A DNA stretch of 64,000 nucleotides, from positions 4,340,001 to 4,404,000 of the forward strand of contig NZ_JAGF01000001.1 of assembly GCF_000526515.1 (NCBI RefSeq), given 5' to 3'. Below the pieces are notes generated by a model. That model was not told the DNA's origin and made no database searches. It saw only the letters and a program-made list of their open reading frames with translations. The first letter of the stretch is position 1. Each line of letters starts with the position of its first letter. Positions 1 to 64,000 of the stretch are shown in pieces. Origin of the DNA: Cellulomonas sp. KRMCY2 (GTDB lineage: Bacteria; Actinomycetota; Actinomycetes; Actinomycetales; Cellulomonadaceae). A program made the translations under genes and the position numbers.

Positions 1-177
1 GGTGGACTTGCCCGATCCGGACGGGCCCATGATCGCAGTGAGCTCGCCGCGGGCGAAGTCGACGCTCACACCGTCGAGCGCCCGGACCGACGCCTCCCCC
101 TTGCCGTAGGTCTTGACCAGGTGCCGTGCCGAGGCGATCTGTCCGTTCGCCTCGGGGTCGGTTGCCAGTGCGCGCAT
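1..177 (-). CDS. ABC transporter ATP-binding protein, N-terminal part (runs off window)
   Basis: Only the first 59 codons are inside the window. The start is ATG at 177 and the reading frame is open to base 1. The translation has a short N-terminal tail, a LVKTYGKG strand typical of MacB/LolD-type export ATPases, the ALDGVS segment, and a Walker A motif GPSGSGKST at the very edge. Such ATPases usually pair with FtsX-like permeases that export lipids, peptides or drugs, and the partner would lie beyond base 1. The Walker A assignment is certain; the MacB/LolD subfamily is inferred from the short stretch before the P-loop. Confidence 0.85.
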
Positions 178-331
178 GGTTCTTCCGTTCGTGTCGTCGA
201 TGAGTGATCCCCATGATCTCGGCCCACAGGTGCTCGGCGGATCGGGGAACCCCCTCAGGGTCCCCTGAGATCCGGACCGGGTCACCCTGAATGTCCCCTG
301 AATGCCCGGCTTCGCCCGGTTCAGCTCGGCG

Positions 332-394
332 CACCGGTCCGATCCGGCTCGGCACCGGTCCGATCCGGTTCGACACCCGTCCGATCCGGCGCAT
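332..394. repeat. Three tandem copies of a 21-bp repeat in the valS leader
   Basis: Copies at 332-352, 353-373 and 374-394 share the core CACCSGTCCGATCCGG and differ at a few bases, with an exact 21-base period. They lie in the 266-base gap between the divergent ABC gene and valS, 50 bases before the valS ATG. The gap also has CCCTCAGGG- and CCCTGA-type short repeats around 250-305. No T-box features are visible. The period equals about two helical turns, so a protein-binding role is possible but unproven. Confidence 0.7.
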
Positions 395-443
395 CCGCCC
401 CGGCGTACGTGGGTCCCGGCCGGGTCTGGGAGAATCGGCGACC

Positions 444-3119
444 ATGAGCGACACGCATGCCTCGGTCACTGTCTCTACGAGCACTGTCCCGGCGACGGCC
501 TCGACCTCGTCGCGGGTACCGGACAAGGTCAGCCTGGACGGCCTCGAGGACCGCTGGGACGCCACCTGGTCCGAGGCCGGGACCTACGCGTTCGACCGGA
601 CCAGGACGCGCGACCAGGTGTACTCGATCGACACGCCGCCGCCGACGGTCTCGGGCTCGCTGCACGTCGGCCACGTCTTCAGCTACACCCACACCGACGT
701 CGTCGCCCGGTACCAGCGGATGCGCGGGCGCGAGGTCTTCTACCCGATGGGCTGGGACGACAACGGCCTGCCGACCGAGCGCCGGGTGCAGAACTACTAC
801 GGCGTGCGCTGCGACCCCACGCTGCCGTACGAGACCGACTTCGCCGTGCCGCACGAGGGCGGCGAGGGCAAGAGCATCAAGGCCGCCGACCAGGTCCCGA
901 TCTCGCGCCGCAACTTCGTCGAGCTGTGCGAGCGGCTGACGGTCGAGGACGAGCGGCAGTTCGAGGCGCTGTGGCGGCGGCTGGGCCTGTCGGTCGACTG
1001 GCGCCACCACTACCAGACCATCGGCGTGCCGTCCCGCGTGGTCGCGCAGAAGGCGTTCCTGCGCAACCTGGCCCGCGGCGAGGCCTACCAGGCCGAGGCC
1101 CCCGGCCTGTGGGACGTGACCTTCCAGACCGCCGTCGCGCAGGCCGAGCTCGAGGCGCGCGACTACCCGGGCCACTTCCACCGGGTCGCCTTCCACGCGA
1201 CCGACGGCTCCGGTCCGGTGCACATCGAGACCACCCGGCCCGAGCTGATCCCGGCCGTCGTCGCGCTCATCGCGCACCCCGACGACGTGCGGTACCAGCA
1301 CCTGTTCGGCACGACCGTCCGCGCACCGCTGTTCGACATCGAGATCCCCGTGCTGGCCCACACCGGGGCCGAGATGGACAAGGGCGCCGGCATCGCGATG
1401 TGCTGCACCTTCGGCGACCTCACCGACGTGCAGTGGTGGCGCGAGCTGCAGCTGCCCACCCACTCGGTGATCAGCCGCGACGGCCGCCTGCTGCGCGAGA
1501 TCCCCGACTGGATCGCCGACGACGCCGGCCGCGCGCTGTTCGGCGAGCTCGCCGGCAGGACGACGTTCTCGGCACGGGCGGCGGTGGTCGACGCCCTGCG
1601 CGCCACGGGCGACCTCGACGGTGAGCCCACGCCGACCCAGCGGATGGCGAACTTCTACGAGAAGGGCGACAAGCCGCTCGAGATCGTCACCTCCCGTCAG
1701 TGGTACATCCGCAACGGCGGCCGGGCCGACGGTGCGGGCGCGGGACTGCGCGAGGCGCTGCTCGCCCGGGGCGACGAGCTCGCCTTCCACCCGGAGTTCA
1801 TGCGCGTGCGCTACGAGAACTGGGTCGGTGGCCTCAACGGCGACTGGCTGATCTCCCGCCAGCGCTTCTTCGGCGTGTCCATCCCGCTGTGGTACCCGCT
1901 CGACGCCGACGGCGAGGTCGACTACACCCGCCGCATCGTGCCGGACGAGGCGAGCCTCCCGGTCGACCCGAGCAGCGACGTCGCACCCGGCTACACGGCC
2001 GACCAGCGCGGCGTGCCCGGCGGGTTCGTCGGCGAGGCCGACGTGATGGACACCTGGGCGACGTCGTCGCTGACCCCGCAGATCGCCGGCGGCTGGGAGT
2101 CCGACCCCGACCTGTTCGCGCGGGTGTTCCCGATGGACCTGCGCCCCCAGGGGCAGGACATCATCCGCACCTGGCTGTTCTCCACGGTGGTCCGCGCGCA
2201 CCTCGAGCATGGCTCGCTGCCCTGGGCGCACGCGGCGATCTCCGGCTGGATCCTCGACCCGGACCGCAAGAAGATGTCGAAGTCCAAGGGCAACGTCGTC
2301 ACGCCGATGGGCCTGCTGCAGGAGCACGGCTCGGACGCCGTCCGGTACTGGGCGGCCTCGGCGCGGCTCGGCACGGACGCCGCCTTCGAGGTCGGCCAGA
2401 TGAAGATCGGTCGGCGTCTGGCGATCAAGGTGCTCAACGCGAGCAAGTTCGCTCTGGGCTTCGGCGCGGCCGACGCCGGGGACCCGGATCCCGCGGCCAT
2501 CACCGAGACCATCGACCGGGCGATGCTCGCCGGGCTCGCCGACGTCGTCGAGAAGGCGACGGCTGCCCTCGAGTCCTACGACCACACCCGGGCGCTGGAG
2601 GTCACCGAGACGTTCTTCTGGACGTTCTGCGACGACTACCTCGAGCTCGTCAAGGACCGCGCGTACGGCTCGGGCGACGCCGTCGCCACCCCGGCGACCG
2701 TGTCCGCGCGCACCGCCCTCGCCCTCGCGCTCGACACGCTGCTGCGGCTGCTGGCGCCGGTGCTCCCGTTCGCGACCGAGGAGGTGTGGTCGTGGTGGCG
2801 CGAGGGTTCCGTGCACCGCGCGCCCTGGCCGGACGCCGCTCCGCTGCTGACCGCGGCCGACGGCGTGGACCCCGCGCACCTGGCCGCCGCGGGTCGCGCC
2901 CTCGCCGCCCTGCGCAAGGTCAAGTCCGAGGCCAAGGTCTCGATGCGCACCGTGATCACCCGGGGCGAGCTCGTCGTGCCGAGCGCGCACCTGGCGCTGG
3001 TCACCGCAACCCTCGGCGACGTGCTGGCCGCCGGTCGCGCGGCGGACCTGACCCTGGTGGCCGACGACGGCATCGAGGGCGCCCTGGTGCGCGGCGCCGA
3101 GCTCGAGCCGCCCGTCTGA
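444..3119 (+). CDS. valS: Valyl-tRNA synthetase, type 2 (archaeal/rickettsial-like)
   Basis: Class I aminoacyl-tRNA synthetase of 891 residues that charges tRNA-Val. The HIGH-type motif HVGH is at about residues 74-77 and KMSKS at about 610-614. A CP1 editing domain lies between them and a C-terminal anticodon-binding domain follows. After HIGH the sequence reads [14 protein letters not shown]. Classical bacterial ValRS has GTDHAGIATQ here, so this is the subfamily otherwise typical of archaea and Rickettsia. The long C-terminal coiled coil of the classical enzyme is absent. An upstream in-frame start at 291 is open, but the 51 added residues are encoded by the 21-bp repeats and have no synthetase character. 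The ATG at 444 is therefore chosen. Confidence 0.93.
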
Positions 3120-3184
3120 GCACGACGCGTCAGGGGACCTTGGTCTGTCGCCCGCACGAACGTGCATACCTATCGTTGCCTGCG

Positions 3185-3190
3185 TATATT
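3185..3190 (+). promoter_or_regulatory. Probable -10 element for the amino-acid ABC operon
   Basis: TATATT lies 39 bases before the ATG of the binding-protein gene, in a conspicuously AT-rich patch (about 3165-3200) of an otherwise very GC-rich region. No convincing TTGACA-like -35 sits 17 bases upstream, so this may be an activator-dependent or weak promoter. The call rests on base composition and position only. Confidence 0.4.
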
Positions 3191-3228
3191 CTTGCACTGT
3201 CCTTGTGTCGCGCCGAGAGGAAACCCCC

Positions 3229-4020
3229 ATGTCCACCCGCGCACTGCGCCTCGCCCTCCCCCTGGCCGCCGTCGCCGCCCTTGCCCTGGCCGGCTGCAGC
3301 TCGACCGCCTCGGACGGCTCCGCCGACGGTGGCGACGTCTCCCTGATCGAGGAGGGGACCCTGACCGTCTGCACCAACCCGCCGTACGAGCCCTTCGAGT
3401 ACGAGGAGGACGGCGAGATCGTCGGCCTGGACATCGCGATCGTGCAGGAGGTCGCGGACGACCTCGGCGTCGAGCTCGCAACCCTCATCACGCCGTTCGA
3501 GGGCATCCAGTCCGGTGCGGACCTCGAGTCCGGCAACTGCGACCTCGTCGCCTCGGGCATCACCATCACCGAGGACCGCGAGGCGAAGATGGACTTCTCC
3601 GACCCGTACTTCGACGCCGACCAGGGGCTGCTGGTCGCCGCCGGCTCCGGGATCGACTCGATCGAGGCGCTCGAGGGTCTCAAGGTCGGCGTGCAGGCCG
3701 CGACGACCGGCGAGACCTGGGCCACCGACAACGGTCTGACCCCGGTCCAGTTCGAGGACCTCGGCCTCCAGGTCGAGGCGCTCAAGGCCGGCCAGGTCGA
3801 CGCGATCATCAACGACATCGCTGTCCTCGGCCCGTTCGTCGACGACGCCCTCGAGGTCGGCACGACCTTCCCGACCGGTGAGCAGTACGGCCTCGGCGTC
3901 AAGACCGGCAACACCGCGCTCCGTGACGCGGTCAACGCCACGCTGACCCGGATCGCCGACGACGGCACCTACGCCGACATCTACACCGAGTTCATCGGCA
4001 CCGCTCCGGCCGAGGGCTGA
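3229..4020 (+). CDS. Amino-acid ABC transporter substrate-binding lipoprotein
   Basis: A 263-residue solute-binding protein of the SBP_bac_3 family (polar amino acids or glutamine). A lipoprotein signal ends in LALAGCS, with the lipobox Cys near residue 22. The family hallmark G-L-D-I-A follows the first beta strands, and the middle reads [16 protein letters not shown] 3229 is chosen over an in-frame start at 3205 because GAGAGGAA lies 6-14 bases upstream and the lipoprotein signal begins there. It is the first gene of a three-gene operon; the permease start overlaps its stop as TGATG. The exact amino acid cannot be told from sequence. Confidence 0.92.
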
Positions 4021-4859
4021 TGGTCACCGCTCCGTCCGCGACCCGGCCCGCACGCGCGGGCCGGGTCCGGATGAGCCCTCGCCGGCGGGCACTGGTCACC
4101 CGCCGGGTGCAGTACGCCGTCCTGCTGGTGCTTGCCGTCGTTCTCGTCGCCGTCACGGACTGGGCACGCATCGGGGACGTCTTCTTCAACCCCGACTCGC
4201 TGGGGCAGATCCTGCCCAAGCTGCCCCACGCGGCGTTCAACACCGTGATCTACACGCTGGCGGCCTTCAGCATCGGCCTGGCGCTCGGGCTCGTCCTGGC
4301 GCTGATGCGCCTGTCGGCGGTCAAGGTCTACCGGGTCATCGCGACCGGGTACATCGAGTTCTTCCGCGGCATCCCCGCGTTGCTGGTCGTCTTCGCGTTC
4401 GGCTATGCGCTGCCCGCGGCGTTCGAGGTGCGGTTCGACTCGGTCGTCCTGCAGATCGGTCTCGCCCTCGGCGTGGTCTCCGCGGCGTACATCGCCGAGA
4501 CCCTGCGGGCCGGCATCCAGGCCGTCCCGAAGGGCCAGGTCGAGGCGGCCCGGTCCCTGGGCATGTCCTCCGGCGCGACGCTCGTGCACGTCGTCATCCC
4601 GCAGGCGTTCCGGATCGTCCTGCCGCCGCTGACCAACGAGATCGTGCTGCTGCTCAAGGACACCTCGCTGGTCTTCGGGCTCGGACTCTTCGTGACCGAC
4701 TTCGAGCTGACCAAGGTGGGCCGCGCCGCCCTGAGCGAGGCCGACGGCGGGATGACCTCGCTGCTGGCCGTCGGCATCACCTACCTGCTGCTGACCATCC
4801 CGCTGAGCAGCCTGACCCGCTGGCTCGAGCGCACCACCGGCTACAAGGGGCACGTGTGA
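4020..4859 (+). CDS. Amino-acid ABC transporter permease (HisM/GlnP family)
   Basis: A 279-residue inner-membrane permease. A cytoplasmic N-terminus of about 30 residues rich in Arg precedes the first membrane span. About five to six hydrophobic segments follow, and the EAA loop reads [20 protein letters not shown], which docks the ATPase. The segment [17 protein letters not shown] is the usual signature of the polar amino-acid subfamily. Its start shares one base with the upstream stop, and its own stop overlaps the ATPase start (GTGA), so the three genes are translationally coupled. As the only permease gene here it probably works as a homodimer. Confidence 0.93.
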
Positions 4860-5653
4860 GCACCGCACCGACGGACACCACCGGCGACGTCGTCGTCGAG
4901 ATCACCGGCCTGCGCAAGTCCTTCGGCGAGCGCGAGGTGCTCAAGGGCATCGACCTGACCGTCGTGCAGGGCGACGTGGTCTGCGTCATCGGACCCTCCG
5001 GCTCGGGCAAGTCCACGCTGCTGCGCTGCGTCAACCTGCTCGAGCAGCCCACCGCGGGGACCATCCGCGTCCTCGGCAACGAGGTGACCCACCGCGACGT
5101 CGACATCGACCGGGTGCGGACGCGCGTCGGGATGGTCTTCCAGCAGTTCAACCTCTTCCCGCACCGCTCGGTGCTGTCCAACTGCACGATCGCCCAGCGC
5201 AACGTGCTCGGCCGCTCGGCCGACGAGGCCCGTGCGGTGGCGATGAAGAACCTCGAGCACGTGGGCCTGGCGGACCGCGCGGACTCGATGCCGGCCCAGC
5301 TCTCCGGCGGCCAGCAGCAGCGGGTGGCCATCGCCCGTGCCCTGAGCATGGACCCCGCGCTGATGCTCTTCGACGAGCCGACGTCGGCCCTGGACCCCGA
5401 GCTCGTCGGCGACGTGCTCGCCGTCATGCGGGACCTGGCGGCCGACGGCATGACCATGCTCGTCGTCACGCACGAGATGGCCTTCGCCCGCGAGGTGGCC
5501 GACCGCGTCGTGTTCATGGATGACGGCATGCTCGTCGAGCAGGGCACCCCGGCACAGGTCATCGGCGCACCGACGCAGGAGCGCACCCAGTCCTTCCTGC
5601 GGCGCGTGCTCGACCCGACCCATCTCCAGGTGCCGGGCGCCCCCACGAGCTGA
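4856..5653 (+). CDS. Amino-acid ABC transporter ATP-binding protein (GlnQ-like)
   Basis: A 265-residue ATPase subunit with Walker [11 protein letters not shown]-loop FQQFNLFPH, signature LSGGQQQR, Walker B LMLFDEP, and an H-loop VVTHEM. The FNLFPH segment and length are characteristic of GlnQ/HisP-type importers of polar amino acids. It starts with GTG, overlapping the permease stop by four bases, and closes the operon begun at 3229. The 80 bases downstream before the next gene show no clear terminator, so some read-through into the acyl-CoA synthetase gene is possible. Confidence 0.93.
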
Positions 5654-5734
5654 GGCCCGACCGCGACCGCCGCACCCGCGATATCGTCACAGCGCAGGCC
5701 CGGACCGGGTCGCACCCGCCTGACTGGAGTCGTC

Positions 5735-7534
5735 GTGCACGAGATCTCATCCCCCAGCCTGATCGCCGTCGACAGCTCGATGTCGATCCCCGGCCTGCTG
5801 GCCGCCCGTCTGGAGCGATCCCCCGACGGGACCCTGATCGAGCGCAAGACCGGCCTCGGCGGGTCCTGGACGCCGGTCAGCACCCGGAGCTTCGTCGACG
5901 AGGTCACCTCGATCGCCAAGGGTCTCGTGGCGCGCGGGATCGAGCCCGGCGACCGGATCTCGATCATGAGCCGGACCCGCTACGAGTGGACGGTGCTCGA
6001 CTTCGCCGCCTGGGCGGCCGGCGCCGTCCCGGTCCCGGTCTACGAGACGTCCGCCGCCGAGCAGGTCCGCTGGATCCTGTCCGACGCCGGGGTGCGGCTG
6101 GCCCTCGTCGAGACGACGGCGCACGCCGCAGTGACCGGGTCGGTGCGGCCCGAGCTGCCCGAGCTGATCGACGTCCTGGTGATCGACGACGGCGCCCTGG
6201 AGGTCCTCGCCCACGAGGGCCGGGCCGTGCCGGACGCCGAGATCGAGCGACGCAGCGCCCTGGCCGGGATGGACGACCTCGCGACGATCATCTACACGTC
6301 CGGGACCACCGGGAACCCCAAGGGCGTCGAGCTCACCCACGGCAACTTCGTCAGCCTCACCCTCGAGGGGGTCGCCGGCCTCGCCGACGTCGTCGCCAAG
6401 CCCTACTCGCGCACCCTGCTGTTCATGCCGCTCGCGCACGTCTTCGCGCGGTACATCCAGGTGCTGTGCATCCCGTCCGGCGCCGTCCTCGGCCACACGC
6501 CGGACACCAAGAACCTGCTCGCGGACCTCGGCACCTTCAAGCCGACCTTCATCCTGTCCGTGCCGAGGGTGTTCGAGAAGGTCTACAACTCCGCCGAGCA
6601 GAAGGCCGCGGACGGCGTCAAGCTCAAGCTCTTCCGCTGGGCGGCCAAGACCTCGATCGTCTACTCACGGGCCCTGGACTCCGCCGGCGGCCCGAGCCCG
6701 GCCCTCAAGGCCCAGCACGCCCTGGCGGACCGCCTCGTGTTGCACAAGCTGCGCGCGGCCCTCGGCGGCGCCGCCGAGTACGCGGTCTCCGGCGGTGCGC
6801 CCCTCGGCGAACGGCTCGGGCACTTCTACCGCGGGCTCGGGCTCCGGGTCCTCGAGGGGTACGGACTGACCGAGACCACCGCCCCGACCGCCGTCACCAT
6901 GCCGGAGAGGACCAAGATCGGGACAGTCGGCCCGCCGTTCCCCGGCGCCTCCATCCGGCTCGCAGCGGACGGCGAGATCGAGGTCAAGGGAGCACACGTC
7001 TTCCGCGGCTACCACAACAACGCCGCGGCGACGGCTGACGCCCTGCACGACGGCTGGTTCAGCACCGGTGACCTCGGCTCGCTCGACGAGGACGGGTACC
7101 TGACGATCACCGGCCGCAAGAAGGAGATCATCGTCACCGCCAGCGGCAAGAACGTCGCTCCGGCCCTCCTCGAGGACCGGCTGCGTGGCCACCCCCTGGT
7201 CAGCCAGGTCGTCGTCGTCGGCGACCAGAAGCCCTTCATCGCGGCCCTGGTGACCCTTGACGCCGAGATGCTGCCCGGATGGCTCGCGACGCACGACCTG
7301 CCGCCGATGGACGTCGCGACGGCAGCCAAGAGCCACGCGGTGCTCGCCGCGCTCGATCGCGCAGTGGTCCGGGCGAGCGCAGCGGTCTCCCGGGCGGAGT
7401 CGATCCGCAAGGTCTCGGTCCTGAGCATCGACTTCACCGAGGCGAACGGCTACCTGACGCCATCGCTCAAGGTCAAGCGGACCGACGTGCTCAAGGACTT
7501 CGCCGCCGAGATCGAGGCGATCTACGCCCCGTGA
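5735..7534 (+). CDS. Long-chain fatty acid--CoA ligase (AMP-forming)
   Basis: A 599-residue adenylate-forming enzyme that activates fatty acids to acyl-CoA through an acyl-AMP intermediate. The P-loop reads IIYTSGTTGNPKGVELTHGN. Later motifs are the A5-type EGYGLTET, the A7-type GWFSTGDLG, and the A8/A10 region GRKKEIIVTASGKNVAP. The length and GYGLTET region fit the FadD15-like family common in Actinobacteria. The start is GTG with GGAG about ten bases upstream. It is followed at once by a strong hairpin shared with the convergent gene on the other strand. Substrate chain length is inferred from family only. Confidence 0.92.
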   Translation: MHEISSPSLIAVDSSMSIPGLLAARLERSPDGTLIERKTGLGGSWTPVSTRSFVDEVTSIAKGLVARGIEPGDRISIMSRTRYEWTVLDFAAWAAGAVPVPVYETSAAEQVRWILSDAGVRLALVETTAHAAVTGSVRPELPELIDVLVIDDGALEVLAHEGRAVPDAEIERRSALAGMDDLATIIYTSGTTGNPKGVELTHGNFVSLTLEGVAGLADVVAKPYSRTLLFMPLAHVFARYIQVLCIPSGAVLGHTPDTKNLLADLGTFKPTFILSVPRVFEKVYNSAEQKAADGVKLKLFRWAAKTSIVYSRALDSAGGPSPALKAQHALADRLVLHKLRAALGGAAEYAVSGGAPLGERLGHFYRGLGLRVLEGYGLTETTAPTAVTMPERTKIGTVGPPFPGASIRLAADGEIEVKGAHVFRGYHNNAAATADALHDGWFSTGDLGSLDEDGYLTITGRKKEIIVTASGKNVAPALLEDRLRGHPLVSQVVVVGDQKPFIAALVTLDAEMLPGWLATHDLPPMDVATAAKSHAVLAALDRAVVRASAAVSRAESIRKVSVLSIDFTEANGYLTPSLKVKRTDVLKDFAAEIEAIYAP

Positions 7535-7550
7535 CGCCCGCCCGAGCGGA

Positions 7551-7589
7551 CCGATGGCCGGCGAGCGGCTCACGCCCGCCGGCCATCGG
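7551..7589. terminator. Bidirectional intrinsic-type hairpin
   Basis: Perfect 13-bp inverted repeat (arms 7551-7563 and 7577-7589, arm CCGATGGCCGGCG) with a 13-base loop. It lies between the stop of the acyl-CoA ligase at 7534 and the stop of the convergent gene at 7605. No U-tract follows, as is usual in high-GC Actinobacteria. It probably serves both genes. Confidence 0.75.
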
Positions 7590-7604
7590 CCCGCTCGGAG
7601 GTCC

Positions 7605-8810
7605 TCAGCTGTGCCCGCGCCGCCGGTTGCTGTCAGCGGTGTAGCTCGGCGACACCTCGTGCGGGGTCGCCGCATCGGTCCAGCGCAGGACGGCACCGAG
7701 GCCGTCGACGAGCTCGACACCGCCCTCGAGCGCGAAAGTGACCCCTGCGTCCTGGGCCACCGCGGCCCGGAGCAGGGCGATGTCCGCACGGCGTTCCTGC
7801 GCCGAGGCGACGTCGACGCCCAGCGACGTCAGCTCGCTGCGCCGCACGGCGATCTCGAGCGGACCGGGGCCGACCCACAGCCGCCGCTGGTGCAGGGCGA
7901 CCGGGACGCCCGCGGCGTCCTGCTCGATGATGAGCTCGGCCACCTGGCCGCGGCGCAGCACCTCGACCACGTCCCCCAACCCGGTCACGCCACCGCCACC
8001 GCGGCCCAGACCTTCGCGCAGGCGGTCCACGACCTTCTCCCGGCGCTGGGCACGGAAGTCCTCGAGGGCGGCGTGCACGTGCCCCGCGAAGACCTCCTCC
8101 TTGATCCCCTCCGCACGTGAGCCGCCCGGGACCTCGACGATGAGCTCGGCGGTGGGCCGGCTCACCTCCTCACGGATCAGGGCCACCGCGCGAAGGTCGC
8201 CGGTGATCATGACGAGCTCCGGACGGTGCTCGATGACCGCGCGGTTCAGCTCGGCCGCCACCGCCTCGGCGTTGCGCTCCCAGGAGTCCTCGACCCGGGC
8301 CTGCATCCGGCGGCTCGACCACCCGGACCACCCACCGGCGTGGGCCTTGTGCAGCACGTCGTGCCCGCCCTCGACGTGCTCGGTGCTGGTGTCGGGCACC
8401 TCGGTGCCGGACCAGCTGAGATCCGCGCCCGAGCGGTCGACCTCGACCAGCAGGTACCGCACGGCCTCGCCGGCGGCCTGGGCCGCGGGCATCAGCGCGG
8501 GCACCCCGTCGTGGAACGCCTCCTCACGTGCCGGCGCCTCGGCGAGCACCCGGTCGAAGAGGATCTGCTCGCCCGCCGCGACCACGAACCGCCCGTGCGG
8601 GCCCGGCACGTGCGTCGGACGGAGCACGGCCGCGGCCATCAGCTCGAGCGTGCTCGGCGGCGCTCCTGCCTGCTCCAAGGACCTTCGCAAGCCGTTCCAG
8701 CGGCTTCGGATCTCTCGGTCCCCGGCCTCGTCTGCACGGGTGACGTCCAAGCACACAGTGGTGAGCGGGCCGTCGTGGTCGAGGAGCGGCTTGAGCGAGT
8801 CGAGCTTCAT
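7605..8810 (-). CDS. baeRF2/Rv2629-like protein (bacterial eRF1-Vms1 family)
   Basis: A 401-residue cytoplasmic protein resembling mycobacterial Rv2629 and other actinobacterial members of the bacterial archaeo-eukaryotic release-factor superfamily. The N-terminus MKLDSLKPLLDHDGPLTTVCLDVTR and the central ELVMITGDLRAVALI strand fit this family, and so does the late segment LLRAAVAQDAGV. The catalytic GGQ of true eRF1 is not obvious; VPGGSRAEGI at about residues 229-238 lies in the corresponding region. Relatives are thought to act in ribosome rescue or stress, but no function is proven for this subgroup. The ATG at 8810 is preceded by GAGGTG; an in-frame extension to 8882 lacks a good ribosome site. 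It stands alone, convergent with the acyl-CoA ligase. Confidence 0.7.
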   Translation of the reverse strand: MKLDSLKPLLDHDGPLTTVCLDVTRADEAGDREIRSRWNGLRRSLEQAGAPPSTLELMAAAVLRPTHVPGPHGRFVVAAGEQILFDRVLAEAPAREEAFHDGVPALMPAAQAAGEAVRYLLVEVDRSGADLSWSGTEVPDTSTEHVEGGHDVLHKAHAGGWSGWSSRRMQARVEDSWERNAEAVAAELNRAVIEHRPELVMITGDLRAVALIREEVSRPTAELIVEVPGGSRAEGIKEEVFAGHVHAALEDFRAQRREKVVDRLREGLGRGGGGVTGLGDVVEVLRRGQVAELIIEQDAAGVPVALHQRRLWVGPGPLEIAVRRSELTSLGVDVASAQERRADIALLRAAVAQDAGVTFALEGGVELVDGLGAVLRWTDAATPHEVSPSYTADSNRRRGHS

Positions 8811-9013
8811 CGAGCACCTCTCGTCGGGCGATCCGGCAGGCAGCTGTCGCCGGCTGGTCGATCCCTTCCCACCCTCCTGCACCTTGGGGCGCGGCGCCAG
8901 TCCCGGCGGCGGAATTCCCCCACAGACACCGGGCCGGTGGTGCCGGACGCGGGACGGCTGGGCCGTTCGGCCGGCGCTGGGACGGCCGGTAAGGTCTCAG
9001 GCCGGCGTCGGTC

Positions 9014-10288
9014 TCAGGCCGACTTCTCCCGCGGGGTGCGCTTGGCCACCGGGGTCTCGCGCGGGACGATCGTGGGGTTGACGTTCTCGAGCACGACCTC
9101 GCGCGTGATGACCACGCGGGCGACGTCGTCGCGGCTGGGGACGTCGAACATCACCTGCTGGAGGACCTCTTCGAGGATCGCGCGCAGCCCGCGGGCGCCC
9201 GTGCCGCGCAGGAGGGCCTGATCCGCGATCGCCTGGACCGCACCCGGCGTGAACTCGAGCTCGACACCGTCGATCTCGAACATCCGCTGGTACTGCTTGA
9301 CCAGCGCGTTGCGGGGCTCGGTCAGGATGCGCACGAGGGCCGACTGGTCCAGCGGCGAGACGGTGGTGATCACCGGCACGCGACCGATGAACTCGGGGAT
9401 CAGCCCGAACTTGAGCAGGTCCTCCGGCATGACCTCGCCGAACACATCCGTGTCGTCGGCCGAGTGCAGCGGGGCACCGAAACCGATCCCGCGCCGGCCG
9501 GCACGCGAGGTGATGATCTCGTCGAGCCCCGCGAAGGCGCCCGCGACGATGAACAGCACGTTCGTCGTGTCGATCTGGATGAACTCCTGGTGCGGGTGCT
9601 TGCGCCCGCCCTGGGGTGGGACGGACGCCGTCGTGCCTTCGAGGATCTTGAGCAGGGCCTGCTGGACACCCTCACCGGAGACGTCACGCGTGATCGACGG
9701 GTTCTCGCTCTTGCGGGCGATCTTGTCGACCTCGTCGATGTAGATGATCCCGGTCTCGGCCTTCTTGACGTCGTAGTCAGCAGCCTGGATGAGCTTGAGC
9801 AGGATGTTCTCGACGTCCTCGCCGACGTACCCGGCCTCGGTCAACGCGGTGGCGTCGGCGATCGCGAACGGCACGTTGAGCATCTTCGCCAGGGTCTGGG
9901 CCAGATACGTCTTGCCGCAGCCCGTCGGCCCGATCAGCAGGATGTTGGACTTGGCGAGCTCGACCTCGTCGCCGTCGACCCGCACGGCCTCACCGGCCTG
10001 GATCCGCTTGTAGTGGTTGTAGACCGCCACCGCGAGGGACCGCTTGGCCGGCTCCTGGCCGACGATGTACTGCTCGAGGAAGTCGAAGATCTCGCGCGGC
10101 TTGGGCAGCTCGACCATGCCGACCTCGGTCGCTTCGGCGAGCTCTTCCTCGATGATCTCGTTGCACAGGTCGATGCACTCGTCGCAGATGTAGACGCCAG
10201 GACCGGCGATCAGCTTCTTGACCTGCTTCTGGCTCTTGCCACAGAAGGAGCACTTGAGCAGGTCGGCGCCGTCCCCGATGCGTGCCAC
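9014..10288 (-). CDS. clpX: ATP-dependent Clp protease ATP-binding subunit ClpX
   Basis: AAA+ unfoldase of 424 residues that feeds tagged substrates into the ClpP1P2 chamber. The N-terminal C4 zinc-binding domain (CSFC...CDEC) precedes Walker A GPTGCGKT and Walker [11 protein letters not shown]. The pore loop (GYVGEDV) and the sensor region follow, then the C-terminal domain with [10 protein letters not shown]. The GTG at 10288 is chosen because GGAGGAG lies about eight bases upstream and the product then starts [18 protein letters not shown], as in orthologues. The in-frame start at 10333 would add 15 unrelated residues. It lies downstream of clpP1 and clpP2 on the same strand after a 157-base gap, so it may have its own promoter. 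Confidence 0.97.
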
Positions 10289-10445
10289 TGCGATCTCCTC
10301 CCCGGTGGACGCCCGGAGGGCGCACGTCACCATCTACGACCATTGCACACCACGCCGGGCCCCGTGTCAGCCCGGAGCCCCTGCCCGGCGTGTCCTTCAC
10401 CCGAAGAGCCACCCGCCCGTGGCCCGGGCAGGCGGCCGACGACGG

Positions 10446-11147
10446 TCAGTGCGGGGGCGGGATCTCCGCCTTGCGGCTCGCCAGGACCTGGTCGACCAGA
10501 CCGTACTCGAGCGCCTGCTGCGAGGAGAGGATCTTGTCCCGCTCGATGTCCTTGCGGACGGTCTCGACCGAACGACCGGTGTGCTTGGCGATGGTCTCCT
10601 CGAGCCACTCCCGCATCCGGATCAGCTCGTTGGCGTGGATCTCGATGTCCGACGCCTGGGCGTAGCCGCCGCCCTCCATCGAGGGCTGGTGGATCAGCAC
10701 GCGGGCGTTCGGCAGCGCCAGGCGCTTGCCCGGCGTCCCGGCGGCGAGCAGCACTGCTGCGGCCGAGGCGGCCTGACCGAGGCACACGGTCTGGATCTGC
10801 GGCTTGATGTACTGCATGGTGTCGTAGATCGCCGTCATGGCCGTGAACGAGCCACCGGGCGAGTTGATGTACAGGATGATGTCGCGGTCCGGGTCCTGGC
10901 TCTCGAGCACGAGGAGCTGGGCCATGACGTCATCGGCGGAGGCGTCGTCCACCTGGACGCCGAGGAAGATGATCCGGTCCTCGAAGAGCTTGGTGTACGG
11001 GTCCTGGCGCTTGAAGCCGTAGGCCGTGCGCTCCTCGAACTGCGGCAGGACGTACCGCGACGAGGGTGCGCCGTAGGGCTGGGCGACCCCGCCGTAGCTG
11101 CCGGCCAGGACGGCCGCGCGGGACAGGTGCTGGAACTCGGTGCTCAC
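10446..11147 (-). CDS. clpP2: ATP-dependent Clp protease proteolytic subunit ClpP2
   Basis: Serine protease of 233 residues. The nucleophile is in GQAASAAA (Ser about 128) and the His in IHQPSMEGG (about 153). The MEGG loop instead of SGG, and the proline-rich C-terminus ending KAEIPPPH, match actinobacterial ClpP2 rather than ClpP1. In this phylum ClpP1 and ClpP2 form a mixed double ring driven by ClpX or ClpC1. The start is GTG 11147 with GAGGAG upstream; the longer in-frame ATG at 11285 lies inside the end of clpP1. It follows clpP1 by 55 bases and is almost certainly co-transcribed with it. Confidence 0.96.
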
Positions 11148-11202
11148 GGGTACTCCTCGAGGTGTGGCGGACGACGGGATCGAGCTGGACAGGCGGGTCG
11201 GC

Positions 11203-11838
11203 TCAGGCGCCGGTCCCGCCACCCCCGCTGACCGAGTGTGCATGCGTGACCACGTGGTCGATGAAGCCGTACTCGAGCGCCTCATCCGCTGTGAACCAGC
11301 GGTCGTGGTCGGAGTCCTCGTTGATCTGCTCGGGCGTCTTGCCGGTCTGCTCGGCGACGAGCTCGGCGAGCACCTTCTTCATGTGCAGGATCAGCTCGGC
11401 ATTGATCCGGACGTCGGTCGCGGTCCCACCGATGCCGCCGGACGGCTGGTGCATCAGGACGCGCGTGTGCGGGGTCGCGTACCGCTTGCCCTTGGCGCCC
11501 GAGGAGAGCAGGAACTGGCCCATCGAGGCGGCCAGACCGACCGCGACGGTGGCGACGTCGGGCTGGATGAACTGCATGGTGTCGTAGATCGCCATGCCCG
11601 CGGTGATCGAGCCGCCCGGAGAGTTGATGTAGAGGTAGATGTCCTTCTCCGGGTCCTCCGCAGCAAGGAGCATCAGCTGGCCGCAGATGGCGTTCGCGTT
11701 GTCGTCGCGGACCTCCGAGCCGAGCCAGATGATCCGCTCGCGCAGCAGCCGGTTGTAGATGTGGTCGTTGAGGCCCATGTTGGGTCCCTCGCTGCGCGCA
11801 GCGGTCGGTCCGGCCTGTACCTGGCTCATCTCGTTCAC
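11203..11838 (-). CDS. clpP1: ATP-dependent Clp protease proteolytic subunit ClpP1
   Basis: Serine protease of 211 residues and first gene of the clpP1-clpP2 operon. Ser about 105 lies in GLAASMGQ, His about 130 in MHQPSGG, and the Asp in NEDSD. The GTG at 11838 has GAGGAG eight bases upstream; an ATG three codons in (11829) is an alternative. Downstream clpP2 has the same orientation, and upstream lies tig, separated by a strong terminator hairpin at 12028-12055. The promoter should therefore lie at 11839-12027. A sequence there (11943-11960) partly resembles the ClgR operator that controls clp genes in other Actinobacteria. Confidence 0.96.
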
Positions 11839-12027
11839 GGCTCTCCTCGTCCTGCGCGGTCCCAGGGAGCTGCCCCGGGTCCCGAATCGTGTGCAGTGAC
11901 CCTAACGCGATCCCAGGCGCCGGATGCTCCCTTGCGAGCGGGTTTTCGCTGTCGGCGCACCGGTGTGTGGTCGGGATCCGCTGCGCACCGGCCCGCACGG
12001 ATCGTGGTCCGGCAGGTCCGACGGGAA

Positions 12028-12055
12028 GGCCCCGCACCGGATCCGGTGCGGGGCC
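12028..12055. terminator. Terminator hairpin downstream of tig
   Basis: A perfect 28-base palindrome (GGCCCCGCACC arm, BamHI-like GGATCC centre) starting 19 bases beyond the tig stop. It separates tig from the clpP1P2 operon on the same strand. The stem is very stable and no U-tract is seen, so it could be a Rho-independent GC-type terminator or an mRNA 3' end stabiliser. Confidence 0.75.
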
Positions 12056-12073
12056 TCGATGATCCGTCTGTCG

Positions 12074-13507
12074 TCAGGACTTGCCGTCGGCCGGCTCGGC
12101 CTGGTCCGGCGCGTCGTCCTGCGTCTCGTCCTGCACCTCGGACGCCTCGCCGGCGGCGTCGGCGACAGCACCGGCCGCCATGGCCTCCTCGAGCGCGGCC
12201 TGGGCCGCAGCGACCGCGTCGACCTCGTCGTCGTCCGAGCCGATGTACTCGGACAGGTCGACGGCGTTGCCCGACGCGTCGACGACCTTGACCTGACGCA
12301 GCGCGACGGCGATCGCCTTCGAGCGACCGACCTCGGCGACCATGGCCGGGATCTGACCCTGCTCGTCGACGGTCTTGATGAAGGTGTTGGGGTCCATGCC
12401 GTACTGGCGGGAGGCGTTGACCAGGTAGTCGAGGAGCTCGTTCTGCGCGACCTTGACCTTGAGCTGCTCGGCCAGCGTGTCGAGCAGGATCTGGTTGGCC
12501 AGCGCCTCGCTCGCCTCGACCTGGACCTCGGCGCGGTGCTCCGCGTCCTCCAGGCGCCCCTCGGACTCCAGGTGACGGTGCACCTCAGCCTCGACGACGC
12601 CGGTCGGCACGGGGATCTCGAGACCGTCCTTGAGCCGCTCGAGCAGCAGGTCACGGGCCTGCACCGCCTGGTTCGACGCCTTGACCCGGGCGGCCTGGGC
12701 GCGCAGGTCGTCACGCAGCTCGGCGAGCGTGTCGAACTCGCTCGCCAGCTGGGCGAAGTCGTCGTCGGCGGTCGGCAGCTCGCGCACCTTGACGGTCGTC
12801 GCGGTGACTGTCACCTGGGCGGTCTCGCCCTCGTGCTCGCCGCCGGCGAGCGCCGAGGCGAAGGTCGTGGTCTCCCCGGCGGACAGGCCGGTCAGCGCCT
12901 CGTCGAGGCCCTCGAGCATGTTGCCCGAGCCGATCTGGTAGGAGATTGCGCTGACCGAGTCGACCTCCTCGTCGCCGATGCCGGCCTTGAGGTCCAGCAC
13001 GACGAAGTCGCCGTCGGCCGCGGGGCGGTCGACGCCGACCAGGGTGCCGAAGCGCTCGCGCAGGGTGTCGAGGCGCTCGTCGATGTCCGCGTCGCTGACC
13101 GTGACGTCGTCGACGGTCACGGTGATCTCGGCGAGTGCCGGGACGGCGATCTCGGGACGCACCTCGACGGTGGCGGTGAAGCTCAGGCCACCGGTGGCCT
13201 CGGTCAGCGCGGCGACCTCGGTGACCTGGATGTCGGGCTGGCCGAGCGGTCGGAGGTCGGCCTCGGTGATCGCCTGACGGTAGAAGGCCGCCATGCCGTC
13301 GTTGACCGCGTGCTCGATGACGGCTGACCGGCCGACCCGCTGGTCGATGATCCGGGCGGGGACCTTGCCCTTGCGGAAGCCAGGGACGGAGACCTCGGAG
13401 CCGATGTGCTGGTACGCGTGCTCGATGCTCGGCTTCAGCTCCTCGGCCGACACCTCGACGGTCAGCTTGACCGTTGTGGCGTCCAGGGTCTCGACGGCGC
13501 TCTTCAC
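12074..13507 (-). CDS. tig: Trigger factor, ribosome-associated chaperone/PPIase
   Basis: A 477-residue protein that binds at the ribosome exit tunnel and assists nascent-chain folding. The N-terminal ribosome-binding domain has the signature GFRKGKVP at about residue 45. A central FKBP-like domain (about 160-240) begins at DGDFVVLDL. A helical C-terminal domain follows, with an acidic Ala/Glu/Asp-rich tail after about residue 430 that is typical of actinobacterial trigger factors. The GTG at 13507 has GGAGA upstream and gives the canonical N-terminus MKSAVETLDATTVKLTVEV. The open frame continues to 13624 without family similarity. The tig-clpP1-clpP2-clpX order is the standard bacterial arrangement. 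Confidence 0.96.
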   Translation of the reverse strand: MKSAVETLDATTVKLTVEVSAEELKPSIEHAYQHIGSEVSVPGFRKGKVPARIIDQRVGRSAVIEHAVNDGMAAFYRQAITEADLRPLGQPDIQVTEVAALTEATGGLSFTATVEVRPEIAVPALAEITVTVDDVTVSDADIDERLDTLRERFGTLVGVDRPAADGDFVVLDLKAGIGDEEVDSVSAISYQIGSGNMLEGLDEALTGLSAGETTTFASALAGGEHEGETAQVTVTATTVKVRELPTADDDFAQLASEFDTLAELRDDLRAQAARVKASNQAVQARDLLLERLKDGLEIPVPTGVVEAEVHRHLESEGRLEDAEHRAEVQVEASEALANQILLDTLAEQLKVKVAQNELLDYLVNASRQYGMDPNTFIKTVDEQGQIPAMVAEVGRSKAIAVALRQVKVVDASGNAVDLSEYIGSDDDEVDAVAAAQAALEEAMAAGAVADAAGEASEVQDETQDDAPDQAEPADGKS

Positions 13508-13708
13508 AGCAGTGGTCTCCAACGGCTCGGATGGCTCCGGGTGGGTGACCCGGGGGCGTTCGGTGCAGGGCCGCCCGACGGCGACCCACGGATGGATCTG
13601 CGCGCGGGCATGCCTCAGCCGCACACGGCCCGACGATCCTACGGCACGAGGCGGAGCGGTGGATCCTGCTCCGGGCGGATCGTGCCCCGGCGGTTCATGC
13701 TCCAGCGG

Positions 13709-13782
13709 TCGGGATGGCGGGATTCGAACCCACGACCTTCCGCTCCCAAAGCGGACGCGCTACCAACCTGCGCCACATCCCG
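13709..13782 (-). tRNA. tRNA-Pro (UGG)
   Basis: On the minus strand the 74 bases fold into a cloverleaf: acceptor CGGGATG/CATCCCG plus discriminator A, D-arm GCGC-GCGC, anticodon stem TCCGC/GCGGA with loop TTTGGGA (anticodon TGG), and T-loop TTCGAAT. CCA is not encoded; the next bases are CCG. It lies upstream of tig on the same strand. Confidence 0.95.
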
Positions 13783-13914
13783 TCGGACCGGTGCGTACCC
13801 GCTGCCCGCCCGGCCACGAGCCTACTGGGGGTGCGAGGTCGCATTCGAACCGGGGGCCCACGACCGGCTACCCTGGGGCCGCCGTCCTGGCCGCCACCCG
13901 GCAGCCGGAACCGC

Positions 13915-13985
13915 GCGGGTGTAGCTCAATGGTAGAGCCCCAGTCTTCCAAACTGGCTACGGGAGTTCGATTCTCCTCACCCGCT
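13915..13985 (+). tRNA. tRNA-Gly (UCC)
   Basis: A 71-base cloverleaf: acceptor GCGGGTG/CACCCGC with discriminator T, D-arm GCTC/GAGC, anticodon stem CCAGT/ACTGG with loop CTTCCAA (anticodon TCC), and T-loop TTCGATT. CCA is not encoded. It reads GGA and GGG codons and lies immediately upstream of the membrane-protein gene at 14040. Confidence 0.95.
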
Positions 13986-14039
13986 CCGACGCCGGGCCAG
14001 AGCCGGTCGGCGCCGGCGGTGACCGCTAGCCTGACCGCC

Positions 14040-14744
14040 ATGCCCGATCTCGGCCAGGGCCCTGGCTCCCCGCCCGCAGCAGCCCTCGCCGAACCCGGAA
14101 CCGTCGGCGGCCCGGCAGCGCCGGCACCCGACGGTCCGGTCCTCGCAGGCACGCCGGTCGGCACGGGCATCGTGAGCGAGGGCTTCGAGGTGGTCCGCGA
14201 TGCCGGGCGCCTGCTCCTGGCCCACTGGCCGCCGCTCGTCCTGCTCGCACTGATCGGGGTCGTCGTCCGCGAACCGCTGCTGGCCGCCGCGGCTGTCGCC
14301 TCGCGCACCTCGGCCGTCCTGAGCCAGCTCGTGCTCGCGCTCGCACCGTTCGCGCAGGTGCTGACGATCGTCGGCATGCTCCTGGTGCTGCGTCGGCGCG
14401 AACCGGACGGGCCCGCGGACCGGCAGCGCGCGCTCCGCTCGTTGCTGACCGGGACGGCCGCCGTCCTGGTCCCCTTCCTGGTGATCTACGAGTACTACGG
14501 GACCCTCCGCGAGGACGTCGTCGCACTCGGGATCGGGCTGGTGGAGGACCTCGACGTCTTCGGCGGTGACGACGTCACCGCACGGCTGCCCGCAGCGACG
14601 TCGGCGGCGGTCCTGGCGACCGTCGCGGTCGCGCTGCTGGCCCGCTTCGTCCTGGGCCGGCTCGTCACCCGGACCCCGGGCGAGCGGCACGCCCTGCGGT
14701 CCGCGCTGCGCCTGGCGGCCGGCTACTGCGAGGTCGTGTGGTAG
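14040..14744 (+). CDS. Predicted membrane protein, possibly C-terminally truncated
   Basis: A 234-residue protein with a Pro/Ala-rich N-terminus of about 45 residues and four hydrophobic segments: about 58-78, 93-122, 140-155 and 182-202. I do not recognise a family. The ATG at 14040 is chosen because the open frame upstream passes through tRNA-Gly. The product ends abruptly in GYCEVVW right after an amphipathic segment. Its last 22 bases overlap the end of the convergent gene at 14723, which also ends abruptly. Both ends look cut short, as if a deletion had joined two convergent genes. That is an inference and needs an orthologue comparison. Confidence 0.6.
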   Translation: MPDLGQGPGSPPAAALAEPGTVGGPAAPAPDGPVLAGTPVGTGIVSEGFEVVRDAGRLLLAHWPPLVLLALIGVVVREPLLAAAAVASRTSAVLSQLVLALAPFAQVLTIVGMLLVLRRREPDGPADRQRALRSLLTGTAAVLVPFLVIYEYYGTLREDVVALGIGLVEDLDVFGGDDVTARLPAATSAAVLATVAVALLARFVLGRLVTRTPGERHALRSALRLAAGYCEVVW

Positions 14745-15076
14745 AGCACGGTGTCGGTCCCGGTCGCCTCGACCACGACCCGCACGACGAGCCACGCGTC
14801 CGCGCCGTCGGTCGCCTCGAGCAGGCCGGTCTCGACCTGGTCGGTCACGACGGCGTCGAGCACCGTGACCCGGACCGGTCCCAGGTCCGCGGGGTCGCCC
14901 ACCGCCACGACCGGCAGTCCGGTGTCCGGTGCGGCACGAAGCCCGCCGGTCGCGGCCGTCAGCCCCACCACGACGCAGCCGATCGCCACGACGGTCGTCC
15001 CGGCACGGCCGGCCCTCGACCCGAGCACGGCACCCAGCAGCCTGCGCCACGGGACGGCCGAACCTGAGGATCGCAC
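14723..15076 (-). CDS. Short exported/membrane-anchored protein, possibly truncated
   Basis: A 117-residue product starting at GTG 15076 with GGGGGTG upstream. A single N-terminal transmembrane or signal segment spans about residues 25-45 (TTVVAIGCVVVGLTAATGG). It is followed by an extracytoplasmic beta-rich stretch, GPVRVTVLDAVVTDQVETG and then AWLVVRVVVEAT. This pattern resembles the start of DUF4352-like immunoglobulin-fold domains, which normally continue for another 60-90 residues. Here the frame stops after DTVLYHTTSQ, inside the 3' end of the convergent gene. The function is unknown; the truncation is inferred. Confidence 0.55.
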   Translation of the reverse strand: MRSSGSAVPWRRLLGAVLGSRAGRAGTTVVAIGCVVVGLTAATGGLRAAPDTGLPVVAVGDPADLGPVRVTVLDAVVTDQVETGLLEATDGADAWLVVRVVVEATGTDTVLYHTTSQ

Positions 15077-15244
15077 CGGAGCACCCCCGTCGGCCGTGGC
15101 TCACCCGGACGCGGACAAGTACCGGGACGGAGACTAGCGTCCGGTGCCGGCGTCCGGTCGACATCGCGGACGATTGCGCACCCCCGGCCGGGCCGGTAGC
15201 GTCGCAGGCCACGAGCGGATCGACCGACGACGAAGGGACGTGAG

Positions 15245-15343
15245 ATGGGCATCGCCTGGTTCCTGCCCATGACCGTCACCGCACCGTCGTCCGTCACCAC
15301 ATCCGTCACCTCGTACGCCGGCTGTCTGCCGAGCTGTCGATAG
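15245..15343 (+). CDS. 32-codon leader peptide upstream of cysKE, two Cys codons near its end
   Basis: A small ORF starts at ATG 15245, preceded by the purine-rich GAAGGGACGTGAG. It encodes a 32-residue peptide ending AGCLPSCR. Both Cys codons (15323 and 15335) are TGT, although TGC dominates in the surrounding genes. The stop at 15343 is 203 bases before cysK. Short upstream ORFs with C-terminal Cys codons control cysteine genes in mycobacteria by ribosome stalling, so a similar attenuation role is proposed here. Translation itself is not shown. The rest of the 470-base gap between 15077 and 15546 holds no other gene; weak hairpin arms are at 15382-15386 and 15397-15401. Confidence 0.5.
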   Translation: MGIAWFLPMTVTAPSSVTTSVTSYAGCLPSCR

Positions 15344-15546
15344 AGCGCTGGCTCTCCCGCTCCGGACCCCGGCCCCGCGTCGGCGATCCTGAGACGTCGC
15401 CCCGCGACGGCGGCCAGTGCTCCTGCCCCCGTGACCTTGCCGCCTCGCTGCCGGCACCCGGAATGCTGACGAGCCTCAACCAGTTGTCCCCACTGGACCC
15501 ATGATCGAACGGCCGCTGCCGCGGCCCCCTGAGACGAGGAATCCCC

Positions 15547-16482
15547 ATGGCCCGCATCTTCGACGACGTCACGCAGCTCGTCGGCAACACCCCACTGGTC
15601 CGCCTCAACCGGGTGACCGAGGGCGCCGGCGCGACAGTCGTCGCCAAGCTCGAGTTCTACAACCCCGCCAACTCGGTCAAGGACCGGATCGGGGTTGCCA
15701 TCATCGACGCCGCCGAGGCGTCCGGCGAGCTCCCCCCCGGCGGCACTGTCGTCGAGGCGACCAGCGGCAACACCGGGATCGCACTGGCCATGGTCGGCGC
15801 GGCCCGCGGGTACACGGTCGTGCTGACGATGCCCGAGACGGCATCCAAGGAGCGGCGGGTGCTGCTGCGCGCGTTCGGTGCCGAGCTCGTCCTGACGCCG
15901 GGCAGCGAGGGCATGAAGGGCGCCGTCGCCCGCGCCGAGGTGATCGCCGCCGAGCGGCCGGGCGCCGTCCTGGCGCGTCAGTTCGCCAACGAGGCCAACC
16001 CGGCCATCCACCGCGCGACCACCGCCGAGGAGATCTGGGCCGACACCGACGGCCAGGTCGACATCGTCGTGGCCGGCATCGGGACCGGCGGCACCATCAC
16101 CGGCATCGGCCAGGTGCTCAAGGCACGCAAGCCGGGCCTGCAGGTCATCGGGGTCGAGCCGGCCGAGTCGCCGATCCTGCACGGGGGCGCTCCCGGGCCG
16201 CACAAGATCCAGGGCATCGGTGCGAACTTCGTCCCGGAGATCCTCGACACGACCGTCTACGACGAGATCGTCGACGTCGACGCCGAGACGGCCGTGCGCG
16301 TCGCCCGGGACACCGCCCGGCGCGAGGGCCTGCTGGTCGGGATCTCCTCGGGCGCCGCGATCCACGCGGCCGTCCAGGTCGCCCGGCGGCCGGAGAACGC
16401 GGGCAAGCTGATCGTCGTGATCGTGCCGTCGTTCGGTGAGCGCTACCTGTCCACGATCCTCTACGCCGACCTGATGGACTGA
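15547..16482 (+). CDS. cysK: Cysteine synthase A (O-acetylserine sulfhydrylase)
   Basis: A 311-residue PLP enzyme that makes L-cysteine from O-acetylserine and sulfide. The Schiff-base Lys is in NSVKDR (about residue 43). The substrate loop TSGNTG (about 70-75) and phosphate-binding GTGGT (about 178-182) are intact, and the C-terminus SFGERYLST is canonical. The start ATG has GACGAGGA 5-12 bases upstream. cysE follows after three bases, so both enzymes of the serine-to-cysteine branch are made together. The long leader with a Cys-ending ORF (15245-15343) suggests control by cysteine supply. Confidence 0.97.
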
Positions 16483-16485
16483 GCG

Positions 16486-17070
16486 ATGGACCGCATGTGG
16501 CGCTTCCTCGTCGTGCTGCGCGAGGACCTCGAGGCGGCTCGACGTCGCGACCCCGCGGCGCGCAGCCTGGTCGAGGTCGCCCTGGGCTACCCGGGGGTCC
16601 ACGCGCTGTGGGCCTACCGGGTGACCCACCGGATGTGGCGGGAGCCCGGCCTGCGCCTGGCGGCGCGCCTGCTCTCGCAGGCCACCCGGGCCGCGACCGG
16701 CATCGAGATCCACCCGGGGGCTCAGATCGGGCGTCGGCTGTTCATCGACCACGGCATGGGCATCGTCATCGGCGAGACGGCAGTGGTCGGCGACGACGTC
16801 GTGCTCTTCCACGGTGCCACCCTCGGCGGCAGGTCGATGCGCCGGGGCAAGCGGCACCCGACCCTCGGTGACAACGTCGTGGTGGGTGCCGGCGCCAAGA
16901 TCCTCGGCCCGGTGTGGATCGGTGACGGTGCACAGATCGGCGCGAACGCCGTGGTGGTCAAGGACGTCCCGGCGCACGCCGTGGCCGTCGGGGTGCCGGC
17001 CGTGATCCGCACGCGCTCGGTCGCCTCCCCCGCCGTCGATCTCGTCGAGGACCCCGCCATCTACATCTGA
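16486..17070 (+). CDS. cysE: Serine O-acetyltransferase
   Basis: A 194-residue hexapeptide-repeat (left-handed beta helix) transferase that makes O-acetylserine from serine and acetyl-CoA. The motifs [26 protein letters not shown] and [16 protein letters not shown] belong to CysE. This is the short form that lacks most of the N-terminal helical domain of the enterobacterial enzyme and is common in Actinobacteria and Bacillus. It begins three bases after cysK. The tail after about residue 170 ends DPAIYI, and the Ile terminus is consistent with the cysteine-synthase complex, in which the CysE C-terminal Ile enters the CysK active site. Confidence 0.96.
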
Positions 17071-17113
17071 GCCACGGCGTGGTCCAGCTGAGCTACGGCC
17101 TGCGCGACAGCCG

Positions 17114-17443
17114 TCAGGGCTCGGGCCACCAGAGCGCGGTGCGCAGGACGACCCGGGCGTCGGTGTCGTCCGCCGTCTCGTCGTCCGTCAGGGGGCAGCC
17201 CTCGGCCCGCAGGGCGGCGACGGCGTCGGTCCGGTACCTCGCAGGGGGACGCCCCGAGGCGTTCACGACGCGCCACCACGGCACCCCGGAGCCGGCCCGG
17301 GCCATCACCTGGCCGACCTGGCGCGGGCCACCGCCGCCCGACCTGTCGCGGAGCACCTCCGCGATCGTGCCGTAGGTCATCACGCGCCCCGGCGGGATCG
17401 CGGCCACCAGGTCGAGCACCGCCTCGAGGTAGTCGTCGTCCAT
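17114..17443 (-). CDS. Alkyltransferase-like DNA-binding protein (ATL)
   Basis: A 109-residue protein equal to the C-terminal DNA-binding domain of O6-methylguanine methyltransferase. The motif GRVMTYGTIAE and the later GSGVPWWRVVNASGRPP are clear. The alkyl-acceptor Cys of PCHR is replaced, giving PWWR, so it cannot transfer alkyl groups. Relatives bind O6-alkylguanine and hand it to nucleotide excision repair. The ATG at 17443 lies 10 bases after the stop of the upstream phosphatase gene, with GGGG just before it, so the two genes form an operon. No functional link between them is evident. Confidence 0.9.
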   Translation of the reverse strand: MDDDYLEAVLDLVAAIPPGRVMTYGTIAEVLRDRSGGGGPRQVGQVMARAGSGVPWWRVVNASGRPPARYRTDAVAALRAEGCPLTDDETADDTDARVVLRTALWWPEP

Positions 17444-17453
17444 CGGACCCCGC

Positions 17454-18599
17454 TCAGTCGCGGTGGACGAGGATCAGTGCGCGGTCGTCGGCGTCGCCGG
17501 CACGCACACCGGCCACGACGGCGTCGGCACCGCCGCTGCGGGTCGCAATCACCCGTTCGGCCTCACCCATCAGCCGATCGATGCCCAGGTCGACGTCGGC
17601 GCCAGGGCTCTCCACCAGACCGTCGGTGTAGAACATCAGGGTGTCGCCGCGCTCCATCCGGCCGGCGTGCACGACGAAGGTCGGAGCGGTGACGATGCCG
17701 AGCACCGGGCCGCCGGTCGTGTCGATGATGTCGATGCGACCGGAGCCTGCGTGCAGGTGCACGGCCGGCGGGTGCCCGGCCGTCGAGACCCAGAAGAGGC
17801 CCGAGTCCAGGTCGATCGCCAGGTGGACGGCCGTGGCGAAACCCTCCGGCCAGTTCTGTTCGAGCAGGTACGTGTTGGCCGCGGGCAGGAACCCCTCCCG
17901 GGGCATCGCGCCGAGCAGGCCGCCGAACGCACCGGAGAGCAGCAACGAGCGGACGCCCGCCTCCTGCCCCTTGCCGGAGACGTCGACGAGGACGATCTCC
18001 AGCAACCGTCCGCCCTGGGTCCGGGACGCGACGACGAAGTCGCCGGAGAAAGCCTCGGCATAGGCCGAGCGCACGATGCTGTCGACCCGCCACCCCTCGG
18101 GCAGCAGCGGGATCCGGCCGTGCGCCACCAGCCGGTCCCGCAGGTCGACCAGCATCAGGTCGCTGGTCGCGCCCTGCAGCCCGAGACGGTCCCGGCTGCG
18201 GACGAACAGGACGCCGCAGACCACTCCGAGCACCTCGATGGCCAAGGTCCCAGGAGTGACGCTGGTCAGACCGGTGAGCTCGAGCGTGACCATCTGGCCC
18301 AGGACGACGACGCTCAGCGCGACCATGCCGGCCAGCCGGAGCACGAAGACACCGAGCAGGACGAGGAAGAGCATCGCCGCGGACGAGACCCACTCCGGGG
18401 ACATGACCATGCCGAACCCGGCGAGCAGGGCCAGCCCCACCAGGCCCGACGTCGCCGTCACCTGGCGGGTCAGCGGGCGTCCCCGCCCACCGCGGCCCCG
18501 ACGCCCCCGCGCGCCGCCGGAGCGCGGCGGACGCGCCCGTCGCGGGGCGCCGGCGCGCGCCTGCCGCGTCTGACGCGGGACGGGCGCAGTGAGGGTCAC
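17454..18599 (-). CDS. Membrane-anchored PP2C/SpoIIE-type serine phosphatase
   Basis: A 381-residue protein. A basic, Arg/Pro-rich cytoplasmic tail (about 1-45) precedes four hydrophobic helices (about 50-66, 72-88, 90-108 and 118-133). The PP2C_SIG catalytic domain runs from about 165 to the end. Metal-binding signatures are EAFSGDFVV, LVDVSGKGQEAG, FYTDGLVES and GDADDRALI. Such RsbU/SpoIIE-like enzymes dephosphorylate anti-sigma-factor antagonists. A STAS antagonist with a candidate phospho-Ser is encoded at 60397, but no kinase is nearby, so pairing the two is speculative. It starts with GTG 18599, with only a weak ribosome site, and is transcribed with the ATL gene. Confidence 0.9.
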   Translation of the reverse strand: MTLTAPVPRQTRQARAGAPRRARPPRSGGARGRRGRGGRGRPLTRQVTATSGLVGLALLAGFGMVMSPEWVSSAAMLFLVLLGVFVLRLAGMVALSVVVLGQMVTLELTGLTSVTPGTLAIEVLGVVCGVLFVRSRDRLGLQGATSDLMLVDLRDRLVAHGRIPLLPEGWRVDSIVRSAYAEAFSGDFVVASRTQGGRLLEIVLVDVSGKGQEAGVRSLLLSGAFGGLLGAMPREGFLPAANTYLLEQNWPEGFATAVHLAIDLDSGLFWVSTAGHPPAVHLHAGSGRIDIIDTTGGPVLGIVTAPTFVVHAGRMERGDTLMFYTDGLVESPGADVDLGIDRLMGEAERVIATRSGGADAVVAGVRAGDADDRALILVHRD

Positions 18600-18705
18600 C
18601 CGTCGAGGCTAGCGAGCCGCGAGCCGCGGGGCACCCGTCCCTCGCCCGTGGGAGGCTTGGAAAAGCAGGATGCCGCCGGGCCGCCGACAGGGCACGATGA
18701 TCGCC

Positions 18706-19950
18706 ATGACCACGCTGCCGCCCGGCTACCGCACCGTCGACGTGCCCGAGGCACGTCGCCACGACCTCCTCGTCCTGGAGTCCTGGGCATTCCCCGGCAC
18801 CCTGTCCGACGAGGCGGCCGACGCACTCCCCTCCCCGCTGAGCTGGGACCGCACGCGCGGCGTCGAGACGCCGGACGGCGAGCTCGTGGCGAGCCACGGC
18901 TCCTACCCGTTCGCGAGCTTCCCGGTGCCCGGCGCTCGGACCAGAGTGTCCGGCCTGACCTGGGTCGGTGTCCACCCCGGTCACCGACGTCGCGGCCTGC
19001 TGCGCTCGATGATCGAGGACCACGTCCACCGGAGCCTCACGCGTGGCGAGGCCGTCTCCGCACTGTTCGCCGCGGAGCCGGCGATCTACGGCCGGTTCGG
19101 CTACGGCCTGGCCGCACGCGACCTGCGGCTGAAGATCCCGCGCGGCGCCGCCTTGCGGGACGTGCCGGGCGCCGATGCGCTGCGGGTCCGGATCGAGCGG
19201 GTGGACGCGGAGCGGCACGGAGAGCTGATCCACCAGGTGCACAGCGCCGTGGACCGGCCCGGCTGGGCGGTGCGCGACACCCCGGAGCTGCGGGCCGCCC
19301 ACCTGATCGACATCGAGGCCTTCCGGGACGGTGCCGAGTCGCTGCGCATCGCCGTGGTGGAGGACGACGGCACGCCCGTGGCCTACGCGCTGTTCCGCCG
19401 CAAGTCCGTGTGGAACGACGCCGGTCCGCGCGGCGTCGTGCGGGTCAGCGAGGCGGTCGCCCAGGATGCCCGCGCAGCACGGGCCCTGTGGGGTGTCCTG
19501 CTCGACCTGGACCTGATGGCGACCGTCGAGACCTCGTTGCTCGCGCCCGACGACCCGCTGGCGTGGCTGCTCATCGACCCACGGGCCGCCGAGACGCGAC
19601 TGTCCGACAACGTCTGGGTCCGCGTGCTGGACGTGCCTGCAGCACTGGCCGCCCGGCGCTACGCGACCCAGGTCGACGTCGTGCTCGAGGTGACGGACAC
19701 GATGCTGCCGGCCAACGCCGGGCGCTGGCACCTGGTGGGCGGACCCGACGCCGCCACGGTCCGGCGCACGGATGCACCGGCCGACCTGCTGCTGGACGTG
19801 CGCGACCTCGGCTCGGCCTACCTCGGTGGCGTCTCGCTCGCCGCCCTGGCGACCGCCGGCCTGGTCACCGAGCTGACCCCGGGTGCCCTGCACGGCGCGG
19901 CGGTCGCCTTCGGCTGGCCGCTCGCCCCGGTGTGCAGCTGGGTCTTCTAG
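18706..19950 (+). CDS. Eis-like GNAT family N-acetyltransferase
   Basis: A 414-residue three-domain acetyltransferase: an N-terminal GNAT fold, a second degenerate GNAT fold and a C-terminal SCP2-like domain. The acetyl-CoA loop HPGHRRRGLLRSMIEDH is at about residues 90-106. The chain ends in CSWVF, and in mycobacterial Eis the terminal Phe carboxylate serves in catalysis, so the last residue is conserved. Eis enzymes acetylate aminoglycosides or protein amines; the physiological substrate here is unknown. An ATG at 18697 in the same frame is an alternative start. It is divergent from the phosphatase gene and convergent with rpiB. Confidence 0.88.
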   Translation: MTTLPPGYRTVDVPEARRHDLLVLESWAFPGTLSDEAADALPSPLSWDRTRGVETPDGELVASHGSYPFASFPVPGARTRVSGLTWVGVHPGHRRRGLLRSMIEDHVHRSLTRGEAVSALFAAEPAIYGRFGYGLAARDLRLKIPRGAALRDVPGADALRVRIERVDAERHGELIHQVHSAVDRPGWAVRDTPELRAAHLIDIEAFRDGAESLRIAVVEDDGTPVAYALFRRKSVWNDAGPRGVVRVSEAVAQDARAARALWGVLLDLDLMATVETSLLAPDDPLAWLLIDPRAAETRLSDNVWVRVLDVPAALAARRYATQVDVVLEVTDTMLPANAGRWHLVGGPDAATVRRTDAPADLLLDVRDLGSAYLGGVSLAALATAGLVTELTPGALHGAAVAFGWPLAPVCSWVF

Positions 19951-19993
19951 CCCTGGGCCGGCCGGCAGCGCCGGATCGGTACCCGGGTCGACG

Positions 19994-20443
19994 TCAGCGT
20001 CGGGTTTCGTACGCGGACAGCTGGTCGATCCGGCGCTGGTGGCGCGGGTCGCCGCTGAACGGTTCGGCGAGGAACGCCTCGAGGATCTCGGTCGACTCGT
20101 CGACCGAGTGCTGGCGGGCACCGATCGCCACGACGTTGGCGTCGTTGTGCGCCCGCGCCAGGACGGCCGTCTGCATGCTCCATGCCAGCGCGGCACGGAC
20201 GCCGGGGACCTTGTTGGCGGCGATCTGCTCGCCGTTGCCCGAGCCGCCGATCACCACACCGAGGCTGCCGGGGTCCGCCACGACGGCCCCGCCGGCCTCG
20301 AAGCAGAACGCCGGGTAGTCGTCCTGGGCGTCATAGGCCTCGGCGCCGTGATCGACGACGTCGTGCCCCCCGGCACGAAGATGCTCGACGAGGTGTGCCT
20401 TGAGCTCGTACCCGGCGTGGTCGGCGGCGACGTGGATGCGCAT
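19994..20443 (-). CDS. rpiB: Ribose-5-phosphate isomerase B
   Basis: A 149-residue RpiB/LacA family isomerase interconverting ribose-5-phosphate and ribulose-5-phosphate. The signature begins MRIHVAADHAGYELK, followed by GGSGNGEQIAANKVPGVRAAL and the substrate-binding ARQHS. The start ATG at 20443 is 47 bases after the stop of the LacI-family gene on the same strand. The longer open frame to 20884 is antisense to that gene and is not real. Co-transcription with the repressor is possible from the spacing. Confidence 0.95.
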   Translation of the reverse strand: MRIHVAADHAGYELKAHLVEHLRAGGHDVVDHGAEAYDAQDDYPAFCFEAGGAVVADPGSLGVVIGGSGNGEQIAANKVPGVRAALAWSMQTAVLARAHNDANVVAIGARQHSVDESTEILEAFLAEPFSGDPRHQRRIDQLSAYETRR

Positions 20444-20490
20444 GAGGCCATCCTGCCAGTCCCGACCGGGCCCGTACCGGTGCGACCGGT

Positions 20491-21528
20491 TCAGACCGAC
20501 TCCCGCCGGGTGATCTGCGACGGCAGGACCCGCTGCACGGGTCCGGCGTCCGGGTCGGCGATGAGCTCGAGCAGCACCTCGACCATGAGCTGACCCATCT
20601 CCTCCAGCGGCTGCCGGACGGACGTCAGCGGCGGCGTCGCGGTCGAGGCGAGGATCGAGTCGTCGTACCCCACGACCGACAGGTCCGCCGGGACCCGTCG
20701 GCCGCTCGCCGTGAGCACCTTCAGGGCCCCGGTCGCCATCAGGTCCGACGCGACGAAGACGCCGTCGAGGAGGGGTTCCGCCGCGAGCAGCCGGGCCATC
20801 GCGTTGGCTCCACCGTCCGCCGAGAAGTCCGCGTACACCGGCTGCGGGACGCGCAGGCCGTGCTCGGTCAGCACGTCGCGCCACCCGGCCAGCCGGTCGA
20901 CGGCCACCCCCATGTCCGGCGGGCCGGCGATCGTGCCGACGGTCCGGCGCCCCGCCGCGACCAGCTCGGCGGTCGCGAGCCTCGCGCCGCCGTAGTTGTC
21001 GACGTCGACGTAGGAGTGCAGGTGCGCGTCCGAGTCGACGGGCCGGCCCAGGTAGACCACTGGCACGTGCGCGTTGCCGAGCGCCTTCGGCAGGTTGGTG
21101 CTGTGCGCCTCAAGGATCACCATCGCGCCGTCGACGTGCCGGCCGTCGAGGAAGCGGCGGAGCGTCGCCTCGTCGTCCTCCTGGCCGGCGAGGAGCAGGA
21201 CGAGCTGGAGGGAGTGCCGCGCGACGGCGGTGGTCGCCCCGCGCAACGGCTGGGCGAAGAACGAGTTCGGCAGCTCCGCGAGATCACGCTCGGTGATCAC
21301 CAGCGCGATCGAGTCGTGCCGGCCGCGGGCCAAGGAGCGCGCTGCGGGGTTGGGGCGGTAGCCGAGCTCGGCTGCGGCGGCGCGGACCGCCGCGGCGGCC
21401 GCCGCTCCGACGGTGGGGATCCCGTTGATGGCGCGGGACGCTGTGGCGCGCGAGACCCCTGCCGCCGTCGCGACATCCTCGAGGGTCACCGCGCGGCGGG
21501 CCGGCCCGGGGCGTGCGTCGCGGCTCAC
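20491..21528 (-). CDS. LacI-family transcriptional repressor
   Basis: A 345-residue regulator. The N-terminal helix-turn-helix reads TLEDVATAAGVSRATASRAING (about 15-36), followed by the hinge YRPNPAARSLA and a periplasmic-binding-protein-like effector domain. It starts with GTG 21528 and is divergent from the GH3 glycosidase. The 297-base intergenic region contains two copies of GAAAGCGCTCTC centred on AGCGCT, the usual centre of operators bound by this family. It most likely represses the GH3 gene and itself until a sugar is bound. The inducer is unknown, but beta-glucosides or xylosides are plausible from the target. Confidence 0.92.
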   Translation of the reverse strand: MSRDARPGPARRAVTLEDVATAAGVSRATASRAINGIPTVGAAAAAAVRAAAAELGYRPNPAARSLARGRHDSIALVITERDLAELPNSFFAQPLRGATTAVARHSLQLVLLLAGQEDDEATLRRFLDGRHVDGAMVILEAHSTNLPKALGNAHVPVVYLGRPVDSDAHLHSYVDVDNYGGARLATAELVAAGRRTVGTIAGPPDMGVAVDRLAGWRDVLTEHGLRVPQPVYADFSADGGANAMARLLAAEPLLDGVFVASDLMATGALKVLTASGRRVPADLSVVGYDDSILASTATPPLTSVRQPLEEMGQLMVEVLLELIADPDAGPVQRVLPSQITRRESV

Positions 21529-21583
21529 CCGGCCATCGTCTCAGACCGACGGCCTCGTCCGCAGCCTCCCGGGGCAGTTTCGC

Positions 21584-21595
21584 GAAAGCGCTCTC
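21584..21595. promoter_or_regulatory. LacI-type operator copy 1
   Basis: GAAAGCGCTCTC with the palindromic core AGCGCT, 56 bases upstream of the repressor start. It is identical to the copy at 21707. The position suggests autoregulation of the LacI gene. Confidence 0.65.
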
Positions 21596-21706
21596 TCGCC
21601 GCGCGACAGCCGCGTGCGACAACGAGATGCAGGGCCTTCACCCTGGAAAACGATGGAGTGGTCCCGTATCGTCGTGCCGATACGCAGTCCGTTCCGGACG
21701 CTTCCA

Positions 21707-21718
21707 GAAAGCGCTCTC
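21707..21718. promoter_or_regulatory. LacI-type operator copy 2
   Basis: An exact 12-base copy of the site at 21584, 123 bases away and 108 bases upstream of the GH3 start. Between the two copies there is a further inverted repeat (CGTATCG at 21665-21671 and CGATACG at 21678-21684) that may belong to the promoter or a second operator. The two equal sites allow DNA looping by a tetramer or two dimers. Confidence 0.65.
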
Positions 21719-21825
21719 TCAGGCACGGCTGCACCCGAGGCAGGCCACGCGGCAGAGGTGCCGCCCGACGTTGCCCCGGTCGGATCCGTCGGCGCTGGAC
21801 GCCGAACTCGGGAAAGGCTGTACCG

Positions 21826-24105
21826 ATGGCCCTCACGACAGGTGCGACGGCCCGCATCGACGTGCTCCTGCAGCAGATGACCCTTCCCGAGAAGGTCGCA
21901 CAGCTCGTCGGCGCCTGGATCGGGATCGACCCGAGCACCGGAGCGGTCGCCCCTGCGCAGAACGAGAACATGCCCGCCACCACCAGCTGGGAGGCGGTCT
22001 CGGCCGACGGCCTCGGCCACATCACACGGCTGTACGGCACCCGACCGGTCACCGCGACCGAGGGTCGCACGACCCTGCGCGAGCTGCAGGCCGACCTGCG
22101 AGCGCGCACGCGGCACGGCATCGGTGCGATCGCGCACGAGGAGTGCCTGACCGGGGTGGCCGCCTGGCAGGCCACGACGTTCCCGTCGCCGCCGGCCTAC
22201 GGCTCGACCTGGGACCCCGAGCTGATCGAGCAGGTCGGTGCGGCGATCGGCGAGTCGATGCGTGCGCTCGAGGTCCACCAGGGCCTCGCGCCGCTGCTCG
22301 ACGTCGTCCAGGACCCGCGATGGGGACGCGTCGAGGAGTGCTTCGGCGAGGACCCGTACCTGGTCGGGACGCTCGGCGCCGCATTCGTGCGCGGGATCGA
22401 AGGCGCCGGCATCATCGCGACCCTCAAGCACTTCGTCGGCTACCCGGCCTCCCAGGGGGGCCGCAACCTCGGTCCGGTGCACATCGGACCCCGTGAGCTC
22501 GCCGAGGTGCTGCTGTACCCGTTCGAGGTCGCGCTGCGCGAGGGCGGCGCCCGCTCGGTGATGCCGTCCTACTCCGAGATCGACCAGGTCCCCACCCATG
22601 GCGACGCCTCGCTGCTGACCGACCTGCTGCGCGACGCGTGGGGATTCTCCGGGACGGTCGTCGCCGACTACTTCGGGGTCAACTTCCTGCAGACGCTGCA
22701 CGGCGTGAGCGCCTCGAAGCGCGCGTCGGCCGAACGCGCCCTGACCGCCGGGGTGGACATCGAGCTGCCGAGCGCCGACTGCTACCTCGCCCTGGCCGAC
22801 GGCGAGCTGGACCCGCAGGTCGCGGCCGCCCTCGACGTCGCGCTGCGCCGCGTCCTGACCCAGAAGGCCGAGCTCGGCCTGCTCGACCCGCCGACGACCG
22901 ACCCACCCGGCGCCGACGACCCGATCGACCTCAACCCGCCCGCACACGCCGCACTGGCCCGGCAGGTCGCCGAGGAGTCGGTGATCCTGCTCGCCAACAC
23001 CGGCGCGCTCCCCCTGGTCACCCCGGCCACGGTTGCCGTGATCGGACCGAACGCCGACTCCGGACCGGCGCTGCTCGGCGACTACAGCTTCACCAACCAC
23101 GTCGAGGTGCACCACCCCGACATCGAGCCCGGCCTGGTCATCCCGACGGTGCTCGAGGCGCTGCGGTCCGAGCTCCCGGGCAGCCGGATCGTGCACGCCA
23201 CCGGGTGCGACGTCCGCGCTCCGGGCCGGGCGGGCTTCGCCGAGGCCGTCGAGGCGGCCACCGACGCCGACGTCGCCGTCATGGTGATGGGAGACCGGGC
23301 CGGGCTCTTCGGTCGCGGGACCGTGGGCGAGGGCTGCGACACCGACACGCTCGAGCTGCCGGGTGAGCAGCGCGCCCTGGTCGAGGCCGTCCTCGCGACC
23401 GGAACCCCGGTCGTGCTGGTCCTGATCACCGGGCGCCCCTACGCGCTCGACTGGGCGACCGACCGCGCCGCGGCGATCGTCCAGGCCTGGTTCCCGGGCC
23501 AGGACGGCGCATCCGCCGTCGCCGGCGTGCTCACCGGGCGGGTGAACCCGTCCGGCCGGACGTCACTGAGCTTCCCGAGGTCGGCCGGGATGCAGCCGAT
23601 GACGTATCGCCACGTCAAGCTCGCCGGCAAGGTCGACGTGACGAACCTCGACCCCACCCCGGTGTTCCCGTTCGGTCACGGCGGCTCGTACACGACGTTC
23701 GAGCACACGGACCTGCGTCTGAGCAGCGACGAGATCGCCACCGACGGCACAGTGGAGGTGACGGTGCGGGTGACGAACACCGGCGACCGTGCCGGGACCG
23801 AGGTCGCCCAGCTCTACCTGCACGACGTCGTCGCCCCGGTCACCCGGCCTGCGATCGCCCTGGTGGGCTACGCCCGGGTCGACCTCGCGGCGGGTCGGTC
23901 GCGTGACGTCACCTGGCGGGTGCACGCCGATCGTCTGGCCTGGGTCGGCACCGACCACCGGTGGACCGTCGCGCCGCACGAGGGTTCGCTGTCCGTCGGG
24001 GCGAGCTCGGGCGACCTGCGCGCCACGCGCCGTCTGGCTGTGACCGGCCCGGTCCGGTCCCTCGGGCACGACCGCGTGCTGACGACGCCGGTCGAGGTGC
24101 GCTGA
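21826..24105 (+). CDS. Glycoside hydrolase family 3 (beta-glucosidase/beta-xylosidase type)
   Basis: A 759-residue retaining glycosidase without a signal peptide, so probably intracellular and acting on imported oligosaccharides. It has the GH3 N-terminal barrel with LAPLLDVVQDPRWGR and the substrate-binding KHFVGY. The nucleophile Asp lies in TVVADYFGV (about residue 281); the usual SDW is ADY here. The C-terminal alpha/beta domain follows, then a fibronectin-III-like domain at about 640-715 (VTNTGDRAGTEVAQLYLHD). The ATG at 21826 has GGAAAGG upstream; the frame open from 20860 is antisense to the repressor. It is controlled by two LacI-type operators in front. Specificity cannot be read safely from sequence. 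Confidence 0.9.
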   Translation: MALTTGATARIDVLLQQMTLPEKVAQLVGAWIGIDPSTGAVAPAQNENMPATTSWEAVSADGLGHITRLYGTRPVTATEGRTTLRELQADLRARTRHGIGAIAHEECLTGVAAWQATTFPSPPAYGSTWDPELIEQVGAAIGESMRALEVHQGLAPLLDVVQDPRWGRVEECFGEDPYLVGTLGAAFVRGIEGAGIIATLKHFVGYPASQGGRNLGPVHIGPRELAEVLLYPFEVALREGGARSVMPSYSEIDQVPTHGDASLLTDLLRDAWGFSGTVVADYFGVNFLQTLHGVSASKRASAERALTAGVDIELPSADCYLALADGELDPQVAAALDVALRRVLTQKAELGLLDPPTTDPPGADDPIDLNPPAHAALARQVAEESVILLANTGALPLVTPATVAVIGPNADSGPALLGDYSFTNHVEVHHPDIEPGLVIPTVLEALRSELPGSRIVHATGCDVRAPGRAGFAEAVEAATDADVAVMVMGDRAGLFGRGTVGEGCDTDTLELPGEQRALVEAVLATGTPVVLVLITGRPYALDWATDRAAAIVQAWFPGQDGASAVAGVLTGRVNPSGRTSLSFPRSAGMQPMTYRHVKLAGKVDVTNLDPTPVFPFGHGGSYTTFEHTDLRLSSDEIATDGTVEVTVRVTNTGDRAGTEVAQLYLHDVVAPVTRPAIALVGYARVDLAAGRSRDVTWRVHADRLAWVGTDHRWTVAPHEGSLSVGASSGDLRATRRLAVTGPVRSLGHDRVLTTPVEVR

Positions 24106-24125
24106 ACCTCACCTAGCCTGGTGCC

Positions 24126-26135
24126 ATGACGACCTCTGATACCACCAGCTCGCGCGCCGGCATCGACCGGGCGACGCTCGACCCGGCCGTCCGGCCGCAG
24201 GACGACCTCTTCCGGCACGTCAACGGACGGTGGCTCGCCGAGCACGAGATCCCGGCCGATCGCGGGTCGGACGGTGCGTTCCGCGCGCTGCACGACGAGG
24301 CCGAGGAGCAGGTCAGGGCGATCATCGAGGAGCTCGGCGCGCAGGTCGCCGCCGATCCGGCCGCCGCTCCGACCGGCACGGCCGCCCAGGTCGGCGCGCT
24401 GTACGCGAGCTTCATGGATCTCGAGGCGGTCGAACGGCTCGGAACCGGGCCGATCCGCGCGGAGCTCGACCGGATCGAGGCTGCGGCGACGCACGCCGAC
24501 CTCGTCACCGCCCTCGGTCAGCTCCAGCGCACCGGCGGCGCCGGGGCCGTCCAGTTCTGGGTCGACAACGACGAGAAGGACCCCGAGCGCTACGTCCTGA
24601 ACCTGACCCAGTCCGGCCTCGGGCTCCCGGACGAGGCGTACTACCGCGAGGAGCAGTACGCCGAGGTCCTGGCGCAGTACGAGCCGCACGTCGCCCGCAT
24701 GCTCACCCTGGTCGGCGTCCCGCGGGACGCGGCCGGCGCCCAGGCGGCGCTCGTCGTCGAGCTCGAGACCCGGTTGGCAGCGCGGCACTGGGACGTCGTC
24801 CGCGACCGCGACGCGACCCTCACCTACAACCCGATGACGCTGGCCGAGCTCCGCGCCAGCGCGCCCGGCTTCGACTGGGACGCGTGGGCGAGCGCGCTGG
24901 CACTGCCGTCGGCGGCCCTGACCGACCTCGTGGTGCGCGAGCCGGACTTCACCGCCGGCCTTGCCGAGCTGTGGACGTCCACCCCCGTCGAGCAGTGGCA
25001 GGCGTGGCTGCGGTACCACCTGGTCAGCGCGCGTGCACCGTTCCTGGGCGACGACCTCGTGCAGGCCAACTTCGACTTCTACGGCCGCACCCTGACCGGG
25101 GCGACGCAGGTGCGTGACCGCTGGAAGCGCGGGGTGTCCCTCGTCCAGGGCGCTCTCGGCGAGGCCGTCGGGCAGGTGTACGTCGAGCGGCACTTCCCGG
25201 CCGGCCACAAGGTCCGGATGCTCGAGCTGGTCGAGAACCTCGTCGCCGCGTACCGCGAGTCCATCAGTGCACTCGAGTGGATGGGGCCCGAGACCCGCGC
25301 CAAGGCGCTGGCCAAGCTCGACGCGTTCACGCCGAAGATCGGCTACCCGGACCGCTGGAAGTCCTACGAGGGCCTCGAGATCACCGCGGACGACCTGGTG
25401 GGCAACGTCCGTCGCTCGCACGCGTACGAGCAGGATCGCGAGCTGCGCAAGATCGGCAAGCCGGTCGACCGCGACGAGTGGTTCATGACGCCGCAGACGG
25501 TCAACGCCTACTACAACCCGGGCATGAACGAGATCGTCTTCCCGGCCGCCATCCTGCGGCCGCCGTTCTTCGACCCCGACGCCGAGGACGCCGTCAACTA
25601 CGGCGGCATCGGTGCGGTGATCGGTCACGAGATCGGCCACGGGTTCGACGACCAGGGCTCGAAGTACGACGGTGCCGGGCGGCTCGAGGACTGGTGGACG
25701 CCGGCGGACCGCGCGGAGTTCGAGAAGCGCACCACGGCACTGATCGACCAGTACTCGGCCTACTCCCCCGCGCAGCTCGACGGCTCGCACCACGTCAACG
25801 GGGCGCTGACCATCGGCGAGAACATCGGTGACCTCGGTGGCCTGTCGATCGCGCTCAAGGCCTACCGGATCGCGCTCGGTGTGCCGCTCGAGCAGGGTCC
25901 CGTGATCGACGAGCTGACGGCCACCCAGCGCGTCCTGCTGAGCTGGGCCCGGGTATGGCGCGAGAAGGGTCGTGACGAGACGGTCATCCGGCTCCTGGCG
26001 ACGGACCCGCACTCGCCCGACGAGTTCCGGTGCAACGGCGTCCTGAGCAACGTCGAGGAGTTCTACGAGGCATACGACGTCGGGCCGGACGACGGCCTCT
26101 ACCTGCCGCCCGACCAGCGGGTGTGGATCTGGTGA
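24126..26135 (+). CDS. pepO: M13 family metallopeptidase (PepO/neprilysin type)
   Basis: A 669-residue zinc endopeptidase. The zinc site HEIGH is at about residues 501-505, with GAVIGHEIGHGFDDQGSKYD around it. The third ligand Glu lies in GENIGDLGG, and the substrate-binding motif NAYYNPGMNEIVFPA precedes the zinc site. The C-terminus ends in VWIW, the usual CxxW-like terminus of the family. No signal peptide is present, so it is cytoplasmic like PepO of lactic acid bacteria. It begins 21 bases after the GH3 stop. Its last 27 bases, including the stop, are part of a 32-bp tandem duplication (26109-26172). Confidence 0.94.
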   Translation: MTTSDTTSSRAGIDRATLDPAVRPQDDLFRHVNGRWLAEHEIPADRGSDGAFRALHDEAEEQVRAIIEELGAQVAADPAAAPTGTAAQVGALYASFMDLEAVERLGTGPIRAELDRIEAAATHADLVTALGQLQRTGGAGAVQFWVDNDEKDPERYVLNLTQSGLGLPDEAYYREEQYAEVLAQYEPHVARMLTLVGVPRDAAGAQAALVVELETRLAARHWDVVRDRDATLTYNPMTLAELRASAPGFDWDAWASALALPSAALTDLVVREPDFTAGLAELWTSTPVEQWQAWLRYHLVSARAPFLGDDLVQANFDFYGRTLTGATQVRDRWKRGVSLVQGALGEAVGQVYVERHFPAGHKVRMLELVENLVAAYRESISALEWMGPETRAKALAKLDAFTPKIGYPDRWKSYEGLEITADDLVGNVRRSHAYEQDRELRKIGKPVDRDEWFMTPQTVNAYYNPGMNEIVFPAAILRPPFFDPDAEDAVNYGGIGAVIGHEIGHGFDDQGSKYDGAGRLEDWWTPADRAEFEKRTTALIDQYSAYSPAQLDGSHHVNGALTIGENIGDLGGLSIALKAYRIALGVPLEQGPVIDELTATQRVLLSWARVWREKGRDETVIRLLATDPHSPDEFRCNGVLSNVEEFYEAYDVGPDDGLYLPPDQRVWIW

Positions 26136-26172
26136 GCCGTCCCGACCAGCGGGTGCGGATCTGGTGAGCCGT
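26109..26172. repeat. 32-bp tandem duplication covering the pepO 3' end
   Basis: Units 26109-26140 and 26141-26172 differ at one base (T/C at 26124/26156). Each unit carries the last eight pepO sense codons and the TGA, and the second copy lies in the intergenic space. Since 32 is not a multiple of three, the event also shifts any frame that crosses it on the minus strand. This matters for the convergent gene at 26184-26777. Confidence 0.9.
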
Positions 26173-26183
26173 CGGGCTGCGCA

Positions 26184-26777
26184 GAAGAGCTGGTAGCCGG
26201 CGCGGGCCAGCGAGAAGCCCGTCCCGCTCGGGTTGTGCCGGCAGAAGACACCGTTCGTCGAGCTCAGGCAGGTCATCTCGCCGATGGTGCTGCCGCCGCC
26301 GTAGTCCAGCACCGGGGTGCCCTCCGGCGCCCCCGCCGGCGGAGCGTCGACGCACGGGAAGGTCGGCGCCTCCCCTGCGGTCACGGTCAGCACGTTGCCC
26401 ACCGCCGCCGTGCAGCCCGCCGGCAGCTCCGGGGCGGCATAGGTGAAGGACAGGATCGTGCAGGTGGCGGTGGTCTCGGTCATCGAGCAGTAGATGTTGC
26501 CGCTCGGCAGCACGAACTCGGTCAGTGACTGGGCCACTGCCGGCTCCTGCGGCGCACTGGGCTCCGGGGTCGTCTCCGGTGCGGCCTGCGCGGTGGCACC
26601 CGGGCTCGCGCCTGCGTCGCCCGCGCCGGTGCCGCCGGGGTTGTTGATCAGCTGCATCACGAGCAGGACGACGAAGGTCAGCACCAGGATCGCGTCGACG
26701 ACGGCCAACGTCATCGTGCTCGGGCGCAGCGCCCAACGCCCGCCGGGGCGGCGAGGGGTTGCCGAGGGATCCACCAT
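26184..26777 (-). CDS. Membrane-anchored secreted Cys-rich protein with missing stop codon
   Basis: The start is ATG 26777 with GGAGGAG six bases upstream. A short cytoplasmic tail and one membrane helix (about 20-43) precede a Pro/Ala/Thr linker and an extracytoplasmic domain beginning VLPSGNIYCSMT, with about five Cys and a closing motif FCRHNPSGTGFSLARAGYQLF. I would expect a stop there, at 26184. Instead the frame continues through the 32-bp duplication and antisense to pepO as far as 23868, which would make a 970-residue product. The coordinates given cover only the plausible protein (198 residues). The family function is unknown to me. Loss of the stop is seen directly; its cause is inferred. 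Confidence 0.7.
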
Positions 26778-26995
26778 CTGCACTCCTCCTCCGAACGACC
26801 GCATGGCAGCATGCCACGGCCCTGCCCGCACCGCGCGGGGACCCAGCCTCACGTCACCGTCCCGGCCGCGGAACCGGACGTACCGATCACCAGCCGGTGA
26901 CCTCCCGTTGACGCGCACCGCGCACGGGGCGTTGCCACGGTAGCGTGCCCGGCCGCGAGGTTCCGAGCCCGTGACCGGGGCTTGTCAGGCCGCCC

Positions 26996-28576
26996 TCAGG
27001 TCGCCAGCACCGCCATCGCGGCCGACCGGCCGGGGATCCCGCTGACCCCGCCGCCCCGACGGGCACCGGCGCCGCACAGCAGGACGGCCGGGTGCTCGGT
27101 CGCGACGCCCCACCGAGCGGCCGGGTGGTCGGACCCACCGCTCGGCTCCGCCCAGGGCCAGGACAGGTCGCGGTGGAAGATGTGCCCGCCGGGCAGCCCG
27201 ACGTCGATCTCGAGGTCCACCGGCGTGCGCACCTCGAGGCAGGGCCGGCCGTCCGCGTCCAGGGCGAGGCAGTCCTCGATCGGTTCGGCGAGCACGCTGT
27301 CGAGCGATGCGAGGGTCGCCGCCAGGGCGTGGTCCCGGGTGGCGTCCGGGTCGGACCGGAACAGCCGGGCAGGCATGTGCAGACCGAACAGGGTCAGGGT
27401 GTGGTGCCCGCTGCGCTGCAGGTCGGCGCCGAGGATGGACGGGTCGGTCAGCGAGTGGCAGTAGATCTCCAGCGGCGGGGTCGTCGGCACCGTGCCGACC
27501 GCTGCCTGCGCGTAGGCGCGCTCGAGCTGGTCGTAGCCCTCGTTGACGTGGAACGTCCCGGCGAAGGCGTCCTGCGGCCGGACCGCCGCGTCGTGCAGGC
27601 GGGGCAGCCGGGTCAGCAGCATGTTGACCTTGAGCTGCGCACCCTCGGGACCGGGCTCGCCGGGCGTCCGACCGAGCAGCCGCTCGAGCTCGCGCGGGCT
27701 GCACCCGGCCAGCACGTGCCGCGCCCCGACGGTGCGCATCACGCCGTCGTCGTCGAACGTCACGGCCGGCGAGTCCGGGTCGATGCCGGTCACCCGCGCC
27801 GAGGTCCGGAGCTGCGCCCCGGCCGCGCGGGCGGCGTCCTCGAGCGCCGAGAGCACCGCTCCCATGCCGCCGACGGGGACGTCCCAGTCGCCCGTCCCGC
27901 CGCCGATCACGTGGTACAGGAAGCACCGGTTCTGGATCAGCGAGGGGTCGTGGGCCCGCGCGAACGTGCCGATCAGTGCATCGGTGAGCACGACACCGCG
28001 CACCAGGTCGGAGTCGAACGTCGCCTCGACGAGCTCGCCGAGCGGCGCCTGGACGAGGTCCCGCCACCAGGACGACCCCACCAGCTCGCGCACGCGGTCA
28101 GGCGTGGGCAGCGGGTCGGTCATGGTCGGGAACAGCCCCTGCGCCAGCCGCCGGGTCCTGGCACCGAACGTGCGCCAGGACGACGCATCCGATCCGGCGC
28201 CGACGCCGACGAAGGACTGCGCGGTCACCTCGTCGTCGCCCGGGTCGACGAGCAGACCACGGGTCGGATCAGCGGGTAGCGGGGTGTAGGACGCGATGCG
28301 GCGACGAACCAGCGTCAGGTCGAGACCCAGCTCGTCACGGACGGCCCTCGGCATCAGCGAGACGAGGTAGGAGTATCGCGACAGCCGCGCGTCCCGGCCG
28401 GCGAACGGGCGGACCGACTGGGTCGCGCCCCCGAGGCGGTCGGCCTGCTCGAGCAGCAGCACGGTGCGCCCGGCACGGGCCAGGTAGGCCGCCGCGGTGA
28501 GCCCGTTGTGCCCACCTCCGACCACGACGACGTCGTAGCGCGGTGCGATCGCGGTCCGGTCGACGGCAGCAGTCAT
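26996..28576 (-). CDS. FAD-dependent oxidoreductase, phytoene desaturase/PYROXD2-like
   Basis: A 526-residue flavoprotein. The N-terminal dinucleotide-binding motif VVVVGGGHNGLTAAAYLARAG is followed by LLLEQADRLGGATQS. The C-terminal FAD-contacting stretch reads LLCGAGARRGGGVSGIPGRSAA. The overall pattern fits the PYROXD2/CrtI-related group found in many Actinobacteria, which does not need a carotenoid cluster; none is present here. The ATG at 28576 with GAGGCG before it is chosen over 28594. It is co-directional with the alpha-amylase but separated from it by a strong terminator hairpin. The substrate is unknown. Confidence 0.87.
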   Translation of the reverse strand: MTAAVDRTAIAPRYDVVVVGGGHNGLTAAAYLARAGRTVLLLEQADRLGGATQSVRPFAGRDARLSRYSYLVSLMPRAVRDELGLDLTLVRRRIASYTPLPADPTRGLLVDPGDDEVTAQSFVGVGAGSDASSWRTFGARTRRLAQGLFPTMTDPLPTPDRVRELVGSSWWRDLVQAPLGELVEATFDSDLVRGVVLTDALIGTFARAHDPSLIQNRCFLYHVIGGGTGDWDVPVGGMGAVLSALEDAARAAGAQLRTSARVTGIDPDSPAVTFDDDGVMRTVGARHVLAGCSPRELERLLGRTPGEPGPEGAQLKVNMLLTRLPRLHDAAVRPQDAFAGTFHVNEGYDQLERAYAQAAVGTVPTTPPLEIYCHSLTDPSILGADLQRSGHHTLTLFGLHMPARLFRSDPDATRDHALAATLASLDSVLAEPIEDCLALDADGRPCLEVRTPVDLEIDVGLPGGHIFHRDLSWPWAEPSGGSDHPAARWGVATEHPAVLLCGAGARRGGGVSGIPGRSAAMAVLAT

Positions 28577-28612
28577 CGCCTCACCGTAGGACACGCGCCA
28601 TCATGGGAGACG

Positions 28613-28646
28613 GCTCGGACGGGCCAGGTTCCTGGCCCGTCCGAGC
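28613..28646. terminator. Strong terminator hairpin after the alpha-amylase gene
   Basis: Perfect 16-bp inverted repeat, arms 28613-28628 and 28631-28646 (GCTCGGACGGGCCAGG), with a TT loop. It starts five bases beyond the amylase stop on the minus strand. There is no U-tract. Confidence 0.85.
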
Positions 28647-28650
28647 GGGG

Positions 28651-30447
28651 TCAGCTGCGCCAGGTGTCGTCGAGGGTCAGCACGCCGCTGACAGGGACCG
28701 TCACGGTCCGGTCGGAACCGGACTCCCACACGACGTTCCCTGCGGCGTCGACCTTGACGTACTTGTACGCGACAGTGCTGCCGGCGGGCAGGTTCACCGA
28801 CCCGCGCCACACCGGGTAGCCCGCCGCCGAGAGCGGGACGCCCGCTGCCGGCGACCAGCTGCCCAGCGCCGCGACGCTGCCGACGACGCGCACGCTCTGG
28901 CCCCACGTCGTGCCGGCGTCGACGCCGAACGAGACGGCGGACTGCGTCGTCCCGCCACCACCGCCACCGCCCGGCCGGGCGTCGACGTGGATCGCGAGGG
29001 CGTCGTTGAAGGCAACCGTCGCCGTGAGCTGACCGGAGCTGGTGACCATGACGGTCGCGCCGGAGCAGCCGGTCGCCGTCGGTCCTCCGTTGACGACGTC
29101 GCAGTAGGTGCCTGCGGGCAACGAGGTCTGGAACGTACGGCTCAGGCTCGCCGACTCCTTGTTGATCACGACGTACCCCGCGCTGCCCCGGCCCCAGGCG
29201 ATCGCGTTGTTGGCGTTGCTCCACCAGTTCGTCACCGCGGCGTCACCGACGGCGTTGTGGAAGCCGACCATGTTGGCGATCGGCCGCCACGCGTGCTGGC
29301 AGCGCCAGCCGTTCTGGTAGCAGGTCGGGTTCGCGACGGTGCCGTCCGGGTTGAGGGGGGCACCGGCGTCGCTGCTGGTGAAGGAGTACCCGGAGTGCAC
29401 GCTGGGTGTGCCGTAGCTCCAGCCCAGCATGAAGACGTTCGCCAGGGTGTACGTGGCCCCGTAGGTCTGGTTCAGGGTCTGCCCGTTGCGCTCGGTGTCG
29501 TGGTTGTCGACGAAGACGTTCGCGACGTCCGACGGCAGGTGACCCCACGCCTGGCCGAAGTTCGACAGGTAGGCGAGCTTCTCGTTGAGGAAGACCCGCT
29601 TGAGGTCCCACGCGTAGCCGAACTCGTGCACGTCACCGATCGCGGTGTACTCGCTGTCCTGGACCGGCTCGCCCGGGGCACCGATCACCTCCTGGACGAT
29701 GTACACGCTCGGGTCGGTCAGCCGGCTCGTGATCGCAGCGATGTCGGCGGCCGGGATGTGCTTGGCCGCGTCGATCCGCAGGCCCCGCACGCCGAGCGAG
29801 ATCAGGTCGTTGAGGTAGGCGGCGATCCGGTCCCGGACGTAGGTCGTCCCGGTGGCGAGGTCGGCGAGCCCGACCAGGTTGCAGCTCTGGACCTGCCAGC
29901 GGTTGCCGTAGTCCGAGATGTCCGCGCGGCACGCGCTGAAGTCCGCGTCCGAGTAGGTGCCCGGGTAGCTGTAGAGGCTGAACGGCGAGCCGGCGAACCC
30001 GGTGCCCCCGCCGGCCTGGCCGCTCATGTGGTTGATCACGGCGTCGGCCATCACGTTGACGCCGGCGTCGCGGCAGGTGGCCACCATGCTCGCGAACTCC
30101 GCCCGGGTGCCGAGCTTGGACTCGATCCGGTAGCTGACGGGCTGGTAGGAGGTCCACCACTGGGACCCCTGGACGTGCTCCTGCGGCGGCGAGGTCTGCA
30201 CCCAGCCGTAGCCGGCGGGGCCGAGCGTCGTCGTGCACTGCTCGGCGATGGCATCCCACGGCCACTGGAACATCACCGCGATGACGTCCTTGCTGCCCGA
30301 GGGTTGCGCTGCGGCGGGTGCCGCTGCACCGACGGACGTCGCCACGGCGAGCCCGACGGTGACCATGGCGCCGATCAGCACGGCCGCGACGGTGCGGTGC
30401 ACCGGGCGGCGGGCGTGGCGACGTGTCCCCTGCGTGAGTTCCGACAT
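28651..30447 (-). CDS. Secreted alpha-amylase, GH13 with C-terminal CBM20
   Basis: A 598-residue extracellular starch-degrading enzyme. The signal peptide (about 1-47) has a twin basic region, a hydrophobic core and AAPAAAQ near the cleavage site. The catalytic barrel carries DAVINHM (conserved region I), GLRIDAAKH with nucleophile Asp about 226, VQEVIG with acid Glu about 253, and FVDNHD with Asp about 317. A Gly-rich linker (about residues 489-496) leads to a CBM20 starch-binding domain with TTWGQSVRVVGSVAALGSW and an ending LTLDDTWRS. The layout matches actinobacterial GH13_32 amylases. Its promoter region contains TTGCA-type boxes like those bound by MalR in Streptomyces. malQ at 33937 could process the maltodextrins inside the cell. 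Confidence 0.94.
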   Translation of the reverse strand: MSELTQGTRRHARRPVHRTVAAVLIGAMVTVGLAVATSVGAAAPAAAQPSGSKDVIAVMFQWPWDAIAEQCTTTLGPAGYGWVQTSPPQEHVQGSQWWTSYQPVSYRIESKLGTRAEFASMVATCRDAGVNVMADAVINHMSGQAGGGTGFAGSPFSLYSYPGTYSDADFSACRADISDYGNRWQVQSCNLVGLADLATGTTYVRDRIAAYLNDLISLGVRGLRIDAAKHIPAADIAAITSRLTDPSVYIVQEVIGAPGEPVQDSEYTAIGDVHEFGYAWDLKRVFLNEKLAYLSNFGQAWGHLPSDVANVFVDNHDTERNGQTLNQTYGATYTLANVFMLGWSYGTPSVHSGYSFTSSDAGAPLNPDGTVANPTCYQNGWRCQHAWRPIANMVGFHNAVGDAAVTNWWSNANNAIAWGRGSAGYVVINKESASLSRTFQTSLPAGTYCDVVNGGPTATGCSGATVMVTSSGQLTATVAFNDALAIHVDARPGGGGGGGTTQSAVSFGVDAGTTWGQSVRVVGSVAALGSWSPAAGVPLSAAGYPVWRGSVNLPAGSTVAYKYVKVDAAGNVVWESGSDRTVTVPVSGVLTLDDTWRS

Positions 30448-30549
30448 CTGAGCCCCATCTGCGTCTGACCGGGCGACGACGGCGTCGGCCGGTGCTGGTC
30501 GGCCGCCGCGACGGTGCGACGGCCTCCGAGTGGAGCGCCTGCAACGGAC

Positions 30550-30583
30550 TGCAAGAAGCCCGCAACTTGCCTGTAATCTTGCA
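30550..30583. promoter_or_regulatory. Cluster of TTGCA half-sites upstream of the amylase gene
   Basis: A 34-base element with inverted outer arms TGCAAGA (30550-30556) and TCTTGCA (30577-30583) and an inner near-palindrome GCAACTTGC (30562-30570). It lies about 105 bases upstream of the amylase start in the 304-base divergent gap with pepN. Streptomyces amylase promoters carry repeated CTTGCAG boxes for the LacI-family regulator MalR, and the resemblance is close. No MalR gene is in this window. The rest of the gap contains nothing else recognisable. Confidence 0.55.
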
Positions 30584-30751
30584 GGCTAGGGGGCGGCCAG
30601 GCAGCTGCGCAAGGCCCGCGGCCCCGATGTCCCGCCGTCCCGGCCCGGACGCAGCCCGCGCACAGAGCCCGTCGCGGGCCCGTCGGGGGCCCTGCGGGCG
30701 TGGCAGGATCACAGTCACACCCACCGCTCGATCGCCCCACGAGGAGCCGCA

Positions 30752-33340
<2,589 letters not shown>

Positions 33341-33378
33341 GGGACGGCACGTACGAGGGGCCCGGCACAGAGGGCGGG

Positions 33379-33923
33379 TCAGATCGAGCGGACCCAGCGC
33401 CGAGTGGCGCAGGGGCTGCGCAGCCGCAACCATGTGCCCGGCTCGGCCGCGGCGAAGCGCTCCTCGTAGCGGGCCCGGTACGCGGCGTCCTGCGTCCACG
33501 CCCAGACGATGATGTTGTCCGCCGGCCGGCGCTTGACGAGCGAGCCCCACCGCTCCCGGTTGCCGTTCCACAGCCGTCGCCGCAGCGCCACCCTGCCGAG
33601 CATGCGCCGGATGACCCGCGCCATCACGAGGGCCGCGGGTAGTCGAGCCACACCACGAGGTCGGCGTGGTCGAGAGCGTCCCCGACCGAGGTGTCGTAGT
33701 TGCCGTCGATCACCCAGCCGCCCGCACCCTGCGCCGCGAGGAACCGCTCGAGGCTCGCCTGGAAGTCGGCTCTCGGGGCAGGCTGCCATCCCTCGAGGTG
33801 GTAGATCCCGTCGAGCTCGAGGTGCGCGAGACCGAGCCGCCGAGCGACGGCGCTCGCCACCGTCGCCTTGCCGGCCCCGCTGTTGCCGACGACCCGGATC
33901 CGACGGGGTGCTGGGCTCGTCAC
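33379..33923 (-). pseudogene. P-loop kinase-like protein (adenylate kinase/FlaR type), frameshifted
   Basis: The N-terminal part starts at GTG 33923 and contains Walker A RIRVVGNSGAGKATVA, an LELDGIYHLEGWQP core and GGWVIDGNYDTSV. It stops at LDYPRPS. The rest continues in the next frame, from ALVMARVIRRMLGRVALRR to the WNGNRERWGS and IVWAWTQ segments and stops at 33379. Adding one C in the run at 33630-33632 restores DYPRPLVMARV. So a 1-base deletion splits a gene of about 180 codons. It is either a recent inactivating mutation or a sequencing error. Relatives are small cytoplasmic nucleotide-binding proteins (DNA topology modulation protein FlaR family) of poorly known role. It lies 13 bases beyond malQ in the opposite reading order, with malQ following downstream. 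Confidence 0.85.
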
Positions 33924-33936
33924 CGCGGGCTGCCGG

Positions 33937-36063
33937 TCAACCGCGCAGTGCGGCGACCAGGGAGCGCAGGCGCGGGTTGTCGAAGAGGTCGTCGACCAGG
34001 ACGAGCCGCTGCCCGGAGTCGGCCAGCGGCACCTTCCAGTTCGGGTACTCCTGATCGGTGCCGGGCTGGTTCTGGGCCCGCCGCTCACCGACGGCGTCGG
34101 CGAGCGACACCCCGAACAGCACCGCGGGCGAGGCGAGGACCAGACGGTGCAGGGCCTCGACGAGCTGTCGCTCGGACGGGTCGGCCCCGACGAGCCCCCG
34201 CTGGGCGAGCACGTCGAGCATCTGCGCACGCTCGGCCGCCGCGGCGGCCCGCACCCGTTCGACCGGCTCGGTCAGCAGGCCGAGGCGGTCGCGCAGGTCG
34301 ACGTGCTCACCGGCGAGGTAGCCGGCGGTCGGTGGCAGGTCGTGGGTCGTGACGGTGGCGAGGGCGAGGTGGCGGTAGCGCTCGGGCGGGATCGGCACGT
34401 CGTTGTCCCGCTCGAACCACAGCACCGAGGTCCCGAGGATGCCGCGGTCGGTGAGGTAGTCGCGCACCCAGGGCTCGAACACGCCGAGGTCCTCGCCGAT
34501 CACGACGGCACCGGCTCGCTGGGCCTCGAGGCACAGGATGCCGATCAGCGCCTCGTGGTCGTAGCGCACGTACGCACCGCCGCCCGCCCCGGAGCCCTCC
34601 GGGATCCACCAGAGCCGGAACAGGCCGATCACATGGTCGATCCGGAGCGCGCCGGCATGCCGCAGCGCCGTCCGCAGCATGTCGCGGTACGGGAGGTAGG
34701 CGGCCTTCGCCAGGGCGTCGGGACGCCACGGCGGCTGTGACCAGTCCTGGCCCTGCTGGTTGTACATGTCCGGCGGCGCGCCGACCGACACTTTCTGCGC
34801 CAGCACGTCACGCATGGCCCAGGCATCGGCCCCCTCCGGGTGCACCCCGACGGCCAGGTCGTGCATGATCCCGATCCGCATGCCGCCGTCGAGCGCGGCC
34901 CGTTGCGCGGCGGCCAGCTGCTCGTCCGCGACCCACTGCAGCCAGCAGTGGAACGTGATCCGCTCGGCGAGCTCGATGCGCACGCGCCGCACGAGCTCCG
35001 AGCCGCGGTCGTCGGCCTCGGCAGGCCACGGCCGGCCCTCGTAGTGCTCGGCGAGCGCGCACCAGGTCGCGAAGTCCTCGAGGCCCGGGCCCTGGTGGGC
35101 ACGGAACGCGACGAACGCAGCCTGCCGGGCAGCGGACCGCGGCGCGGCGAACACGACCTCGAGGGCGACCCTCTTGGCCGACCAGACGGCGTCGCGGTCG
35201 ATCGGTCCGGCACCCGTGCTCAGCGGGCGGGCCACCTCCGCCTGCCACTCGACGAGGGACCGCTCGGCCACCGGCAGGTACCCGGTCTCGGGGATGTCCT
35301 CGACCCGCAGGTACAGCGGGCTGACGAAGCGACGGGTGCTGGGCAGGTACGGCGACGGCGTGATCGGGACGATCGGCTCCCCGGCGTGCAGCGGGTTGAT
35401 CAGCAGGAAGTCCGCACCGCAGCGACGGGCCGCCAGCCATGCGATCTCGCGCAGGTCCGCCAGGTCACCGATGCCCCACGACTGCTGAGAACGCACCGAG
35501 TAGAGCTGGGCCATGAAGCCCCAGGCCGGTCGCTGCTCCAGCCCGGCGGGCAGCTCGAGACGACCGGGGGCGACCACGACGGTGCACCGGGCGGTCGCGC
35601 CGGTGCTCTCCACGACCAGGGTGTGCCAGCCGAGGGGTACGTCGTGGGGGACCTCGACGGTGGCCCGACCGACGACGCGACCGTCGACCGTCCGGGGCGG
35701 GACGTACACGTCGACCTGCTCGAGCGGTCGTCGTCCGCCACCCGTCTCCGGGTCGAGCTCGAGCCAGGCGGCCAGCGGCTCGCCGTCGGCCAGGTGGACC
35801 GGCACCTGCGCTGACGTCCCGGCACGGGTCACCACCACCGGGGGGAGCATGCGACGCCACGGTTCGTCGTCGGCGTGCTCGAGCGCGACCTGCACCCGCT
35901 CGGGTCCCGACGCATCGACGCCGAGCGCCGCGAGAACGGCCACGACCGTCGAGGCGGGCACGTGCCGATGGCTGCCGTCGAAGTCCCAGAAGTCGGGTAC
36001 GACGCCATACCTGCTCGCGAGGGCGAGCAGGGGTTCGGGAAGGACGTCGCTCTGGTCTGGCAC
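33937..36063 (-). CDS. malQ: 4-alpha-glucanotransferase (amylomaltase, GH77)
   Basis: A 708-residue enzyme that transfers maltodextrin chains to glucose or maltose in the cytoplasm. The extended N-terminal region of about 180 residues is typical of actinobacterial MalQ. The catalytic barrel then has SPYLPSTRRFVSPLYL and MHDLAVGVHPEGADAW. The nucleophile region is GALRIDHVIGLFR, the acid region VIGEDLG, and a third carboxylate lies in TTHDLPPTAGYLAG. The GTG at 36063 is chosen because AAGGG lies at a proper distance; GTG 36069 and an open frame to 36129 are less likely. It is divergent from the prolyl oligopeptidase gene. Together with the secreted amylase it supports starch use. Confidence 0.95.
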   Translation of the reverse strand: MPDQSDVLPEPLLALASRYGVVPDFWDFDGSHRHVPASTVVAVLAALGVDASGPERVQVALEHADDEPWRRMLPPVVVTRAGTSAQVPVHLADGEPLAAWLELDPETGGGRRPLEQVDVYVPPRTVDGRVVGRATVEVPHDVPLGWHTLVVESTGATARCTVVVAPGRLELPAGLEQRPAWGFMAQLYSVRSQQSWGIGDLADLREIAWLAARRCGADFLLINPLHAGEPIVPITPSPYLPSTRRFVSPLYLRVEDIPETGYLPVAERSLVEWQAEVARPLSTGAGPIDRDAVWSAKRVALEVVFAAPRSAARQAAFVAFRAHQGPGLEDFATWCALAEHYEGRPWPAEADDRGSELVRRVRIELAERITFHCWLQWVADEQLAAAQRAALDGGMRIGIMHDLAVGVHPEGADAWAMRDVLAQKVSVGAPPDMYNQQGQDWSQPPWRPDALAKAAYLPYRDMLRTALRHAGALRIDHVIGLFRLWWIPEGSGAGGGAYVRYDHEALIGILCLEAQRAGAVVIGEDLGVFEPWVRDYLTDRGILGTSVLWFERDNDVPIPPERYRHLALATVTTHDLPPTAGYLAGEHVDLRDRLGLLTEPVERVRAAAAAERAQMLDVLAQRGLVGADPSERQLVEALHRLVLASPAVLFGVSLADAVGERRAQNQPGTDQEYPNWKVPLADSGQRLVLVDDLFDNPRLRSLVAALRG

Positions 36064-36127
36064 TGACACCCTTTGATCCTGCCAGAGTGGAGCCCGCACG
36101 CACGCGTGCACGCCGTAGCCTGCGTGC

Positions 36128-38335
36128 ATGAACCTCGGCCCCTACCCGCCGGCACGGCGCTCGGACGTCGTCGATCACCTGCCCGGGCACACGGTCGCGG
36201 ACCCGTACCGGTGGCTCGAGGACGACGCGTCGGCGGAGACCCAGGCCTGGTCGGCCGCACAGGACGCGCTGCTCACGCAGTACCGGAGGGCACCGGGTCA
36301 CGCGGCCACCGAGGCGCGCCTGGCCCGGCGGCTGGCAGCCCTGCTCGGTACAGGTGCGGTCGGCTCCCCGGTCTGGCGCGGTGAGCGGTGGTTCGCCGCG
36401 CGCCGGGAAGGAGCGGCCGAGCACGCCGTCGTCGACCTCGCCGAACCGCACGGCACACGCACACCCCTGCTCGACCCGATGCGCCTCGACCCCAGCGGCG
36501 CCACCACCCTCGACTCCTGGCAGCCGAGCATCGAGGGCGACCTGCTCGCCTACCAGGTCTCCGCGGGCGGTACCGAGGAGAGCGTGCTGCGGGTGCTCGA
36601 CGTGGCCGACGGCGCGGTGGTCGACGGACCGATCGACCGCGCCCGGTACTCGCCCGTCGCCTGGCTCCCCGGCGGCGCGGCCTTCTACTACGTGCGGCGC
36701 CTGCACCCCGACCTCGTACCCACCGACGAGGCCCAGTACCACCGCCGGGTGTGGCTGCACCGGGTGGGCACGGACCCGGACACCGACGTCGAGGTCTTCG
36801 GCGCCGGTCTCGACGCCACGACGTACTTCGGGGTGAGCGTCTCGCGCGACGGCTGCTGGCTCATCGTCTCGGCGTCGACCGGCACGGCGCCGCGGACCGA
36901 CGTCTGGATCGCGGACCTGACGGCGACCTCGCCGGAGCAGCCGCTGCTCGAACCGGTCGCCGTGGGCCTCGACGCGGAGTCCGGCGCCTGGGTGGGCCGC
37001 GACGGGCGCCTGTACCTGCTCACCGACCTCGACGCACCGCGCGGCCGCCTCGCCGTCGCGGACCCCCGACACCCCGGCCCGGAGCACTGGACCACGCTCC
37101 TGGAGCAGGATGCGGAGGCGGTGCTGTGCGCCGCCGTCCTGCTCGACGACGGGGCACCGTCAGCTCCGGAGCAGCCGGGCGGACGCGTCCAGCCGGTGCC
37201 GGCGACCGAGCTGGTCGCCCTGTGGCGTCGGCACGCGCTCAGCGAGGTCACCGTGCACGACCCGGCGACGGGGGCCCTGCTCGAGGACGAGCAGCACGGC
37301 GGCGGGCGGGTGCCGCTGCCGGGCCTCGGGACGGTCACCGGGCTCAGCCGCCGGCCGACCGGCGGCCGTGAGCTGTGGTTCGGGTGGACCGACCACACGA
37401 GCCCGACGTCGATCCGGCGCTACGACGCGCGCACCGGCTCGGTGGACGTGTGGGCCGAGCCGCCCGGTCGGCTGCCGACCCTGCCGGCGGTGCGCGCCCA
37501 GCAGGTCACCTGCACCAGCGCCGACGGCACGTCGGTGCGGATGGTCGTCCTGGCCAGGGCCGACCGGCTCGACGACGACGGGCGTCCGCTCGCGGCAGCG
37601 CCGACGATCCTCTACGGGTACGGCGGCTTCCAGATCAGCCTGGAGCCCGCCTACTCGGCGACCGCCCTCGCCTGGGTGGAGGCCGGCGGCGTCTACGTCG
37701 TGGCCAACCTCCGCGGTGGCGGCGAGGAGGGCGAGGAGTGGCACCGCGCCGGGATGCGCCAGGACAAGCAGAACGTCTTCGACGACCTGTACGCCGCGGC
37801 CGAGCGCCTCGTGGCGGACGGCTGGACGACGTCGGCCCAGCTCGCCGTGTGGGGCGGGTCGAACGGCGGGCTGCTGGTCGGGGCGGCGGTCACCCAGCGC
37901 CCGGAGCTCTTCGCGGCAGCGGTGTGCAGCGCTCCCCTGCTGGACATGGTCCGCTACCAGCAGTTCGGTCTCGGCACGACGTGGACGGAGGAGTACGGCG
38001 ACACCGCCGATGCGACCGAGCTCGGCTGGCTGATCGGCTACTCCCCGTACCACCGCGCGGTCGCCGACGGCGGGACGCCGGGAGCCGGACCGGCCTACCC
38101 GGCGGTTCTGTTCACCGTCTTCGACGGGGACACCCGGGTCGACCCGCTGCACGCCCGCAAGACGGCGGCCGCGCTGCAGCACGCGACGTCGTCCGACCCG
38201 CAGGACCGACCCGTGCTGCTGCGCCGGGAGTCCGGCGTCGGGCACGGTGGCCGGGCGCTGAGCCGGACCATCGCGCTGACCGCCGAGCAGCTCGCCTTCG
38301 TCGGCCGTCAGACGGGTCTCCCGCTCGGCCACTAA
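36128..38335 (+). CDS. Prolyl oligopeptidase family serine peptidase (S9A)
   Basis: A 735-residue cytosolic peptidase. The N-terminal segment ADPYRWLED is the family marker, and a seven-bladed propeller follows. The C-terminal alpha/beta-hydrolase domain holds Ser about 578 in GGSNGGLLV, Asp about 668 in DGDTRVDP and His about 706 in GVGHGG. The oxyanion region YGYGGFQISLEP is intact. No signal peptide is present. It cleaves short peptides, either after Pro or, if nearer to oligopeptidase B, after basic residues; the sequence does not settle which. MscS starts 10 bases downstream and may be co-transcribed. Confidence 0.94.
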   Translation: MNLGPYPPARRSDVVDHLPGHTVADPYRWLEDDASAETQAWSAAQDALLTQYRRAPGHAATEARLARRLAALLGTGAVGSPVWRGERWFAARREGAAEHAVVDLAEPHGTRTPLLDPMRLDPSGATTLDSWQPSIEGDLLAYQVSAGGTEESVLRVLDVADGAVVDGPIDRARYSPVAWLPGGAAFYYVRRLHPDLVPTDEAQYHRRVWLHRVGTDPDTDVEVFGAGLDATTYFGVSVSRDGCWLIVSASTGTAPRTDVWIADLTATSPEQPLLEPVAVGLDAESGAWVGRDGRLYLLTDLDAPRGRLAVADPRHPGPEHWTTLLEQDAEAVLCAAVLLDDGAPSAPEQPGGRVQPVPATELVALWRRHALSEVTVHDPATGALLEDEQHGGGRVPLPGLGTVTGLSRRPTGGRELWFGWTDHTSPTSIRRYDARTGSVDVWAEPPGRLPTLPAVRAQQVTCTSADGTSVRMVVLARADRLDDDGRPLAAAPTILYGYGGFQISLEPAYSATALAWVEAGGVYVVANLRGGGEEGEEWHRAGMRQDKQNVFDDLYAAAERLVADGWTTSAQLAVWGGSNGGLLVGAAVTQRPELFAAAVCSAPLLDMVRYQQFGLGTTWTEEYGDTADATELGWLIGYSPYHRAVADGGTPGAGPAYPAVLFTVFDGDTRVDPLHARKTAAALQHATSSDPQDRPVLLRRESGVGHGGRALSRTIALTAEQLAFVGRQTGLPLGH

Positions 38336-38345
38336 CCTGCCTGAC

Positions 38346-39338
38346 ATGCCGTTCGCCGCACACCCGACCCTGACCGCCGCCGCCACGGACCCGCCCTCGC
38401 CGGAGCAGTGGTTCTCCTGGCTGGTCGGTGCGCCGCTGCAGTCCCTGATCGCGATCGCGGTCGGCGTCGTCGTCCTGGCGCTGACCCGTTGGCTGGTCAC
38501 CCGCACGGTGCGCTCCGTGATCCAGGGCGGCACCCACGTCCGGCGGCATGCACGGCGGCTGCTGATGAGCACCCGCGCGGGCGGCGCCGTCCCGGCCTCC
38601 GACCAGTTCGCCGTCGCGCGCCGGGTCCAGCGGGCCGAGACGATGGGCTCGGTGATGCGCTCGTCGGCCGCCCTCGTGGTGGGCATCGTCGTGCTCACGG
38701 TCGTCGCGAACATCAACGGCTGGGACCTCGGCCCGGTGCTCGCCTCCGCCGGGGTGGCGGGGGTCGCGCTGGGCTTCGGCGCGCAGACCCTCGTCAAGGA
38801 CTTCATCTCGGGGATCTTCATGCTCGTCGAGGACCAGTACGGCGTCGGCGACGTCGTGGACCTCGGCTCGGCGACCGGCACCGTCGAGGCGATCGGCTTG
38901 CGGGTGACCCAGATCCGTGACCTGTCCGGCACCCTCTGGTACGTCCGCAACGGCGAGGTGGTGCGGGTCGGCAACATGACGCAGGGCTGGTCCAAGGCGC
39001 GGGTCGAGGTGCTCGTGCCGCCCGACACGGACGTCGGCCGCGCCACGGACCTGCTGCGCAGGGTCGGGCAGGAGATCGCGGCGGACGACGAGCTCGCCCC
39101 GTACCTGCTCGCCGACGCGGAGATCACCGCCTACGAGGACCTCACGGCCGAGGCGGTCAAGCTCCGCCTGATGATCAAGACGGCGCCGGCCAGGCAGTGG
39201 GAGGTGCAGCGGGTGCTGCGGGCCCGGATCAAGGACCTCTTCGAGGCCCAGGGCGTCGTCCTCGCCCTGCCGCGGCGCGAGCTGCTCGTCGAGCGTGAGA
39301 CCCGGCCGGAGCCTCAGGACCAGAGCAGCATGCCCTGA
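38346..39338 (+). CDS. Small-conductance mechanosensitive channel (MscS family)
   Basis: A 330-residue membrane protein. The first helix is at about 32-50. A cytoplasmic loop with many basic residues follows, then a second helix at about 113-130 and the pore-lining TM3 with ASAGVAGVALGFGAQTLVKDF (about 138-158). The beta domain follows with VGDVVDLGSATGTVEAIGLR and then the alpha/beta vestibule. It opens under membrane tension to release solutes during hypo-osmotic shock. It begins 10 bases after the peptidase gene. Its last 25 bases overlap the 3' end of the convergent EIIA gene, including both stops. Confidence 0.93.
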   Translation: MPFAAHPTLTAAATDPPSPEQWFSWLVGAPLQSLIAIAVGVVVLALTRWLVTRTVRSVIQGGTHVRRHARRLLMSTRAGGAVPASDQFAVARRVQRAETMGSVMRSSAALVVGIVVLTVVANINGWDLGPVLASAGVAGVALGFGAQTLVKDFISGIFMLVEDQYGVGDVVDLGSATGTVEAIGLRVTQIRDLSGTLWYVRNGEVVRVGNMTQGWSKARVEVLVPPDTDVGRATDLLRRVGQEIAADDELAPYLLADAEITAYEDLTAEAVKLRLMIKTAPARQWEVQRVLRARIKDLFEAQGVVLALPRRELLVERETRPEPQDQSSMP

Positions 39339-39814
39339 CCCTCGGCGACCCGGTCACCCGGCTCGAGCAGCTGGACGACCTCGGTCTCGGTGGCCCGGAT
39401 GGCAACCAGCGGGCACAGGGTCGACCGGCCACCGGCGCGCACCATCGCGGGCGACCAGGCGAGCAGCGGCTGACCCTCGACGACCCACTCCCCCTCCCGC
39501 GCGGCGACGTCGAAGCCGTCGCCGTCGAGCTGGGCGGTGTCCAGGCCGAGGTGCACGAGCACCGCACGGTTGCCGTCGATCTGGATCATCAGCGCGTGCG
39601 GGTACACGCCGCGCAGCCGCCCCGCGCACGGGGCCACGACGACGACCCGCCCGGCGTCCGGACCGACCGTCTCCGGCTCGGCGGGCAGGATGGCGAGACC
39701 GCGTCCCACGACGGAGCCGGCGAAGACGGGGTCGGGGACGTCCTCGAGAGCGACGATGGTGCCGGCGAGGGGCGCGGTGACCTCGACCATGCTCCTGTGT
39801 GCCCGGGCAGTCAT
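39314..39814 (-). CDS. PTS glucose-type EIIA component (Crr-like), second copy
   Basis: A 166-residue soluble phosphocarrier that passes phosphate from HPr to an EIIB. The active-site His is about 88 in AVLVHLGLDT, with the supporting His about 73 in YPHALMIQI. The fold start is APLAGTIVALEDVPDPVFAG. It is the last gene of the minus-strand PTS cluster, and its paralogue at 40589-41053 is the third gene after the regulator. ATG 39814 has a G-rich run eight bases upstream; ATG 39790 is possible but its AGGAG is too close. The 3' end overlaps mscS by 25 bases, antisense. Confidence 0.92.
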   Translation of the reverse strand: MTARAHRSMVEVTAPLAGTIVALEDVPDPVFAGSVVGRGLAILPAEPETVGPDAGRVVVVAPCAGRLRGVYPHALMIQIDGNRAVLVHLGLDTAQLDGDGFDVAAREGEWVVEGQPLLAWSPAMVRAGGRSTLCPLVAIRATETEVVQLLEPGDRVAEGQGMLLWS

Positions 39815-39863
39815 GACGCAACCCCCCAGACCTGTGGTCGTACCGTTGCTCGGTCCTCCCAGC

Positions 39864-40598
39864 CTAGTGCTGAGCCCGCGGACCCGGCCCGGCCGCTCCC
39901 CTGCGGGTGCCTTCGACCGCCCGGGTCAGCGGCCAGAGGTCGGGGTGGATCGCGTCGGCGCCGGCGGGCGCCTGCGGACCGGTCGAGACCCCGATCACGT
40001 AGCCGACACCGGCGCTGCGGGCCGACGCGATCCCGGCCGAGGTGTCCTCTGCGGCGACCAGCCCGCCCGGTGGCAGGCCGAGCAGTGCCGCACCCAGGCG
40101 GTACGGCTCGGGGTCGGGCTTGCCGTGCTGGTAGTCCTCGGCGGCGACCACCGGGACCGTGCGGCCGTCGTCGACCAGGTGCCCCATCACGGCCCGGACC
40201 CACTCGCGACGCGCGGAGGTCACCACGGCGACCGGCAGACCCGCCGCCGCGCACTCCCACAGGAGCTCGCGGGCCCCGGGAACGGCGATCGGGCGCGCCG
40301 TCGTGCGGCGCAGGACCGCGATGATCCCCTCGGTCAGGAGGTCAGGGTCCTGCCCTGCCCACGGGCCCTCGAGGGTGGCGAAGACCTCGGCGGCGCGGCG
40401 ACCCGAGAACTGCTGGACGACGCTGTCCGGGACCTGCCAGCCGCGTCCGGCGAAGTACTCGGCGTAGGCCGCCCGATGGATCGGCTCGCTGTCGACGAGG
40501 GTGCCGTCGAGGTCGAGCAGCAGGCCGGCCCCCGGTCCGTCGAGCAGGCGCGCGAGGTCCTGGCCCCGTGAACCGGTCGCGGTCGTCCTCAGTCCCAC
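39864..40598 (-). CDS. HAD-superfamily phosphatase (subfamily IA)
   Basis: A 244-residue hydrolase with motif I LLLDLDGTLVDSEP, motif II VVTSARRE, motif III Lys in HGKPDPEPY, and motif IV VAAEDTSAGI. The cap domain after motif I is helical, as in beta-phosphoglucomutase and sugar-phosphate phosphatases. The GTG start at 40598 overlaps the end of the EIIA gene by ten bases, and the second EIIA follows 49 bases downstream, so it is embedded in the PTS operon. A role in dephosphorylating or isomerising a PTS sugar phosphate is likely from context. The substrate is not predictable. Confidence 0.9.
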   Translation of the reverse strand: MGLRTTATGSRGQDLARLLDGPGAGLLLDLDGTLVDSEPIHRAAYAEYFAGRGWQVPDSVVQQFSGRRAAEVFATLEGPWAGQDPDLLTEGIIAVLRRTTARPIAVPGARELLWECAAAGLPVAVVTSARREWVRAVMGHLVDDGRTVPVVAAEDYQHGKPDPEPYRLGAALLGLPPGGLVAAEDTSAGIASARSAGVGYVIGVSTGPQAPAGADAIHPDLWPLTRAVEGTRRGAAGPGPRAQH

Positions 40599-41053
40599 TC
40601 GAGCAGGGGTGCGCCGACGTCGATCCGCGCGCCCGGGCGGACGAGACCTCGCACCGACGCGGCCACGCCCTCGAGAGCGACGACCGGGCAGACCGGCGAG
40701 CGGCCGCCCGCCTCGACCGCGTCCGGGTCCCAGCTGACCACCTGGTCACCGGCGGCGACCTCGTCACCCTCCGACACGTGCAGCGTGAAGCCGGCGCCGG
40801 CGAGCTGGACGGTGTCCAGACCCAGGTGCACGAGGACCGCGCGACCGTCGGCGACCTGCAGCACGAAGGCGTGCGGGTGCAGCTTGATGATCGTCCCGGC
40901 CGCCGGCGACACGACAGTGCTCTCGCCGGGGCGGTCCGGGTCGACCGCCAGTCCGGGACCGACGATCGCGCCGGCGAAGACCGGGTCGGCGACATCCGTC
41001 ATCGCGAGCACCGTGCCGGCGACCGGCGCCAGCACGATGAGCGACGGCGGCAT
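40589..41053 (-). CDS. crr: PTS glucose-type EIIA component (Crr-like)
   Basis: A 154-residue EIIA with the active-site His about 76 in AVLVHLGLDT, the partner His about 61 in LHPHAFVLQ, and the N-terminal segment LAPVAGTVLAMTDVADPVFAG. ATG 41053 overlaps the stop of the EIIB gene as TGATG, so the two are translationally coupled. In Actinobacteria a single free-standing EIIA usually serves all glucose-family permeases; two copies in one operon are unusual. Both copies retain both His residues, so both should be active. Confidence 0.93.
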   Translation of the reverse strand: MPPSLIVLAPVAGTVLAMTDVADPVFAGAIVGPGLAVDPDRPGESTVVSPAAGTIIKLHPHAFVLQVADGRAVLVHLGLDTVQLAGAGFTLHVSEGDEVAAGDQVVSWDPDAVEAGGRSPVCPVVALEGVAASVRGLVRPGARIDVGAPLLEWD

Positions 41054-41283
41054 CAGCGAAGGTCCGCGATGTCCGATGCCAGGGTGTCGGCCTCGGGACC
41101 GACGACGACCTGGACGACCCGGCCGGAGCGGACGACGCCGAACGCGCCGACAGCCTTGAGCGCCGCCTCGTCGACGAGCGACGGGTCCTCGAGCTCGACC
41201 CGAAGCCGGGTGATGCACGGTTCGAGATCCAGGATGTTCGCGTCGCCACCGAGGGCCGCCAGGATCTGCTCAGCCTTGCTCAT
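41053..41283 (-). CDS. PTS glucose/N-acetylglucosamine-type EIIB component
   Basis: A 76-residue free-standing EIIB domain. The phosphorylated Cys is about 23 in LEPCITRLRVEL, the hallmark of the glucose-family EIIB. The end VVQVVVGPEADTLASDI is canonical. The ATG at 41283 has GAGGAGGA just upstream; the frame open to 41325 adds unrelated residues. It lies 51 bases downstream of a second EIIB gene (41335-41604) and overlaps the EIIA start. With the EIIC at 42646 it should form the complete permease. Confidence 0.93.
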   Translation of the reverse strand: MSKAEQILAALGGDANILDLEPCITRLRVELEDPSLVDEAALKAVGAFGVVRSGRVVQVVVGPEADTLASDIADLR

Positions 41284-41334
41284 CTGTCCTCCTCGGGACC
41301 GGATGCGGGCAGGTCTGCCGCACATCCACAGTAG

Positions 41335-41604
41335 TCACATCAGCTCTTCGAGATCGCTCGCGAGCACGTCGACGGTCGGCCCGACGACGACCTGGACGAC
41401 CCGGCCCGCAACCATCACCCCGTGCGCCCCGGCAGCCCGGAGCGCAGGGACGTCGACCAGGCCCGGATCCCGGACCTCGGAGCGCAGCCGGGTCGTGCAG
41501 GGTTCGATGTCGACGATGTTGGCGACGCCGCCGAGCGCGGCAAGGATCTGCGCCGCCTGCTCGCTCGGCCGGTCGCTCGGCCTGGCCTTGCGGTTGCCGG
41601 TCAC
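41335..41604 (-). CDS. PTS EIIB component, paralogue
   Basis: An 89-residue EIIB with the phosphorylated Cys about 36 in IEPCTTRLRSEV and the ending VVQVVVGPTVDVLASDL. It is about 60% identical by eye to the neighbouring EIIB but has a polar N-terminal extension. The GTG at 41604 overlaps the stop of the GntR gene by four bases. It is the first PTS gene behind the regulator. Why two EIIB proteins are needed for one EIIC in this window is unclear; a second EIIC may lie elsewhere, as with NagE1/NagE2 in Streptomyces. Confidence 0.92.
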   Translation of the reverse strand: MTGNRKARPSDRPSEQAAQILAALGGVANIVDIEPCTTRLRSEVRDPGLVDVPALRAAGAHGVMVAGRVVQVVVGPTVDVLASDLEELM

Positions 41605-42386
41605 GTCGCGATCACCTGCACTCCTTCGTCGTGGCGCCCGTCATGGCGCACTCCTCGTCCGTCCCGCGGCGTCACGGCGGCCCGCGGTGCGGTCAGCGGC
41701 ACCCAGAGCACGTACCGGTCCGCCCGGTAGGAGGACCGGGAGTAGGCGCATGCGACATCTCCGGTGAAGGTCCGACGGGTGAGCCGGAGCACGGCGGCCC
41801 CGGGCCGCAGGCCGAGCAGAGTGGCGTCCTGGGCGTCCACCTCGGAGGCGGCGACCGTGTCCTCGCCCCAGTCCGGGGCCAGGCCGCGGCGCCGCAGCTC
41901 GCCGTAGATGCTCTCCGGCGGGCCGTCGGCGAGCAGGCCCGGCACCAGGGCGGCCGGCAGCCACGTCTGCTCGATCGCCATCGGCTCCCCGTCCGCGTGC
42001 CGGACCCTGTGCAGGTAGTGCACGCGCTCCCCGGGCACCAGGTCCAGCGCGTCAGCGACGTCGGGAGCGGCGACGACCTCCTCCGCGGCGAGCACGGTGG
42101 ACGACGGCTCCATGCCGCGGCGGCGCATCTCCTCGCCGAACGAGGCGAGCCGAACCTCGAGATCGACCTTGGTCGGCGCGACGAAGGTGCCGCGGCCCTG
42201 CTCCCGGTCGAGCAGGCCCTCGACGACGAGGGCGTCGACGGCCTGCCGCACGGTCATCCTCGAGACGCCGAACCGCTCGCACAGGACGCGTTCGGAGGGG
42301 ATCGCATCGCCGACCGTGAGCTCATGGGTGACCAGCGAGCGCAGGTAGTCGCGGACCCGGACGTACTTGAGCACCGAGTGACGCAC
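41601..42386 (-). CDS. dasR: GntR-family regulator of the HutC/DasR group
   Basis: A 261-residue regulator with an N-terminal winged helix (about 8-72: PSERVLCERFGVSRMTVRQAVDAL) and a C-terminal UTRA effector domain (about 90-235). DasR and NagR bind glucosamine-6-phosphate or GlcNAc-6-phosphate and release dre operators when it is present. Two dre-like sites occur here, in front of the EIIC gene and in front of ptsH, which supports a DasR-like role. It starts with GTG 42386 and is the first gene of the minus-strand PTS operon. It is divergent from the EIIC. The name is by similarity and context, not proven orthology. Confidence 0.8.
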   Translation of the reverse strand: MRHSVLKYVRVRDYLRSLVTHELTVGDAIPSERVLCERFGVSRMTVRQAVDALVVEGLLDREQGRGTFVAPTKVDLEVRLASFGEEMRRRGMEPSSTVLAAEEVVAAPDVADALDLVPGERVHYLHRVRHADGEPMAIEQTWLPAALVPGLLADGPPESIYGELRRRGLAPDWGEDTVAASEVDAQDATLLGLRPGAAVLRLTRRTFTGDVACAYSRSSYRADRYVLWVPLTAPRAAVTPRDGRGVRHDGRHDEGVQVIAT

Positions 42387-42474
42387 CGTCGCACACCCAG
42401 CCCTTCTGCCGCCCTCGTCCCCGGCCCGTCGTCGCCCCGGGTACCCCGGGCCACGCCTGGCGCGGGTGGTGTCC

Positions 42475-42504
42475 TTGACACCCTATGGTCCATTCCACCA
42501 TGGT
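42475..42504 (+). promoter_or_regulatory. Promoter of the PTS EIIC gene
   Basis: A perfect -35 TTGACA at 42475-42480 is followed after 18 bases by CATGGT (42499-42504) as the likely -10. The spacer itself contains a dre-like half palindrome (TGGTCCATTCCACCA). The dre site at 42512-42527 would overlap the transcription start. The whole divergent gap 42387-42645 holds no gene. Confidence 0.6.
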
Positions 42505-42511
42505 GAACCTC

Positions 42512-42527
42512 ACTGGTCCAGACATCT
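42512..42527. promoter_or_regulatory. dre-like operator (DasR site) upstream of EIIC
   Basis: ACTGGTCCAGACATCT matches the Streptomyces dre consensus ACTGGTCTAGACCACT at 13 of 16 positions. It lies just downstream of the predicted -10, where bound repressor would block initiation. Confidence 0.7.
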
Positions 42528-42645
42528 AGCGCAGTTCACCCCCGCGGCGACTGCGGGCCACACGGACGTGGCCCCGGGCGATGTCGGACCGGAGCGCCCC
42601 GGCGCCCGCCGGAGGTCGCACCCGCACGGTGAGGAGTGCCAACGC

Positions 42646-44004
42646 ATGACCGCCACCACCGCCACCGAGGCCCGCGAGAAGCGGCCCTTCCCTGGCCTCG
42701 CCCAGCTGCAACGCATCGGCCGGTCGCTGATGCTCCCGATCGCCTCACTGCCCGTCGCCGCCCTGCTGCTGCGCCTCGGCCAGGACGACATGCTCGGTGT
42801 CAACGGCCTCGCCGGCTCCTGGGGAGACTGGCTGCTGCCGGTTGCCGCCGTGCTCGCCGCCGCCGGCAACGCGCTGTTCGCGAACCTGCCCATGCTCTTC
42901 GCCCTGGGTGTCGCCGTCGGCTACGCGCGCAAGTCCGACGGGTCGACGGGCCTCGCGGCCCTGATCGGCTACCTCGTCTTCAAGGGTGTCTCGGACGCGC
43001 TGTCGCCCTACGCCCTCGGCAAGGCCGCCGAGGGCGAGACGCAGGAGCTGATCAACTACGGCGTCCTCGGCGGCATCGTCATCGGCCTCGTCGCGGCACT
43101 GCTCTACCAGCGGTACTACCGGATCAAGCTGCCGCCCTACCTGGCGTTCTTCGGTGGACGACGCTTCGTGCCGATCATCACCGCCGGCATGGCCGTGCTC
43201 ATCGCTGTCATCGGCGCCCTGATCTACCCGGCCTTCGACACCGGCCTGACCGCGGTCGGTGAGTGGGTCACCGGCTCGGCGATCCTCGGTGGCTTCGTGT
43301 ACGGCACCGCGAACCGTCTGCTCCTGCCCTTCGGCCTGCACCACCTGCTCAACTCGCTGCCGTGGTTCCAGTTCGGCGAGTACACCGATGCCTCGGGTGA
43401 GGTCTGGCAGGGCGACATCCTGCGCTTCCTGCACGGCGACCCGACGGCCGGCGCCTACATGACCGGTTTCTTCCCGATCATGATGTTCGCCCTGCCGGCG
43501 GCTGCCCTGGCCTTCGTGCACACCGCCAGGCCGGAGAAGCGCAAGATCATGGCCGGCATCATGGGCTCCGCGGCACTGGTCTCCTTCGTCACAGGCGTGA
43601 CCGAACCGCTGGAGTTCGCCTTCGTCTACGTCGCCTACCCGCTCTACGCGATCCACGCGGTTCTCACCGGAACCTCGTTGGCCCTGGTCAACGCGCTCGG
43701 CATCCGCCACGGGTTCGGCTTCAGTGCCGGGGCGATCGACTACCTGCTCAACTTCAGGATCGCCGAGAAGCCCCTGCTGCTCATCCTGATCGGCCTGGCC
43801 TACGGGGTCGTGTACTACTTCCTGTTCCGGTTCGTGATCACGAAGTGGAACCTCTGGACGCCCGGCCGCGAACCGGACGGCGTCGGCAGCGACATCACCG
43901 ACGGCCTCTTCACCGACCAGCCGACGGACGCGCCGGCCGCTGCGACGGCAACGGGGGGCCCGGACGTCGCACCGGGCAGGGGCTCGGGGACGTCGCGAAC
44001 GTGA
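42646..44004 (+). CDS. nagE2: PTS N-acetylglucosamine-type EIIC permease
   Basis: A 452-residue integral membrane permease with about ten hydrophobic segments. The N-terminus LQRIGRSLMLPIASLPVAALLLRLG and the central LLPFGLHHLLNSLPWFQFGEY with MTGFFPIMMFALPAAALA are typical of GlcNAc EIIC. The conserved sugar-binding GVTEPLEFAF is present. No EIIA or EIIB domain is fused, so it needs the separate proteins encoded on the other strand. ATG 42646 has GAGGAG upstream. The C-terminal tail of about 45 residues is polar and low-complexity. The GlcNAc specificity is inferred from sequence class plus dre control. Confidence 0.88.
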   Translation: MTATTATEAREKRPFPGLAQLQRIGRSLMLPIASLPVAALLLRLGQDDMLGVNGLAGSWGDWLLPVAAVLAAAGNALFANLPMLFALGVAVGYARKSDGSTGLAALIGYLVFKGVSDALSPYALGKAAEGETQELINYGVLGGIVIGLVAALLYQRYYRIKLPPYLAFFGGRRFVPIITAGMAVLIAVIGALIYPAFDTGLTAVGEWVTGSAILGGFVYGTANRLLLPFGLHHLLNSLPWFQFGEYTDASGEVWQGDILRFLHGDPTAGAYMTGFFPIMMFALPAAALAFVHTARPEKRKIMAGIMGSAALVSFVTGVTEPLEFAFVYVAYPLYAIHAVLTGTSLALVNALGIRHGFGFSAGAIDYLLNFRIAEKPLLLILIGLAYGVVYYFLFRFVITKWNLWTPGREPDGVGSDITDGLFTDQPTDAPAAATATGGPDVAPGRGSGTSRT

Positions 44005-44058
44005 CCCGAGTGCCCGACCCGCGAGCCTGAACCGAAGCCGGGGCGGGGCAGGGCCAGG

Positions 44059-44343
44059 TCAGCCGACCTGACCGTGCTCCGCCCCGTTCCGTGCGAGCAG
44101 GTAGTCGCTCAGCGCGTCGAGGCATGCCTCAGCACCCTCACCGTCGGCGGCGAGGACGACCTCGTCGCCCGCACCCGCGCCGAGCGCCATCACGGAGAGG
44201 ATGCTGGCTGCCGCCATGGGCGCCCCGCCGTCCTTGCGGATGGTCACCGCGACCGGCTGGGCGGCGGCGAGCTGGGCGAAGAGGGCCGCCGGTCGGGCGT
44301 GCAGCCCTTCGGCGATGGCGACGGTGACACGGCGTTCGGGCAC
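44059..44343 (-). CDS. ptsH: PTS phosphocarrier protein HPr
   Basis: A 94-residue HPr with His15 in EGLHARPAALF, and ASILSVMALGAGAGDEV where the regulatory Ser region of Gram-positive HPr lies. HPr receives phosphate from enzyme I (not in this window) and passes it to the EIIA proteins. It starts with GTG 44343; the longer open frame has no HPr similarity. A near-perfect dre operator is 46 bases upstream. The 3' end overlaps a hairpin-rich stretch (about 44040-44098) that may terminate transcription of both ptsH and the convergent EIIC. Confidence 0.95.
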   Translation of the reverse strand: MPERRVTVAIAEGLHARPAALFAQLAAAQPVAVTIRKDGGAPMAAASILSVMALGAGAGDEVVLAADGEGAEACLDALSDYLLARNGAEHGQVG

Positions 44344-44389
44344 GGTGGGCTCCGGGGCGTCGGGGTGTGGTCGCACGACAGCGCGGCCA

Positions 44390-44405
44390 ACTGGTCTGGA
44401 CCACT
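44390..44405. promoter_or_regulatory. dre operator (DasR site) between ptsH and glbO
   Basis: ACTGGTCTGGACCACT matches the dre consensus at 15 of 16 positions and is a near-perfect palindrome. It lies 46 bases upstream of ptsH on one side and 51 bases upstream of the truncated haemoglobin gene on the other. Confidence 0.85.
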
Positions 44406-44456
44406 TTAGCGCCTCGGCCGGACTCCGGCGCCTCGGGCCTGGGCGACAATGAGCCG

Positions 44457-44852
44457 GTGAGCCCCGCCGAGCACCCCGACTCCTTCTACGCCGCCGTCGG
44501 CGGTGCACCGACCTTCAGCCGGCTGGTCGAGGTCTTCTACGCGGGCGTCGCCACCGACGAGCTGCTGCGGCCGATGTACCCCGAGCAGGACCTCGGCCCG
44601 GCCGCCGAACGGCTGCGGACCTTCCTCGAGCAGTACTGGGGCGGCCCGACGACCTACAGCGACGCCCGCGGCCACCCGCGGCTGCGGATGCGGCACGCGC
44701 CGTACAAGGTCAGCCCTGCCGCGCGCGACCGGTGGCTCACGCACATGCGCGCGGCCGTCGACGCCCTCGAGCTGCCGCCGCTGCAGCATGCGACCCTGTG
44801 GGACTACCTCGAGCGCGCGGCCCACGCGATGCTCAACACCGTCGACGACTGA
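44457..44852 (+). CDS. glbO: Group II truncated haemoglobin (GlbO)
   Basis: A 131-residue haem protein. The start FYAAVGGAPTFSRLVEVFY is the N-terminal A/B helix signature. The proximal His lies in RMRHAPYKVSPAARDRWL, and a Trp at the G8 position follows in that stretch, typical of trHbO. YPEQDLGPA and YWGGPTTYSDARGHP are also diagnostic. It probably handles O2, NO or peroxide. It starts with GTG 44457. The upstream gap is shared with ptsH and contains a dre site. It may be co-transcribed with the thioesterase gene 77 bases downstream. Confidence 0.93.
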   Translation: MSPAEHPDSFYAAVGGAPTFSRLVEVFYAGVATDELLRPMYPEQDLGPAAERLRTFLEQYWGGPTTYSDARGHPRLRMRHAPYKVSPAARDRWLTHMRAAVDALELPPLQHATLWDYLERAAHAMLNTVDD

Positions 44853-44928
44853 CGACGACCGAGTGGTCCGCGGACCGACCACGCCGGGACCACCCGAACC
44901 CCCGCCGCTACGACGCTCGAGGAGCCCG

Positions 44929-45801
44929 ATGACCACGCCGGACCCGGACCCGCTGCGCACGGTCCTGGAGGTGCTCACCCTGGACCGCATCGACGCGGAC
45001 ACCTTCACCGGCACGAGCCTGCCCAAGCCCGGTGGCCGGGTCTTCGGCGGCCAGGTCCTGGCGCAGTCCATGCTCGCGGCCGGGGCGACCGTCGGGCACG
45101 ACCGCCTGCCGCACTCGGTGCACGGCTACTTCCTGCGCGCCGGCGACGTCGCGCTTCCCATCACGTTCGCGGTGGAGCGGCTGCGTGACGGCCGCTCCTT
45201 CAGTGCCCGACGTACCCACGCGCTGCAGGCCGGTGTGCCGATCCTGGCGATGACGACGTCCTTCCAGGTCGAGCAGGCGGGCGTCGAGCATGCCGACACC
45301 CCGCCGTCGTCCGTGCCGCCGCCCGAGGACATCCGCAGCGCGCTGGACGTGCTGGCCCCGGTCGACCACCCGATCGCGGCGTTCTGGACCCAGGCGAGCG
45401 CCTTCGACCTGAGGCACGTCGAGGAGTCGATCTACCTGGCCCCGGCGCAGGTCCGCACCGATCGCCAGATGGTCTGGATGAGGGCCCGCGGACCGCTCCC
45501 GGACGACCAGGTGCTGCACCGCGCCCTGCTGGCCTACGCGTGCGACCAGGTGATGCTCGAGCCGATCCTGCGGCGGCACGGCAGGAGCTGGGCGAGCCCC
45601 GGTTTGTCCATCGCGAGCCTCGACCACGCGATGTGGTGGCACCAGGACATTCACGTGGACCAGTGGCTGCTCTACGTGCAGTCGGCGCCCTCGGCGCACG
45701 GCGGTCGCGGGCTCGGCGCGGCCCGCGTCTACACGCGCGACGGTGCGCTCGTGGCGACCATCGCCCAGGAGGGGATGATCCGTCTGCCGGCGGAGGACTG
45801 A
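44929..45801 (+). CDS. tesB: Acyl-CoA thioesterase II
   Basis: A 290-residue double hot-dog thioesterase that releases fatty acids from acyl-CoA. The first hot-dog has RVFGGQVLAQSMLAA and HSVHGYFLRAGD, and the second has LAYACDQVMLEPIL and ASLDHAMWWH. The Asp of ACDQ and the Gln and Thr equivalents of the TesB triad fit. ATG 44929 has GAGGAG about six bases upstream. It lies after glbO in the same direction. A second, single hot-dog thioesterase of a different family is encoded nearby at 46638. Confidence 0.94.
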   Translation: MTTPDPDPLRTVLEVLTLDRIDADTFTGTSLPKPGGRVFGGQVLAQSMLAAGATVGHDRLPHSVHGYFLRAGDVALPITFAVERLRDGRSFSARRTHALQAGVPILAMTTSFQVEQAGVEHADTPPSSVPPPEDIRSALDVLAPVDHPIAAFWTQASAFDLRHVEESIYLAPAQVRTDRQMVWMRARGPLPDDQVLHRALLAYACDQVMLEPILRRHGRSWASPGLSIASLDHAMWWHQDIHVDQWLLYVQSAPSAHGGRGLGAARVYTRDGALVATIAQEGMIRLPAED

Positions 45802-45998
45802 GCAGTTCGGGGCCGTGATCTGCCCTCCGAGGACTCACCGGGTGCGCGAGAATCGACGTCATGACGGCCGCACCGGGCGTCCTCATGACGCCCCAGGGCG
45901 TCCGGATCTCGGACCGCCGGTGGGCGGCGGTCGGCGATCGGCGGTCGGCGGTCGGCGATCAGTGGGCGCCGGTCGGTGCCGGAACGGAGAGCACGCTC

Positions 45999-46622
45999 AT
46001 GGACACCTGGGACCGGATCGTCTCCCTCCGGACCGAGCTCGCCGCCCAGGCCGAGGCGTTCACGCCCGCTCAGTGGGACACGCAGAGCCTGTGCACGGGG
46101 TGGCGGGTCCGTGACGTGGTCGCCCACATGACCATGCCGGAGCGGTTCTCCCTCGTCGGCGGGCTCCCCGACATGATCCGTTCAGGGTTCCGCCTGAGCA
46201 AGGTCCTGCACCAGGACGCGGTCCGCCGCGGATCCGCCCCGGTGGCCGACGTCCTGGACGGCTACCGGGCCGCCATCTCCCATCGGACGCTGCCGCCGGG
46301 CCGATCCGTGGCGAACGTCCTGGCGGAGGTCGTCGCGCACACGCAGGACATCCGTCGCGCTCTCGGGCTGCCGTGGTCGTTCGACCCCGAGGTGCTGCGC
46401 GCCGTGGCCGACACGCTGCACGCCGACGCCGCGCTCAAGGTGCCCGGCCGGGTGGCGGGGCTGCGCCTGGCGGCCACCGACACGGGCTGGGCGGCGGGCG
46501 AGGGGGTCGAGGTCTCCGGTCCGCTCGAGGCCCTCGTCCTGGCGATGGTGGGCCGGTGTGTCGTGCTCCCGGAGCTCTCCGGCCCCGGGGTCGCCACCCT
46601 CGCCGCCCGCACCAACGGATGA
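45999..46622 (+). CDS. Maleylpyruvate isomerase N-terminal/DinB-like domain protein
   Basis: A 207-residue protein of the mycothiol-dependent isomerase/DinB four-helix fold common in Actinobacteria. The helix LCTGWRVRDVVAHMTMPER carries a His typical of the metal site, and further His residues occur in AEVVAHTQDIRRALG. Members are metal-dependent mycothiol S-transferases or related enzymes; the substrate is unknown. The ATG at 45999 with GGAGAG upstream is chosen. A frame open from 45861 reads through a GGCGGTCGGCGAT-type repeat and is unlikely to be translated. It is convergent with the thioesterase at 46638. Confidence 0.8.
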   Translation: MDTWDRIVSLRTELAAQAEAFTPAQWDTQSLCTGWRVRDVVAHMTMPERFSLVGGLPDMIRSGFRLSKVLHQDAVRRGSAPVADVLDGYRAAISHRTLPPGRSVANVLAEVVAHTQDIRRALGLPWSFDPEVLRAVADTLHADAALKVPGRVAGLRLAATDTGWAAGEGVEVSGPLEALVLAMVGRCVVLPELSGPGVATLAARTNG

Positions 46623-46637
46623 CGCGGCGCGGCGCGG

Positions 46638-47132
46638 TCAGTCGTCCTGTGCGGCCGGTCGCCGGCGTCGCAGCACGACCGGCGGCTCGACGTACGGCTG
46701 CCAGACAGCTCGCTCCTGCGGACTGATCCGCCGCGGCTGCGCCGTCGCCGCGTCGATCAGGACGAGGGTCGTGGTCGCCTGGATGAAGACCACCCGCCCC
46801 CCCGCGTCCTGACCGGTCACCTGGTAGCACACGTCGATGCTCGCGCCGCCGAGGTGGCCGAGCCACATCTCGACGGTGACCGGGTCGCGCCGGTAGCCGA
46901 TCGGCAGCAGGTACTCGATCTCCGTCCGCGCGACGAGCGTGTGGGTCGCGGCCCCGGGGCCCGCGTCCAGCACCGCCGTCGGCCAGGTGCCCGGATCGGG
47001 CGCCTCGGGGTGCCGCCAGAAGGCGGCGATCCGCGCCTCCTCGAGCAGCCGCAGGACGGCGACGTTGTTGACGTGCCCGTAGGCATCCATGTCTGCCCAG
47101 CGCAGCGGGACGGGTACCAGCAGGCGGGTCAT
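46638..47132 (-). CDS. Acyl-CoA thioesterase, 4HBT/FcbC family
   Basis: A 164-residue single hot-dog thioesterase. The catalytic region reads VPLRWADMDAYGHVNNVAVLRLLEEARI with the Asp of the FcbC/YbgC type, and the later strand is ARTEIEYLLPIGYRRDPV. The ATG at 47132 overlaps the stop of the upstream GTPase gene as ATGA, so it is the last gene of the seven-gene minus-strand run. No functional tie to the GTPases is known, though a membrane-lipid connection would be consistent with dynamin-like neighbours. Confidence 0.92.
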   Translation of the reverse strand: MTRLLVPVPLRWADMDAYGHVNNVAVLRLLEEARIAAFWRHPEAPDPGTWPTAVLDAGPGAATHTLVARTEIEYLLPIGYRRDPVTVEMWLGHLGGASIDVCYQVTGQDAGGRVVFIQATTTLVLIDAATAQPRRISPQERAVWQPYVEPPVVLRRRRPAAQDD

Positions 47133-48877
47133 GGTCGGTCCTTGTCTCGGTGCCGACGCCCGGTGGCGCGGCGGGATCGATTGCTCGGTGCTCCGGCACG
47201 GTCCGCCGAGGTACGGCAGGCACGCAGCCGCGCGAGCACCTCGTCGACCGGCTCGACCACGAGCTGGTCGGCGACCTGTGCCACCGCGGCACGCAGCCCG
47301 TTGCCGGCCCGCCGTGCCCTGGCACGCGCCCCGGTGGCGGCGGCCAGCCGGGCCAGCCCGGCCACCAGCGGGCCGAGCAGCACACCGACCACGACCGCGG
47401 CAGTCGGCAGGGAGACCTCACCCCAGGCCGGTGGGTCGGGCACGGGTATCCGCAGCACGCCGAGCCCGGCCAGGACGCCGAGCCAACCCAGCCCGGCCAC
47501 CAGGAACGCGAGCAGCAACCACTGGAGGCCGCCGACCACGGACCACCACAGGGGTCGCCGCTCACCGGCCACCGGTGTGCCGCTGACCGCGCGGTCCAGC
47601 GCATCCGGGAGGTCGTGCGCCTGGGCGATGCCGTCGGTGCGGGCCCGGGCGGCGAGCACCCAGAGGTCCGGTGACCCGGTCGTCGCGGAGTCGGTGAAGG
47701 CGCGGACGGCGGCGCGCGCGCGGGCGAGCTCGGCCTGGCCGGGTGGTGGCACGGATGTGCGGATCACCTCGTCCAGGGTCCCGCGGCGGCCCCGTGCCGT
47801 CGCGGTCGGCCCCGGCCCGCGGCGTCCCGAGCCCCTGGGCGCCGAACCGTCGACGCCCGATCCGCCCGAGCCCGGGCCGAGGTGCAGCCGGCGCAGGGGG
47901 TCCACCCTGAACCTGGCGACCCACCGGGTCAGCGGCCAGCCGGTCGCCGCGCGCGCGTGCAGCAGGTGGGCCCGACGCACCGCCTCGACGACGACCGGCA
48001 CCCCGGCCGCCTGGGCGAGCGCGTCGACCAGCTCGGTCCGCGACGCGTGCGGCGCACCGTCGGTCCCACCGCACAGCTCCCGGATCCGGCCGGCCACGGC
48101 GATCACGTCGGCCTCGAGCCGCGCCTGCGCGGCGACCCGTCGGTGCGCCGCCTCGTCGAGCGCCGCCCGGAGGGCCGCGACGCCCTCACCGGTGCGCGCC
48201 GAGACCTCGAGCACCCGGACGCCCGGCAGACCGTCGTCGGCGAGCAGTCGTTCGAGGTCGCGACGGCAGGCGGCCCGCTCGGCCACGGTCAGCCTGTCCA
48301 CCTGGTTCAGGACGACGAACACGACCTCGGCGTGCGCACCGAGGGTCCGCAGGTATCGCTCGTGCACTGCCGCGTCGGCGTACTTCTGCGGGTCGACGAC
48401 CCAGACCATGAGGTCGACGAGGGCGACGAGTCGCTCGGCCTCGAGGCGGTGCTCGGTACGTACGGAGTCATGATCGGGCAGGTCGATCAGGACGAGACCC
48501 TCGTCGTCGCCGGTGGCTGGCGCCGCGCCGGCCGGTGGCTCGACGGGCGGGAGCTGATGGCGGCGGCGCACCCCCAGCCAGTCGAGCAGCGGGGCCGAAC
48601 CGGCCTCGCCGCGGACCACGGCGAACGCCTCGGAGGTCGTCGGGCGGAGCACGTCCACCTCGGCGAGCGGTAGGCCGATGACCGCGTTGAGCAGCGAGGA
48701 CTTGCCCGAACCGGTCGACCCGGCGAAGGCGACGACGGTGTGCTCGGCGGACAGCCGCAGCCGGTGCCCCGCCCGCTCCCCGACCTCGCGTGCCCGGACG
48801 ACGAGATCGTCCGGCAGGACGCCTCGGCCCGCTCGGATCGCCTGAGCGAGGTTGTCGAGCCGCACGGTGACCGTCAT
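47129..48877 (-). CDS. Dynamin-like/Era-type GTPase with C-terminal membrane hairpin (copy 1, small partner)
   Basis: A 582-residue P-loop GTPase: G1 FAGSTGSGKS (about 52-60), a PTT switch in LRPTTSEA, G3 IDLPDHDSV and G4 LNQVD. Two hydrophobic segments late in the chain (about 425-455 and 480-505) form a membrane hairpin, followed by a basic tail. It is preceded on the same strand by a larger GTPase (48874-50730), overlapping by ATGA. This pairing resembles DynA-DynB of Streptomyces, which act together at the division septum. A second pair with the same organisation lies at 53192-56529. GTPase activity is clear from motifs; the dynamin-like role is inferred. Confidence 0.85.
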   Translation of the reverse strand: MTVTVRLDNLAQAIRAGRGVLPDDLVVRAREVGERAGHRLRLSAEHTVVAFAGSTGSGKSSLLNAVIGLPLAEVDVLRPTTSEAFAVVRGEAGSAPLLDWLGVRRRHQLPPVEPPAGAAPATGDDEGLVLIDLPDHDSVRTEHRLEAERLVALVDLMVWVVDPQKYADAAVHERYLRTLGAHAEVVFVVLNQVDRLTVAERAACRRDLERLLADDGLPGVRVLEVSARTGEGVAALRAALDEAAHRRVAAQARLEADVIAVAGRIRELCGGTDGAPHASRTELVDALAQAAGVPVVVEAVRRAHLLHARAATGWPLTRWVARFRVDPLRRLHLGPGSGGSGVDGSAPRGSGRRGPGPTATARGRRGTLDEVIRTSVPPPGQAELARARAAVRAFTDSATTGSPDLWVLAARARTDGIAQAHDLPDALDRAVSGTPVAGERRPLWWSVVGGLQWLLLAFLVAGLGWLGVLAGLGVLRIPVPDPPAWGEVSLPTAAVVVGVLLGPLVAGLARLAAATGARARARRAGNGLRAAVAQVADQLVVEPVDEVLARLRACRTSADRAGAPSNRSRRATGRRHRDKDRP

Positions 48878-50730
48878 GGCCGCCACATCCGCCGCCACCA
48901 GCCGCGCAGACCGCCGTCGTCGTGCTCCGGCTCGCCGAGCAGACCCTCGCCGACCCCGCCACGGCCGGCGCCGTCACCCGTGCCGGCCCGCCGCCCAGCG
49001 ACGGGACCGCGCTCGCCGTCCTCCGGCCCGTCCGGTCCCGGCGCTGCCGCTGCGACCGCCCTGGCCGCTGCGCGGATCCGGTCCCCGGTGCTCGGCGACA
49101 GGTCGAGGGCGTCCAGCACCGTGGTGAACCGACCGGCCTCGATCTCCAGCAGCCTCGCCAACCGCGCCGCGAGGTCGTGCTGCGCAGTGCGCGTCAACCG
49201 CCGCACGGCGTCGTCGCCGAACACCGCCTCGAGCAGCCGCTGGGCCAGCACAGCCGTCCCGCCGGCGACACCGACCTCCGCCGTGGTGAGCCCACCGGTG
49301 GAGGCGAAGATCGCGACCATCAGGGCGGCACCGAGCCCGTTGACCCCGAAGGACAGCACCCGGGCGGTGGTGCGTCGCTCGGCGCCCTCGGTCGAGACCA
49401 GGTCGAGCACACCGGACTGCCAGTCGCGCATCTCGCCGGCGATCCGCTCACGCAGATCCGTCGAGGACCGGGAGAGCCGCAGCCCGTCGACCAGCCGGAT
49501 GCCGGCCGGATCGGCGTGCCAGGTCGCGAACGTGTGGTCGGCGGCGCGGTCGGCAGCATCCTGCACCAGGTCGACCAGACCGTGCCCGATGGCCGCAGTG
49601 ATCGGCTCGGGGGCCGGCCGACCGCGCAGCGCGGCCGTCGCGCGGTCCCGCCACGTGCTGACCTTCGCCTCGATGGCCCGGAGCAGCTCCCCGGTCCCGA
49701 CGTACTCCTGCCACCGGGCGAGGACCTCCCCGCGCAGCATCGTGCCGTCCGAGGTGGCCGTCTCGAGCGAGCGCTGCGCGTCGCGGTAGGCAGCGGTGGC
49801 CACACCGCGCAGGCGCTCGGCGTGGGCGACCTGGGCGTCGGCGCCGGCCGCAAGGCCGGGCGATCGGGCCACCACGTCGTCGACCGCCCCCCGGACGGTG
49901 CGCCGGACCAGCCCGTCGCGGGCCGCCGCGTCGCCCGCGACCGAGCGCAGCCAGGTGGTGACGGCAGCGACAGCACTGCTCGGGAGCAGACCGTCGTCCA
50001 GGCGCGACTCCGCGACGGTGAAGAGCCTCGAGTCCGCGAGTCCGTGCTCGCTGAGCATCGCCCCGAGGTGAGCGGTGACGGCGTCCCGGGCGGCCGGCTC
50101 GACCCGGTTGAGGACCATCACGACCACGGCCCGTCGTCGGGCGGCCGCAGCCAGCAGGTCCCAGGGCACGGCGTCGGCATACCGCGCCGCCGTCGTCACG
50201 AAGACCCACACGTCCGCGGCCCCGAGCAGCTCCTCGCCCATCTCCCGGTTGGCCACGACGACGGAGTCGATGTCCGGGGCGTCCAGGAGCGCGAGGCCGC
50301 GCGGTACGGCCGGGTGCGGCACGAGGCGCAGTGCCCGGCCCTCCGCGTCCCCGCCGGTGACCCGTGGCAGCCGCGGCAGGATGCGCTCCGAGGCGAACCA
50401 GGCGCCGTCGTCCGGGTGGTGCACGAGGACCGGTGAGCGCGTGGTCGGACGCAGCACACCGGCGGCCGTCACCGACGTGCCGACCACGCTGTTGACCAGG
50501 GTCGACTTGCCGGCCCCGGTCGATCCGCCGACGACGGCGAGCAGCGGCGCGCCGATCTGACGGACCCGCGGGATCAGGTAGTCGTCGAGATGGTCGACGA
50601 GGCCGGCAGCACGAGCGCGCTCCGCATCGACCCCGGGCAGCTCGAGCGGGAAGCGCAGGTCCGCCACCGCGGCACGCAGGGCGGTCAGGGTGACGAGCAG
50701 CTCGCCGGCTGCCAGGTCCGTCCCGCTCAC
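48874..50730 (-). CDS. Dynamin-like GTPase (copy 1, large partner)
   Basis: A 618-residue protein. G1 is VGGSTGAGKST (about 67-77), followed by LRPTTRSPVLVHHP, G3 LDAPDIDSV and the strand VWVFVTTAARYADAVPW. The G4 motif is degenerate (LNRVE rather than NKxD). A long helical region follows, then a hydrophobic stretch (about 470-520) that could insert in membrane as a paddle. The C-terminal tail is Gly/Glu/Arg-rich and ends WWRRMWRP. It starts with GTG 50730, 81 bases after ettA, and overlaps the next GTPase gene. It is a paralogue of 54796-56529. Confidence 0.85.
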   Translation of the reverse strand: MSGTDLAAGELLVTLTALRAAVADLRFPLELPGVDAERARAAGLVDHLDDYLIPRVRQIGAPLLAVVGGSTGAGKSTLVNSVVGTSVTAAGVLRPTTRSPVLVHHPDDGAWFASERILPRLPRVTGGDAEGRALRLVPHPAVPRGLALLDAPDIDSVVVANREMGEELLGAADVWVFVTTAARYADAVPWDLLAAAARRRAVVVMVLNRVEPAARDAVTAHLGAMLSEHGLADSRLFTVAESRLDDGLLPSSAVAAVTTWLRSVAGDAAARDGLVRRTVRGAVDDVVARSPGLAAGADAQVAHAERLRGVATAAYRDAQRSLETATSDGTMLRGEVLARWQEYVGTGELLRAIEAKVSTWRDRATAALRGRPAPEPITAAIGHGLVDLVQDAADRAADHTFATWHADPAGIRLVDGLRLSRSSTDLRERIAGEMRDWQSGVLDLVSTEGAERRTTARVLSFGVNGLGAALMVAIFASTGGLTTAEVGVAGGTAVLAQRLLEAVFGDDAVRRLTRTAQHDLAARLARLLEIEAGRFTTVLDALDLSPSTGDRIRAAARAVAAAAPGPDGPEDGERGPVAGRRAGTGDGAGRGGVGEGLLGEPEHDDGGLRGWWRRMWRP

Positions 50731-50811
50731 CCGTTGGTCTCCCGTCAGTCGCTCGCTCCCGGCCAGTGTGGCGCAGTCGCGCCGCTCATGTCGGATCGAC
50801 GAGCCCGGACC

Positions 50812-52494
<1,683 letters not shown>

Positions 52495-52559
52495 GTGGGT
52501 ATGTGCTCCTGGTGTCGATCGGGGACGGCGCGCTGCGGTGCGCCGGGGCACCGGCCAGC

Positions 52560-53108
52560 CTACGGCGTCGCGAGCAGGACCTCCTTGTCGAGCGCTGCGA
52601 CCTCGTCACCGACGACCCCGCCCGCCGGCGTCGCCCACGGGTCGGTCAGGTCGAGTCCTGTGCCCTGCGCGTCACCGTCCGGCTGCGCCGCACCGGACTC
52701 CTCGGCCGGACCGGGACCCACCTCGGCATCCCGCGGACCGGTCGTGTAGACGGTCCTGGCGAACTTCGCACTGCCGCGCGTCAGGTCGTGGCCGATGGCA
52801 GTGGCCTCCAGCACGAGCCCGGTGCGCGGGCCGTTCTCACCCACCCAGTCCTCGGTGCGCAACCGGCCGTACGCCAGCACCGGCTCGCCCTTGTGGATCG
52901 AGGACGCGACGTTGAACGCCACGTCCCGGAACGCCTTGACAGTGATCCACTCGGTTCGGCCGTCGGTCCATGCGCCCTGCCGGTTGTCGAAGTACCGGGG
53001 GGTGGTCGCCACGCGGAAGCTCGTGAACGGTACGCCGTCGCCGACCACCTCACGGGGCGTCGACGCCGCCCACCCGACCACCGTGACCATCAGTCCGTTG
53101 GAGCTCAT
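52560..53108 (-). CDS. ssb: Single-stranded DNA-binding protein, divergent paralogue
   Basis: A 182-residue OB-fold protein: TVVGWAASTPREVVGDG, FTSFRVATTPRYFDNR, TEWITVKAFRDVAFNVASSIHKGEPVLAYGRLRTEDW are SSB core segments. The C-terminal tail is acidic but ends DKEVLLATP, lacking the DDIPF tip that recruits replication and repair proteins. It is therefore more likely an accessory SSB than the replicative one. ATG 53108 has AGGAGG five bases upstream. It lies between a GTPase pair and ettA in the same direction. The same gene order seems common in relatives, but I cannot check that here. Confidence 0.9.
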   Translation of the reverse strand: MSSNGLMVTVVGWAASTPREVVGDGVPFTSFRVATTPRYFDNRQGAWTDGRTEWITVKAFRDVAFNVASSIHKGEPVLAYGRLRTEDWVGENGPRTGLVLEATAIGHDLTRGSAKFARTVYTTGPRDAEVGPGPAEESGAAQPDGDAQGTGLDLTDPWATPAGGVVGDEVAALDKEVLLATP

Positions 53109-53191
53109 CGTTCCTCCTGCACCGTGGGCCGGCCGATCCGGCCCTGGAGCGAGAGTCCCGGCTGCGCGCCGGTGGTGCGGCGAGGGTCACC

Positions 53192-54799
53192 TCACGCTGG
53201 GGATGAGCCCGACGTGTCGGGGCCTGTGGATGTCACGTGCTGCGGATGTCCCGTGCCGTGGATGTCGGCGCCTGTCGATGCGTCAGCACCGACGGCGACC
53301 CGCCCCGCTGCTGCCGTCCGGACGGCGCGATGGTCGGCGAGCACCTGCGCCGTCGGCCGCGCGAGCGACACCTCGACCACCTGGCCGAGGACCTCCCGGG
53401 CAGCGGCACCGAGCTGTGCCGCGCGCCGCCGGGCGGTCCACCGGCGCAGCACCGCCCCCAGCGCCCACAGGCCGAGCCCCACGACGGCTGCGACGGCTGT
53501 CGCGAGCAGGGTCCCGCGGTCGTCCCACGCCCCGCCGGCGATGGCCGTCCCGCCGGTCACCCCGAGCCCCAGCAGGGCGAGCAGACCGCACCCCGCGGCC
53601 AGCACGCGCACCAGGACGGCGACAGCCGCGCCCCGGACGCTGACCGGAACCGAGCCGATCCTGTCGTCCGCGGCCCGGACCAGCTCGTCCGTGCCGGCGA
53701 CCGATCCGGCCAGGGACTCCTGCCACGGCACGGGCAGCCCGTGACCCACCTGGTCGAGCCAGGCGCTCCGGACGAGTCCCACCCGGTCGGCCTGGAGCGG
53801 CCCCAGCCGACCGGCCATGGCCCGCCCCGCGCGCACAGCGGCCTCGACCGCGGCGACGATCCCGGCGAGCCCGGCGGCCTCGGCCAGGCCGTCGACCGCG
53901 TCGGCGACCGGGAGACGCGCCTCGGCGAGCTCACCCTCGCCCACGGCGGTGCCGAGGACGCGCGCGGCGTCGTCGAGCTCCACGGCCGAGCGGAGCTCGG
54001 CGACACCGCGACCCGCGACCGCGCGAGCCAGGACCCCGCGCACGACCGGGATCCCGTCCCCGCTGCGGGCCGAGACGCTGTGCACGCCGACGTCGAGGAG
54101 ACCGTCCTCGCGCAGCAGCCGGGACACGTCACGCAGCAGGCCGGCCTGGGCGTCGATCGGGACGGTGTCGATCTGGTTGAGGACGACGAGCATCGCGCCC
54201 TCGTGGCCGACCAGATGCCGCAGGTAGCCGGTGTGCAGCGCGTCGTCCGCGTACTTCTGCGGGTCGACGACCCACACGAGCAGGTCCACGAGCGGCAGCA
54301 GCCGGTCGACGACCGCACGGTGCTCCGGCTCGACCGAGTCGTGGTCGGGCAGGTCGAGCAGCACGAGACCGCGCAGGTCGGCCTGCGACTCACCGTCGAG
54401 CGCGCTCTCCCGTTCGATCCGACGGTCCCGGGCGACCTCGAGCCAGTCGAGCAACGCGCTCGCGTCGTGGGCCCAGACGCATGCGGTGACCTGGGACGTG
54501 GTGGGTCGCCGGACGCCGACGTCGGCGAACTCCAGCCCGGTCAGCGCGTTGAAGACGGTGGACTTTCCGGACCCGGTCCCGCCGACCAGCGCGACGATCG
54601 TGTGGTCGACGCCGAGGGCGAGGCGTTCGCGCACCCCGTCGAGGGTGGTCTGCACCCTGGCGACCGTCGCCTCGCCGACGCACGGCGCGCCGCGCGCGAT
54701 CGCCCGCTCGAGCTCCTCGACGCGCTGCAGCAGAGCGGCTGTGCGCGGACCGCTGGTCGGTGCCGCGGTGCCGTGCGTCGGTGCCCGGGTGTCGCTCAT
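53192..54799 (-). CDS. Dynamin-like/Era-type GTPase with C-terminal membrane hairpin (copy 2, small partner)
   Basis: A 535-residue paralogue of 47129-48877. G1 is LVGGTGSGKST (about 71-81), followed by VRRPTTSQVTACVW, G3 LDLPDHDSVEPEH, the shared strand LLVWVVDPQKYADDAL, and G4 LNQID. Two hydrophobic segments (about 393-420 and 430-455) form the membrane hairpin. The tail is Ala/Gly/Thr-rich. The ATG at 54799 overlaps the stop of the larger GTPase (ATATGA). ssb follows 83 bases downstream. The two small GTPases share motif wording almost exactly, so the duplication of the pair is clear, though the flanking regions have diverged. Confidence 0.85.
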   Translation of the reverse strand: MSDTRAPTHGTAAPTSGPRTAALLQRVEELERAIARGAPCVGEATVARVQTTLDGVRERLALGVDHTIVALVGGTGSGKSTVFNALTGLEFADVGVRRPTTSQVTACVWAHDASALLDWLEVARDRRIERESALDGESQADLRGLVLLDLPDHDSVEPEHRAVVDRLLPLVDLLVWVVDPQKYADDALHTGYLRHLVGHEGAMLVVLNQIDTVPIDAQAGLLRDVSRLLREDGLLDVGVHSVSARSGDGIPVVRGVLARAVAGRGVAELRSAVELDDAARVLGTAVGEGELAEARLPVADAVDGLAEAAGLAGIVAAVEAAVRAGRAMAGRLGPLQADRVGLVRSAWLDQVGHGLPVPWQESLAGSVAGTDELVRAADDRIGSVPVSVRGAAVAVLVRVLAAGCGLLALLGLGVTGGTAIAGGAWDDRGTLLATAVAAVVGLGLWALGAVLRRWTARRRAAQLGAAAREVLGQVVEVSLARPTAQVLADHRAVRTAAAGRVAVGADASTGADIHGTGHPQHVTSTGPDTSGSSPA

Positions 54800-56529
54800 A
54801 TGAGTCCCTTGAGGACTGCCAGGCGGAGGCGCAGCAGCGAGGCGGCGTCGTCGGCGAGGTCGTCGGAGGCGAGCTCCGCGACGGCCGGCGCCACGCCCGA
54901 CCTGGCCTGCTGACCAGCACGCTCGGCCAGGTCCTCGGTGAGATGCCCGACGGCGTCGTCGGCGGCACCGGGACCGAGCATCGCGGCCAGGACCGCTGAC
55001 GCCGGCTCGAGTCCTGCCGCCGCCGCAGCGAGCAGGGTCGCCACACCGTCGTCGCCCACGGCCCGGGTCAGCCGGGCGATGCGGCGCCGACGACGGCGGT
55101 CCGAGGTCGTCTGCAGCTGACCGGCCTGCTGCCCCGCGGCGAGCAGCCAGTCCCCTGCCGACTCCGCCGGCTCGGCGATCCGCCGGTAGGACGCGGCCCG
55201 GTCATCGGCCGTCCCGGTCGGACCGCCGACGGCAGCGACCGGCTCCGGTCCGGTGGTCACCGGCTCGGCGAGCCCGGCCAGGACGCCGCTCGCCCCGACC
55301 GCGTCGGTCGCGGCGAGCGCACCGACCACCGCCCGCTGACCAGCGGAACGGGCCGAGGCGAAGGCGACGGTCGTCGCGGACCGCAGCTCGTCGGCCAGCG
55401 CCGCGAGACCGGCGACGCGCTCCGGTCGACGTCGTCGGGAGGTCCACCGTCCGGCGAGCGGTCCCCTGCCCTCGGACAGGCGGGCCCAGCTCCCGCGCAC
55501 GGGGCCGTCGGCGACAGCACCACCGCGAGCCGCCTCGGCCGAGCGCCGGGCCGGCGCCTCGACCACACCGTCGATCACGGTCAGCAGGCCGGCTCGAGCA
55601 TCGACCTGCGCCTGCACGGCCTCGGCAAGGTCGTCGACCCACGGGCGGAGCGCGGCGAGCGAGCCACGCTGCGTCCTGGCGATCACCGATCGGGCCCGGT
55701 CCGGTCCGGCGATCATGGCGAGCCACCGCAGGATGGGTGCGACGGCCCGTGCGTCGAGCAGCCCCTCGTGCGGTCCGACGTCGGGCACCAGGAACAAGGG
55801 CACCGCGACCATCCCCCGCGCACGCAGCCGGGCCATGAGGTCGCCGCGCACCGTGACCAGCGCCGCATCCGGGACCCGGTTGAGCACCATCGCCATCGAC
55901 GTCCCGCGCTCGGTCGCGCGGTCGAGCACCTCCCACGGCAGCGCGTCGCCGTAGCGCGCAGCAGTGGTGACGAAGATCCACAGGTCAGCGGCCTCCAGCA
56001 GCCGGTGGGCTGTGCTGCGGTTGGTCGCGAGCAGCGAGTCGAGGTCAGGAGCGTCCACCAGCGCGATGCCGCGCGGCACACCCTGGTGGGCCACGACGTC
56101 GACGATCGCGAGCAGCGGGTGGTCGGCGAGGAGCTCGCTGTCGTCCGGGTTGTGGACGAGCACCGGGCGCCGGGTCGTCGGCCGCAGCACGCCTGCCTTG
56201 CTGACCTCCGTGCCGAGCAGGGAGTTGACCAGCGTGGACTTGCCGGCCCCGGTCGATCCGGCCACGACCACGACCGCCGGGGCGGACAGCTCGCGCAGCC
56301 GCGGCAGCAGGTGGTCGTCGAGCTGGTCGAGGAGCTGGCGTCGCCGGGCCTCTGCGACGTCGACGTCATCGAGCGGAAGGGGGAAGCGCGTCCGGTCGAC
56401 GTCCCGACGCAGATCGCTGACCGCGTCGAGCAGCGATGCGCTCGCCGTCGGACGCGCGACGTCCCGGCGGCTCGGACCGGCGGAGCCGACAGGACCACCT
56501 CGTGCGGTGGTCGGCGGCTGCGGTGTCAC
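54796..56529 (-). CDS. Dynamin-like GTPase (copy 2, large partner)
   Basis: A 577-residue paralogue of 48874-50730. G1 is VAGSTGAGKSTLVN (about 89-102), then GVLRPTTRRPVLVHNP, G3 LVDAPDLDSL and WIFVTTAARYGDALPW. As in copy 1, G4 is degenerate (LNRVP). The C-terminal half is helical and Ala-rich with a mildly hydrophobic stretch at about 490-515, weaker than in copy 1. The GTG at 56529 has GGAGG upstream and is preferred over 56568. It is the first gene of the seven-gene run; its upstream region borders tRNA-Arg on the other strand. Confidence 0.83.
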   Translation of the reverse strand: MTPQPPTTARGGPVGSAGPSRRDVARPTASASLLDAVSDLRRDVDRTRFPLPLDDVDVAEARRRQLLDQLDDHLLPRLRELSAPAVVVVAGSTGAGKSTLVNSLLGTEVSKAGVLRPTTRRPVLVHNPDDSELLADHPLLAIVDVVAHQGVPRGIALVDAPDLDSLLATNRSTAHRLLEAADLWIFVTTAARYGDALPWEVLDRATERGTSMAMVLNRVPDAALVTVRGDLMARLRARGMVAVPLFLVPDVGPHEGLLDARAVAPILRWLAMIAGPDRARSVIARTQRGSLAALRPWVDDLAEAVQAQVDARAGLLTVIDGVVEAPARRSAEAARGGAVADGPVRGSWARLSEGRGPLAGRWTSRRRRPERVAGLAALADELRSATTVAFASARSAGQRAVVGALAATDAVGASGVLAGLAEPVTTGPEPVAAVGGPTGTADDRAASYRRIAEPAESAGDWLLAAGQQAGQLQTTSDRRRRRRIARLTRAVGDDGVATLLAAAAAGLEPASAVLAAMLGPGAADDAVGHLTEDLAERAGQQARSGVAPAVAELASDDLADDAASLLRLRLAVLKGLI

Positions 56530-56659
56530 AGCACGATCCTCCCGTGCCGGTGTGCCCAGGCCAAACACGCGCGCCGGTGCAGGGCCGAGCAGACGCGGGC
56601 CGGACCGGACGGGTCGGGCCGGTGGAGCGCTGCGGGGACGACTACGCTGGTTCGGCCAA

Positions 56660-57473
<814 letters not shown>

Positions 57474-57572
57474 GTGCGCTCCCTGTCGGTCACCTGGGAC
57501 TCTCGTCCTACCGCGGTGAAGAACCTGGCCAGTCCTCCCGGTCCATCCACTCACACCTTCTGGAGCACCGCC

Positions 57573-57779
57573 ATGCATCCCCTGACCGTCTACGAGATAG
57601 CAGTCCGCGAGCACGACGACGTGATCGCACAGCGCACCCGCGAGCAGACGCTCGCGCGTCGCACCGCCGGCCGCCGGGACACCCGTCCCGCGAACCGGTC
57701 CTTCGACCGGTCCGCGCGACCGGCCGTGAGCACGAGCTCGAGCACGTCGACGTCGGACGGCCGCCCCGCGGTCGCCTGA
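57573..57779 (+). CDS. Small basic actinobacterial protein (68 aa)
   Basis: The start MHPLTVYEIAVREHDDVIAQRTREQ is a short helical pattern (Y/E-L-A-x-x-x-H/R with heptad-like basic residues) seen at the start of many small actinobacterial proteins of unknown role. A Ser/Thr/Arg-rich tail without predicted fold follows. ATG 57573 has GGAGC upstream. A strong terminator hairpin follows 32 bases after the stop, which supports it being a separate transcription unit. The longer open frame from 57461 is less likely. No function can be given. Confidence 0.65.
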   Translation: MHPLTVYEIAVREHDDVIAQRTREQTLARRTAGRRDTRPANRSFDRSARPAVSTSSSTSTSDGRPAVA

Positions 57780-57810
57780 CACCGACGTCCGACACACCGA
57801 CGTCCGACGA

Positions 57811-57850
57811 CACGGGGCGGGCCGCACCTGCGGCCCGCCTTCGCCGTGTC
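57811..57850 (+). terminator. Terminator hairpin after the small protein gene
   Basis: Inner perfect 11-bp stem GGCGGGCCGCA (57816-57826) with TGCGGCCCGCC (57829-57839). The outer arms GACACGG and CCGTGTC extend the hairpin to about 57809-57850. It follows the stop at 57779. Confidence 0.8.
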
Positions 57851-57912
57851 TGCCACCATGTGCTCATGGTCCCGCTGAACCCCGTGTGGCCGGCCACCGT
57901 CCGGCACAGCTG

Positions 57913-58374
57913 ATGGGCCGCCACTCCGCACCCGAGCCGACTCCTCGGCCGGTCTCCGAGCAGGTCCCCGGCGACGCGCGCGACCACCCTGCGACGCCCG
58001 CAGACCACCGGTCGGCCATAGACCACCGGTCGGTCACCGCCCCGACGCCCGTGCACCTCGACCCGCCGGCGGCCGCACCGGCACCTGCAGCGGCTGCCGG
58101 GCCGACTGGCGGACCGCCCGCCGCACCGACGCCGCCGTCGGGCTGGCGCGAGCGCGCGGTGCTCGCCGGCGCGGCGACGATCACGACCGGGGCGGTGATG
58201 GCCTGGGCGGGCGCGCAGCTGTGGGCCACCGGGGCGGGCGCCCTGGGCGCCGGGGCCGTCGTCCTGATCGCCTCGTGGGTCGCCGCGACGGTCCCCGGTC
58301 TGCACCACCCCGCGGGGCCGGCCGGTGCCGAAGGGTCTGCTGCCGGGCGGTCCGACGGGCATCGTCCAGGCTGA
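57913..58374 (+). CDS. Small membrane protein with MGRHS N-terminus
   Basis: A 153-residue protein. It begins MGRHSAPEP, a motif found at the start of many actinobacterial membrane proteins. A Pro/Ala-rich disordered region (about 10-85) is followed by two hydrophobic helices (about 92-112 and 115-134). The ATG at 57913 is chosen because of this motif, although no strong ribosome site precedes it. It lies 43 bases before oligoribonuclease in the same direction. The function is unknown. Confidence 0.65.
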   Translation: MGRHSAPEPTPRPVSEQVPGDARDHPATPADHRSAIDHRSVTAPTPVHLDPPAAAPAPAAAAGPTGGPPAAPTPPSGWRERAVLAGAATITTGAVMAWAGAQLWATGAGALGAGAVVLIASWVAATVPGLHHPAGPAGAEGSAAGRSDGHRPG

Positions 58375-58417
58375 CGGGCCGACCGGGAGCCAAGAGCGGA
58401 CCCCGTACAGTGAGCGC

Positions 58418-59059
58418 GTGAGCACCGCCCCCGCCGCCAACGACCGGATCGTCTGGATCGACTGCGAGATGACCGGTCTCGACCTGACCCGTGACGCCCT
58501 GATCGAGGTCGCAGCCGTGGTCACCGACTCCGAGCTGCACGTGCTCGGCGACGGCGTCGACGTGGTCATCACCCCGCCGGTCGAGGCGCTCGAGCAGATG
58601 GACCCGTTCGTCCGGAACATGCACACGACGTCGGACCTGCTCACCGAGCTGCCCGGTGGCCTCACGCTCGACGAGGCGCAGGAGCAGGTCCTGGCGTACC
58701 TGCGCGAGTGGGTGCCCGGGGTCGGCAAGGCACCGCTGGCCGGCAACTCGGTCGGCACCGACAAGGCGTTCCTCGAGCGCGACATGCCCGAGCTCGTCGG
58801 CCACCTGCACTACCGCGTCATCGACGTCTCCTCGATCAAGGAGCTCGCCCGGCGCTGGTACCCGAGGATCTACTTCGCCTCGCCGGAGAAGAACGGTGGG
58901 CACCGGGCCCTGGCCGACATCCTCGAGAGCATCGACGAGCTGCGGTACTACCGCGCCGCGATGCTCGTCGCCCAGCCGGGACCCGACTCGACCACTGCCA
59001 AGCGGATCGCCGCGGAGGTCAGCGCGAGCTCTGTCCGGCAGGGACGCAACGCGCCCTGA
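58418..59059 (+). CDS. orn: Oligoribonuclease
   Basis: A 213-residue DEDDh 3'-5' exonuclease that degrades dinucleotides and short RNA to mononucleotides. Motif Exo I is IVWIDCEMTGLD. Exo II is GNSVGTDKAFLERDM, and Exo III has HRALADILES with the catalytic His and Asp. SSIKELARRWYP is conserved. The GTG at 58418 gives MSTAPAANDRIVWIDCEMT. It is followed after about 30 bases by tRNA-His on the opposite strand. In Actinobacteria it is essential or nearly so. Confidence 0.96.
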   Translation: MSTAPAANDRIVWIDCEMTGLDLTRDALIEVAAVVTDSELHVLGDGVDVVITPPVEALEQMDPFVRNMHTTSDLLTELPGGLTLDEAQEQVLAYLREWVPGVGKAPLAGNSVGTDKAFLERDMPELVGHLHYRVIDVSSIKELARRWYPRIYFASPEKNGGHRALADILESIDELRYYRAAMLVAQPGPDSTTAKRIAAEVSASSVRQGRNAP

Positions 59060-59089
59060 GACAGCCGCGCTTCGCGCGTCCTGCGGTGG

Positions 59090-59163
59090 GGTGGCTAACG
59101 GGACTTGAACCCGCGACCCCCTGGACCACAACCAGGTGCTCTACCAACTGAGCTATAGCCACC
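59090..59163 (-). tRNA. tRNA-His (GUG)
   Basis: Minus-strand cloverleaf: acceptor GTGGCTA/TAGCCAC with discriminator C and an encoded G-1 (position 59163), D-arm GCTC/GAGC, anticodon stem CTGGT/GCCAG-like with loop TTGTGGT (anticodon GTG), and T-loop TTCAAGT. CCA is not encoded. It is the expected single tRNA-His type. Confidence 0.95.
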
Positions 59164-59258
59164 ACGATCCATCGGCTGGTCAGCCATGAACCGACGAGGA
59201 GTCTACCGGGTCGGAGCGGGTGCTCCGATCACCGGCCCCGTTCGCCGGTCCGGCGCTC

Positions 59259-60188
59259 TCAGGACGCCCTGGTCGCGATCGCGTCAGCGAACCGGTCGAG
59301 GGCACCGTCACCGAGCGCGGTGAACAGCGAGGGCTCGACCATCTCCAGCTCCATCAGCACCGGGGCGCCGTCGTCGCTGCTGACCAGGTCGACGCGCGCG
59401 TACAGGAACGGCTTGGGGACGTCCTCGACACCGTCGGCCGACTCGGTCAGCAGCCGGCGTGCGGTCCGGATCACGTGCCGCGACGCCTCGATCTCGTCGT
59501 CCGACGCGACGATCCGGCTCATCCGCTCCTCCTTGTAGACGCCGTCGACGCCGACGTCGGGGCCGTCGAGCATGGCGCCCTTCAGGACGCTGTGCGAGTA
59601 CTCGCCGGACAGGAAGATGTGCGCGCGCTCGCCGACGGTGTCGACGCTGTTGAGGTAGCGCTGGACCATGACCGTCCGGTCGGCGCCGAGCAGGCGGCGG
59701 GCGTGCTGGATCGCAAGACCGCGCGAACCGGCGTCGATCGCCGTGTAGCGCCCGGTGTCCACCGACCCGGCCGAGACCGCCGGCTTGATGACGAAGTCAC
59801 CGTTCGCCGGGAAACGGGTGTGCAGCGCGCGCGAGGACAGGTGCCGCTCGGGCTCGAGCCACATCGTCGGCACGATCGGCACCCCGGCCTCCTCGAGCTC
59901 GTGCAGGTAGTGCTTGTCGGAGTTCCACCGCACCACCGCGTAGGGGTTGGCCAGTGCCGAGACCTCCTCGACCCGGGCGGCCCAGGTCAGGAACTCCGTC
60001 CGCCGCTGGGCGTAGTCCCAGGTCGAGCGGATGACGACGAGGTCGAAGGCCGACCAGTCGACAGTCGGGTCGTCCCAGACGACGGCGTCGACCGCGTGAC
60101 CACGCGAGGTGAGCGCGCCGAGCAGCGGGGCGTCGTCGGGGTGGAGGTCCGGCAGGGCGGAGCAGGTGGCCAAGGCGATTCGTGTCAC
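59259..60188 (-). CDS. ATP-grasp ligase of the RimK/DcsG type
   Basis: A 309-residue enzyme. The N-terminal alpha/beta domain has DLVVIRSTWDYAQRR. The ATP-grasp part has GDFVIKPAVSAGSVDTGRY, a conserved Lys in VIKP, RTVMVQRYLNSV, and near the end LYARVDLV with VLMELEMVEPSLF carrying the metal-binding acidic residues. Relatives include DcsG of cycloserine biosynthesis and glutathione-synthase-like ligases. No other antibiotic genes are here, so it may have a housekeeping role. The GTG at 60188 is chosen over 60215. It is divergent from the STAS gene across a 208-base gap without other recognisable features. Confidence 0.88.
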   Translation of the reverse strand: MTRIALATCSALPDLHPDDAPLLGALTSRGHAVDAVVWDDPTVDWSAFDLVVIRSTWDYAQRRTEFLTWAARVEEVSALANPYAVVRWNSDKHYLHELEEAGVPIVPTMWLEPERHLSSRALHTRFPANGDFVIKPAVSAGSVDTGRYTAIDAGSRGLAIQHARRLLGADRTVMVQRYLNSVDTVGERAHIFLSGEYSHSVLKGAMLDGPDVGVDGVYKEERMSRIVASDDEIEASRHVIRTARRLLTESADGVEDVPKPFLYARVDLVSSDDGAPVLMELEMVEPSLFTALGDGALDRFADAIATRAS

Positions 60189-60396
60189 GCAGACACGATA
60201 GACGCGCACGAGCACCCCCGCCGCGCGAGGCCGCCGACCGGGACAACCGGGCCGGCCGACGGGACGCGCGCCGTCCCACGGGGCCGACGGCGTTCACCCG
60301 TACGCGCCGGTGGGAGCGGTTCCGCAGTGCCGAGCGGCCGGGAGTGCGGTTGGATCCGAGGGGAGCCTTGACGTCCAGCGCAGGGAAGGGAAGGGC

Positions 60397-60780
60397 ATGA
60401 TCGAGGCACACGGTCGCGAGCATGACGGTCAGACCTCCGGGATGGCGTTGCAGGACGAGCCGGGGCGCACAGTCGTCCGGGTGTGGGGTGAGATCGACCT
60501 CGAGGTGCGACGGGACTCCGCCGACCTGTGTCAGGCGGTCGCCGACCGTGGCCTTCCGGTCGTCATCGACGCGCGCGGGGTGACCTTCATCGACTCCACC
60601 GGGATGTCGATCCTGGTGCGCCTTGCGCGCGACGGTGAGGCCGGTGGGTACCCGGTCACGCTGCACAACGCGCCGTGGATGCTGCGCGAGCTGCTGAGCA
60701 TCACCGGCGTCGACCGGCTGCTCCCGCTCACCGACGACGAGGACGTCACGCCGGGTGAGGGCAGCGGGCCGTCGGTCTGA
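60397..60780 (+). CDS. Anti-sigma factor antagonist (STAS domain)
   Basis: A 127-residue single STAS domain. The conserved core VTFIDSTGMSILVRLARDG holds the candidate phosphorylated Ser in DSTGM. An N-terminal extension of about 20 residues precedes the first strand, TVVRVWGEIDLEV. Dephosphorylated antagonists bind an anti-sigma kinase and release a sigma factor; the partner kinase and sigma are not in this window. The membrane phosphatase at 17454 belongs to the family that activates such antagonists. ATG 60397 is preceded by the purine-rich GGAAGGGAAGGG. It is convergent with the ABC ATPase. Confidence 0.9.
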   Translation: MIEAHGREHDGQTSGMALQDEPGRTVVRVWGEIDLEVRRDSADLCQAVADRGLPVVIDARGVTFIDSTGMSILVRLARDGEAGGYPVTLHNAPWMLRELLSITGVDRLLPLTDDEDVTPGEGSGPSV

Positions 60781-60786
60781 CGAGCC

Positions 60787-61872
60787 TCACCCGTCGGCGG
60801 CGTCGTCGACCGGCTCCGGCGCGGTCGTCGTCATCCGACGCAGCGCCCCGAGCAGGCCGTCCGGCGTCAGCACACCGACGACGGAGCCGGAGCCGGCGGG
60901 CCCGGTGACGGGCACCGGCCGGCCCCCGGACGCAGCGAGCGCGGCGAAGGCGTCGTCGAGCCGGCTGCCCAGGCGCAGACCCTCGGCCGGGCCGAGCTGC
61001 GGGGCCCCCGGTCCGTCGACCGGTCCTGGAGCCCCGGTGCCCAGCGCGGGCCGCGGCTCGACATCCTCCGGTGTGATCTCCCCGATGGCGAGGAGCCGGA
61101 CCGCGCGGCCGCTCCCGACGAGGTCGGCGACCATGGCGCTGGCCGGACGAGCCAGGAGGTCCACCGCGTCGGAGAGCTGCTCGAGGTGACCGCCGCGGGC
61201 GAACACCGCGATCCGGTCGCCGAGGCGCACGGCCTCGTCGATGTCGTGCGTGACGAACATGACTGTCGTGCCGAGCTCCCGCTGGATCCGCCAGAACTCC
61301 TGCTGAAGACGGCGCCGCCCGGACGGGTCGACGGCGCCGAACGGCTCGTCCATCAGCAGGACGGGCGGGTCGGCGGCCAGCGCGCGTGCCACGCCGACGC
61401 GCTGCCGCTCGCCGCCGGAGAGCTGGTGCGGATAGCGCCGGCTGTACGTCGCCGGCGGCAGGCCGACCAGCTCGAGCAGCTCGGCCGTCCGGTCGCGGAT
61501 CCGGCGCGCGCCCCAGCCGAGCAGCGCCGGCACCGTCCCCACGTTCTGCCCCACCGTCCGGTGCGGGAAGAGGCCGACGTTCTGGATGACGTACCCGATG
61601 TGCCGGCGCAGCGCGACGGGATCGGTCCGGGCGACGTCCTGCCCCTGGAGCAGGACCCGCCCGCCGGTCGGCTCGACGAGGCGGTTGACCATCCGCAGCG
61701 TGGTCGACTTGCCGCAGCCGGACGGGCCGACCAGGACGAGCAGCTCGCGCTCGTGGACCTCGAGGTCGAGGCCCTCGACGGCCACCGTGCCGCCCGGGTA
61801 CTCCTTGCGCACCTGCTCGAAACGGATCACCGGCTCCGTCGGGCCGAGCGGGGCGGGGCGCTGCGTGCTCAT
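60787..61872 (-). CDS. Glycine betaine/choline-type (QAT) ABC transporter ATP-binding protein
   Basis: A 361-residue ATPase with Walker A GPSGCGKSTTLRMVNR, the QAT-family segment IGYVIQNVGLFPHRTV, signature LSGGERQR, and Walker B LLMDEPFGAVDP. The C-terminal extension after about residue 240 has the layout of CBS domains (LGSRLDDAFAALAASGGRPVPVTGPAGSGSVVGVLTPDGLL). CBS domains in OpuA sense ionic strength. ATG 61872 is the start; the frame open to 61956 is unlikely. It is divergent from the two permease genes across a 64-base gap, so the transporter is expressed from a shared promoter region. Confidence 0.92.
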   Translation of the reverse strand: MSTQRPAPLGPTEPVIRFEQVRKEYPGGTVAVEGLDLEVHERELLVLVGPSGCGKSTTLRMVNRLVEPTGGRVLLQGQDVARTDPVALRRHIGYVIQNVGLFPHRTVGQNVGTVPALLGWGARRIRDRTAELLELVGLPPATYSRRYPHQLSGGERQRVGVARALAADPPVLLMDEPFGAVDPSGRRRLQQEFWRIQRELGTTVMFVTHDIDEAVRLGDRIAVFARGGHLEQLSDAVDLLARPASAMVADLVGSGRAVRLLAIGEITPEDVEPRPALGTGAPGPVDGPGAPQLGPAEGLRLGSRLDDAFAALAASGGRPVPVTGPAGSGSVVGVLTPDGLLGALRRMTTTAPEPVDDAADG

Positions 61873-61936
61873 GCGCAGGGACGCTACCCGGCCGCGGGCA
61901 TCGCGTCCGCCGGAGCGCACCGGTAGCGTCGTCACG

Positions 61937-62605
61937 GTGACGACCGAGCCCGCCAACCCCTGGCTCTCGTGGTCCTACGTGCAGGACAACTGGGCGGACA
62001 TCTCCGAGGCCCTCGGCCAGCACATCACCCTGACCGTGCAGGCCGTGCTGATCGCCCTGTGCCTCGCCCTGCCGCTGGCCGTCCTGGCCCACGGCCGACC
62101 CCGGGTCGCCGGCACCGTCCTGGGGATCGCCGGGATCCTGTACACGATCCCGTCCCTCGCCCTGTTCGCCGTGCTCGCGCCGTTCACCGGCATCGGGCGG
62201 ACGACGGTGCTGATCGGACTCGTCGCGTACGCGCTGCTGGTGCTGGTGCGCAACATCCTGGTCGGTCTCGAGGGTGTGGACCCCGAGGTCCGCGACGCAG
62301 CGCGTGGCCTCGGCTACGGCCGGGCCCGGATGCTGCTGCGCGTCGAGCTGCCCAACGCCCTGCCCTCGGTGATCGTCGGCATCCGGCTCGCGACTGTCAC
62401 GACCGTCGCCCTGGTGACGATCGGCGTCGTCGTCGGCTACGGGGGCCTCGGCCAGCTGATGTACCGAGGGTTCAACAGCAGCTACCGCGCCGAGATCGTG
62501 ACCGCCACCCTGCTGACGCTGGCGATCGCGCTCGCCGCGGACCTGCTCGTGATGCTCCTCGGCCGGCTCGCGACGCCGTGGGCCAGGACGGGTCGTGCGG
62601 CATGA
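61937..62605 (+). CDS. QAT-type ABC transporter permease 1
   Basis: A 222-residue permease with about five helices. The EAA-type loop reads DPEVRDAARGLGYGRARMLLRVELP, and GILYTIPSLALFAVL is a typical betaine-permease segment. GTG 61937 is the start; the frame open to 61586 is antisense to the ATPase gene. Its stop overlaps the next permease start (ATGA). With permease 2 it forms the heterodimeric membrane part of an OpuC-type importer. Confidence 0.93.
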   Translation: MTTEPANPWLSWSYVQDNWADISEALGQHITLTVQAVLIALCLALPLAVLAHGRPRVAGTVLGIAGILYTIPSLALFAVLAPFTGIGRTTVLIGLVAYALLVLVRNILVGLEGVDPEVRDAARGLGYGRARMLLRVELPNALPSVIVGIRLATVTTVALVTIGVVVGYGGLGQLMYRGFNSSYRAEIVTATLLTLAIALAADLLVMLLGRLATPWARTGRAA

Positions 62606-63288
62606 GCGAGGGCAACATCCTCGAGCAGGCCTTCCGGTGGCTCAACGACCCCCTGAACTGGCAGGGACCGGACGGCATCGTGGCACTGACCGGTGAGCAC
62701 CTGGGCATGTCGGCCGTCGCCGTCCTGATCGCGGCCGTGATCGCACTCCCGCTCGGGGTCTGGCTCGGCCACCGACGCCGGGGCGGCACCCTGACCGTGG
62801 TGGCGGCGAACACCTCCCGGGCGCTGCCGACGTTCGCCCTGCTGCTCATCTTCGCCTCGACGTCGATCGGCTTCGGGAACCGGCCGACGGTCCTGGCGGC
62901 GGCCGTCTTCGCGATCCCGCCGATCCTGACGAACGCCTGGACCGGGATGCTCGAGGTCGACGCGGACACCCGGGACGCAGCACGCGGCATGGGCATGTCC
63001 GCCGCCCGCTCGGTCGCGCTCGTCGAGCTGCCGCTGGCCCTGCCGCTGATCGCGGCGGGCCTGCGCACGGCGACCGTGCAGGTCATCGCGACCGTGCCGC
63101 TGGCGGGTCTGGTCGGCGGCGGCGGCCTCGGGCCGATCATCATCACCGGCCTCGCGACGCGGCGCTTCGGCGAGGTGGTCGCCGGTGGCGTGCTCGTCGC
63201 TCTGCTGTGCGTCCTGGCCGAGACGGTGCTCTCGATCGGGCAGCGTCTGCTCACCCCGGGACCCGTGCGGGCGCTCGCCAAGGCGTGA
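62602..63288 (+). CDS. QAT-type ABC transporter permease 2
   Basis: A 228-residue permease. The N-terminus of about 35 residues is extracytoplasmic or amphipathic (RWLNDPLNWQGPDGI), followed by about five helices. The ATPase-binding loop is DADTRDAARGMGMSAARSVALVELP. The end GGGGLGPIIITGLATRRFGEVVAGG is a shared betaine-permease pattern. It starts at ATG 62602 by a four-base overlap with permease 1. The binding-protein gene begins 78 bases downstream. Confidence 0.93.
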   Translation: MSEGNILEQAFRWLNDPLNWQGPDGIVALTGEHLGMSAVAVLIAAVIALPLGVWLGHRRRGGTLTVVAANTSRALPTFALLLIFASTSIGFGNRPTVLAAAVFAIPPILTNAWTGMLEVDADTRDAARGMGMSAARSVALVELPLALPLIAAGLRTATVQVIATVPLAGLVGGGGLGPIIITGLATRRFGEVVAGGVLVALLCVLAETVLSIGQRLLTPGPVRALAKA

Positions 63289-63366
63289 AGACCTTGCCGA
63301 TGTCAGACATCCGGGGTCGAATGGTCACCGCACCGCTGCCGACAGCCGAACCCTGGGGAGCTCCTG

Positions 63367-64000
63367 ATGCGCGTACGACGTTCGATCCTGGCCATGACCG
63401 CCGCAGGTGTCCTCCTGCTGGTCTCGGCGTGCGGTGAAGCAGGCTCCTCCGACGGCGACGCCCAGCCCGCCGCGACGCAGGACGCCACCGAGGAGCCGAT
63501 GGCGACCGCGAGCGCCCTCGCGGCCTGCGAACCCGTCGCCGGCGACGCGCTGGTCGTCCTCGACGACGACCAGGGCCTGCAGACCGTCGACAACATCGTC
63601 CCGGCCGTCAACGCGGCAGCGATCGCCGACGACGCCGCGCTGCTGCCGCTGCTCGACGAGCTGTCGGCCACGCTCGACACGGCGACCTTGATCAGCCTGA
63701 ACAAGGCCGTCGACGTCGACCGCCAGACGTCGAGCCAGGTCGCCGCCGCGTACCTCGAGTCCAGCGGGCTCGGCGTGCAGGACCAGGTCGGCAACGGCAC
63801 CCGCGTCGTGGTCGGCGCGGGCAACTTCTCCGAGAGCGCGACGCTCGCCGAGCTGTACGCGGGCGTGCTGCGGGCGGCCGGCTACGACGCGACGACCCAG
63901 ACCATCGGCAACCGGGAGACCTACCTCCCGGCACTGGAGTCCGGTGACCTCACCGTCGTCCCGGAGTACGTGGGCACCCTGACCGAGTTCCTCAACAAGA
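63367..64000 (+). CDS. Betaine-type substrate-binding lipoprotein, partial, with extra N-terminal C-lobe
   Basis: The lipoprotein signal ends in LLVSACGE with Cys about 22. After a low-complexity linker, residues about 52-136 (ALVVLDDDQGLQTVDNIVPAV and TLISLNKAVD) look like the closing C-terminal lobe of QAT-family binding proteins. The usual N-terminal start VVVGAGNFSESATLAELYAG appears only at about residue 147, and the chain continues past base 64000 (211 codons visible). So the gene seems to carry a partial duplication or a circular permutation. The start ATG 63367 has GGGGAG upstream. The ligand is probably glycine betaine, choline or carnitine. Only family resemblance supports this. Confidence 0.85.
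   Translation, partial: MRVRRSILAMTAAGVLLLVSACGEAGSSDGDAQPAATQDATEEPMATASALAACEPVAGDALVVLDDDQGLQTVDNIVPAVNAAAIADDAALLPLLDELSATLDTATLISLNKAVDVDRQTSSQVAAAYLESSGLGVQDQVGNGTRVVVGAGNFSESATLAELYAGVLRAAGYDATTQTIGNRETYLPALESGDLTVVPEYVGTLTEFLNK

Follow-up and report, generated by a model that had tools for sequence, protein, structure and literature searches.

A short open reading frame (ORF) ending in cysteine codons precedes the cysK-cysE operon of Cellulomonas sp. KRMCY2, and computational comparison with its relatives shows that a hairpin based on the stop codon of this leader ORF, retained through compensatory changes, is conserved in a fixed register with one Cys codon and the stop. From the sequences and from folding models, we consider it highly probable that ribosomes translating the leader impose cysteine-responsive control on the operon, which itself makes cysteine. 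All positions given below refer to the window, the 64,000-nucleotide stretch of a 4.50 Mb chromosome that was analyzed.

The leader ORF and its conservation

The leader ORF (15245-15343, + strand) runs from an ATG to a TAG, encodes the 32-residue peptide MGIAWFLPMTVTAPSSVTTSVTSYAGCLPSCR and has counterparts in relatives. An SD-like GAAGGGA lies just upstream (15232-15238, +), as SD-like sites do before most relatives' leader ORFs. Counting back from the stop, its two Cys codons occupy positions -6 (15323-15325, +) and -2 (15335-15337, +), and both are TGT. After 203 nt, which include the SD region GACGAGGA (15533-15540, +), the stop is followed by cysK, encoding cysteine synthase A (15547-16482, +; NCBIfam TIGR01139, E 1.9e-132), and then by cysE, encoding serine O-acetyltransferase (16486-17070, +; TIGR01172, E 1.2e-70). 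A sequence-only reading of this DNA had described exactly this arrangement, namely a 32-codon ORF with a ribosome site and two TGT Cys codons, a 203-base leader and cysK-cysE downstream; the letters agree with it, and the protein profiles confirm both genes. It had also called TGT rare, and indeed TGT accounts for only 4 of the 87 Cys codons in the 38 predicted genes of the window. Among the stop codons of the same genes, TAG is found in 3/38 and TGA in 34/38, so both the TGT and the TAG of the leader are unusual choices for this DNA. UGU is probably decoded more slowly than UGC by the single tRNA-Cys.

A promoter-like site (15174-15202, +) is made up of TTGCGC (15174-15179) and TAGCGT (15197-15202), 17 nt apart. 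A sigma-70 consensus scan found no promoter, but a looser search for TTGnnn and TAnnnT did, and 38 of 52 relatives have TTGnnn-16..19-TAnnnT ahead of their leader ORF, compared to 0.6% in base-shuffled sequence (two of the 54 regions described below had no chosen start). We expect transcription to start near 15209, and since the site is upstream of the leader ORF, the ORF should sit inside the transcript. In the window, 42 nt separate the end of the site from the ATG, the SD-like site lies between them, and this leader ORF is probably SD-led rather than leaderless. In four relatives (L003, L004, L006 and L097) 7-8 nt lie between the promoter-like box and the start codon, a spacing suggestive of leaderless translation, compared to 28-81 nt in the remaining 34. 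The same type of attenuator seems to employ both start modes, SD-led and leaderless, in a single genus.

We examined conservation in cysK upstream regions gathered with a CysK search of 59 genomes, 57 of which matched, together with 20 further upstream stretches and 80 named loci (the best 80 of 565). Removing 7 duplicates from 130 loci left 123 distinct regions, which are not independent of one another; L008 and L009, for example, are nearly identical. Three loci of the window's genus, L004, L008 and L016, agree upstream of cysK with records of Actinotalea solisilvae, A. soli and A. fermentans, and L007 with one of Cellulomonas sp. APG4, so that the genus is probably Actinotalea. A Cys-ending or Cys-rich leader ORF is present in 60 of the 123, not counting L106, where a chance ORF lies 378 nt upstream. 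The core defined in the next section is found in 54 of the 60, a further region (L015) has the core with its stop lost, and five (L020, L021, L047, L063 and L066) keep a Cys tail without the core. All 19 genomes examined from the window's genus contain the leader, 18 of them with the full core, as do all 18 examined from the rest of the family, 15 of them with the core, so the absence of the ORF or its Cys codons from relatives, which would have told against the sequence-only reading, is not seen among close ones. Its suggested alignment also came out in favor of a leader: the frame, Cys codons, stop and promoter are conserved before the cysK genes of relatives. Because of this conservation, a Cys leader ahead of cysK-cysE is well supported, with the response to cysteine itself a prediction.

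Farther out the leader disappears. Regions without it come mostly from Arthrobacter, Pseudarthrobacter and relatives, and from Terrabacter/Janibacter-like and Microbacteriaceae-like genomes; Pseudactinotalea suaedae and Occultella glacieicola also lack it before cysK. In a class-wide draw of 49 loci the core was found once, in L185, which belongs to the same family as the window. Because it is missing from these distant relatives, the leader is, among the sequences compared, restricted to a lineage and not general to cysK.

The peptides themselves are about 16-49 residues long among relatives and have little in common except Cys near the end, where some carry runs such as LRCCCCL. Since their N-terminal parts share little by eye, the Cys codons rather than the peptide seem to matter. 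The conserved position of the ORF could also reflect a functional small Cys-rich peptide, a reading we find scarcely credible given the unconserved N-terminal sequence, the variable length and a window peptide that matches no family. The window peptide is a Cys-poor member of the group, with two spaced residues and no contiguous run. Such spacing, which the sequence-only reading took to be distinctive, turned out to be nothing unusual, as 17 of the 54 core regions, the window's included, have at most two Cys codons at positions -2 to -15.

The TGT-CNN-TAG core and the stop-codon hairpin

The constant part of the leader is an RNA core, TGT-CNN-TAG, in which the last Cys codon stands two codons before the TAG. 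So as not to select on Cys, we picked regions by any TAG[AG]GC[AG]Y in the 460 nt ahead of cysK. This anchor was present in 55 of the 123 regions, and TGT occupies codon -2 in 54 of these 55, while TGC occurs there in none. The exception, L027, has a chance anchor and was removed, leaving 54 regions. Further upstream, at codons -3 to -15, the 55 regions contain 142 Cys codons in frame, whereas the two alternative frames contain 15 and 37, and 24 loci found later with an RNA model gave 93 in frame versus 3 and 25. Outside the core both TGC and TGT are used. Codon -1, between the TGT and the TAG, starts with C in all 54 regions. Additionally, the base preceding TGT(-2) is C in 51 of 54, and the hairpin accounts for neither this C nor that of codon -1.

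The pattern TGTCNNTAGAGCGYTG occurs once each in 23 of 59 genomes, always before cysK by coordinates, and its reversed control gave one match in total across the 59. The looser pattern TGYTGTCNNTAGAG found 20 places in the same genomes. Six of these do not precede cysK (in G000, G034, G039, G041, G046 and G055), and by eye none resembles a leader ORF before a cysteine gene. With two mismatches allowed there was no signal in G000, which gave 54+54 matches versus 253+281 for the reversed control.

The sequence-only reading had mentioned hairpin arms in the leader, and we could place them. The left arm, GAGCGCTGG (15343-15351, +), starts at the last base of the stop codon and pairs with the right arm, CCAGTGCTC (15414-15422, +), and the two arms covary. 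In the 38 clearest cases, GAGCGCTGG from the stop codon pairs with CCAGCGCTC, which ends 35-87 nt later. Variants that preserve the pairing are found as AGCGCCGG/CCGGCGCT in L003, L006 and L053, AGCGTTGAC/GTCAACGCT in L029, AGCATTGC/GCAATGCT in L037, AGCATTGA/TCAATGCT in L041 and AGCGTTGA/TCAACGCT in L043, and by eye as AGCGCGGG/CCCGCGCT in L267, L271 and L274, AGCGTCGG/CCGACGCT in L277 and AGCGCAC/GTGCGCT in L280. In an alignment of the 38 rows, which were picked from the 54 for a clear stem so that covariation, RNAalifold, partner and C>G counts made on them lean towards the hairpin, 98.8% of cells pair, double changes occur at 4 of the 9 pairs, the covariation score is reached by 0 of 500 shuffles and RNAalifold predicts the identical nine pairs. 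When rows are not chosen, the stem beats base-shuffled sequence (p<0.05) in 19 of the 54 regions.

The newly matched loci give a second alignment, fitted to the model, of 23 of the 24 loci (L269 falls under the threshold) plus an opposite-strand match of L270. Here 98.6% of cells pair, double changes occur at 2 of the 9 pairs and the covariation score is again reached by 0 of 500 shuffles; the number of pair types on these loci is not above shuffles (309/500). In both alignments, a shift of the partner by 1-3 columns takes pairing to under 48%. Folded alone, the whole window leader is nothing special (z -0.66). The use of TAG, where window genes prefer TGA, is explained at least in part by the pairing of its last G in the stem.

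Nucleotide conservation of this kind could also mark a DNA site for a regulator, with an AGCGCT palindrome and the Cys codons as a by-product; TGTCNNTAGAGC is conserved at the nucleotide level and located downstream of the promoter. We rejected a DNA motif on the Cys frame counts, which show the in-frame excess outside the core in both spellings, and hold it to be very unlikely. SD sites and start codons precede the Cys codons, five relatives have the Cys tail without the core, and the compensatory pairs argue for RNA. Because those five dispense with the core, the hairpin, as judged from these loci, is not required everywhere. In L015, a congener, the TAG is lost within an otherwise kept core and hairpin, and the ORF extends four codons further, entering the left arm and ending at a TGA. 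This locus offers a natural test of what the placement of the stop contributes.

Models of control

We favor a model in which the hairpin turns the operon off at the level of transcription, although we hold it tentatively, at somewhat less than even confidence. The leader ORF would be transcribed and translated, as the conserved promoter, SD, frame and stop suggest. With ample Cys-tRNA, a ribosome would pass UGU(-2), terminate at the UAG and leave, upon which the hairpin based on the stop codon would form and lower cysK-cysE expression. With scarce Cys-tRNA, the ribosome would wait with UGU in the A site, covering the start of the left arm; no hairpin would form and the operon would be expressed. 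The effector could be either Rho or a U-poor terminator. The constancy of TGT(-2) and the retention of in-frame Cys codons while the peptides vary speak for this proposal.

To model the ribosome, we masked its positions while folding the 54 leaders. In the free RNA the hairpin has a mean probability of 0.85. A ribosome whose A site holds the stop brings it to 0.00 and one whose A site holds TGT(-2) to 0.12, and a ribosome three codons earlier than TGT(-2) leaves it at 0.90. The corresponding values for the window are 0.99, 0.00, 0.02 and 0.91. Two aspects sit poorly with the preferred sign. A ribosome bound at the stop also abolishes the modeled hairpin, and the long Cys runs of some relatives should stall the ribosome upstream of the place where it blocks the hairpin, which could then form.

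These same observations lend weight to the opposite sign, with the hairpin as the ON state in the manner of trp-type control. Starvation at earlier Cys codons would free the hairpin, which would then shield the transcript against Rho; a ribosome on the stop codon would cover the left arm, leaving the C-rich right arm and the tail exposed to Rho. In many relatives there are Cys codons far ahead of -2, where a stalled ribosome keeps the hairpin (0.90), and the stop-bound ribosome removes it (0.00). We nevertheless think this sign unlikely, since 17 of the 54 regions have just one or two Cys codons and only TGT(-2) never varies. The right arm also lacks an alternative partner beyond chance (0 of 38 leaders), and one relative, L041, has a terminator-like tail. 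More generally, among competing pairings for the arms, three alternatives beat shuffles (p<0.05) in 0, 1 and 2 of the 38 leaders.

Regulation could instead operate on translation of cysK, with the leader governing access to its ribosome site. Such a mechanism has a mycobacterial precedent, reported or assumed in the available portions of papers citing Canestrari et al. 2020 (PMC9031893, PMC13236596), and the folding model does not cover long-range or tertiary contacts. However, the modeled accessibility of the cysK SD and start barely changes (+0.013 with the ribosome at the TGT, +0.019 at the stop and +0.022 three codons earlier, compared to +0.012 for random masks), so sequestering of the SD is unsupported and we regard translational attenuation as doubtful. 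Attenuation probably takes place at transcription, and not at the cysK ribosome site.

Against the preferred action on transcription, a U-tract scan of the window leader found no U-tract terminator. Among the 54 relatives, a T-rich stretch follows a GCTC site in two, after the hairpin in L041 and after another GCTC site in L070. In L041, which belongs to another genus of the same family, CTTTTTC comes after the hairpin, as it would at an intrinsic terminator, and this speaks for the preferred model. Rho-type control typically involves a C-rich, G-poor region after the leader ORF, and such a region is present here, though it is also seen where there is no leader. The rest of the window leader (15423-15530, +) is C-rich by its C>G composition and may be a Rho loading region. 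Only 0.7% of windows of equal length, taken on either strand, reach the C-over-G skew of the window's leader. C exceeds G after the hairpin in all 38 leaders, with a mean skew of 0.285, compared to 59 of 68 regions without a leader and a mean of 0.111, in groups that differ in lineage and GC. Folding of the region after the hairpin is ordinary (z -0.57 vs -0.67).

Distribution and relation to known leaders

We searched 297 genomes of the order with a covariance model, R1, built on the 38 rows; the window, being one of these rows, scores 44.9 bits at 15329-15427 (+). At E <= 0.01, with E-values that are rough, R1 matches 53 of the 297 genomes, once in each, and 51 of the 53 matches are located upstream of cysK (30 + 13 by reading, 8 by coordinates). 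Neither the match in G331 nor that in G581 has a neighboring cysK, and both are probably spurious. The window's genome contains no second target at this threshold. Genomes of the family without a match include G022, G031, G532 and G572, and two of these, G022 and G031, still have a leader (L047 and L035). As far as these searches extend, cysK appears to be the only gene preceded by the RNA element, which is seen in the window's family and in a few neighboring families of its order. The RNA model detects leader ORFs whose peptides vary too much for protein profiles. At the Rfam gathering score, the window has no match in the leader, only four tRNAs. Two of these tRNA genes, upstream of the leader locus, lie in opposite orientation about 130 nt apart (13709-13782, -, and 13915-13985, +).

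Rv2334 is presumably cysK1 of M. tuberculosis, so the name of the mycobacterial family leader_Rv2334A points to cysK. Like the leaders of this family (NCBIfam NF042939) and of leader_Ms5788A (NF042933), the window ORF is short, has Cys codons near its stop and precedes a cysteine operon. It differs in probably being SD-led where theirs are leaderless, although the four relatives noted above look leaderless, and in having no Cys run like those of the mycobacterial polycysteine short ORFs, although runs occur in many of its relatives. At E<=1 the window peptide matches neither of these NCBIfam families nor cis_reg_atten. The peptides of four relatives of the window kind do not match the three families either; one has a sub-threshold lantibiotic match (E 0.065).

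According to the accessible part of Seliverstov et al. 2005, Cys leaders were predicted in Mycobacterium spp. and P. acnes, where they precede cys operons, and in B. longum, where cbs is the gene preceded (PMC1262725). Those candidates share with the leaders described here the Cys codon runs near the stop before cys genes, but they come from other lineages, with no Cellulomonas in the genome list as shown there (PMC1262725), and the present leaders add a conserved hairpin and the invariant TGT(-2). In the same excerpted text no conserved terminator-capable hairpin was seen in Mycobacterium, and Rho was suggested since terminators were missing (PMC1262725); the window leader has instead a covarying hairpin at the stop codon. 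Later work, in the portions available, placed ribosomes on a leader ORF that ends in Cys, upstream of cysA2 (Shell et al. 2015, PMC4633059) and, as papers citing Canestrari et al. 2020 relate, described cysteine-responsive attenuation in M. smegmatis (PMC9031893, PMC13236596). The suggestion that the mechanism here may differ from that of mycobacteria seems to hold for the conserved stop-codon hairpin but not for the spacing of the Cys codons on which it had been based. As far as the available part of the 2005 paper goes, actinobacterial Cys leaders, on record since then, lack a recognized downstream structure in mycobacteria, which left their mechanism open (PMC1262725). A clade with a covarying hairpin in fixed register to one Cys codon makes the mechanism testable by a few point mutations.

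Cys leader-ORF attenuators of Actinobacteria are thus a known kind, of which the hairpin-bearing form seems new; a limited literature search found no published description of a stop-codon hairpin in a Cys leader. The window leader resembles trp-type attenuators in having codons for the product of the pathway in a leader ORF and a hairpin adjoining the stop, but it has neither a competing antiterminator nor a U-tract terminator. Control of the tnaC type is Rho-dependent, with a ribosome at the end of the leader ORF and, immediately after it, a C-rich region. Both of these elements recur here, whereas a hairpin lies between them and the proposed signal is starvation at a Cys codon rather than stalling that the peptide induces at the stop. 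We are evenly divided on whether these leaders constitute a new RNA family, a ribosome-gated attenuator with a single hairpin, the stop codon in its stem, one invariant rare UGU as sensor and the ribosome itself as the anti-structure, with no competing hairpin.

Other Cys leaders appeared in the same searches. In three loci from other families of the class (L214, L222 and L231), cysK is preceded by a different one, TRRRxVDFxR...CxC; the L214 peptide is over the cut-off of cis_reg_atten, and that of L222 matches leader_Ms5788A weakly. The polycysteine peptide of L224 bears a faint likeness to leader_Rv2334A (11.1 bits vs a cut-off of 35). To judge by these sequences, unrelated-looking Cys leaders precede cysK in different lineages. 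Leaders of the cis_reg_atten family (RRVHVDLLRTxxxLC-like) exceed the cut-off in 6 of the 19 genomes that were searched (L234-L239, from congeners and one relative in the order; G000 is not among them). About 100 nt downstream of this leader, L236 and L238 have an ORF for a 2OG-Fe(II) oxygenase, and by eye a similar ORF is present in L234 and L239. Since the leader precedes this oxygenase ORF in congeners, the same genus has a second type of leader, on a different gene.
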